In this document: positions 1 through 35,884 of the stretch, in pieces | Numbering within the stretch: the stretch's first letter is position 1 | How the letters are laid out: every line of letters starts with the position of its first letter | Source: Anaerolineae bacterium | Lineage (GTDB): Bacteria > Chloroflexota > Anaerolineae > Anaerolineales > E44-bin32 | NCBI GenBank assembly: GCA_011174845.1 | Contig: DUEW01000143.1 | Span: 1 to 35,884, forward strand | Direction: 5' to 3' | DNA: 35,884 nt | The notes under the pieces: generated by a model | Told to the model about the DNA's origin: nothing | The model's database searches: none | What the model saw: only the letters and a program-made list of their open reading frames with translations | Made by a program: the position numbers and the translations under genes

Positions 1-1
1 C

Positions 2-2320
2 CGGTTGGGGATTGAGCTAGACGAGGATGGGTTCATTCGAGCGCTTGAGGTCGAGGGTGGATTGGTCGTTACCAGCCGACCAGGTATTTATGCCGCAGGA
101 TGTGTGACAGGCCCTAAAGACATCCCTGATAGTGTGGCTGAGGGAAGTGGTGCGGCCTCGTTAGCGTTAGGTCATTTATCCCATCGTTATTGGCCAGAAC
201 CTCTTCAAATCGAACCTATGAAGGACATCGAAGAACCCCGCGTTGGGGTCTTTGTATGCCATTGTGGAAGCAATATCGCTGGTGTGATTGATGTAAAGCG
301 GGTTGTTGAATCTGCTCTCAACATGCCAGATGTTGTGTTCGCCTCAGATCAGATGTTTTCATGCGCCGGGAATACTCAACGTGAGATTGAGGAAGCGATA
401 AAGGCTGAGGGCATCACTCGCGTGGTAATCGCAGCATGCTCACCAAAGACGCACGAGTCCATTTTCCGCGGTGTGTTGGCGCGGTCTGGGTTAAATCCCT
501 TCTTGCTGGAGATGTCGAACATCCGCAACATGGATTCATGGGTCCACAAGTTCGATAAGGAAGCGGCGACTATAAAAGCGATGGAAATGGTCGCGATGGC
601 GGTGGAGAAGGCTCGGTTACTGGTTCCATTAGAGATCACCGAATTGCCCCTAATGCAGAGCGCCGTGGTCGTGGGAGGTGGCATCGCCGGGATGACCGCT
701 GCAAGTTCCCTGGTCCGTCAGGGGTTTGAAACCCACTTGATCGAGCGTTCAAACTCGCTCGGTGGTTTGTTGAAGGAATTGGGTGACATCTCCCCAGCTG
801 GGATCAAAGCCCGTGACCTTTTGGAAGTGAAGATGCGTGAGGTCGTCGAAAGCGATGTGCAACTTCACCTTGGTGTGCAAGTTGAGTCCATTGCAGGTGT
901 GGTCGGAGATTTCCATGTCAGACTCACGAACGGAACCGAGTTTGAGGTAGGAGCGGTCCTGCTCGCTATGGGATCCAAACCCTATCAACCGACTGAATTC
1001 GGATACGGCGAAGATCCACGAGTAATCACGAATGTAGAATTAGAGCGATTGATCGAGCAGGGTGGATTAGATGCGGATCGGGTTACCTTTGTCGCGTGCG
1101 TTGGTTCGCGCCAAGGTCGAATGGGCTGCTCTCGCTACTGCTGTACATCGATGATCGCACAAGCTCTGCGGCTTCGTCAGATGGGTAAGAAAGTTCGTGT
1201 CTTGTATAAGGATATCCGCACGTATAGCCGTCAGGCTGAAGAGCTTTATGAGGAAGCGATGCGCGCCGGTGTGCAGTTCTTTCGTTATGACTCCAACTCG
1301 ACACCACAAGAGGCGATCGCATTCAGGAATGAATACGTTGAGGTTTTCGATAGCCTTCTCGGAGCGAAAATACGTATCCCGACCGACCTATTGGTGTTGG
1401 TGGTGGGATTGAGCCCATGTGAGAACGATCTTGTTGAGCAATTAAAACTATCCCGCAGCGAGGATGGCTTCTTAATGGAGTTGCATCCTAAATTGGGGCC
1501 GGCAGAGACAGCATCTCAAGGGATTTACTTAGCCGGCACGGTTCAAGGCGCGAAGGATGTACGTGAGTCTATGGCTCAAGCGTTAGCCGCGGCGGGAAAA
1601 GCCGGCGCTCTGTTGTCTCGCGGCGTGATTGAGAAGGAGCCTCTTACCGCTCGAGTACATGAGGAGTTGTGTACCGGTTGCATGCGGTGTGTAAAAGTGT
1701 GTCCTTATGGCGCGATAGAGCAGCTCGGACCAGTCAAAGAAGGGAAGGTTCGAATTCTCGAGGCCGCTTGCATGGGATGTGGGACATGTGCTGCGGAGTG
1801 CAACTTCGATGCAATCGAGATGCCCTACTTCACCAAGAGCCAAATCTTGGCTCAAATCGACGCGGCGTTAAAGGATCAGCCTGAAAGTAAATGCATTGTC
1901 TTCACCTGCAATTGGTGCTCATATGCGGGAGCTGATCTAGCCGGCATCGAAAAGCGTCAATATCCGACCTCAGCACGTATCGTTCGAACCATGTGCTCCG
2001 CGCGGTTTGAAGAAGATTTCATCGATCGTGCCTTCGAGAATGGCGCTGGGGCAGTCTTGGTTACGGGTTGTCGATTGACTGAAACGGGATCTGACTGTCA
2101 CTACAATTATGCCAATCGTCTTACCTTCAAACGTTTCAATCACTGGCAGAGGAAATATGCACGAAAGGGAATCGACTCGGAGAGGCTGCAATTGGAATGG
2201 GTTTCCGCAGCAGAGGGCAAGGAGTTCGCAGAGAAGATACGAGAGATGGATGAAGTTCTCCAGAGGTACGCGCTCAATGTACACCAAAAGACCTCTGAGA
2301 ACGAACCCGCTTCAGATTGA
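2..2320 (+). CDS. hdrA: HdrA-like flavoprotein with C-terminal MvhD domain (5' end outside window)
   Basis: This is a heterodisulfide reductase subunit A-type flavin/iron-sulfur protein, the usual electron-branching hub of Hdr complexes. The reading frame is open to the left edge, so the N-terminus is missing. Counting residue 1 at base 5, residues 1-65 look like the tail of one flavin domain (SRPGIYAAGCVTGPKDIPDS). A second HdrA unit then begins (VGVFVCHCGSN near 80, SCAGN near 120, ACSPKTHE near 145). It has a dinucleotide-binding GGGIAG at 224-229 and the HdrA cysteine cluster GCSRYCC near 377. Two ferredoxin-type 4Fe-4S motifs follow: C556/559/562/566 and C589/592/595/599. From about 630 there is an MvhD-like domain (CNWC at 635-638, further Cys near 664 and 689). 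The protein therefore looks like a long, tandem-HdrA plus MvhD fusion. It is followed after 52 bases by the HdrD-like gene. Family assignment is firm; the electron donors and acceptors are inferred. Confidence 0.9.
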   Translation, partial: RLGIELDEDGFIRALEVEGGLVVTSRPGIYAAGCVTGPKDIPDSVAEGSGAASLALGHLSHRYWPEPLQIEPMKDIEEPRVGVFVCHCGSNIAGVIDVKRVVESALNMPDVVFASDQMFSCAGNTQREIEEAIKAEGITRVVIAACSPKTHESIFRGVLARSGLNPFLLEMSNIRNMDSWVHKFDKEAATIKAMEMVAMAVEKARLLVPLEITELPLMQSAVVVGGGIAGMTAASSLVRQGFETHLIERSNSLGGLLKELGDISPAGIKARDLLEVKMREVVESDVQLHLGVQVESIAGVVGDFHVRLTNGTEFEVGAVLLAMGSKPYQPTEFGYGEDPRVITNVELERLIEQGGLDADRVTFVACVGSRQGRMGCSRYCCTSMIAQALRLRQMGKKVRVLYKDIRTYSRQAEELYEEAMRAGVQFFRYDSNSTPQEAIAFRNEYVEVFDSLLGAKIRIPTDLLVLVVGLSPCENDLVEQLKLSRSEDGFLMELHPKLGPAETASQGIYLAGTVQGAKDVRESMAQALAAAGKAGALLSRGVIEKEPLTARVHEELCTGCMRCVKVCPYGAIEQLGPVKEGKVRILEAACMGCGTCAAECNFDAIEMPYFTKSQILAQIDAALKDQPESKCIVFTCNWCSYAGADLAGIEKRQYPTSARIVRTMCSARFEEDFIDRAFENGAGAVLVTGCRLTETGSDCHYNYANRLTFKRFNHWQRKYARKGIDSERLQLEWVSAAEGKEFAEKIREMDEVLQRYALNVHQKTSENEPASD

Positions 2321-2372
2321 GGTATAACAAGCCTGAACGCCGAAAGATTTTAGGAAATTCATTTGGATTTTA

Positions 2373-3533
2373 ATGGAAAACGCTGATTATTTCGTCCTCG
2401 ATGATGAACTTTGGGAAGAATTACTGGCGCTGACCGACGGCGAAGCTGCGCCTTGTTTTCAATGTGGTGTGTGTACCGCATCCTGCCCTTGGGGTCTTGT
2501 ACGTGGAGAGACCTTTTCGGTAAGAAAGCTCATCCGGCAGGTTCAATTGGGCACATTGAACGAGCAGGAGGATTTGTGGTTGTGTACGACCTGTTCCCAA
2601 TGTGAACCATACTGCCCACGCGGTGTGCCGGTCGTTGAAATCATCCAAGCTCTACGCTATATGATGTGGAAACGTCGGGCTATCCTGGAAGGATTGCCTT
2701 CTCTCCTTTGGTCCGTTTATTGGAATAATAATCCCTGGTTTCAACCACCATCCCAGCGGACTCAATGGGCATTAACGCTCGATCTGCCAACGTATGATCC
2801 AGATCACCATGATATTTTGCTCTATATTGGTTGTACCGCTTCCTATGATCGACGTGCGCAGAATCTTGCGCATTCATTGATACAAATCTTGAGGGCGTTT
2901 CAAATCCCCTTCGGTGTGCTTGGAGAAGATGAGCCGTGTTGTGGCGAAACGATCCTCAGACTTGGTCATCTGCCCTATTTCAAAGAGATCGCTGAGGCTG
3001 GAGCTAAGATCTTTCGAGATAGAGGGGTGGGGAAGCTGGTCGCGATATCCCCGCATTGCTATGACGTATTTTTGAATCACTATCCAGAGGTAAACAGAGA
3101 CTTTGAACCGCTGCATTACACCGAATATCTGGCTTCGGTCATCGAAACGGGTGGATTGAAGTTTCAAAAAACCTTTGACCGCAAGGTGACCTATCACGAT
3201 CCCTGCTACCTGGGGCGGAGAAACCAGGGTTACGAGGCGCCCCGTAAGATCCTGGAAAGCATCCCTGGCGTGACACTCGTTGAGATGGAGAACTCCGGGA
3301 TGGATGCCTTGTGTTGTGGGGGAGGAGGAGGGAGGATGTGGATGGAGACAGCTCCAGGCGAACGCTTCTCCGACCTCCGTGTACAGGAAGCTGCAGCGAC
3401 AGGAGCTAATGTCATTGCCACGGCGTGTCCCTTCTGCATCACGTGTTTGGAGGATGGTGTCAAATCAATGGGGATCGAAGGATTAGAGGTGTTAGATATT
3501 GTTGAAATCGCTGCGCAAGTTCTTCAAAAATAG
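2373..3533 (+). CDS. HdrC-HdrB fusion (HdrD-like) iron-sulfur protein
   Basis: This 386-residue protein fuses an HdrC-type ferredoxin domain to an HdrB-type cysteine-rich domain, like HdrD and related 'FeS oxidoreductases'. The N-terminus has two 4Fe-4S motifs, C28/31/34/38 and C71/74/77/81. The C-terminal part has two CCG modules. The first is C154, C189-C190 and C229 (SPHCY); the second is C278 (HDPCYLGR), C314-C315 (CCGGGGG), C352 and C355. In the family these cysteines hold non-cubane iron-sulfur clusters that reduce disulfides or comparable substrates. No membrane segment is obvious, so it is probably cytoplasmic and a partner of the HdrA-MvhD protein encoded just upstream. The ATG at 2373 is the natural start, although no strong ribosome-binding site is visible. 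All cluster ligands look intact. The physiological substrate is unknown. Confidence 0.9.
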   Translation: MENADYFVLDDELWEELLALTDGEAAPCFQCGVCTASCPWGLVRGETFSVRKLIRQVQLGTLNEQEDLWLCTTCSQCEPYCPRGVPVVEIIQALRYMMWKRRAILEGLPSLLWSVYWNNNPWFQPPSQRTQWALTLDLPTYDPDHHDILLYIGCTASYDRRAQNLAHSLIQILRAFQIPFGVLGEDEPCCGETILRLGHLPYFKEIAEAGAKIFRDRGVGKLVAISPHCYDVFLNHYPEVNRDFEPLHYTEYLASVIETGGLKFQKTFDRKVTYHDPCYLGRRNQGYEAPRKILESIPGVTLVEMENSGMDALCCGGGGGRMWMETAPGERFSDLRVQEAAATGANVIATACPFCITCLEDGVKSMGIEGLEVLDIVEIAAQVLQK

Positions 3534-3773
3534 ATCTTCCTTTTCTTGTGGAATCGAATTCTATGGAATTACTTTCTTGCGAGATTGGGTGGGATTGATC
3601 TCTTAGATATAAAACAAAGGTTTATGTAACATCCATCCTGAGACCGATCTTGAGTTTGTCGAAGAGTTGCTGTTGCAGGATGACGTCTTGACAAATGGCA
3701 TCCCTCGTACTCTTGCGGACTAAGGGTGGCACCAATCTTTTACAGGAATAAGCTTTATCCCCGGAGGCAACCG
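3534..3773. other. intergenic spacer between hdrD-like gene and etfA
   Basis: This spacer of about 240 bases has no convincing gene. Around 3632-3685 it carries a degenerate member of the CATCCTGAG...CAGGATGAC inverted-repeat family seen elsewhere in the window. A GGAGG at 3763-3767 is the likely etfA ribosome-binding site. No terminator with a T-tract is evident, so read-through from the hdr genes into etfAB is possible. Confidence 0.5.
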
Positions 3774-4796
3774 TTGGTCGCTTCGCTGTACGGCGTCGAA
3801 GATGAACAGAAAGCCATCTGGGTCTTCCTAGAACAAATGGAAGGCGAAGTGGAAAGGGTATCGCTGGAGATTCTGTCCAAAGGGAGACAACTTGCAGATG
3901 AGGCCGGCTGGTCGCTTGTTGGTTTGCTTCTTGGCCATCAAGTTAGTGACCAAGCGGAGAGAATGGTTGCTTATGGTGCTGATGAAGTTTGGCTAGCAGT
4001 ACATCCGCTCTTGGAGTACTTCACAGTAGATGCATACGCGCACGTTGTAGAACAAGCGATGTTGAAAGGCCGACCCAGCGTCTTCCTCTGTGGTGCGACT
4101 CCAAACGGAAGAGATTTAGCGGGACGACTGGCAGTAAGGCTTCGAACGGGGCTCAACGCCGATTGCACCGATCTACGACTCAATCCGGAAAACGGCATGC
4201 TTACGTCTGAGGTCACGGGTTTTGGGGGAGGCGTGTTGGCGTTGCTTGAGTCACCCCACCATCGACCGCAGATGTCCACCGTGCGACCAGGGGTGTTCCC
4301 CATGGGTGAGGAGGATCCAAACAGAGAAGGACATGTCCATGAGATGGAATTCGAGCTCGCTGAAGGGATGATTCACACGAAATTGATTCAGCGTGTGGTG
4401 GGGGAAGGTGTTGACCTTACTCAAACACCGGTCCTTGTCTGTGGTGGTCGTGGGATTGAAGGCAAGTTCGACATGCTCCAAGAATTTGCTCATCTGATGA
4501 ACGGCGAAGTCGGTGCAACACGGCCTCCAGTGGATGAGGGACACATCGAACGTGAACGACAGGTAGGACAGACGGGTGTTGTTTGTCGCCCGAAGGTTGC
4601 TTTCGCTTGCGGCATCAGTGGGGCATTCCACTTTGTGGTTGGCATTCAAGATGCCGACATTGTGGTGGCGATCAACTCAGATCCAAACGCACCGATCTTT
4701 GAATATACGGATTTTTGCATTGTGGATGACGCCCTTCAGTTCGTTCCAGCGTTGATTGAGGCTATTCAAATGGATCGAGCAACGGCAAATGACTGA
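3774..4796 (+). CDS. etfA: electron transfer flavoprotein subunit alpha
   Basis: EtfA forms a heterodimer with EtfB and binds FAD; it passes electrons between dehydrogenases and other redox partners. The C-terminal FAD domain is intact: GGRG near residue 222, RPPVDEG near 249, QVGQTG near 262, GISGA near 280 and AINSDPNAPIF near 300. The N-terminal alpha/beta domain starts with the family-typical AIWVFLEQ. I chose the TTG at 3774 because GGAGG at 3763-3767 lies six bases upstream and the protein then begins close to the family N-terminus. An in-frame GTG at 3726 gives 16 more residues but has only AGG touching it. The stop overlaps the etfB start. The etfA-etfB order is the reverse of the common etfB-etfA order, and hdr genes lie directly upstream. 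Identity is firm; the exact start is less so. Confidence 0.93.
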   Translation: MVASLYGVEDEQKAIWVFLEQMEGEVERVSLEILSKGRQLADEAGWSLVGLLLGHQVSDQAERMVAYGADEVWLAVHPLLEYFTVDAYAHVVEQAMLKGRPSVFLCGATPNGRDLAGRLAVRLRTGLNADCTDLRLNPENGMLTSEVTGFGGGVLALLESPHHRPQMSTVRPGVFPMGEEDPNREGHVHEMEFELAEGMIHTKLIQRVVGEGVDLTQTPVLVCGGRGIEGKFDMLQEFAHLMNGEVGATRPPVDEGHIERERQVGQTGVVCRPKVAFACGISGAFHFVVGIQDADIVVAINSDPNAPIFEYTDFCIVDDALQFVPALIEAIQMDRATAND

Positions 4797-5586
4797 TTTC
4801 AAGATCGTTGTATGCATGAAAGTTGTCCCTAAACCGGAGGAAATCCGGGTCGATCCGGAAACCCGACGGCTTGAGCGCAGTCAGGTGCGATCTGAGTTTA
4901 ACCCTCCGGACATGAACGCCTTGGAGATGGCCCTTAGACTTAAGGATCTTTACAATGCACGAGTGATTATCCTTTCGATGGGACCTGCTTTCTTCGAGCC
5001 GTATCTCCGAATTGGCCTGGCGATGGGTGCGGACGAAGCTTTTCTTCTCAGTGATCGACGATTTGCTGGAGCGGACACGTTGGCGACGACCTACACGCTA
5101 GCAAAGGGCATCGAGAAGCTTGGTCACCCAGATCTAATCATTTGTGGTGAGGAGTCCTCGGATGGTGCTACAGGTCAGGTTCCACCAGGGTTAGCCGAAT
5201 GGTTGGGTATACCGCAAATCACACTCGTGACCGATATCGAAATGGATCTTGAACAACGGGTAGTAAGGGGTCGGCGAGAGGTAAGAGGCGGGCATGAAAT
5301 GCTGGAAGTCCCCACGCCTGCCGTAATTTCGGTAAAAACGGCCTCGAATGAACCTAGATTCATGGATTATGAGATTAAAGATAAAGCCTTCAAGCAAACA
5401 AAAATTGGAGTGTGGTCGTGTGAAGACATCGAGGCGGATGAAGGGTACATCGGGGTACCTGGATCACCGACCATCGTCACTGGATTTGAGCAGGCCACCA
5501 TTCGGGAGCGAAAACGAGAGTTCCTGCCAGGGGCTCGAGACGAGGTTGTAAGACGACTGCTCGAATCAATCCAAGATTATTTGTGA
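4789..5586 (+). CDS. etfB: electron transfer flavoprotein subunit beta
   Basis: This 265-residue protein is the beta partner of ETF and binds AMP or a second FAD. It opens with the family N-terminus KIVVCMKVVPKPEEI and has NPPDMNALE at 38-46. SDRRFAGADTLAT (88-100) and DGATGQVPP (125-133) sit where bifurcating-type ETFs carry similar motifs, so a bifurcating ETF is possible, though sequence reading alone cannot settle it. The ATG at 4789 overlaps the end of etfA by eight bases, which implies translational coupling. A longer in-frame start at 4756 would extend into etfA and add residues unlike the family. A hairpin about 115 bases downstream may end the operon. Confidence 0.93.
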   Translation: MTDFKIVVCMKVVPKPEEIRVDPETRRLERSQVRSEFNPPDMNALEMALRLKDLYNARVIILSMGPAFFEPYLRIGLAMGADEAFLLSDRRFAGADTLATTYTLAKGIEKLGHPDLIICGEESSDGATGQVPPGLAEWLGIPQITLVTDIEMDLEQRVVRGRREVRGGHEMLEVPTPAVISVKTASNEPRFMDYEIKDKAFKQTKIGVWSCEDIEADEGYIGVPGSPTIVTGFEQATIRERKREFLPGARDEVVRRLLESIQDYL

Positions 5587-5697
5587 GACATTCATCGGGG
5601 GGTCAAGACTGACAATCGAAGAAGTCTTGTCACAATTACATAAGTCCATAGCGGAGATCAAATTTCAAACTTTTATTGGATGAATCTTAGCTTTGAT

Positions 5698-5730
5698 GTA
5701 GAGGCGGGGTTACCCCGCCTTTACTTTGCT
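5698..5730 (+). terminator. hairpin downstream of etfB, member of a dispersed repeat
   Basis: Bases 5702-5709 (AGGCGGGG) pair perfectly with 5713-5720 (CCCCGCCT) around a TTA loop, and TTTACTTTGCTT follows. It could end the hdr-etf transcript. A diverged copy, with the same flanking GTAG and ACTTTG, lies at about 16611-16640 upstream of the OCD-like gene. It is therefore part of a dispersed hairpin repeat rather than a dedicated terminator. Confidence 0.55.
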
Positions 5731-5870
5731 TCGGTTTTCTAGGTTCTATGAAATGCCCCCGAGTATCGCATAGTGGCGACCTTTTGTGGCTTGTGCTAGC
5801 ATACTCCTAACGAGTCGGGCGTAAACAGTGTTACCAACATACAAGTGAGCTGTCCGCATAAGGCAATAAG

Positions 5871-6149
5871 ATGGATTTAGATAAAACTTTGATCATGCTC
5901 ACGCCAAAACGGCGGATCGCCTTAGCTGAGTGGCTTACTGCACATGTCCCTAAACGACCTGAACAGATTGAACCCGGCCGATGGTTCAGTCTCAGGAATG
6001 GGGTTGCAGGATATCTAACGCTTCAGGAATTTAATGCCATGCTACAGGTTTCCAATCATGGACTTATTGATGTCTTACATCATCCCAAACCGAGTGAGAA
6101 GAGTCTGTTGCGGAATGCAATAATTTTGCTCACGGAAAACCTTATATAG
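5871..6149 (+). CDS. small hypothetical protein, 92 aa
   Basis: I do not recognise this protein. It has 92 residues and no signal peptide, membrane segment or cysteine motif. It mixes basic and hydrophobic stretches (TPKRRIALAEWLTAHVPKRP near the N-terminus, LLRNAIILLTENLI at the end). The ATG at 5871 has AAGG eight bases upstream, which supports translation. It stands alone between the etf operon and the convergent pyk gene, and no partner is suggested by context. A real gene is more likely than not because the frame is open and has a ribosome-binding site, but this is not certain. Confidence 0.5.
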   Translation: MDLDKTLIMLTPKRRIALAEWLTAHVPKRPEQIEPGRWFSLRNGVAGYLTLQEFNAMLQVSNHGLIDVLHHPKPSEKSLLRNAIILLTENLI

Positions 6150-6363
6150 ACCAAGCCTCAGGTATTTCTGCTCATTCTTGATCTAAAACCTTCAGCAAGC
6201 CCTCTTTATTTAGGAGGGTGTGATCTTCCACTGCATGATGTCATTCCGAGCGCAGCGAGGAATCCCTATGACGATTCTGATCAAATGGCACAAGTATAGG
6301 AATCCTGGACGCAAAACGCATTGGAACGACATAACGAGGGGCAGGGAGGAGAATTTGGATAAA
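6150..6363. other. spacer with one interspersed repeat fragment
   Basis: No gene is supported here. Bases 6240-6265 hold a fragment of the GTCATTC(C/T)GAG-type repeat that occurs in three fuller modules at 25200-25579. A short open frame over the same bases (6220-6420) is explained by the repeat and by the antisense of pyk. Confidence 0.5.
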
Positions 6364-7794
6364 CTATTCGATGGTATGGAGAAGGGTGAAGTTTGGCGGT
6401 CCCATAGCGCCTATCGGTAGGCTTGCTACCAAAACGACCTGTTCACCGGAACGAACGATACCAGAGGCGAGACATGCCTGTCGAACGCGGTCGATCATCT
6501 CTTCTACCGAGTGAGCCATTGGCACTTGGTAGGGGATAACTCCCCAAAATAACGCCATCCGTTGGTAAGTGATCTGTTCAGGAGTGAACGCGAGAATGGG
6601 AGCTTGTGGCCGCGATTTTGACATCAATCGCGCGGTTCTTCCAGATCGGGTGAATACTGCGATAGCGGCAACGCCTCGATCATACGCTAAAGCGCGAGCA
6701 GCATGTGTAGTTGCTACAGCATCGTCCTCAGTGGTGGCAACCTCATCCAAAGGCCTATATCCCCATTCAGGGGCGTGTTCCTCAGCATCGATGATGATAC
6801 GAGACATGGTTTGAACAGCCTGGGTCGGGTATTTACCGATTGCGGTTTCTCCAGACAGCATAAGCGCGTCGCTACCGTCAAAGACAGCGTTGGCGACATC
6901 TGAAGCCTCAGCGCGAGTCGGATGTGGATCGTCGATCATGGTCTCGAGCATCTGGGTCGCGGTGATCACACATTTTAGTTTTTCGTTCGCGCACTGGATG
7001 ATGCGTTTCTGAAGAGAGGGGACGCGTTCAGGAGACATCGTAACACCCAAATCTCCTCTGGCAACCATCACCCCATCACATTCTTCGAAGATCGCGTCGA
7101 GTTGCTCGATAGCTTCAGGTGTCTCAAGCTTAGCGATGATCGGTACTCCTTGGGCTTTAGCATCCTTCGCGATCATGCTCTTGTGTAGTTCGACCAAATC
7201 CTCGGCTCGCCGCACGAAGGATAGCGCCACCATATCAACGCCTTGATCCAGGCCGAAGGAGATGTCCTCCAGGTCCTTCGACGTCAAGGGTGGTGCTGAA
7301 AGTTGAACTCCTGGCAAATGGATTCCCTTATGACTTCCCAAAGGTCCTCCATGGACGACCTCTGTTTCTACATCTGGCGCTGAGATCGAAGTTACCGAAA
7401 GCTCCATCGCGCCGTCATCGATCAGAATTTGGTCACCGGGTTTGACATCACGAGGGAGAGCGGGGTAATTAACGTGTACACGATCAGCGGTCCCAAGGAT
7501 GGGAGTTGTGGTGAGGATGAAACGCTCACCATCTTTGAGAATGACCGGATCTTCTTGAGCAAGCTCTCCGGTGCGCAACTTCGATCCCTGAAGATCTTGC
7601 AGAATGGCAATGGACCGACCAGTTTCCTTTGCCACCTCTCGAATGTGGTGTATCACGTTGGCATATTCTTGGTGATCGCCGTGGGAGAAGTTGAGTCGGG
7701 CGACATCCATTCCAGCCGCTACCAATTCGCGCAATTGGTCAACGGATTTGGTGGCCGGTCCTATGGTCGCGATGATTTTTGCTCGCCGTCTCAT
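6364..7794 (-). CDS. pyk: pyruvate kinase
   Basis: Pyruvate kinase converts phosphoenolpyruvate and ADP to pyruvate and ATP, the last step of glycolysis. The 476-residue protein starts MRRRAKIIATIGPAT and carries ARLNFSHGD (32-40) and the active-site region IIAKLETPEAIEQLD with its catalytic Lys. It also has MVARGDLGV and TATQMLETM followed by TRAEASDVANAVFDGSDA. The length is normal for a bacterial single-copy enzyme without the extra C-terminal PEP-utiliser domain. The ATG at 7794 was chosen because the frame upstream (to 7971) encodes residues unlike any pyruvate kinase and runs into argF. It lies 37 bases after argF on the same strand, so the two are probably cotranscribed. Confidence 0.97.
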   Translation of the reverse strand: MRRRAKIIATIGPATKSVDQLRELVAAGMDVARLNFSHGDHQEYANVIHHIREVAKETGRSIAILQDLQGSKLRTGELAQEDPVILKDGERFILTTTPILGTADRVHVNYPALPRDVKPGDQILIDDGAMELSVTSISAPDVETEVVHGGPLGSHKGIHLPGVQLSAPPLTSKDLEDISFGLDQGVDMVALSFVRRAEDLVELHKSMIAKDAKAQGVPIIAKLETPEAIEQLDAIFEECDGVMVARGDLGVTMSPERVPSLQKRIIQCANEKLKCVITATQMLETMIDDPHPTRAEASDVANAVFDGSDALMLSGETAIGKYPTQAVQTMSRIIIDAEEHAPEWGYRPLDEVATTEDDAVATTHAARALAYDRGVAAIAVFTRSGRTARLMSKSRPQAPILAFTPEQITYQRMALFWGVIPYQVPMAHSVEEMIDRVRQACLASGIVRSGEQVVLVASLPIGAMGPPNFTLLHTIE

Positions 7795-7831
7795 GTCGTT
7801 CTTCGCATTTGAAATCAGTCTGAAAGCCCTT

Positions 7832-8749
7832 TCATCCCATAAGTGTGACAAGCACCGCCTTCTGAGCGTGCATTCGATTCTCGGCTTGCAGGAAGATCCT
7901 CGATTGTGGTCCATCGGCCACATCGTCTGTGATCTCTTGTCCACGATGAGCAGGCAAGCAATGCAGAACAATCGCTGTTGTATCCGCCCGCGAGACCAAT
8001 TCGCTGTTTACCTGGTAAGGTTTGAAAACCGACTCTCGTTGTTTGGTCTCCTCCTCCTGTCCCATGCTTACCCACGTATCGGTGTAAATCACATGAGCGC
8101 CCTTGACCGCCTCTTTGGGATCTCGTTCAGTTTTAATCGAGATACCGGTCTCGCTAGCCATCTCTTTCGCACACCCCAGCACATCCTGTGGAAGATCGTA
8201 GCCCTCTGGTGAGGCGATGGTGAAGTTCATTCCTAAACGTGCACACGCGAAAAGAAGTGAAGTCGCCACGTTGTTGCCATCACCGATGAAAGCAACATTC
8301 AGATCCACGAGGTGGTCGAAGCTCTCAAGTATCGTCAATACATCTGCCAACGCTTGACAGGGGTGGTTGTAGTCACTGAGACCATTGATAACCGGAACGG
8401 ACGCGTGGTGTGCCAGTTCTAAGATATGCTTGTGCTCGAATACCCGAGCCATGATTCCATCGACGTAACCGGATAATACTCTACTGATGTCGGCGATGGA
8501 TTCGCGCTTTCCAAGGCCGATCTCATTCGGGGAGAGATAGAGTGCATCTCCAGCGAGATGTCTCATTGCCATATCAAAGGAGACTCTGGTGCGAAGGCTA
8601 GGCTTTTGGAAAACCATTGCGAGCACCTTTCCAGCGAGCAATGGTTCATTCCCTCCCCTTTGCCATTCAATTTTCAGGCGGACGGCCAGGTTGAGCAGCT
8701 CATTTAATTCCTGCGATGATGTATCGACGAGGGATAGGAAATGACGCAT
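7832..8749 (-). CDS. argF: ornithine carbamoyltransferase
   Basis: This enzyme makes citrulline from ornithine and carbamoyl phosphate in arginine biosynthesis; it can also run in reverse in arginine catabolism. The 305-residue product has the carbamoyl-phosphate motif SLRTR (51-55, usually STRTR), HPCQ (129-132), the ornithine loop DTWVSMG (224-230) and HCLP (263-266). These distinguish it from aspartate carbamoyltransferase. The start at 8749 (MRHFLSLVD) has GGAGA nine bases upstream and matches the family N-terminus. An extended start at 8803 would add 18 unrelated residues. No other arg genes are nearby; pyk follows on the same strand. The T-to-L change in the STRTR motif is tolerated in the family as far as I know. 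Confidence 0.96.
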   Translation of the reverse strand: MRHFLSLVDTSSQELNELLNLAVRLKIEWQRGGNEPLLAGKVLAMVFQKPSLRTRVSFDMAMRHLAGDALYLSPNEIGLGKRESIADISRVLSGYVDGIMARVFEHKHILELAHHASVPVINGLSDYNHPCQALADVLTILESFDHLVDLNVAFIGDGNNVATSLLFACARLGMNFTIASPEGYDLPQDVLGCAKEMASETGISIKTERDPKEAVKGAHVIYTDTWVSMGQEEETKQRESVFKPYQVNSELVSRADTTAIVLHCLPAHRGQEITDDVADGPQSRIFLQAENRMHAQKAVLVTLMG

Positions 8750-8785
8750 CGTTTTATCTCCAATTGATGAGTGAAAGACGCTGGC

Positions 8786-8794
8786 AGTATAGCA
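8786..8794 (-). promoter_or_regulatory. extended -10 promoter for argF
   Basis: Read on the minus strand this is TGCTATACT, a TGn-extended -10 box close to TATAAT. No clear -35 is present, which fits an extended -10 promoter. It would place the transcript start about 30 bases upstream of the argF ATG. Confidence 0.5.
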
Positions 8795-8855
8795 TAGGTG
8801 CATGCTCTCTAGCTAAATCTTTAAACGGCCAAGAGTTAGCCGTCAGCTTATTAAA

Positions 8856-8880
8856 CCAACAGAGCCCTCGGTGTAACCAA
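8856..8880. other. stable hairpin upstream of argF
   Basis: Bases 8856-8866 pair with 8870-8880 (GAGCCCTCGGT / ACCAAGGGCTC) with one mismatch and a three-base loop. It has no clean T-tract on either strand, so it is a weak terminator candidate. It lies upstream of the predicted argF promoter and just before a short plus-strand frame with a strong ribosome-binding site. Confidence 0.45.
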
Positions 8881-8904
8881 GGGCTCCGGGGAGGAGGAGA
8901 GCAA

Positions 8905-8997
8905 ATGGCCAGACTTAGCCAGGTAGTGGAAGACTCGAGAGGAATTTGGAGCGTTTCTCGGGAGGCATCCGAGGGTCCCGACGCTCGATACTTATGA
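8905..8997 (+). CDS. possible 30-residue small ORF
   Basis: An ATG at 8905 sits behind GGAGGAGGAG (8890-8899), one of the strongest ribosome-binding sites in the window, and opens a 30-residue frame (MARLSQVVEDSRG...). The peptide is not recognisable. Inside it, CTCGG/CCGAG and CGGGA/TCCCG can form mutually exclusive hairpins (about 8957-8981), so the stretch may instead be a structured leader or regulatory RNA. The evidence for translation is only the ribosome-binding site. Confidence 0.25.
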   Translation: MARLSQVVEDSRGIWSVSREASEGPDARYL

Positions 8998-9371
8998 GGG
9001 TATGTGGGTGGTGTCGTCTTCCAAACCCAATCCCGTTGGCGATTTGCATATCTATCCTATCATGGCAGTCGTTGGTGAAAACTTGCAATTAGCTTACAAA
9101 AATCGGAGGTTCCTTGACGTTGGCTATGTAAGTGGTATGGTAGGTAAGAGAACGAACGAGTCGGCATATGGTATTTTTTTATAGTACGCACTCGTCCTGC
9201 GATCGATTGAAAAGAGAATGTTAATGGGTTATTTAAGGATTTAGATACAATTATTAGATCGGTAAGATTGTGCTTTAAACTTAGTTTGGTATCGTAGGAT
9301 GATGCTATAGGGTTAGATCTGGCTCGGGATTTCCTTTTGCTTGGCTTTTCTGTACCCAAGGGAGACGAATT
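8998..9371. other. AT-rich spacer, no gene seen
   Basis: I see no convincing coding frame, tRNA or terminator here. It is richer in A and T than its surroundings. A weak promoter-like pair (TTGTGC near 9268 and TATCGT 16 bases on) could serve the small gene at 9372. A long minus-strand open frame across 9060-9563 has no ribosome-binding site and is antisense to that small gene. Confidence 0.4.
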
Positions 9372-9647
9372 ATGGGTGAGGATAAATTGTTGAGCTTTAG
9401 ACGTGAACTTCGTGAAAAATCTTCCGAAGCCCAGATAGAAATGCTGAAAGGGCTCAGGAACGAGTTGGCAAGCAGGCGATGGGAACTCATCCTTGAGATC
9501 GATGCAGTTCGTGAATTGCTTTTTCTCGCCATGTCTAAAACTGAAGATCCTGAGTTGAAACAAATCCTCGCTAAGGCGAACTCAAGGCTTGATTGGGTTG
9601 AGCAATCGATTGCACGCATCCCGGATGATTTCATTCCGGCTTTTTAG
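9372..9647 (+). CDS. small charged alpha-helical protein, 91 aa
   Basis: I do not recognise this 91-residue protein. It is very rich in Glu, Arg, Lys and Leu with regular heptad-like spacing (LSFRRELREKSSEAQIEM, then LRNELASRRWELILEIDAV). It is probably a helical bundle or coiled coil, with no signal peptide, membrane span or cysteines. AGGGAG lies about eight bases before the ATG at 9372. It precedes the LEA-like gene at 9724 by 76 bases, so the two may form a unit. Function is unknown. Confidence 0.6.
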   Translation: MGEDKLLSFRRELREKSSEAQIEMLKGLRNELASRRWELILEIDAVRELLFLAMSKTEDPELKQILAKANSRLDWVEQSIARIPDDFIPAF

Positions 9648-9723
9648 GATCTGATCTCCAGCGATATCTGGCAAACATATTCGTTGCATTCCGGCAAAAA
9701 AAGGAATTGAGCGGAGGCGCGGC

Positions 9724-10245
9724 GTGGCATTTGATAAATTCTCCGATAAAGCGAAAGAGACTGTCGACAAGGCCAAGGAAACGGCCGCTAAAGTGTTAGA
9801 TGCGGGGTCGGAATCTGTCATCAAGGCGAAAGACGCCGCGGCGGAATCTGCTATCAAAGCCAAAGACACCGCTGCCGATATAATTGACGTTGGGAAGGGT
9901 AAGCTTCAAGAAGGAATGGCTACTGTTATTGAGGAGACAAACAATATCAAAACCATCCTTCAAAACAGCGGTTATTGTATTATAGATATCAGTGTCACGA
10001 TTTCTGTGCCCCCGAAAGCCATCCTTCTTTTTGAGGACACGGGTAGTGGAAAGGAGAAGCTAACCGAGCTTCTGGAGAGTGAAGGCTCAACACTATCTAA
10101 GATGCAAACAGCCATGATCAAGACCATGCTCAAAACCTATGATCTAGTCAAAATAACCGAGGAGCATGGTTATCGTTTCGGGAAATTTAATTTAACCGTC
10201 ACGATACCTCCTCAAGTCACCGTTCATCTTGTTGCTGACAAATAA
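9724..10245 (+). CDS. LEA/apolipoprotein-like amphipathic repeat protein with unknown C-terminal domain
   Basis: This 173-residue protein starts at GTG 9724, seven bases after GGAGG. Residues 1-60 are Lys/Ala/Asp/Glu-rich amphipathic repeats (KAKETVDKAKETAAK, then KAKDAAAESAIKAKDTAAD), resembling the 11-residue repeats of LEA-type and apolipoprotein-like proteins. Residues 75-173 form a compact, differently composed domain with a strand-rich look (GYCIIDISVTISVPPKAILL, later FGKFNLTVTIPPQVTVHL). I cannot place this domain in a family. There is no signal peptide or cysteine motif. A stress-protective or membrane-surface role is only a guess from the repeats. It follows the helical 91-residue gene closely. 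Confidence 0.65.
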   Translation: MAFDKFSDKAKETVDKAKETAAKVLDAGSESVIKAKDAAAESAIKAKDTAADIIDVGKGKLQEGMATVIEETNNIKTILQNSGYCIIDISVTISVPPKAILLFEDTGSGKEKLTELLESEGSTLSKMQTAMIKTMLKTYDLVKITEEHGYRFGKFNLTVTIPPQVTVHLVADK

Positions 10246-10454
10246 AATCAGTCCACGTAGATTCTCTATGTTTTAAAGTTTTGGTCGATTGAATCAGTTA
10301 GGTTTTTTTGATCTTTTCAGGGGACTTCCCATTCTAGGACATCTGACAGCTCTTTGCTAGACACTCGAGCAATATAGAAATAGCTTGGAGCCTTCCAACG
10401 TTCTAAGCTACTCGCTTATCCTCAAAACATGAAATTTGATACTTGATAATAAAG

Positions 10455-10526
10455 AGCGGGCGATGGGATTCGAACCCACGAATGGTAGCTTGGGAAGCTG
10501 CTGTCTTACCACTTATCGACACCTTT
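10455..10526 (-). pseudogene. decayed tRNA-Gly(CCC) copy
   Basis: These 72 bases match the intact tRNA-Gly at 13033-13104 at 63 positions without gaps. The T arm, the variable region and the CCC anticodon loop are retained, including a run of 38 identical bases (10462-10499). The 5' acceptor strand reads AAAGGTG and no longer pairs with CGCCCGC. The D stem (GAT/GAC) is disrupted, and the anticodon stem has a mismatch. No consensus promoter precedes it. It is most likely non-functional: either a duplicated tRNA or an attachment-site relic. Confidence 0.8.
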
Positions 10527-10626
10527 TTAATTCACGTCTCTCGTGAAGCCTGACAATCTCACGGAAATCCCATAGGAAGTGTAAAACATGAATTCGCTCT
10601 CGAATGTGCACTAAGGAAGTTCACAT

Positions 10627-10839
10627 ATGAAAAGGATTGCTAAAAAAAGGATTCGAGCTGGAACCAAAGATGATCCATCGTTCGCCTCTGGCCCAGTTGG
10701 TCACAATCTCAAGTCAGGGACAGCATCCGTAGTCTCGGACCCCTCGCGGTTACTCACTGTGCGTCCGTTTTCGCCTCTTTCTTTAAGTGATAAAAGGCAC
10801 AACAAGAGAGGAAGTTTTTTCCGGAGTCCAAGGCTATAA
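10627..10839 (+). CDS. doubtful 70-residue ORF
   Basis: A basic, low-complexity frame (MKRIAKKRIRAGTKDDPS...) begins at an ATG with AAGGAAG about seven bases upstream. The protein resembles nothing I know, and its composition (Ser, Arg and Pro rich) is typical of chance frames. The ribosome-binding site is the only support. Confidence 0.2.
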   Translation: MKRIAKKRIRAGTKDDPSFASGPVGHNLKSGTASVVSDPSRLLTVRPFSPLSLSDKRHNKRGSFFRSPRL

Positions 10840-11105
10840 ATCTGTGTGTGGAATCTCAAAGCCTGAGGCGGTCTCTTAGGTAAATTTTACTAGGAAGAAC
10901 TGAGGGCATTCTGCTGGTATTGAAACGTCAATCTCAGACTGCACCTGAGCCAATGTTCCGAGCCTATGCAACAACACAGGAAGTGGACGCATTCAACGAT
11001 CATTCCGTAAGTTGCGAATGTACATTTCGTAATGAGGGTAGGCGGTAGAAGAGTGAGTTTTGGCCGTATCTAAGTGACATTAAACACGTCATATTTGGAG
11101 AAGTG

Positions 11106-11654
11106 ATGCCACAACCCGAAGGTAATTGGCTTGATGGTGCTCGTCGACTTGATGAGAAAGTACTGGCGGCAATCTATGATGCATTCAGCCGGGCTCTCTT
11201 CTGTTACGCCTATCGGCTGTTAGGTGACCGAGAAGCGGCGGAGGATATTGTGGCCGAGACTTTTCACCGTTTTTTGCGCTCAATAGGGGCGGGTGGCGGG
11301 CCCAACGAACACCTGAAAGCCTATCTCTATCGGATCGCTCACAACTTGATCGTGGATCACTTTCGCCGCCGCCCGCCCATTGAGTTGAACCTTGATTGGG
11401 AGAACATAACCAGTCACGACCTCAGTGAAGATCCGGTGAAAGAGATAGATCATTCCCTTGAGCAAGCTAAGGTGCGCCAAGTTTTGTGGAAACTAACTCC
11501 TGATCAGAGGCAGGTAGTGGTTCTTAAGTATTTCGAAGGTTTAAGTAACGATGAAATTTCGGAGATCTTAGGCAAACCCGTGGGAGCCGTGAAATCTTTA
11601 CAACATCGTGCACTGAACGCGCTACGAAGGATGTTTACACCCGCAGAAGCCTGA
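11106..11654 (+). CDS. ECF-family RNA polymerase sigma factor
   Basis: This 182-residue protein is a group 4 (extracytoplasmic function) sigma factor. Region 2 spans about residues 18-95, with YAYRLLGDREAAEDIVAETF as the helix 2.2 signature and AYLYRIAHNLIVDHFRRR for -10 recognition. Region 4 is at about 125-178, with LTPDQRQVVVLKYFEGLSND and a helix-turn-helix ending in GAVKSLQHRALNALRR. The ATG at 11106 is five bases after GGAG, better than the GTG at 11103. The DUF5667 membrane protein starts 13 bases downstream and is probably its partner. What signal it answers is not visible. Confidence 0.93.
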   Translation: MPQPEGNWLDGARRLDEKVLAAIYDAFSRALFCYAYRLLGDREAAEDIVAETFHRFLRSIGAGGGPNEHLKAYLYRIAHNLIVDHFRRRPPIELNLDWENITSHDLSEDPVKEIDHSLEQAKVRQVLWKLTPDQRQVVVLKYFEGLSNDEISEILGKPVGAVKSLQHRALNALRRMFTPAEA

Positions 11655-11667
11655 TGGAGTTTAGGAC

Positions 11668-12741
11668 ATGCCAGAAAATGATGAAAGGTTCGATAGAGCG
11701 CTCTCTGATTACATGACAAGCAGACATTCCAAGATAGGAATGATCGCTCCCTATGTCTCGACCTTGGAAAAGCTTGAGGCGCTGAGGAACGTTCCTGAGA
11801 GAGATTCAGCGGCTCATGCGAAGGGGCGCCAAGTTTTTCTACAACAAGCAAAATCTATAACGATACCCGTATCTGAAGCAACGAAATTGCGTCATAAGTG
11901 GTGGAAAACAATCTTCGGAAAGGAGCGTTCACCAATGAGTACGCTTGCGAGTATTCTGCTTGCATTGATCGTGGCCTTCGGCGGGGTCGGCTCTACGGCC
12001 TATGCTGCCCAGGCTAGTTTACCGACGGATCCTCTTTACCCGGTAAAGCAGTTTACGGAAGATGTCCGTCTCGCCCTTACGACAGACCCTGAAACTGAAG
12101 TGAATTTATTGCTCACCTTGGCTGAGGAACGTGTAAGCGAAATGATGGCTTTGGCTGACAAGGGTTCCCAGATTCCTGATGAAACACAACTGCGCCTCGA
12201 ACAGCACCTGCAATTGGCGCTTTCCGAAACCGCTCAATTGGGAGATCCTGCCTTCATGGGCGCCCTTCAACGCTTGGGAATCATGGCCCAGGTCCACGTT
12301 CAAGCGATGCAGCAGTTGCAGCAGAAAGCCTCTACCGAAGCGTGTCAGGGCTTGGAGCACGCTATCAGAGCCATGAACCGTGCCCGGAATGAAGCCGAAG
12401 ATGGTATGGCAGATCCGATGAACTTCCGCCTGCGTCATGGAAAGAACAGACCTGAAAATGCACCGCAGCAGCCTGAGAATGTCCCTCCGAAGAAGGAAGG
12501 TGCGTCCCAACCACTTACAGATGAAGGGTCATCAGGCCAAGGCTTTGGTGATGGGACGGGCAGTGGTGGCGGGGCGTTTGGGAATGGATATGGTGATGGC
12601 ACGGGTGGTGCATACGGTAACGGATATGGTGATGGCACAGGTGATGGCGGCGGGGCATACGGCAATGGCTATGGCGATGGAAGTTGTGAGGGTGGAGGAG
12701 CTTATGGAAATGGAAATGGTGATGGAACGCCATGCGATTGA
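11668..12741 (+). CDS. membrane-anchored DUF5667 protein, probable sigma regulator, with Gly-rich repeat tail
   Basis: This 357-residue protein follows the ECF sigma gene by 13 bases. Residues 1-88 are probably cytoplasmic. A membrane segment lies at about 91-113 (STLASILLALIVAFGGVGST). The region after it (PLYPVKQFTEDVRLALTTDP and the helical stretch to about 245) is the DUF5667 type that often sits beside sigma factors in Chloroflexota and Actinobacteria. Residues 288-357 contain about five copies of a GNGYGDGTG(D)GGGAY-like unit of 13-15 residues, with two Cys near the end. The sigma pairing suggests an anti-sigma or co-regulator, but no zinc-binding anti-sigma motif is visible, so this is inference. 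The repeat tail, probably extracytoplasmic, may bind metal or cell-wall material. Confidence 0.8.
   Translation: MPENDERFDRALSDYMTSRHSKIGMIAPYVSTLEKLEALRNVPERDSAAHAKGRQVFLQQAKSITIPVSEATKLRHKWWKTIFGKERSPMSTLASILLALIVAFGGVGSTAYAAQASLPTDPLYPVKQFTEDVRLALTTDPETEVNLLLTLAEERVSEMMALADKGSQIPDETQLRLEQHLQLALSETAQLGDPAFMGALQRLGIMAQVHVQAMQQLQQKASTEACQGLEHAIRAMNRARNEAEDGMADPMNFRLRHGKNRPENAPQQPENVPPKKEGASQPLTDEGSSGQGFGDGTGSGGGAFGNGYGDGTGGAYGNGYGDGTGDGGGAYGNGYGDGSCEGGGAYGNGNGDGTPCD
12520..12738 (+). repeat. in-gene Gly-Asn-Gly-Tyr-Gly-Asp repeat array
   Basis: About five imperfect tandem units encode G-N-G-Y-G-D-G-T-G followed by a Gly-rich linker and A-Y/F. The DNA copies differ at synonymous and non-synonymous sites, so the array is not a recent expansion. 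Confidence 0.75.
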
Positions 12742-12829
12742 CTAAACTCACCCTCCTGATGGATCCTATGGGGGTCATATGATAGAGGTGGCTAAATAAC
12801 AATCGCTCTCAAGGTTTGTGAAACCGTAG

Positions 12830-12866
12830 AACGGGGCTGCCCTTTTAGGACAGCCCCGTTTCTTTA
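12830..12866 (+). terminator. intrinsic terminator after the ECF/DUF5667 pair
   Basis: Bases 12830-12842 pair with 12848-12860 (AACGGGGCTGCCC / GGACAGCCCCGTT) with one mismatch and a five-base loop, followed by TTCTTT. It is placed to end the sigma/DUF5667 transcript. The minus side has fewer T residues, so action on the tRNA transcript is less likely. Confidence 0.8.
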
Positions 12867-13032
12867 AGCAAGAGAATGATCCCATCAGTTCTTCATCAAC
12901 TAAAATTTTTTTTGGCGAGGACTTGGAAAGCGCTTCTGTCGAAAGTAGTGCCTCATGATCCCTTCTCACGAGACAGTAACGGAAAAGGGGTATAGGTACG
13001 AAATGACAATTCCGTTTTTCAGAAAACAAAAG

Positions 13033-13104
13033 AGCGGGTGATGGGATTCGAACCCACGAATGGTAGCTTGGGAAGCTACTGCCTTACCACTTGGCAACAC
13101 CCGC
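13033..13104 (-). tRNA. tRNA-Gly (anticodon CCC)
   Basis: Read on the minus strand, the acceptor arms GCGGGTG and CACCCGC pair fully. The D stem is GCC/GGC around AAGTGGTAA, the anticodon stem is GTAGC/GCTAC around TTCCCAA, and the T arm is GTGGG-TTCGAAT-CCCAT. The anticodon is CCC, reading GGG Gly codons. The discriminator base is T and CCA is not encoded. A consensus promoter lies immediately upstream. Confidence 0.95.
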
Positions 13105-13117
13105 TTATACGCCGGGG

Positions 13118-13146
13118 ATTATAGGGGGCAGGGGAAGGTATGTCAA
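13118..13146 (-). promoter_or_regulatory. consensus sigma-70 promoter of tRNA-Gly
   Basis: On the minus strand, TTGACA (13146-13141) is followed by exactly 17 bases and then TATAAT (13123-13118), both perfect consensus boxes. The tRNA 5' end is 13 bases beyond the -10. The -35 box overlaps the stop codon of cinA. Confidence 0.9.
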
Positions 13147-14297
13147 GACAATCGCCGTCGGATCAGGTTAGCAGCCAGGCTTAAGGCCCACACAGCAGCG
13201 TAGGTAGGTGGTCCACCATAAGAACGCTCGAGGCGTTCTTCGCCATAGGGCGTTCGTAGGATCACATCTGCGATGTGACGTTCCCCTTCAGTCCTCAATG
13301 TCAGTGCCAATCCAACCTGCGCCGAGAGTTCCTCTTGAAGATCTGATAACGCTTTTCCGAGATCTCGAGCCAGATCAGCATGAGGCAGGACTTGTCCCCC
13401 AGCAAAGCTGGATCCCTGGTCCGAAAAGCCGGCCGCAATGACACCACCAGTACCGGATTCTAGGATCGCCAATCGCCATCCGTGCTCAGTGACCGAATCC
13501 AGGGCGACCTTCTCCAAGCTTGCATCGTCGATCCCATAGATGGCATCGCCCAGTCTGTCGTGGATGGTCGAACTGATCTGTTCGATCATGCTCTCCGCTT
13601 CTTCGGATGTCTCAGCTTTCGCGGTAATCCGTATGTCTACCCGACCTGGATGAGCGGCCAACCCAACGGTGGGGTTGTGGAGGCGTTCAAGATCGTGGAT
13701 ATGGTCATCCAACCATGACTCGCCAACGCCGGAGGTGCGAAGCAAGCGAGTTTTGATGGTCTCGTTTAGCTTCAACCGCTGGCGCAGGAAAGGTAGGACG
13801 ACGCTTTCAAGCAGATACTGCATCTCCGCAGGGACGCCAGGAAGAGCGATAACCACCCCCTCTTCTTCATCCATCATGAACCCTGGCGCGGTACCGATTG
13901 GGTTCTCTATTGCGGTCGCCCCTCGAGGGATAAAAGCTTGCCGTCGATTGTTCTCTGTGGGTGTCCGTCCAAACCGCTCGAATCGCTCCTGGATCTGCTC
14001 CCACAGCTCCGGTTGATACTCTGTGGGTACACCGAACGCCAATGCGACCCCCTCTCGTGTGGCATCGTCCACTGTCGGACCCAACCCTCCAGTTGTGATC
14101 ACGACCTGCGCTCTGGAGATGCTCTCTCGTATGGCTTGAGCGATACGCTCGGCGTTGTCTCCGACGGTAGAAGTGCGATACAAATCGAGGCCGATATCGC
14201 GCAGTGCATAAGCGATCTTCCGGGTGTTGGTGTCGATAAGTTCACCCAGTAAAAGCTCGGTTCCAATGGTTATGATTTCCGCTTCCATGGTTTTCAT
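13143..14297 (-). CDS. cinA: CinA-family protein with degenerate C-terminal deamidase domain
   Basis: The N-terminal half (residues 1-170) is the molybdopterin-binding-like domain of CinA/YfaY proteins, with ITIGTELLLGELIDTN at the start and TTGGLGPTVDD at 68-78. Family members hydrolyse ADP-ribose or recycle NMN. The C-terminal half aligns only loosely with the NMN deamidase domain. The ES-C-TGG motif reads ESGTGG (280-285), and the Tyr and Lys expected shortly after (YSNEAK in typical members) are not seen (LPHADL region). The GAVS and TGIAGP motifs are also missing. The deamidase activity is probably lost. At 384 residues it is shorter than the usual 410-420. The ATG at 14297 overlaps the upstream gene stop by four bases, so translation is coupled. 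Confidence 0.85.
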   Translation of the reverse strand: MKTMEAEIITIGTELLLGELIDTNTRKIAYALRDIGLDLYRTSTVGDNAERIAQAIRESISRAQVVITTGGLGPTVDDATREGVALAFGVPTEYQPELWEQIQERFERFGRTPTENNRRQAFIPRGATAIENPIGTAPGFMMDEEEGVVIALPGVPAEMQYLLESVVLPFLRQRLKLNETIKTRLLRTSGVGESWLDDHIHDLERLHNPTVGLAAHPGRVDIRITAKAETSEEAESMIEQISSTIHDRLGDAIYGIDDASLEKVALDSVTEHGWRLAILESGTGGVIAAGFSDQGSSFAGGQVLPHADLARDLGKALSDLQEELSAQVGLALTLRTEGERHIADVILRTPYGEERLERSYGGPPTYAAVWALSLAANLIRRRLS

Positions 14298-15496
14298 ACG
14301 ACGTTGTACTCGTGAATTAATCGCCTTTCTTTAAATCTTGCCAGATCGAGCATGGAGACATCCAGCGTTTGGGCTTTTCCCTCCAGGATGAACTCCGACA
14401 TCAGTTTACCAGCGATTGGACCGTGCATAAACCCATGACCTGAGAAGCCACCCACGATCCAAAATCCCTCCACTGCTGTGGGTCCGAAAATTGGGTGGGC
14501 ATCGGGGGTAACTTCATAGAGCCCAGCCCAACCGTTCAGTCGTCCAGCGTGCTCAAGCATCGGCATACGCTCGGCGGCGGCTTCCATGGCGATCAACTCC
14601 CAAGCTGGATCGATCCTTTGATCAAATCCCGGCTTTTCATCAGGGTTGGACATACCCGTGAGAACTCCCTCACCTTCACGGTGGAAGTAAAGGGATCGAG
14701 CGAAATCGATGACAAAGGGAAAATCCTGCGGCAGATCGGGCAGTGGGCTTGTGGTGACCATCTGTCGACGGATAGGGGTGATGGGTATCTCTATTCCAAC
14801 CATTTCACCAATGAGTCCCGCCCATGGTCCCGCGGCGTTGACGACCGCGCTGCCTCTGATCGTTCCTGCAGAAGTATGAAGTCCGGACACTCGTCCACTG
14901 ATCACTTCGATACCCGTGACCTCGACCTCCGTTTGTGTTTGAGCACCTAGTTGACGAGCGCGGCGGATGTATCCCATGACCACACTATTCGGATCGGCTA
15001 GACCATCGTCCATGTGGATCGTCCCCGCTAACGCGTCTTCGAAGCGCATATTGGGTGCAACGTCGCGGACCTCCTCACCTGACAACCAGATTGTCTGGAC
15101 GCCTAGGCTTCGCTGCAAGGCTACATTCTCTTTGAAAATCTGCACTTCTTCTGGCCTTGTAAGCACAAAAAGATAGCCGCATTTGCGATAACTACAATCC
15201 TGCCCGATCTCCTCGCCAAACCTTTCCAACATTGGAAAACTGGCAAGGGAAAGGCGTATGTTAATTTCAGTGGAGAATTGGTAGCGAACACCCCCAGCGC
15301 AGCGACCTGTCGCGCCTTGGCCGAAATAGGTTTCTCGTTCGAGAAGCAAAACATCCTTGACCCCGGCGAGGGCTAGGTGGTAGGCGGTACTGGCGCCCAT
15401 CACGCCCCCACCGATGATGATCACTTCTGCGGAAGAAGGTAGCTCAATCGACACGTGCTTTCGCCCTGTGGCTAATCCCAAACTAGATGTATCCAA
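14294..15496 (-). CDS. FAD-dependent amino-acid oxidoreductase (DAO family)
   Basis: This protein of about 400 residues belongs to the D-amino-acid oxidase/sarcosine oxidase-beta/glycine oxidase family. It has the dinucleotide-binding motif IIIGGGVMGAS (26-36), ATGRCAGGVR for flavin binding and AGPWAGLIGEMVG near the middle. The C-terminal GLYEVTPDAHPIFGP and GGFSGHGFMHGPIAGKLM are typical of sarcosine-oxidase-beta-like dehydrogenases. The frame starts at TTG 15496 without a visible ribosome-binding site; GTG 15454 would also keep the whole flavin domain, so the start is uncertain. It lies 20 bases after the OCD-like gene. That pairing suggests an imino or secondary amino acid substrate such as D-proline, hydroxyproline or sarcosine, which is inference. 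Confidence 0.88.
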   Translation of the reverse strand: MDTSSLGLATGRKHVSIELPSSAEVIIIGGGVMGASTAYHLALAGVKDVLLLERETYFGQGATGRCAGGVRYQFSTEINIRLSLASFPMLERFGEEIGQDCSYRKCGYLFVLTRPEEVQIFKENVALQRSLGVQTIWLSGEEVRDVAPNMRFEDALAGTIHMDDGLADPNSVVMGYIRRARQLGAQTQTEVEVTGIEVISGRVSGLHTSAGTIRGSAVVNAAGPWAGLIGEMVGIEIPITPIRRQMVTTSPLPDLPQDFPFVIDFARSLYFHREGEGVLTGMSNPDEKPGFDQRIDPAWELIAMEAAAERMPMLEHAGRLNGWAGLYEVTPDAHPIFGPTAVEGFWIVGGFSGHGFMHGPIAGKLMSEFILEGKAQTLDVSMLDLARFKERRLIHEYNVV

Positions 15497-15516
15497 TTCT
15501 ATTGTAGGTTCGGTTT

Positions 15517-16506
15517 TTAGAGACGAATGATCTTGCCCAGACCGGATTCCTTAGCTCTCGTAAGTGCATAACTGGCGGAGATTGCATCCTGCACGGCGAT
15601 GCCTACTGATTTGAACAGTGTGATCTGATTTGGATCGGAACGACCGGGTTTTATGCCCATCACGAGCTCGCCTATTTCAGCATGAATCCATTCAGGAGTG
15701 ATTTCTCCCCTCTTGATGGGGATCATCAGGTCACCAGCCTCGATCAAAGCGGCTTCCCTCGAATCCACGACGATGAGCGCTTTCTTCACTGTTTCTGCAT
15801 CAAGTTCCCGCATCTCGGGCGTGAAAGATCCAATGGCGTTGATATGCACTCCGGGCTCAAGCTCCTTACCATCGAAGACGGGGGTAGAGGAGGTGGTCGC
15901 GGTGCAGATGATATCTGCCTTCACGATGGCTTCAGATGGGCTGTTAGCAATACGGATTTTCTTCGGAATCGACCCGAGCCCTCCCATCTCTTTGGCATAG
16001 GTTCGGGCTTGCGTTTTATCCAAGCTATACACTCTCACCTCTTGAATTTGGCGCACTGTGCAAACAGCTTCAAGTTGAGTGCGAGCTTGAGCACCGCTGC
16101 CGATAATGGCCACCGTGCTTGCATCTGTGCGTGCGAGCAGATCTGTCGCCGCTCCAGAAGCAGCTCCTGTGCGTATAGCCGTCAGAGAGGCTCCCTCCAT
16201 CACGGCTGTGGGTATCCCTGTCTCGGTATCGATCGCTACAACCAAGGCATTAATGGTCGATAGACCACGCTTGAGGTTCCTGGGAAAGACGGAGACGATT
16301 TTAATCGCCATATCTTGTGATTCATGGAGAAGGGCGGGCATGAAAAGTGTGATGCCTTCATGTTGTTTCACTTCGACATGGCTGCGGACGGGCATGGTTG
16401 CCTTGCCACTGGATAACTGGGCGAAGGCCTCTTTCATCGCATCAATAGCGGATCCCATTGGTAGAGCTTGGCGAACATCGCTAGAATTTAAGACCCGGAT
16501 TTCCAT
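15517..16506 (-). CDS. ornithine cyclodeaminase/mu-crystallin family protein, possibly a ketimine (pyrroline-2-carboxylate) reductase
   Basis: This 329-residue NAD(P)-binding enzyme belongs to the OCD/mu-crystallin family, which includes ornithine cyclodeaminase, alanine dehydrogenase and cyclic ketimine reductases. K69 (MAIKIVS), R112 (TAIRTGAASG) and the nucleotide motif GSGAQA (136-141) are present. In true ornithine cyclodeaminase a catalytic Asp lies in a GGDCPGK loop. Here the loop reads GSFTPEMREL with Phe at that position, as in many reductase-type members. A pyrroline-2-carboxylate-type reductase is therefore more likely than a cyclodeaminase. The ATG at 16506 has GGAGG seven bases upstream; a longer frame to 16581 adds unrelated residues. 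It is first in an operon with the DAO-family gene and cinA. Confidence 0.88.
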   Translation of the reverse strand: MEIRVLNSSDVRQALPMGSAIDAMKEAFAQLSSGKATMPVRSHVEVKQHEGITLFMPALLHESQDMAIKIVSVFPRNLKRGLSTINALVVAIDTETGIPTAVMEGASLTAIRTGAASGAATDLLARTDASTVAIIGSGAQARTQLEAVCTVRQIQEVRVYSLDKTQARTYAKEMGGLGSIPKKIRIANSPSEAIVKADIICTATTSSTPVFDGKELEPGVHINAIGSFTPEMRELDAETVKKALIVVDSREAALIEAGDLMIPIKRGEITPEWIHAEIGELVMGIKPGRSDPNQITLFKSVGIAVQDAISASYALTRAKESGLGKIIRL

Positions 16507-16859
16507 GTCCCATCCTCCATGAAAGTTGCTCCGATTTTGGTGATTATATGCACCAATCTCGTTGAGACCAAGTTTGTTCATAATTTATGTATCCCTAATA
16601 AATTCTTCGCAGGTAGGGGCGGGATTACCCAGCCCTAACTTTGTCATTCATTATTAGGTCGTGAATCCCGTAGGAGAATTCATCCTTATCTTAGTCGCAT
16701 GTTCTATCCTGAACGTGCCGAAGGACCGCTGAGATGACCTTATCGGAGACGGTCATCCTTCGACAAGCTTAGGATGACCGTCTCATTGATTAGGATAGCA
16801 AGCACCCAGAGCAAGTCGAAGAGTACGGCTATAGAAAAATACTCCGCTCAGCATTCATC

Positions 16860-16913
16860 TGTAGCCGCAGGCTTTAGCCTGCGTGTCTACGCACCCTAAA
16901 GGGTGCGGCTACA
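16860..16913. repeat. nested palindromic (REP-like) element
   Basis: The outer arms TGTAGCCGCA (16860-16869) and TGCGGCTACA (16904-16913) enclose two smaller palindromes, GCAGGCTTTAGCCTGC and GCACCCTAAAGGGTGC. It resembles short palindromic repeats scattered through many bacterial genomes. Confidence 0.75.
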
Positions 16914-17233
16914 TTGGTTATCAGCTCCCGGAGAAAGCGCTTCTAATCCAGGATAATCATAGGAGCGGACACGCCAGTCGCCCCTACAATGGTTCTTCTG
17001 AATGCACCTTCGACAATCCTTGATCAAGCTCCCTTCAGCGATCCTTCGACAGGCTCAGGACAGAGCTCAGGGCAAGCAGGGCAAGGCTCAGGATAGTCAG
17101 GACAATGAAGGCTCTCCTCAGCAGCCCTTCGACAGGCAGGACAGGGTTCGGGACAAAAAAGGCAATGCAACCTCAGGGTTCTTCAACGAATGTCGTGTCT
17201 CTCTATACTGAATCCTCTCAAACACGAAATTTC

Positions 17234-17311
17234 TTGACAGCATTGAATCCTATGATAAAGTTTGAACATGGTCTCTGGGATCACTTCTCACACTGAGATC
17301 CTTACTATAAT
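17234..17311 (+). promoter_or_regulatory. candidate promoters for the proC leader
   Basis: A perfect TTGACA at 17234-17239 is followed after 17 bases by TAAAGT, a fair -10. A perfect TATAAT at 17306-17311 lacks a good -35. Either would transcribe the structured leader before proC; the second gives a leader of about 110 bases up to the hairpin. Confidence 0.4.
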
Positions 17312-17377
17312 CGGCTGCTCGACCTGTTTCCTTGGCAGTCCTGAAAGTCATTTTCCACGGATTGAGATGAGGACACC

Positions 17378-17455
17378 GGCTGTGAAGGTGTAAAGCGACA
17401 CGGGCAGAAAGGATGTGAGCGCGAAACACCTCCCAGCCGGGAGGTGTAATTTTTT
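17378..17455 (+). promoter_or_regulatory. proC leader attenuator, homologous to the livK leader
   Basis: An intrinsic terminator lies 70 bases before the proC start. Bases 17426-17434 pair perfectly with 17439-17447 (ACACCTCCC / GGGAGGTGT) around an AGCC loop, followed by AATTTTTT. Upstream, GGCTG (17378-17382) can pair with CAGCC (17434-17438) and AGGTGT (17386-17391) with ACACCT (17426-17431), which would break the terminator. The segment shares AAGG-GTG, CGACAC, GTGAGCG and the hairpin with the livK leader, in the same order. A transcription attenuator or riboswitch is inferred; the ligand is unknown. Confidence 0.65.
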
Positions 17456-17525
17456 GAGCAAAGTTAGCTTAGAGACAGAGCAGCAGAATAGGATCGTTGG
17501 TTGAAATCTACGGAGGGCAGTTTTC

Positions 17526-18374
17526 ATGTTATCTGATAAAACAATCGCGTTTATTGGTTCCGGCGTCATGGCGGAAGCTATGATAACCGGATTGCTCCGC
17601 AAGGATGTGGCTTCAGCTAAGAAGATTATCGCATCCGGCCCTCGGCCGGAACGAGGAGATTACTTGGAGAAAGAGTACGATATCCGAGTAACGACGGACA
17701 ACAGATCCGCTCTTAAGAATTCCGATGTCATCGTGTTGTCCGTCAAGCCACAGATGTTGGCTCAGGTTATGTCGGAATTGAATGGTGGTTTGCCTCAAGA
17801 TTCGCTCGTTCTTTCGATCGTGGCGGGCGCGAAAATCTCCACGATAGAACGAGGCCTTAATCACAAACCTATCGCGCGTTCGATGCCAAATACTCCTGCT
17901 CAAATAGGTGAGGGCATTACAGTATGGACAGCTTCTGATGCCGTTAATGAGGAGCAGCGTGGATACGCGCGAGCGATCCTCACTGCATTTGGCGAGGAAA
18001 TCTATGTCGAGGATGAAGATTATCTTGATATGGCAACAGCCCTCTCAGGAACAGGTCCTTCCTATGTGTTTCTCTTTATGGAAGCGATGATCGATGCCGG
18101 GGTTCATCTTGGATTCCCGCGATACATTGCAGAGGAACTGGTGCTTCAAACCCTACGCGGCTCCGTGGAATATGTCCGACAATCCCCTCACCATCTGTCT
18201 CGTTTACGCAATCAGGTCACATCACCTGGGGGTACTTCGGCGGAAGCCTTATACTACCTTGAGAGAGCGGGGTTTAGGACAGCGCTCTCGCGAGCAATCT
18301 GGGCAGCTTACCAACGTTCCTTGACCTTGGGGGAGGGGAGGAAAAAGAAGCGTTTAGGTGAAGGTGAGGAATAA
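17526..18374 (+). CDS. proC: pyrroline-5-carboxylate reductase
   Basis: ProC reduces pyrroline-5-carboxylate to L-proline with NAD(P)H, the last step of proline biosynthesis. The 282-residue protein has the nucleotide motif IGSGVMAEAM at 10-19, SVKPQM, and RSMPNTPAQIGEG. In the C-terminal domain it carries ALSGTGPSYVFLFMEAM (about 170-186) and NQVTSPGGTSAEAL (about 228-241), the proline-family signature. The C-terminus ends in a short basic/acidic tail (GRKKKRLGEGEE). GGAGG lies about ten bases before the ATG. It is preceded by an attenuator-like leader and converges with livF nine bases away. Confidence 0.97.
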   Translation: MLSDKTIAFIGSGVMAEAMITGLLRKDVASAKKIIASGPRPERGDYLEKEYDIRVTTDNRSALKNSDVIVLSVKPQMLAQVMSELNGGLPQDSLVLSIVAGAKISTIERGLNHKPIARSMPNTPAQIGEGITVWTASDAVNEEQRGYARAILTAFGEEIYVEDEDYLDMATALSGTGPSYVFLFMEAMIDAGVHLGFPRYIAEELVLQTLRGSVEYVRQSPHHLSRLRNQVTSPGGTSAEALYYLERAGFRTALSRAIWAAYQRSLTLGEGRKKKRLGEGEE

Positions 18375-18383
18375 GGTCTGAGA

Positions 18384-19097
18384 TTATTCGATGCCAAGAT
18401 AGGCTTTCTGGACCATGGCGTTCTTTCGCAGCCCTTCGACGCTATCGCTCAGCACGATTTCTCCCGTCTGAAGCACATAACCGCGTGTTGCTACCTGGAG
18501 CGCCATGTGTGCATTTTGCTCAACGAGCAGGATGGTTGTACCTTGTTTATTAATTTCTATGAGTGATTCAAAGACACTTTCGATCAGAACCGGAGCCAAA
18601 CCCATCGAGGGCTCATCCATCACCAATAGAGAAGGCCTCGCCATCAGCGCCCGAGCAGTGGATAGCATTTGCTGCTCACCACCCGATAGTGTACCGCCAA
18701 CTTGGGATCGTCGTTCTCGAAGACGTGGAAAAATCTCGAAGACTCGTTCGAGGTCTTCCTGGATTTCGGCTTTGTCGCTTCGACTATAAGCACCCAATTC
18801 AAGATTTTCCATAACCGAAAGTTTTGAGAAGACGCCTCTCCCCTCGGGAACCATGGCCACGCCCTGATTGACAACCTGGTGGGCTTTAAATTCGGAAAGA
18901 TCTTGACCGTCTAATAGGACACTACCTTGACGAGGTTTTAGTAAGCAGCTGATGACTCGTAATGTCGTCGTCTTTCCAGCGCCGTTAGCCCCAATCAATG
19001 TGACGATCTCACCTTGATCTACGTGTAGGGATATACCTTTTAGGGCTTGGATATTGCCATAATAAGCATGAACATTTTGGATTTCAAGTAATGGCAT
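18384..19097 (-). CDS. livF: branched-chain amino acid ABC transporter ATP-binding protein LivF
   Basis: This is the second ATPase of the Liv transporter. The 237-residue protein has Walker A GANGAGKTT (36-44), the Q-loop region, signature LSGGE (137-141) and Walker B LLVMDEPSMGL (157-167). The short LivF-type sequence GRGVFSKLSVMENLELGAY separates it from LivG. It is the last gene of the operon, 29 bases after livG. Confidence 0.96.
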   Translation of the reverse strand: MPLLEIQNVHAYYGNIQALKGISLHVDQGEIVTLIGANGAGKTTTLRVISCLLKPRQGSVLLDGQDLSEFKAHQVVNQGVAMVPEGRGVFSKLSVMENLELGAYSRSDKAEIQEDLERVFEIFPRLRERRSQVGGTLSGGEQQMLSTARALMARPSLLVMDEPSMGLAPVLIESVFESLIEINKQGTTILLVEQNAHMALQVATRGYVLQTGEIVLSDSVEGLRKNAMVQKAYLGIE

Positions 19098-19126
19098 GAG
19101 GTTTTTCTCTTGTCCCTAGCAGCATC

Positions 19127-19918
19127 TCAGGTCGAGTTCTGACCTAATCCTGAAGCCGCACCACGACCGAGATAGGCTTCGATCACCCGTGGGTTCCTTT
19201 GGATCTCTTCCGGAGGACCTTCAGCGATTTTAACACCGTAATCGAGTACGGTGATGATTTCGCTAATTCCCATGACCACGCGCATGTCATGTTCAATCAG
19301 CAAGATAGTGATTTCCAATTCATCGCGTAAGTTTTGGATGAAGCGCATCATCTCAGCAGATTCATGAGGATTCATACCTGCTGTAGGCTCATCTAACAGC
19401 ATCAATTTGGGTTTACTGGCGAGCGCTCGAGCAATTTCCAACCTACGCTGAGCGCCATAAGGTAGATTACGCGCTAAGTGGTCACCTAGACCGACAAGAC
19501 CTACAAACTGAACGAGCCGATTCGCCTCTTCGAGCGCTTCCTCTTCTTCTTTATGATAACGTGGCGTATGAAGAATGGCATCGACCATTGAGGCCTTTAG
19601 CCGGGGGTGTTGACCGACCAAGATATTCTCAATCGTGGACATATTTGCGAAGAGACGGATGTTTTGGTAGGTGCGAGCGATTCCCAGATGGGCGATACGG
19701 TCGGGCTGTAATCCCTTGAGCGAAGTACCGTTGAAGTAGATATCACCTTCTTCTGGAGCGTAGAATCCCGTGACGCAATTGAAAAAGGTCGTCTTACCGG
19801 CTCCATTGGGACCAATAATGCTGTGGATGGTAAGCTCACGAAGATCAAGGTCAAATTGATCCACAGCCACTAGACCACCGAAACGTTTTGTTACGTTATT
19901 TGAAGAGAGAATGGTCAC
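19127..19918 (-). CDS. livG: branched-chain amino acid ABC transporter ATP-binding protein LivG
   Basis: This is the first ATPase of the Liv transporter, 263 residues. Walker A is GPNGAGKTT (36-44), and GIARTYQNIRLFANMSTIEN is the LivG-type Q-loop region. The signature reads LPYGAQRRLEIARAL, and Walker B is LMLLDEPTAGMN. The C-terminal extension (VIEAYLGRG) is typical of LivG. The start overlaps the livM stop by four bases. Confidence 0.97.
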   Translation of the reverse strand: MTILSSNNVTKRFGGLVAVDQFDLDLRELTIHSIIGPNGAGKTTFFNCVTGFYAPEEGDIYFNGTSLKGLQPDRIAHLGIARTYQNIRLFANMSTIENILVGQHPRLKASMVDAILHTPRYHKEEEEALEEANRLVQFVGLVGLGDHLARNLPYGAQRRLEIARALASKPKLMLLDEPTAGMNPHESAEMMRFIQNLRDELEITILLIEHDMRVVMGISEIITVLDYGVKIAEGPPEEIQRNPRVIEAYLGRGAASGLGQNST

Positions 19919-20967
19919 GATCCACCCTCCGTGATGGTTTCAGATGGTCCAGCGTGGGCTATCTCCTCAGCGTGTAATTCCAGTCGTCGACGTTGCGAGG
20001 GGATAAAACCTTCCGGTCGAGCAATCATCATCACGACGAGTAAGAACCCAAATAACAACAATCGGTAGTCCGAAAACTGACGCAGAATATCGGGCAGGGT
20101 GATCAGGGCGAAAGATCCAATGACGACCCCAGGAATACTTCCCATCCCACCGATGATGATTAGGCAAAGGACATTGATCGAAACCATAATGTTAAAGTTG
20201 TCTGGAAAAATCGAGCCCTGCCATGCGGAAAAGATGGCTCCTCCAAGTCCACCGATGAAAGCGCCGACTGCAAAAGCAAGTAGTTTGTATCGTGTCGTGT
20301 TTACCCCTACCATTTGCGCCGCATCTTCGTCTTCGCGCATCGCAACCCATGAGCGTCCAACGCGAGAGCGATCCAGTCGTTGGGTGACGAAGATGGCTAT
20401 GATGACAAAGATCAGAATCATGTAGTAAAAGTGTGTGCTGGTTTTCAGCTCAAGTCCGAAAAGGTACGGCGAATCGATTCCGATCAGCCCTTGGGATCCG
20501 TTGGTTAAATCGGTAAGGTTGGTCACCAGCATGCGGATGATCTCACCGAAACCCAGGGTGACGATTGCCAGGTAATCCCCTCGCATTCGCAGTACAGGTA
20601 TACCTAACAGTATTCCAGCAAAACCTGCCAGGAGCGCTGCAAACGGCAACACCAACCAAAAAGATATGTGAGTATCGAAATGCCCTGACGCTAAAAGAGC
20701 ATACGCGTAAGCGCCAATCGCATAGAAGGCTACATAACCAAGGTCAAGCAATCCGGCAAGTCCCACGACTACATTCAAACCCAAGCCGAGGATGATATAC
20801 AAACCTGTGTATCCTATTACGCGCACCCAAAACGCACGTTGTTGGAAGTTCATCAGTGGGATGATCAAAATCAGCGCTAGGACCGCTCCAATGAACGCCC
20901 ATCTGCCAATCGGACTTGAAAGGATTTCTTTTACGCGCTCGGTCACTGAGGCAATTCTCTTCTTCAT
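19915..20967 (-). CDS. livM: branched-chain amino acid ABC transporter permease LivM
   Basis: LivM is one of the two inner-membrane permeases. The protein of about 350 residues has around ten hydrophobic segments and the family motifs GLGLNVVVGLAGLLDLGYVA and GEIIRMLVTN. The coupling loop is VGRSWVAMREDEDAAQMVGV. GTG 20976, ATG 20973 and ATG 20967 are all in frame; I chose 20967, where AGGT sits at a workable distance. The gene begins about 11 bases after the livH stop, whose TAG contributes to the ribosome-binding site. Confidence 0.95.
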   Translation of the reverse strand: MKKRIASVTERVKEILSSPIGRWAFIGAVLALILIIPLMNFQQRAFWVRVIGYTGLYIILGLGLNVVVGLAGLLDLGYVAFYAIGAYAYALLASGHFDTHISFWLVLPFAALLAGFAGILLGIPVLRMRGDYLAIVTLGFGEIIRMLVTNLTDLTNGSQGLIGIDSPYLFGLELKTSTHFYYMILIFVIIAIFVTQRLDRSRVGRSWVAMREDEDAAQMVGVNTTRYKLLAFAVGAFIGGLGGAIFSAWQGSIFPDNFNIMVSINVLCLIIIGGMGSIPGVVIGSFALITLPDILRQFSDYRLLLFGFLLVVMMIARPEGFIPSQRRRLELHAEEIAHAGPSETITEGGS

Positions 20968-20978
20968 AATCATCACAC

Positions 20979-22001
20979 CTACATTTTCTTCTCAGCTAAA
21001 GCCTCGCCAAGGATGCCGGTCGGTTTGAATATCAGGATTAAGACAAGTATGCTGAAAGAGACAATATCTTTATATACAGCGGGCAAGAATTGCACACCGA
21101 TGACTTCACCCAATCCTAAGGCATAGCCACCGAGCATGGCACCTGGGATGTTTCCAATACCACCTAAAACAGCAGCCGTGAAAGCTTTTATCCCCGGAAC
21201 GAATCCCATAGTGGGTCGGATTTGGAGGTAGAACATGCCCACCATAACTCCTGCGATACCAGCCAAAGCGGAGCCGATCAAGAACGTCCGAGAGATGACT
21301 TGATCAATATCAATACCCATCATAGACGCGATGTCCTTGTCTTCTGCGACTGCTCGCATTGCCTTTCCAAAGCGACTGTAACGGACGAGGAAATAGAGTC
21401 CAATCATCGTGAGCACAGACATTATGAGGATAATCACGCGGCTGTAGGTAATATGGATGTCGCCGATGTCAAAACCTCCAACGCCGAAGACGCCAGGATA
21501 GGTTTTTACACGAGCACCGCCAAAATCTTCGAGAAAGCCGACCACGCCCTGTTGGAGACTCTCGGGAAAGAGTGTGAAGCTTCCGATGGTAATTCCGGTG
21601 ATCGCTTCGCCCATCTTGGGGAGAAGTCGAATAAATTCCTGAAGAAAGATGGACATCCCGATAGCGCTGATGAGGGGAGCTAGGCGAGCGGCACGACGTA
21701 GAGGTCGATAAGCCAGCCTCTCTACAGTGACACCGGTAATGGCCGCTCCAATTGTGCCAGCGATAAAGGTTATCCCAACCGCTAAGATGCGGTTGGAATC
21801 ATACAACCCGACATCAACTAGTCGGTTAATGGTGTACAAGCCTACATAGGCACCGACCATAAAGATCTCACCATGAGCAAAATTGATCATCGTGAGAACA
21901 CCGTACACCATGCTGTATCCGAGCGCGATTAAAGCGTAAAAGCTTCCAACAGTTAAACCATTGAGAAGTTGCTCGATGAAGGAGGACAAATCAAAACCCA
22001 T
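20979..22001 (-). CDS. livH: branched-chain amino acid ABC transporter permease LivH
   Basis: LivH is the other permease, 340 residues with multiple membrane segments. The N-terminus GLTVGSFYALIALGYSMVYG and the following INFAHGEIFMVGAYVG are hallmark LivH sequences. The coupling loop is RFGKAMRAVAEDKDIASMMG, and the C-terminal FKPTGILGE is conserved. It follows the unknown gene at 22038 by 36 bases on the same strand. Confidence 0.96.
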   Translation of the reverse strand: MGFDLSSFIEQLLNGLTVGSFYALIALGYSMVYGVLTMINFAHGEIFMVGAYVGLYTINRLVDVGLYDSNRILAVGITFIAGTIGAAITGVTVERLAYRPLRRAARLAPLISAIGMSIFLQEFIRLLPKMGEAITGITIGSFTLFPESLQQGVVGFLEDFGGARVKTYPGVFGVGGFDIGDIHITYSRVIILIMSVLTMIGLYFLVRYSRFGKAMRAVAEDKDIASMMGIDIDQVISRTFLIGSALAGIAGVMVGMFYLQIRPTMGFVPGIKAFTAAVLGGIGNIPGAMLGGYALGLGEVIGVQFLPAVYKDIVSFSILVLILIFKPTGILGEALAEKKM

Positions 22002-22037
22002 AGAATGCTCCTGGATGAATCTAACATTCGATGATGT

Positions 22038-22580
22038 TCAGGGCGTCCAACGGGGGACGCAAAATAACACCCCATCTTGATAATAATCGAATTCGCTCAA
22101 AACTTTTAATACTCGGATAACATCCGGGTTGCCGCCTCTTTCGAGGAATGTTGAGAGACAATTGGTCATACCATCTGTCCTGGTGGAATTTACTAGGTCA
22201 ACATAGCCCCGTACTGCGGTCTTGTCATACCATCCCCAAATTACAACGTCAACGTTGAACTTCGATCCGATTATCTCAATGTCAAATGCATTTCTCAAGG
22301 ATTCAGGTATGTGCACGATGGAGACACCATCCAGCCCCAACTGTTCAATTTCATCCTTGAGACGTTGATAGGTATTTTCTTGGACGTCGATGATAGGGCC
22401 ACCGTCATGGCGCCAGATTGCTATGCCAATCACTAACGGGGAAGTTGCAGAACTTGCAGATGGATGACTGGATGGTTGAATAAACGTAATTGCTAACACC
22501 CCAAATAATAAGGTTTGGGGTCTGATGATTACGCGTGACAGAGCTGATAAATTCTTGCGGATTCTATGAATCGTCGCCAT
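22038..22580 (-). CDS. hypothetical protein inserted in the liv operon
   Basis: This 180-residue protein is not a transporter subunit and I do not recognise it as a named family. Residues 1-18 are basic, a hydrophobic stretch follows at about 18-36 (VIIRPQTLLFGVLAITFIQP), and then a Ser/Pro-rich linker. It is probably exported or membrane anchored. The rest is a compact domain (YQRLKDEIEQLGLDGVSIVH, then DVVIWGWYDKTAVRGYVDL). VIWGWYD resembles stretches I associate with extracytoplasmic domains of Chloroflexota TPR proteins, but this is weak. Two Cys lie in the C-terminal part. It sits between livK and livH on the same strand. Confidence 0.7.
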   Translation of the reverse strand: MATIHRIRKNLSALSRVIIRPQTLLFGVLAITFIQPSSHPSASSATSPLVIGIAIWRHDGGPIIDVQENTYQRLKDEIEQLGLDGVSIVHIPESLRNAFDIEIIGSKFNVDVVIWGWYDKTAVRGYVDLVNSTRTDGMTNCLSTFLERGGNPDVIRVLKVLSEFDYYQDGVLFCVPRWTP

Positions 22581-22684
22581 TTTTGTTAGATGATCTGTGA
22601 AATTTCCACGCTTAGAAATACCTCACGGAAATGAATCCTGGACATAAATTCTCAGCGATTTAGCTAATGGATTGAAGTGGAGAT

Positions 22685-22716
22685 TGGGAGGTAGATAAGA
22701 TGTCATCCACCTCCCA
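22685..22716 (-). terminator. hairpin downstream of livK
   Basis: Bases 22685-22692 (TGGGAGGT) pair with 22709-22716 (ACCTCCCA) about 45 bases after the livK stop. No T-tract follows, so it may be an mRNA stabiliser or partial terminator that keeps livK expression above that of the permeases, as is common in such operons. Confidence 0.45.
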
Positions 22717-22761
22717 GTCCCAGTGTATAGCTTTACAGCTATCTTGAAGGCGACCGTTTGG

Positions 22762-23964
22762 CTAATCGCCGAAGTCAACTTTCTTAACGTCGACGAAATC
22801 ACCGTTTTCGACATGGAAGACGGTGATGGAGACTTTGCCAAGGTCACCCGTGGCTGTGAATTCCAAAGCGCCTGTGATACCGGCGAATGGTGTTGCACGG
22901 ATCTTGTCGGCCAACGCCTTGCGACCGATTACCAGGTTGCCATCTGAATCAACCTGAGCGACGGCGTCTGCAGCCTGAAGGATGATCAAAGCCGAGTCGT
23001 ACGATCCAGGAGCGTAGGCAACTGGAGCATCGTACAGTTCAGTGAACCTGACCTCCCATTCATCGTACCCGGTCGCGCCACCTACAGCACCGAAGGTCGC
23101 ATAGCTGCCCTCGGCCGCGCCACCCGATGCGTCGATGAAGGTTGGCTTGGACTTGATGCCATCCGGGCCGAAGAAGACGCCCTCAAAGCCCGCGCTGCGG
23201 AGCTGGCTGATGATCAGGGCACCCTCGGCGTCCATACCGCCATAGTAAACCGCTTCAGGGTTGCCGGCCAAGGTCGTTGCGATGACCGCGCTGTAGTCGA
23301 CATCGCCCCGCGTAATGCCTTCGATGCCGGTTACATCGCCTCCGGCTGCCGCGAATTTGCCATGTACGGCTTCCGCGATACCTTGACCGTAAATGCTTTG
23401 GTCATGCAGAACCGCCAAGGTGGATAGACCCAAGTCCTTTCTTAGGAAATCGACGGTGACTTCCGCTTGTAGGTCATCGTTGGCTACTAGGCGGAACAGA
23501 TTTTCGTAACCCCGGGCAGTCACAACAACGGCAGTCGATGATGGGGTGACCATGATGATATTGTGCTCGGCATAGATATCAGATGCGGGCACGACGGATC
23601 CGGAGCACATGGGGCCAATGACGGCTAGCAGAGTGGGATCAGCCGCAAATTGCTCTGCAACAGTTACAGCTGGTGCGCCTTCACATCCATCGTCTCCACC
23701 CTTAGAGACGAGCTCCCAGCCCTGCAGAGTGCCGCCAAAATCAGCTATGGCAAGATCCACGCCGTTGAGCATGTCCTGACCATACACGGCGTAGGCACCA
23801 GCTAAAGCTGATGAGACACCGAGCGTGACTTTTGATCCGGGAGTAAAGGTCATTAGCCCCCATTCGTCTTCGATGACGACAGGTTCCTCAGCCGCTGGTG
23901 CGCAGGCTGTAAAGATCATGCTTGTGAGCATCAGCACCGCGACTAATCTGATTAATCGTTTCAT
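22762..23964 (-). CDS. livK: branched-chain amino acid-type solute-binding lipoprotein LivK
   Basis: This is a Leu/Ile/Val-binding-type periplasmic receptor, 400 residues. The signal peptide MKRLIRLVAVLMLTSMIF ends in a lipobox with the lipidated Cys at 21 (FTAC). The mature part has the type I fold sequence VTLGVSSALAGAYAVYGQDM, then GPMCSGSVVPASDIYAEHNI and LAVLHDQSIYGQGIAEAV, all characteristic. The ATG at 23964 is nine bases after GGAGGAGGAG; the ATG at 23985 is part of that site and would spoil the signal peptide. Transported substrate cannot be read from sequence: amino acids, amides and urea all use this family. An attenuator-like leader precedes it. Confidence 0.95.
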   Translation of the reverse strand: MKRLIRLVAVLMLTSMIFTACAPAAEEPVVIEDEWGLMTFTPGSKVTLGVSSALAGAYAVYGQDMLNGVDLAIADFGGTLQGWELVSKGGDDGCEGAPAVTVAEQFAADPTLLAVIGPMCSGSVVPASDIYAEHNIIMVTPSSTAVVVTARGYENLFRLVANDDLQAEVTVDFLRKDLGLSTLAVLHDQSIYGQGIAEAVHGKFAAAGGDVTGIEGITRGDVDYSAVIATTLAGNPEAVYYGGMDAEGALIISQLRSAGFEGVFFGPDGIKSKPTFIDASGGAAEGSYATFGAVGGATGYDEWEVRFTELYDAPVAYAPGSYDSALIILQAADAVAQVDSDGNLVIGRKALADKIRATPFAGITGALEFTATGDLGKVSITVFHVENGDFVDVKKVDFGD

Positions 23965-24163
23965 GGCTGTCTTCTCCTCCTCCATTAAATTTGACCTGGC
24001 TTACACATAGTCTGTTTAGGAGTGTTCTTACGATAAGGGTTATCTTGATCGATGCGCAATTTCCTCCTTTCAAAGGGTAGCCGGTAAGTCCTGACATAAT
24101 GAAGGGACATTAAAGACTGCCTAGAATTGATTGTCAAGGACGATCCCGGACCGCAAAATGATA

Positions 24164-24232
24164 AACACCTCCTGGTTGGGAGGTGTTCCACGCTCACTGA
24201 ATAGGTAGGTGTCGTGTCTCACCCTTGCAACC
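24164..24232 (-). promoter_or_regulatory. livK leader attenuator, homologous to the proC leader
   Basis: On the minus strand, AACACCTCC (24187-24179) pairs perfectly with GGAGGTGTT (24172-24164) around CAACCA, followed by TATCATTTT. GGTTG (24232-24228) can pair with CAACC (24178-24174) to form an alternative structure. The order GG-TTG, AAGGGTG, CGACAC, GTGAGCG, hairpin matches the proC leader. The antiterminator pair differs at one position on both sides (T-A here, C-G at proC), a compensatory change. The terminator is weaker than at proC because the T-run is interrupted. Confidence 0.6.
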
Positions 24233-24255
24233 GGAGTGGGCTGCTATGGCCTTTG

Positions 24256-24264
24256 AATATACCA
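24256..24264 (-). promoter_or_regulatory. extended -10 promoter of the liv operon
   Basis: The minus strand reads TGGTATATT, a TGn-extended -10 box. Transcription would start about 15-20 bases before the conserved leader element, giving a compact leader with the hairpin near +65 to +90. Confidence 0.45.
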
Positions 24265-24474
24265 GTAACACCGATACAAAGTTGAGACAGGTGTGCAACT
24301 AGATTTGATCATATTTTTTTTCTATCAAATGCACAGGAGTTTAGCTAATAATTTATCATAGCTTTTAAGGTTGTCAATAGAACAGGGACGATCAGCATTA
24401 TTGAATCTACCTTACCTATCTGTTTCATACTCGTTCGAAGCACGAATCGGGAACGACACGAGGATGATCTTCCA
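24265..24474. other. AT-rich spacer upstream of the liv promoter
   Basis: No gene is seen. An imperfect hairpin with a T-run (about 24303-24330, TTTGAT...ATCAAA around ATTTTTTTTC) may end transcription of the cyclic-nucleotide-binding gene or simply be AT-rich sequence. Confidence 0.35.
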
Positions 24475-25005
24475 CTAGTCTTCTTGATCCGTTGCACTCC
24501 CAGTGGAGGAACCCTCCTCTCGACTAGAATATAGCAATTTTTCTCGAATCATGAGACCAGAGCCGCGAATTTTAAGCGCCAGATCGGCTGCTAAGTTATA
24601 CATTAATCGGTAACCCAACACCGGATCTTCATCGCAGATTTGGATCAAATCTTTACGAGGAATGATGATTAAGCGAGTCTCTGAACTTGCACTACGAGCA
24701 CTCGCGGAGCGTAATCCGCGATCGACAAGGGCCATTTCGCCAAAGGATTGCCCTCTGCGAAGGATGGCGATCGTAGTGGGGCGGCTGGGAGCGTCCAGAC
24801 GGTCGCTCACTAATGCAGGGTCAACCAGGATTTCCACTTGACCACGAGCGATGATATAGAGTTCATCGCTGGAAGATTTTTCTTCAAATACCAACTCACT
24901 TACGTTGTAGCGTTTCTCCTCACAAATCGAAGCGACTCGCTCGATCTGCTCAGGAGTGAGATCCTGGAAGATATCAGCCTGTCTTAGCATGCCCGCGTGG
25001 CTCAT
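24475..25005 (-). CDS. stand-alone cyclic nucleotide-binding domain protein
   Basis: This 176-residue protein is essentially one cyclic-nucleotide-binding fold (the CRP/PKA-regulatory type). It has LVFEEKSSSDELYIIARGQVEIL for the first strands and the phosphate-binding cassette FGEMALVDRGLRSASARSAS, with the conserved Glu and Arg. There is no helix-turn-helix, so it is not a CRP-type transcription factor. After the domain comes an alpha-helical segment and a Ser/Glu-rich tail. The ATG at 25005 has GGGAG nine bases upstream; a GTG start at 25080 lacks any such site. No partner is adjacent. It may bind cAMP or another nucleotide. Confidence 0.85.
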   Translation of the reverse strand: MSHAGMLRQADIFQDLTPEQIERVASICEEKRYNVSELVFEEKSSSDELYIIARGQVEILVDPALVSDRLDAPSRPTTIAILRRGQSFGEMALVDRGLRSASARSASSETRLIIIPRKDLIQICDEDPVLGYRLMYNLAADLALKIRGSGLMIREKLLYSSREEGSSTGSATDQED

Positions 25006-25855
25006 GTTTGATTGCTCCCGTTGATGGTTCTGCCAGTCTAGCACAAGATTTTCAGAAATGTGAAATGAAATTTTGGTCACGTCTTAATCTGATATGAAAT
25101 CTAGTGAAGCAGCGTCCCTTGAACACTTTTCAGTCTGCCTCGAGACCTATCCTGCTTGCCGCAAGCTTGACGAGGGGCTCAGGATGAAATAGGGAGAGTG
25201 TCATTCTGAGCGCCGTAAGGTGCGAAGAATCCATGTGATTTGACGGCTTCAAGGGCTTCATCATAGGGATCCTTCGCTTCGCTCAGGATGACATTCCAAG
25301 ACAAATGTCATTCTGAGCCGGAGCAAAGCGAAGGCGAAGAATCCCTGCGATTCGACGACTTCAAGAGCCTCGTTATAGGGATCCTTCGCGGAGCCGAAGG
25401 TCCCGAGCCAAGCCGAGGGGCTCAGGATGATATGTTTATGTGAAGTCCTTTCTTCAATTAATGTCATTCTGAGGCGCAACGCGCCGAAGAATCTCGTTGT
25501 TGGGATAGCGGATGAAGTGAATTCAGAAAACGATATCCTCACCCTTCGGGTACGAAATCGTCGCTTCACTCAGGATGACATTAATGGGGTTGATGGCCTG
25601 AATATCCTCTCGGCTTGGCTCGGGCCACGTCCTGAGTCCTGTCCTGCTGTCCTGAGCGCTAGCCTGCACCTTATCCTGAGCTTGTCGAAGGGTTCAGTAT
25701 CCACAATAGGTTAACCTTATTACTTCCATGAGATATATATGTAACCAATGTTCTTGACGCCTCTACCTTGCGGAGCTAGGATTCTGTAGTTCATGTTAAT
25801 CTATGCCGGATATCTCTCGATTAGAGATCTTCCCTGAGAGATTGGATAAGAAGGA
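25006..25855. repeat. cluster of inverted-repeat modules
   Basis: No gene is supported in these roughly 850 bases. Three modules begin with GTCATTCTGAG and end with CTCAGGATGA(C): 25200-25292, 25307-25432 and 25463-25579. The first two also share their interior (GAAGAATCC, GATT, GACG, CTTCAAG, ATAGGGATCCTTCGC) and look like a tandem duplication. Other fragments lie near 25140-25195 and 25660-25700 (CCTTATCCTGAGCTTGTCGA). Short frames across 25261-25714 are composed of this repeat. Confidence 0.7.
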
Positions 25856-26233
25856 ATGAAGCGACATCATATCGGGGCATGGGGTGAGGACATAGCTTCC
25901 CAGTACCTTGAAGCCAAGGGCTACCAGATTCGCGCTCGGAACTGGCGGACACAAGAAGGGGAGTTGGATCTGGTGGCTCAGGATGGAGAGACGATCGTCT
26001 TTGTTGAAGTCAAGACGCGCACAAGCAAGGATTTCGGTTGGCCTGAAGAAAGTGTTACGCCCGTGAAGCGGCATCGTCTCCAGCGGGCAGCCTTGGCTTA
26101 CCTCTTAGACCAGGACCTATCAGATATCTTCTGGCGTATTGATGTCGTGGCCATCGACCGTACCAGCTCCGGCACTGTTGAGAGGTTGGAGCACTATATC
26201 GATGCCGTGGATGGAGAATGGGACGCACCGTGA
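25856..26233 (+). CDS. yraN: YraN/UPF0102 family endonuclease-like protein
   Basis: This 125-residue protein belongs to the YraN (UPF0102) family, which has a restriction-endonuclease-like fold and a poorly defined role in DNA handling. Its signature is complete: GAWGEDIASQYLEAKGY near the N-terminus, RNWRTQEGELDLVAQDGETI and FVEVKTR. Together these supply the Glu/Asp/Glu-X-Lys active-site pattern. miaA starts before its stop codon, so they are cotranscribed. Confidence 0.94.
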   Translation: MKRHHIGAWGEDIASQYLEAKGYQIRARNWRTQEGELDLVAQDGETIVFVEVKTRTSKDFGWPEESVTPVKRHRLQRAALAYLLDQDLSDIFWRIDVVAIDRTSSGTVERLEHYIDAVDGEWDAP

Positions 26234-27174
26234 CGCAGGAAAACCCTCTCGTAGCCATCGTTGGCCCTACCGCCGTCGGTAAGACTGAGATCTCTATTTG
26301 TTTAGCTGAGAGGCTAGGCGGAGAGATCGTTTCTGCTGATTCAAGATTGATCTACTGTGGTATGGATATCGGAACCGCGAAGCCATCAAGAGAGAGTCGC
26401 TCTCGTATTCCACATCACTTGATCGATGTGACAAATCCTGATCAACCTTGGAGCTTGGCAATTTACCGTCGTGAGGCGCTTAAAGCGATCGACACGGTTC
26501 ATCAACGTGGGCGACTTGCCATGCTTGTCGGTGGAACGGGACAATATGTGACTGCAATCTTGGAGGGATGGGTCCCGCCCCCAAAATCGGGTGATCCGTC
26601 TCTGAGACAAAAGCTGGAATCCTTCGCCGATGTTCACGGTCCAGAAGCTCTGCATAATCAATTGGTGGATATCGATCCAATAAGCGCGGCCAGGATCGAC
26701 TACCGAAACGTCCGTCGTGTAGTTCGCGCGCTTGAGATCTACCACACCACTGGCCTTCCGTTCAGTCAGCAGCGGACAAATCAGCCTCCACCTTATCGAG
26801 TGCTGCGTATAGGTCTTACTTTGCCGCGACCGGAGCTTTTTGCTCGGATCGACGCTCGGATCGATGAGATGTTGGACTCGGGGTTGCTCGCTGAGGTGGA
26901 AGATCTGCTTGAACGGGGTTATGATCCAGACTTGCCGGCGATGACCGCCATCGGTTATCGTCAGATCACGGATCATTTAAGAGGATCGATCAGCTTAGAA
27001 GAAGCAGTGCGTCAGATGCGTCGAACCACGCGACAATTTGTGCGTCGTCAATCGAATTGGTTCAAGGAGGATGACCCTCGGATTCATTGGTTTGAAGTTC
27101 AAGATGATGTTGTCGAAAAAGTAGAGAGTTTGATTAGAACTTGGCTTAGAGGGAATTGTTTTACCTCTGAATGA
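26218..27174 (+). CDS. miaA: tRNA dimethylallyltransferase MiaA
   Basis: MiaA transfers a dimethylallyl group to A37 of tRNAs that read UNN codons. The 318-residue protein has the P-loop GPTAVGKT (16-23), then DSRLIYCGMDIGTAKP (usually DSRQVYRGMDIGTAKP) at 41-56. It continues with HHLID, GGTGQYVTAILEGW, RRVVRALEIY and TAIGYRQ, and ends with the RRTTRQFVRRQSNWF helix. All major motifs are present, with two substitutions in the second. The ATG at 26218 overlaps yraN by 16 bases; GTG 26230 is an alternative giving a four-base overlap. Confidence 0.96.
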   Translation: MGRTVTQENPLVAIVGPTAVGKTEISICLAERLGGEIVSADSRLIYCGMDIGTAKPSRESRSRIPHHLIDVTNPDQPWSLAIYRREALKAIDTVHQRGRLAMLVGGTGQYVTAILEGWVPPPKSGDPSLRQKLESFADVHGPEALHNQLVDIDPISAARIDYRNVRRVVRALEIYHTTGLPFSQQRTNQPPPYRVLRIGLTLPRPELFARIDARIDEMLDSGLLAEVEDLLERGYDPDLPAMTAIGYRQITDHLRGSISLEEAVRQMRRTTRQFVRRQSNWFKEDDPRIHWFEVQDDVVEKVESLIRTWLRGNCFTSE

Positions 27175-27618
27175 ACAGTTGACCATTTTCTTCCCTACCA
27201 CCACTACTCCAGCAACATACAATGTCCAATATTAACCCTCTCCCCCTTGGGGAGTGGGCGAGTGTAAGCGGTATTTTTCTATGTTCCACCCTCACCTATG
27301 CCCTCTCTCTGAATGGGAGAGGATGTGGATAGCTTCCTGTCCGTGTAGAGTTCGGGGAGAGATAAGCGTTTTGTGACAAGGTGGGATAAATACAAGGTCG
27401 TCAGACAAAGACCCTGGTTATGAAGATCGCGTCTATATGTACAACACAGATGCAGGGGCAATTCGGAGTTGAATCTATTGGAAGATAATGACTTTAGGTA
27501 TGAAGATATCATCGTACATAATGTAAGGCACGAGTGTAGGGGCAATTCATGAATTGCCCCTACACTGAAATGAGAAATACTAGAATTAGCTTATTTAACG
27601 AATCGTATACCGGAACTT
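27175..27618. repeat. repeat-bearing spacer after miaA
   Basis: No gene is supported. A CCCTCTCCCCCTTGGGGAG-type stretch near 27238 and a CCCTCTCTCTGAATGGGAGAG stretch near 27302 are fragments of short palindromic repeats. The perfect palindrome at 27533-27566 is annotated separately, and a partial copy of its GCAGGGGCAATTC arm lies near 27453. The frame on the minus strand at 27279-27545 runs through these repeats. Confidence 0.5.
27533..27566. repeat. perfect 34-base palindrome
   Basis: Seventeen bases (AGTGTAGGGGCAATTCA) are followed directly by their exact reverse complement. It can form a long hairpin on either strand downstream of both miaA and dppC. It may act as a bidirectional transcript end, but it looks like a dispersed palindromic repeat. 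Confidence 0.8.
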
Positions 27619-28416
27619 CTAATACCCCTCTTCCCTCTGTGACAGCCATGCGCCGAGACGATGAATTGCGAGGATGGTTAGGCTGATCGCGCATCCTGGC
27701 CACAAGGCCAACCATGGGGCATCGATCAAATGTGCTCGACCGGCGTTAAGCATGACACCCCATTCTGGGATGGAGGGATCACCAGCTAGACCGAGAAATG
27801 TCAAAGTGGTTGTACCCATGAAAGCCCAGGCATAGTGTGTCGTCGCCAGTGAGAGTAATTGGTTCTTCGCGTTTGGTAATAGGTGATGGATAGCGATCCA
27901 GGTGCGATTAGCACCCAGGGCAACGGAAGCTGTAACATAATTTTGCTCTCGGATTTGGTGGAACATCGTTCGGGAAAGTCGTACGAAACCCGGTGCACCT
28001 CCAAAACCAACCGCGAGGATGACCGTCAAAAGCCTGGGCCCCATCGCGGCGACGAGCAGCATCGCTAGGAGCAATCCAGGGATGGCGAGCAGTGAATTTG
28101 AAAGCCACACGATCACTCGATCGAACCATCCTCCCAGGGAAGAAGCAATCAGACCTGCGATCCCACCCACAACTACGGTGATGGCCATTGCAGCAAATGA
28201 TGAGCCTGGGCTCAGTCGACCTCCATACACGATCCTCGTCCAAACGTCTCGCCCGAGAGCGTCGGTTCCCAACGGGGGGTGCTGAGAAGGAGATAAAAGG
28301 GGTTCAGCTACAGGGTGGAGAGGGTTAACCTGCGAAATCATCGGTGCAGCGATGCTCACACCAAGCACAATGAGCAACCAACCCACGGATAGGAGGAGGG
28401 GTAAGTGATGCCTCAT
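27619..28416 (-). CDS. ABC transporter permease, DppC type
   Basis: This is the second permease of a peptide/nickel/oligosaccharide-type ABC importer, 265 residues with about six membrane segments. LLSPSQHPPLGTDALGRDVW is the DppC N-terminal signature, followed by the coupling sequence LSRTMFHQIREQNYVTASVALGAN near the middle. The true start is the ATG at 28416, which overlaps the dppB stop by four bases. The upstream 87 residues of the same frame lie inside dppB and are unrelated. It is last in its operon, and no ATPase gene follows. Confidence 0.92.
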   Translation of the reverse strand: MRHHLPLLLSVGWLLIVLGVSIAAPMISQVNPLHPVAEPLLSPSQHPPLGTDALGRDVWTRIVYGGRLSPGSSFAAMAITVVVGGIAGLIASSLGGWFDRVIVWLSNSLLAIPGLLLAMLLVAAMGPRLLTVILAVGFGGAPGFVRLSRTMFHQIREQNYVTASVALGANRTWIAIHHLLPNAKNQLLSLATTHYAWAFMGTTTLTFLGLAGDPSIPEWGVMLNAGRAHLIDAPWLALWPGCAISLTILAIHRLGAWLSQREEGY

Positions 28417-29372
28417 GTCACCCTCCGCAGCCGAGGGTCTATCGTAAAAGCAAGGATATCGGCGAGCATGTGGCTGATGGTGTAAAAAACCGCTGCCAGT
28501 ACGACCAATCCTTGTGCAATTGGATAATCCCCCTGGAGGATGGAAGTCACCAAGAGACGACCAAGACCCGGCCTCGAGAAAACCGTTTCCGTTACCACCG
28601 TTCCTGCGAATAGGAACGCCGCCTCCAATGCCGTCAAGGAAACCACGGGGGGCAATGCCGGTCGAAGTGCGTGCCAAAGGAGACGGAAACCGTGCTCTAT
28701 CCCTCTAGCTCGAGCGGCTAAGATGTAAGGGCCCTTCATGGTTTCTTTCAACCCGGCCTGAACGACGCGCGCGATCGCTCCAGCTGAAGCAAAACCGAGG
28801 AGTAATGCGGGCAGAAAAAGACGTCTGATCTTGACAACACTAAGTAGTGGTATCACTACTAACAGTTGTCGATATAGGATCAACCCTAGGATACCCGTAA
28901 ACGCCACCGGCAAAGCCGTGGCAAGTCCCGCCAAGCTAGCCGCGAACTGTCCGAGTGGTGTCTCTTCTTTCCAAGCTGAAATCACGCCAAGCGTTAGCCC
29001 GAATAGGAGGGCGAAACCGAGACCAGCGAAAGCAAGTTGAGCTGTCGCTGGAAGTTGCTCCACGATTACAGTGCTAACAGGTCGACCTGTGAAGAGGGAT
29101 GTTCCGAGATCCCCGCGGAAGAACCCGGCGAGAAAGTTGAGATACTGAACGAATAGTGGAGCATCTAAGCCTAAAGATCTTCGGAGATTCTCTACCTGAT
29201 CGGGAGAGGCAAGCCCTTGAGAGAGGAGACTGGCGATCGGATCCCCAGCGATCAATCGTAAGGCAAAGAATGTCAAGCTGACCGCGGTCCACGCGGTGAG
29301 CACACCTTCTATGAAACGGCGGCCAACAGTGGTTAGGGCGCCAATTGAAGATCGATCAGAATGGGATACCAT
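28413..29372 (-). CDS. ABC transporter permease, DppB type
   Basis: This is the first permease of the same transporter, 319 residues. It has the DppB features FFALRLIAGDPIASLLSQG, SLGLDAPLFVQYLNFLAGFFRGDLGTSL and VQAGLKETMKGPYILAARARG as coupling loop. GTVVTETVFSRPGLGRLLV near the end is characteristic. Its ATG overlaps the end of the solute-binding gene by 40 bases and has AAGG directly adjacent rather than at normal spacing, so it is probably translated by coupling. No later in-frame ATG, GTG or TTG keeps the N-terminal helix. Confidence 0.92.
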   Translation of the reverse strand: MVSHSDRSSIGALTTVGRRFIEGVLTAWTAVSLTFFALRLIAGDPIASLLSQGLASPDQVENLRRSLGLDAPLFVQYLNFLAGFFRGDLGTSLFTGRPVSTVIVEQLPATAQLAFAGLGFALLFGLTLGVISAWKEETPLGQFAASLAGLATALPVAFTGILGLILYRQLLVVIPLLSVVKIRRLFLPALLLGFASAGAIARVVQAGLKETMKGPYILAARARGIEHGFRLLWHALRPALPPVVSLTALEAAFLFAGTVVTETVFSRPGLGRLLVTSILQGDYPIAQGLVVLAAVFYTISHMLADILAFTIDPRLRRVT

Positions 29373-30922
29373 CCTTGCGCAGTAAAATGTAACCCTTCCA
29401 CTCGATTGTTGACTGCAACGAGATTGACATAATTGCGGATGGGGAGAACGAGGGCTTCTTCTTGTACACGAGACGAAACTTGTTCATAGAGGTTTAACCG
29501 CGCGTCAAGATCAAGCGACTCTTGAGCTGCTTGGGTCAGCAACCGATCTATTTCTGGGTCTTCGAACTGAGACCAGTTGTAAAGGCCTGTGCTGGAGTAG
29601 AAAGATCGTAATAGATCGGGATCTGTGCCGAATAAGTTGATCCCGATCGCGTGATATTCGCCTTCTGCTTGGGCTTCTTTGAGTGGACCAAAGCCGGGTG
29701 CGATTTCTAATGTCACTCTAGCACCGATCGCTTCCCAATCCGCTCGGATCAATTGCGCCATCTCAGAATTGGATCCCCAGGGTGGCGCGACGATGTGAAG
29801 CTCGAGAGGAACGTCGTTTCTGCTTCGATGACCCTCTTCGTCGGTTATCCTCCATCCGACTTCATCCAACAATGTGCCAGCGGTTTCTGGATCATACGTT
29901 GGGAAGGATTCTTGAGGCTCGAGGTTAAAGGAGCTCGCCAAGAATGGACTATCAGCAACGGGAGAATACACACCGAAAATAGTCTTCACAGCTTGAGGTC
30001 GATTGATGGCATGGATTAGCGCTCGTCTTACCAGGGCAGCATCTGTTGGGGCCTTCTTGGTGTTAAAAAAGAACTGCATCGGTTGCCCCGGGATGGCTAT
30101 TGGGTAGAGATCGAAATCAGAGCTGACAGCAATTCGATCAGCATCGTGTGGGGGTATTTCACCTATGACGTCCACCTCACCACTCTCGAGGGCAATTGCA
30201 CGAGTGGCTGGATCTTCATAAAAGCGAAATACAATGGTATCGATTTTGGCTTTTGCATTTTGGTAAATCGATGGCGCCCATGCGTAATCCGGGTTACGGG
30301 TGAGGGTTATCTTATCGTTTGGAATGTATTCAACAAAACGATACGGTCCTGTACCGACCTGGTGGAATTGATACTCGGTAGGTCCCCAGGTCTCAAGAGC
30401 TACTGGGGAAGCCATTCCTAAGTACACATCGGAAAGGGAATCAAGTAAGGGTGCGAAAGGTTCACTCAGATATAGCGCCACAGTGTAGTCATCGATGATT
30501 TCTACTTCCTGGAGGGGTCCGAGCATAAATTGAGCTTTCTGGGAGTGATGATCTGGATTCATCACATATTCCAAGTTGGCTTGTACTGCTTGTGCATTGA
30601 ATATGGTACCGTCATGGAAGGTCACACCGCGGCGAAGAAAGAAGGTGTATGTTAATCCGTCGGGAGAGATTGACCAGGTCTCCGAAAGCCCGGGTACGAA
30701 CTCGCCTGAGGCTGGATCACGAAACACCAAGGTGTCATAAACAGATGCGAGCGGGATACCTAACTCTGAGGAGGCGTTGAGATGAGGGTCGATCCCGGTG
30801 GGGGAAAGGGTCAATCCATAGACTAAAGTGGAGGACTCCTTTGTACCGATAGAACAGGCTGTCGAGGTTGAGACGAAGAGAAATATGAGGATGATCAGCG
30901 GTATGAGTCGTCGGTGTTTCAT
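29333..30922 (-). CDS. family 5 solute-binding lipoprotein (peptide/oligosaccharide type)
   Basis: This 529-residue extracytoplasmic receptor belongs to the DppA/OppA/NikA family. A lipoprotein signal peptide (MKHRRLIPLIILIFLFVSTS) ends at lipidated Cys 23 in TAC. The mature sequence has the family signature GLSETWSISPDGLTYTFFLRRGVTFHDG and the GTGPYRFVEYIPNDKITLTRN block. YDPETAGTLLDEVGW is near the C-terminal lobe. The family binds peptides, nickel and several oligosaccharides. The ATG at 30922 overlaps the ROK stop by four bases, which makes sugar transport worth considering. Confidence 0.93.
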   Translation of the reverse strand: MKHRRLIPLIILIFLFVSTSTACSIGTKESSTLVYGLTLSPTGIDPHLNASSELGIPLASVYDTLVFRDPASGEFVPGLSETWSISPDGLTYTFFLRRGVTFHDGTIFNAQAVQANLEYVMNPDHHSQKAQFMLGPLQEVEIIDDYTVALYLSEPFAPLLDSLSDVYLGMASPVALETWGPTEYQFHQVGTGPYRFVEYIPNDKITLTRNPDYAWAPSIYQNAKAKIDTIVFRFYEDPATRAIALESGEVDVIGEIPPHDADRIAVSSDFDLYPIAIPGQPMQFFFNTKKAPTDAALVRRALIHAINRPQAVKTIFGVYSPVADSPFLASSFNLEPQESFPTYDPETAGTLLDEVGWRITDEEGHRSRNDVPLELHIVAPPWGSNSEMAQLIRADWEAIGARVTLEIAPGFGPLKEAQAEGEYHAIGINLFGTDPDLLRSFYSSTGLYNWSQFEDPEIDRLLTQAAQESLDLDARLNLYEQVSSRVQEEALVLPIRNYVNLVAVNNRVEGLHFTAQGWYPILIDLQLAP

Positions 30923-31866
30923 TCTTGACTAGCGAGGACCATAGCTCCGATAAGGCCAGCGTCATCGCCTAAGGCAGCCGGAGCGATTCGAAGGTTCATC
31001 ATATAGGCTGGGCTTATTAAATGGGCTTCAAACGCACGTTCGAGAGGCTCAAAGAGGAGTGATCCAAGTTGTGAAACACCACCACCGATCACAAAGACTT
31101 CCGGGTTAAACGCATGGGCTAAATCTGCCATATGGCGACCTATGTACTCAGCGGCTTGTTCAATGACTTCGCAAGCAAGTGGGTCACCAGCTTGTGCTGC
31201 CTCACCAACATCCACGGCGGTCATCTTTTCGTTCGATTCTAATCTCTCTTTGAGAACAGAAGGTTGTCCAGCTTCTATTCTGGCCGTCGCGCTTCTTGCG
31301 ATGGCGGGGCCGGAAGCGACTGCTTCTAAATGCCCAAGTTGCCCACAACTACAGATAGGGCCACCAGGCTCGACCGTCATATGACCAAGTTCGGCACCCA
31401 AACCCCAACTGCCAATTAGAAGCTTATTGTCAATAATAACACCACCACCGATCCCGGTGCTGATCGTGAGGTATATTAGATCGGACGTGCCCTGTCCAGC
31501 GCCGAAACGCCATTCACCGAGGGCAGCGAGGTTCGCATCATTACCTACCAACACCGGGCAAACAAATCTCACTTCAAGGATCGACCGAAGCGGGATCATT
31601 TCCCAACCGGGGAGGTTGACCGCCTTGAGCACCATACCATGTCTGGGATCTAATGGGCCTGGTGCACCGACACCAATACGTAAGTCCTTGCGATCTTCTG
31701 GTAATTGTGCTTCGATAGCTTGAGACAGACGCTCGATCACGGCGTCCGGACCTTCAGATGCGAGAGTTGGTGTTTTGCTTTGTGTAAGAGGTGGAGGTTC
31801 CGGGTTGGGGAAGTAGGCTACTCGGATATTGGTTCCTCCGAGGTCGACAGCGATAAATTGTGACAT
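30919..31866 (-). CDS. ROK-family sugar kinase (glucokinase-like)
   Basis: ROK proteins are sugar kinases or sugar-responsive repressors. This 315-residue member lacks a DNA-binding domain, so it is a kinase. The ATP site is DLGGTNIR (8-15), the catalytic Asp is D110 in VGNDAN, and STGIGGG (136-142) is intact. Zinc-site residues are H162 in ELGHM, C172 and C174, but the usual third Cys is His 179 (GQLGHLE instead of GCLE). This variant is known in the family and may still bind zinc. It is first in an operon whose other genes encode a family-5 importer. It likely phosphorylates glucose or a related sugar. Confidence 0.92.
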   Translation of the reverse strand: MSQFIAVDLGGTNIRVAYFPNPEPPPLTQSKTPTLASEGPDAVIERLSQAIEAQLPEDRKDLRIGVGAPGPLDPRHGMVLKAVNLPGWEMIPLRSILEVRFVCPVLVGNDANLAALGEWRFGAGQGTSDLIYLTISTGIGGGVIIDNKLLIGSWGLGAELGHMTVEPGGPICSCGQLGHLEAVASGPAIARSATARIEAGQPSVLKERLESNEKMTAVDVGEAAQAGDPLACEVIEQAAEYIGRHMADLAHAFNPEVFVIGGGVSQLGSLLFEPLERAFEAHLISPAYMMNLRIAPAALGDDAGLIGAMVLASQE

Positions 31867-31888
31867 GCGAGGAGTATATCATATAGGC

Positions 31889-31917
31889 TTGATGTTTGGC
31901 ATGGCTCAGCTTAGAAT
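31889..31917 (+). promoter_or_regulatory. mutS promoter, possibly for a leaderless mRNA
   Basis: TTGATG (31889-31894) is separated by 17 bases from TAGAAT (31912-31917), a good sigma-70 pair. The mutS ATG at 31927 lies only nine bases past the -10, and no ribosome-binding site is present. The transcript would have almost no leader. Confidence 0.55.
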
Positions 31918-31926
31918 GCATCTGTG

Positions 31927-34509
31927 ATGAGCAGGAAGATAACCCCCATACGTAAACAATACTTGGAGATCAAGCGTCGCTATCCGGACGCAATTCTCTT
32001 CTTCAGGCTCGGTGATTTCTACGAGACCTTCGACGAAGATGCAGAAATCACGTCCCGCGAGTTAGACATTGTCCTCACCTCACGCAATGTGGCCAAGGGT
32101 GATCGGGTGCCCATGGCAGGCATTCCACATCACGCAATCGATAACTACTTAGCCAGATTAATCGAGAAAGGCTATCACGTAGCAATTTGCGAGCAGGTGG
32201 GGGACGGACCTGTGAATGGCCTATTTCCCCGCGAGGTGGTACGAGTGGTCACACCCGGGACAGTGGTTGAGCCAGACATGCTTCCGAGCGATAGCAATAA
32301 CTTTCTCGCAGCAGTGGTTGCTGATGACGAATCCGTGGGGATAGCCTATGTCGATATTACGACGGGTGAATTCGCAACCACACAGATCAGGGCGTCATTT
32401 CCTCAGAGCGCTATTCGGCACGAATTGACACGCCTTCAACCAGCCGAGGTGATCGTGCCGGAATCGCTGTCGCTTGAGAACGAATGGGATGGACACCTCA
32501 CTCCAATATCGGATTGGAAATTTGAAGTAGATCGAGCAGTTGAGACGTTAAAAGATCATTTTGGAACGGCTACGCTTGACGGTTTCGGCTTAGCAGATCA
32601 CTCTCTTGCTTCACGTGCAGCGGGTGCGATCGTCGATTATCTGAAACAAACCCAACAAGCTGCGCTTCAATTGCTTACAGGTCTTTCGACCTACTCGCTG
32701 GATGAATTTATGGTATTGGACGCGGCAACGCGCAGGAATCTTGAATTAACTGAGACTCTACGAACGGGAGAGGTTCGCGGTTCGTTGTTGGGCGTTCTCG
32801 ACTCGTCAGTGTCACCGATGGGTAAGCGCATGCTTCGCCAATGGATAGGGAAACCATTATTGGATCTAGAACGCATTCGTTGTCGACAAGACCAAATCGA
32901 AGCGCTATTTTCGGAAGGTCTTTTGAGGGCTGAATTGCGAAAGGCCTTGGGCGCTCTCGGTGATTTAGAGCGACTGACGAACCGTGTCGCAGCGGGCGTT
33001 GCGGGACCGCGCGACTTGGTTGGGTTGAGAAAAGTTATCCAAAACCTTCCTCCGATCATTGATTTACTGGAAGGTTACGAGGATGGAGCATTAGGTTCGA
33101 TCATCTCAAGCCTCGATCCATGTGTTGAAGTGCGTGAGTTACTGGAGCAAGCATTGTCCGACGAACCCCCTGCTACTCTAACCCACATCGGCGTAATCCG
33201 AGAGGGATATTCTCAGGAATTAGATGGGGTTCTCGCGTCCTCGCGCGATGCGCGTGATTGGATCGCTCGATTGGAATCAGTGGAACGGGAAAGAACTGGA
33301 ATCAAAAACCTCAAGGTTGGATATAACAAGGTTTTTGGATACTACATCGAAGTTACGAGGGCCAATACTGAACGTGTTCCTGATGAGTACATCCGCAAAC
33401 AAACATTGGTCAATGCTGAGCGTTATATCACACCAGAAATGAAAGAGTATGAGTCTCTTGTCCTCAATGCGGAGGATCGTCTCCGCGAGATCGAAAACCG
33501 GTTGTTCAAGGAACTTTGCCAGCGGATAGCAGAACAGGCTCCGCACCTTCTCGACACAGCCCGGGCATTGGCAAGGTTAGACGTCGTAGGATGCTTGGCG
33601 GAGACCGCTGCTAATAAGGGTTATGTGAGGCCAGAAGTTATTGAGGAGGATATCATCGAAATCCGTGACGGTCGTCACCCCGTCGTTGAAGAATTCCTGC
33701 CAGGTTCACGCTTCGTCCCCAATGACACAGTATATGAAGAAGATGAGCGGATACGAATCATCACCGGTCCTAATATGAGCGGAAAATCAACATACCTTCG
33801 ACAAGTAGCTTTGATCGCTTTGATGACTCAGATGGGAAGCTACATCCCTGCTCGCTCTGCTCGCATGGGGCTCGTGGATCGAATTTTTACCCGTATTGGC
33901 GCGCAGGACGAAATTCACGCTGGCCAATCCACTTTCATGGTCGAGATGGTCGAAACAGCGAATATCCTACACCATGCTTCGATCCGCAGCTTGTTGATCC
34001 TGGATGAGATTGGACGTGGCACAAGCACTTACGATGGTGTGTCGATCGCATGGGCGGTGGTGGAATACATCCACAACCATCCTCGGCTTCGTGCTCGAAC
34101 GTTATTTGCAACTCATTATCACGAACTAACGCATCTCTCGAACGTTCTACCGGGTGTTCGTAACTACAACGTCGCTGTGTCTGAAGAAGGCGGAGATGTG
34201 GTTTTTCTTCACAAGATCGTTCCCGGTGGAGCGGATAAGTCCTATGGGATTCATGTCGCTGAGTTGGCTGGCCTTCCACGACCCGTAATTAACCGAGCTC
34301 AGGAAATCCTGGCATTGTTTGAGGCAGAGTCTCGTGACGTACGGGGTGGGGAGCAGATTCCCGCCCGTCAGATGGCGCTCTTCCCTGAAACCAACCCGCT
34401 CTTAGAGGAATTACAAAAGATCGATGTCACCTCGTTGACCCCTCTCGAGGCGTTGAATCGACTCTACGAATGGCAACAGCGTTTTCTTGAGTCGGATGAG
34501 GAGATATAG
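31927..34509 (+). CDS. mutS: DNA mismatch repair protein MutS
   Basis: MutS recognises mismatches and loops and starts repair. The 860-residue protein is complete. The mismatch-wedge motif FYE is at residues 31-33 (LGDFYETF). The connector, lever and clamp regions are present. Walker A GPNMSGKST lies near 613, and LLILDEIGRGTSTYDG (Walker B and the dimer-contact region) near 690-705. ATHYHELTHL follows, and the C-terminal helix-turn-helix has PVINRAQEILALFE. The ATG at 31927 is preferred over GTG 31924. It is divergent from the ROK operon across about 60 bases. mutL is not in the window. Confidence 0.98.
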   Translation: MSRKITPIRKQYLEIKRRYPDAILFFRLGDFYETFDEDAEITSRELDIVLTSRNVAKGDRVPMAGIPHHAIDNYLARLIEKGYHVAICEQVGDGPVNGLFPREVVRVVTPGTVVEPDMLPSDSNNFLAAVVADDESVGIAYVDITTGEFATTQIRASFPQSAIRHELTRLQPAEVIVPESLSLENEWDGHLTPISDWKFEVDRAVETLKDHFGTATLDGFGLADHSLASRAAGAIVDYLKQTQQAALQLLTGLSTYSLDEFMVLDAATRRNLELTETLRTGEVRGSLLGVLDSSVSPMGKRMLRQWIGKPLLDLERIRCRQDQIEALFSEGLLRAELRKALGALGDLERLTNRVAAGVAGPRDLVGLRKVIQNLPPIIDLLEGYEDGALGSIISSLDPCVEVRELLEQALSDEPPATLTHIGVIREGYSQELDGVLASSRDARDWIARLESVERERTGIKNLKVGYNKVFGYYIEVTRANTERVPDEYIRKQTLVNAERYITPEMKEYESLVLNAEDRLREIENRLFKELCQRIAEQAPHLLDTARALARLDVVGCLAETAANKGYVRPEVIEEDIIEIRDGRHPVVEEFLPGSRFVPNDTVYEEDERIRIITGPNMSGKSTYLRQVALIALMTQMGSYIPARSARMGLVDRIFTRIGAQDEIHAGQSTFMVEMVETANILHHASIRSLLILDEIGRGTSTYDGVSIAWAVVEYIHNHPRLRARTLFATHYHELTHLSNVLPGVRNYNVAVSEEGGDVVFLHKIVPGGADKSYGIHVAELAGLPRPVINRAQEILALFEAESRDVRGGEQIPARQMALFPETNPLLEELQKIDVTSLTPLEALNRLYEWQQRFLESDEEI

Positions 34510-34620
34510 AAAAACGACGCGTATTGGACGGTGAGTTTTCAATCTACCGTTTGCTATCTCCTTCTTGGATACCCAAAATTGGTGATTTGATCCTTTCCTT
34601 TGACCGATCGTATGTATGGA
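34510..34620. other. convergent spacer between mutS and the amidohydrolase-CYTH gene
   Basis: Nothing identifiable is present in these 111 bases. No clear terminator hairpin was found for either gene. Confidence 0.4.
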
Positions 34621-35883
34621 TCAATCGGATGTTTTTGAAACCAAATCAGGGTATTCCTGTGGCACTGCCTCGGTCTCTTCAACTCCAAGTTCACGTAAGA
34701 GTTCGGAGATCTTCTCTGCCTTGAGTTCGGCGTCGCGTCGCGACCATGTGCGGCTTTTTATTTCAAGGAAGCAACCTTCCAATGCCGGCTTTAGCACCCT
34801 GTCGATGTTCACGAAGAGTTCTACTCCCTGGTAACGCAACAGCCACCGTATTCTATCCTTATTGATTTCGATCTCGTCGGTGGGATTGAAATATTCGTGG
34901 TAAAAGCGTGAACTATGCTGGGCGGGTGCGATGAAGCGTGACCTAGAGAGAAGAACTGAATCGGGATACTCATGCTCTGCTGCCGGTCCGGTTAATGTAA
35001 GTCGGTACCTGACGTTGAAGATGTTGCCATCGTCGTCGATGAAATCGTCTTCTCGATAACGCAATCGCCCATCACGGGGGTTGTCAAAGGAAAAATAGCT
35101 ATCGTATTCAAGATAATGTGCAGTACGCACGACCTCAAATTCCCCGGAGTTTAATTTCTCAAGAACCGGATCTGGTTCAGGAAGCCGAACTTTGACCTGG
35201 ACTTCGTAGCTCTCTTCCTGCCTGGCACCACCGATCGCTATGAGTTTAGAAAGCACGGACCCTTCTCGTTCGATAAGAAAGGTATCGATCCGTTGCGCAT
35301 ACTCCGCAGCAGCCTCAAGTAGACTCTCCTCATTCAATGTGAGGAGTTCCCGATCTCGCATTAACCATTTTCCGTTGACCATCACATCGGTCACATCGGT
35401 GGATTTCGTCGCATAGACCAAACGTGAGTAAATCGCCTCGGGGTCACGAGCGAAGTGGGGGTAGTTATGAGTGGTTTCCATGTCCACCAAAACCAGATCG
35501 GCTCGTTTCCCGGGCTTGAGTGATCCGGTCAATTCACCGAGGTGCAGTGCTTTCGCGCCCATCGAGGTAGCCATTTCGAACACTTGCCGCGCCGGTAAAG
35601 CCGTTGGATCTTTTGTAATAGCCTTGGCGATGAACGTCGCCAATCTCATTTCCTCGAAGAGATCAAGATCATTGTTGGAGGCCGGACCATCGGTAGCTAA
35701 ACCCACGTTCAGACCGGTTTCGAGCATTTCGGTTATGGGGGCGAAACCGGATGCAAGTTTAAGGTTGCTGGATGGATTATGAGCCACGCCGGTACCGGCA
35801 TGCTCTAGGGTATGGATTTCGCCTTCATCAACATGAACGCAATGCGCAGCAATGACTTTCGCTTCAAGCAGGCCCAACTTCTT
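34621..35883 (-). CDS. MTA/SAH deaminase-type amidohydrolase fused to a CYTH domain (5' end outside window)
   Basis: The gene runs off the right edge and encodes the C-terminal 420 residues. The first part (to about residue 215) is an amidohydrolase of the methylthioadenosine/S-adenosylhomocysteine deaminase type. It has AKVIAAHCVHVDEGEI, VAHNPSSNLKLASGFAPI and LATDGPASNNDLDLFEEMRL, retaining the metal and catalytic His and Asp. From about residue 224 a CYTH domain (the class IV adenylate cyclase / thiamine-triphosphatase fold) follows in the same frame: EVQVKV (an ExQxK variant of ExExK), RYRE, RYRLTLTG, FVNIDRV and GCFLEIKSRTW. The frame is continuous with no stop. No family with this exact domain order comes to mind. 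A link to nucleotide or triphosphate chemistry is inferred. Confidence 0.85.
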   Translation of the reverse strand, partial: KKLGLLEAKVIAAHCVHVDEGEIHTLEHAGTGVAHNPSSNLKLASGFAPITEMLETGLNVGLATDGPASNNDLDLFEEMRLATFIAKAITKDPTALPARQVFEMATSMGAKALHLGELTGSLKPGKRADLVLVDMETTHNYPHFARDPEAIYSRLVYATKSTDVTDVMVNGKWLMRDRELLTLNEESLLEAAAEYAQRIDTFLIEREGSVLSKLIAIGGARQEESYEVQVKVRLPEPDPVLEKLNSGEFEVVRTAHYLEYDSYFSFDNPRDGRLRYREDDFIDDDGNIFNVRYRLTLTGPAAEHEYPDSVLLSRSRFIAPAQHSSRFYHEYFNPTDEIEINKDRIRWLLRYQGVELFVNIDRVLKPALEGCFLEIKSRTWSRRDAELKAEKISELLRELGVEETEAVPQEYPDLVSKTSD

Positions 35884-35884
35884 C

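Follow-up and report, generated by a model that had tools for sequence, protein, structure and literature searches.

The window, a stretch of 35,884 nucleotides that makes up the whole of contig C50, ends inside a gene in which an MTA/SAH-deaminase-type amidohydrolase is joined in frame to a CYTH domain. That the fusion and the fold are real we hold with very high confidence. Judged from the aligned residues, the second metal site of the CYTH domain is altered in all 79 sequences compared, and the basic tunnel residues and the site-1 Glu are invariant. The gene lies on the minus strand as a single open frame of 420 codons and a stop codon (34621-34623), and it runs open off the contig end, so that its 5' end is cut. 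The original prediction that one continuous frame holds both domains was borne out, since Pfam finds Amidohydro_1 and then CYTH along the window protein. A near-identical piece for the N-terminal half was not found in the window's own genome (G000), and relatives were therefore used for the 5' part. The features of the frame are as follows, with residues numbered as in the protein of locus L005.

34621..35883, minus strand: single open frame of the fused protein (3' 420 codons and stop, 5' end beyond the contig; relatives about 660 amino acids in one frame)
35842..35844, minus strand: His metal ligand (H255; 79/79 sequences; ligand role by amidohydrolase family)
35689..35691, minus strand: Asp metal ligand (D306; 79/79 sequences)
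35266..35883, minus strand: C-terminal half of the MTA/SAH-deaminase-type amidohydrolase domain (residues 242-447; Pfam Amidohydro_1, E 1.4e-37; best NCBIfam matches below equivalog cut-offs)
35230..35265, minus strand: helical linker joining the two domains (full-length model: helices 426-448 and 451-459)
34624..35220, minus strand: CYTH / triphosphate-tunnel domain (Pfam CYTH, E 1.9e-5; model pLDDT 91, pTM 0.87; Z 18.2 to 2een; Foldseek E 1.4e-7)
35191..35205, minus strand: ExQxK, that is, ExExK with the second Glu changed to Gln (E468, Q470 and K472 invariant in 79; aligned to EVEVK)
35047..35061, minus strand: RxRED with arginines of the tunnel, R516 standing where the catalytic-type Arg would be (invariant in 79; aligned to LRLRxD)
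34936..34944, minus strand: RSR of strand 5, R557 opposite a Glu of standalone CYTH proteins by alignment (R555 and R557, 79/79)
34846..34860, minus strand: KxRxR tunnel residues (K583, R585 and R587, 79/79)
34801..34803, minus strand: Asp of NxD, aligned with the LDE Asp of CYTH (D602, 79/79)
34741..34764, minus strand: ExKxRTWS, that is, ExE with the second Glu changed to Lys, plus a family-specific RTWS (E615, K617, R619, T620, W621 and S622, 79/79; aligned to VEVE / VELE)
34642..34656, minus strand: C-terminal EYPDL, equivalent of the plug-helix SYxxL by alignment

That the contig ends inside the gene speaks for an artefact in which assembly or annotation had joined two adjacent genes, and we examined the frame in other genomes. 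Genome contigs were scanned with the CYTH part, short peptide patterns from the window protein serving as the query, and 23 loci were returned, all in Anaerolineae and other Chloroflexota genomes. Wherever the whole gene is present, no stop codon separates the CYTH part from the deaminase upstream of it, the frames measuring 655-719 amino acids; in three loci truncated by a contig end, the sequence that is there is fused too. Of 400 Chloroflexota genomes sampled, 90 match. One of these matches is weak and was not counted (G137), and three are incomplete: in the window's own genome the contig ends, in G142 the halves lie on different contigs, and in G387 the CYTH match (C54:3701-4249) sits in a frame of only 186 amino acids. 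The other 86 have frames of at least 657 amino acids, and all those fetched are fused. The fused frame is present on several single-contig genomes (for example G005, G112, G118, G134 and G238). When the deaminase domain was used for the search, matches at 47-68% identity all fell in frames of at least 658 amino acids, except in the contig-split G000 and G142, and the next-best matches, at no more than 41% identity, are unfused and come from frames of 445-483 amino acids. Separate genes with an intervening stop, which the original prediction had named as the observation to look for in independent assemblies, did not turn up, and the genomes searched hold no unfused close relative. With the same joined frame in 86 full-length cases and on single contigs, the artefact was rejected, and we give it next to no probability.

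A tree of the deaminase domain from 28 fused and 20 unfused proteins places the fused ones on one branch (support 100/98), with MTA-deaminase-type enzymes of Photobacterium and Pseudomonas (P. aeruginosa) as nearest neighbours; the tree is midpoint-rooted, and some long unfused branches limit its finer reading. On this topology the fusion has a single origin, beside the proteobacterial MTA-deaminase-type enzymes. Among plasmids, none was found to match the fused protein over 80% of its length, and the best of the matches listed were confined to the deaminase part. One genome (G304) carries two copies of the fused gene (C121:16849-17448 and C53:23302-23901), and the other genomes listed carry one.

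For the CYTH half, Pfam alone is a weak witness: the window protein scores 25.0 bits against a gathering cut-off of 23.2, the L005 protein scores 18.4, and no more than 10 of the 20 relatives compared get to E 0.01. The assignment therefore rests on a structure model and on profile-profile comparison. Because the fold search with the full-length model was filled by amidohydrolases, the CYTH part was modelled alone with AlphaFold from 22 sequences of the window and the loci, which gave a confident model with an eight-stranded tunnel fold (mean pLDDT 91, pTM 0.87). The best VIA-align matches of this model are 2een (Z 18.2, rmsd 2.2, 170 residues aligned), 7ns9 (Z 17.2) and 1yem (Z 17.2), followed by class IV cyclases and then plant TTM1, ygiF and ThTPase; Foldseek gave a best E value of 1.4e-7. 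At the level of sequence, neither phmmer nor profiles of the CYTH part found a meaningful match in the PDB. Using hhalign, the fused CYTH could be aligned in full with a profile of 11 standalone Chloroflexota CYTH proteins (probability 95.5%), and with the single standalone CYTH of the window's own genome only the last strand and the plug helix aligned. Thus the predicted structure did not lack the CYTH fold, the outcome that had been named as counting against the prediction, and both domain assignments made there, MTA/SAH-deaminase-type and CYTH, are supported. The standalone gene in the same genome (G000:C65:8015-8401; L027 1270-1905, minus strand) is of the canonical type, with EIEAK and VEVE, and adjoins genes resembling biotin carrier and biotin carboxylase proteins.

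The profile alignment was used to compare the tunnel residues. It pairs EVQVK of the fused proteins with EVEVK of the standalone ones, LRYRED with LRLRxD, RSR with REE, KDR with KYR, and FLEIK with FVELE; it further sets the second Thr of LTLTGP against the Lys of LTFKGP, the Asp of NID against that of VLD, and EYPDF against the plug-helix NYLGL. The ExQxK variant, the RYRE segment (here RYRED) and the C-terminal ExK-like segment, all of which the original prediction had picked out, are present at 35191-35205, 35047-35061 and 34741-34764. The hallmarks of catalytic TTM and ThTPase proteins are absent: ExExK is ExQxK, and ExE of strand 8 is ExK with the first Glu kept, in 79 of 79 sequences each. 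Absent too is the HF motif of class IV adenylyl cyclase (CyaB), defined as HFxxxxExExK (PMC8233210); the residues before ExQxK are of the QEES(Y/F) type. The strand-3 RxR, which binds the beta and gamma phosphates in TTMs, is kept throughout (R516 and R518, 79/79), as are the site-1 Glu (E615), the first Glu of the acidic patch (E468) and the hallmark Lys (K472). The patch otherwise consists of Gln (Q470), Lys (K617) and, by profile alignment, Arg (R557).

Structures of AtTTM3 and ygiF offer a frame for reading these changes. At site 1, binding of Mg-triphosphate is completed by a Glu that is invariant in the characterised TTMs; site 2 is an acidic patch of Glu residues holding the metal that activates water; and mutation of a patch Glu or of the strand-3 Arg strongly reduces hydrolysis (PMC4641920, Martinez et al.). 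In SaTTM the second hallmark Glu (E7) lies with E135 at metal 1 (PMC8233210), and if it is placed so, a ligand of metal 1 would be missing from the fused CYTH as well. The two papers differ on the second hallmark Glu; both assign the second Glu of ExE to metal 2. The variant residues of the fused CYTH point to altered or lost hydrolysis, unlike an ordinary CYTH enzyme.

Conservation in the deaminase half is complete. The HxH, His, His and Asp metal ligands and the catalytic Glu are invariant in all sequences that cover them (H69, H71, H218 and E221, 78/78; H255 and D306, 79/79), and for this reason the deaminase is very probably active. The claim that its metal-binding motifs are intact held within the window for two of the five ligands; the other three lie outside it and are visible only in the relatives, where all five occur in every covering sequence. 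The nearest solved structures are 4dzh (Z 45.3), 4dyk/4gbd, 4f0r/4f0s and 3lnp (34-36% identity, Z 43-45). Among these, the MTA-deaminase-type enzyme of the P. aeruginosa group (4dyk/4gbd; PRK09045) and the C. violaceum MTA/SAH deaminase (4f0r/4f0s) resemble the fused domain over about 430 residues (Z 44-45) but have no CYTH domain. The best NCBIfam matches are 5'-deoxyadenosine deaminase and TRZ-ATZ models, and every curated equivalog cut-off was missed (PRK09045, 462 against 540 bits; PRK07228, 363 against 522; PRK15493, 309 against 779), so that the scores assign no substrate to the deaminase.

Genes for other routes were surveyed. In a set of 21 genomes, 17 of them with the fusion, all have an MTA phosphorylase-family gene, over the cut-off in 18, and no match to MTA/SAH nucleosidase exceeded the cut-off. 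The motif VTDYD(V/C)W, which we take to mark the adenine-recognising form of MTA phosphorylase, is present in 15 of the 16 phosphorylases examined. AhcY is general in the class (over the cut-off in 54 of 60 genomes), and six of eight AhcY sequences examined have HxTxE, the fingerprint of SAH-preferring AhcY (PMC10978960), the remaining two not being readable. Because an adenine-type MTA phosphorylase and an SAH-type AhcY are encoded, MTA and SAH can be disposed of here without deamination, though their deamination could still occur in these cells. MTA salvage or an SAH-to-SIH route was considered as the obvious role and is not supported, given the VTDYD phosphorylases and HxTxE AhcY proteins. 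Nor is removal of adenosine indicated as the sole role, with a classical adenosine deaminase in 15 of the 21 genomes. We infer 5'-deoxyadenosine to be a reasonable candidate substrate. In G325 the MTA phosphorylase match is split over two overlapping frames (C2:594972-595301 and 595291-595683), which looks like a frameshift or sequencing error.

Automatic clustering of gene neighbours was contaminated by antisense open frames, and only neighbours confirmed by family search were used; such searches confirmed three neighbour identities. Loci nearest to the window have a divergent pyrimidine-nucleoside phosphorylase gene upstream and a convergent mutS downstream. Positions 30919-34509 of the window hold mutS, a plus-strand gene that converges on the fused one, and a ROK-type sugar kinase; relatives such as L004, L005, L006 and L012 share this order. 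In other Anaerolineae cinA is directly upstream, overlapping or within tens of bases, at about six loci; at L022, L083, L086 and L095 the start of the fused gene is overlapped or almost reached by a gene of the cinA type. The second main clade has dephospho-CoA kinase (coaE) next downstream, and in six loci (L068, L071, L074, L075, L093 and L094) its start falls within the stop codon of the fused gene. Translational coupling of the two genes is suggested in that clade. The neighbours differ between clades, share nucleotide and cofactor metabolism, and point to no single ligand.

The reading that we favour, though we place it slightly short of an even chance, is that an active deaminase is attached to a tunnel that binds without hydrolysis and serves as regulator or anchor; the loss of hydrolysis is read from the residues only. 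The two-domain enzyme, an adenine-nucleoside deaminase of the MTA/SAH group with a CYTH domain, would have been made once, early in Chloroflexota. Its tunnel keeps the residues that hold a phosphate chain together with the Glu that completes Mg-triphosphate binding at site 1. The acidic patch for metal site 2 and activation of the attacking water has been altered: two of its Glu residues are replaced by Gln and Lys, and a third, by alignment, by Arg. Since the patch is altered and the phosphate-gripping residues are kept, the tunnel is predicted to bind a triphosphate- or polyphosphate-bearing ligand with little or no hydrolysis and to regulate or localise the attached deaminase, its role being probably that of a regulator. 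A more specific version, in which this metal-altered class of CYTH, found in two large Chloroflexota groups, is a sensor of triphosphate, polyphosphate or another phosphorylated nucleotide that gates the deaminase, is tentative and less likely than not. If it were true, salvage of purines or of SAM by-products would be tied to the energy or phosphate status of the cell.

Against binding without turnover stands the proposal, rather improbable in our estimate, that the CYTH is an enzyme in its own right, with an altered reaction (for example that of a pyrophosphatase, as in plant TTM1/2, or of a phosphotransferase, as in the yeast polyphosphate polymerase Vtc4), and that the fusion joins two enzymatic steps. 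In its favour, the tunnel Arg, the basic residues, the site-1 Glu and the ExQxK Lys are all invariant, and the plant TTM1/2 proteins are reported to use pyrophosphate without an ExExK hallmark (PMC8233210), so that activity of the fused CYTH may persist. In the tunnel fold of the Vtc4 polyphosphate polymerase basic residues replace the acidic patch, as in the fused CYTH; Vtc4p is basic at the positions of the AtTTM3 patch Glu residues and still works on ATP (PMC4641920). Vtc4 structures appear among the fold matches at Z 9.2-9.5, but the matches to hydrolases and cyclases are much stronger; Vtc4 is part of a eukaryotic membrane complex, the first hallmark Glu of the fused CYTH is kept and is not a basic residue, and the gene neighbours suggest no chemistry for a second step. 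Less probable still is a deaminase substrate that is phosphorylated or arrives via the tunnel, with the CYTH anchoring the phosphate of a nucleotide whose adenine the other domain deaminates. The routes that dispose of MTA and SAH without deamination fit this idea, and so do the stop/start overlap with coaE in one clade and the cinA directly upstream in another, both acting on nucleotides or cofactors; the deaminase domain, however, groups with MTA-deaminase-type enzymes, whose substrates are unphosphorylated. The smallest likelihood among these readings goes to a CYTH fold that is a structural or oligomerisation module with no small-molecule ligand, as in Mediator Med18/Med20, which do occur among the fold matches (Z 9.7-13.7). 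The invariant residues in the eight CYTH strands are mostly charged, and of the two faces that alternate along each strand one carries 19 of them and the opposite one 1. A mere scaffold would not require this pattern, which argues for a ligand-lined tunnel.

Several known systems share parts of this design. The archaeal CYTH/TTM proteins SaTTM (7ns9) and P. horikoshii PH1819 (2een) have the common fold (Z 17-18), the basic tunnel residues and the site-1 Glu, but are single-domain, and SaTTM has ExExK and ExE as metal ligands where the fused CYTH has ExQxK and ExK. Plant TTM1/TTM2 (kinase-CYTH, 7z67; Z 15.0) likewise fuse a CYTH that lacks ExExK to an enzyme domain; their partner, however, is of the phosphoribulokinase/uridine-kinase type, and they occur in plants and Amoebozoa (PMC8233210). 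E. coli ygiF is likewise a bacterial multidomain CYTH protein, but its partner is CHAD, both its metal sites are kept, and it hydrolyses PPPi (PMC4641920). A published network of CYTH proteins names multidomain clusters with CHAD and phosphoribulokinase partners and makes no mention of an amidohydrolase partner (PMC8233210). The original prediction knew of no described fusion of this kind, and we found no paper with CYTH and amidohydrolase together in the open-access literature searched, absence from which is not proof. The deaminase group and the fold are thus known, and the architecture and the state of the metal site were not found described in that literature.

The known activities of CYTH domains are those of hydrolases and cyclases and, in one distant relative, of a polymerase. 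A large bacterial group, conserved since ancient times, with a consistently altered second metal site and an invariant phosphate-gripping tunnel would provide a natural test of CYTH as a binding module, and because the tunnel is attached to a deaminase whose activity can be measured, ordinary enzyme assays can give the answer. The analysis also corrects annotation, in that the CYTH half is missed or falls under the Pfam threshold in many members.
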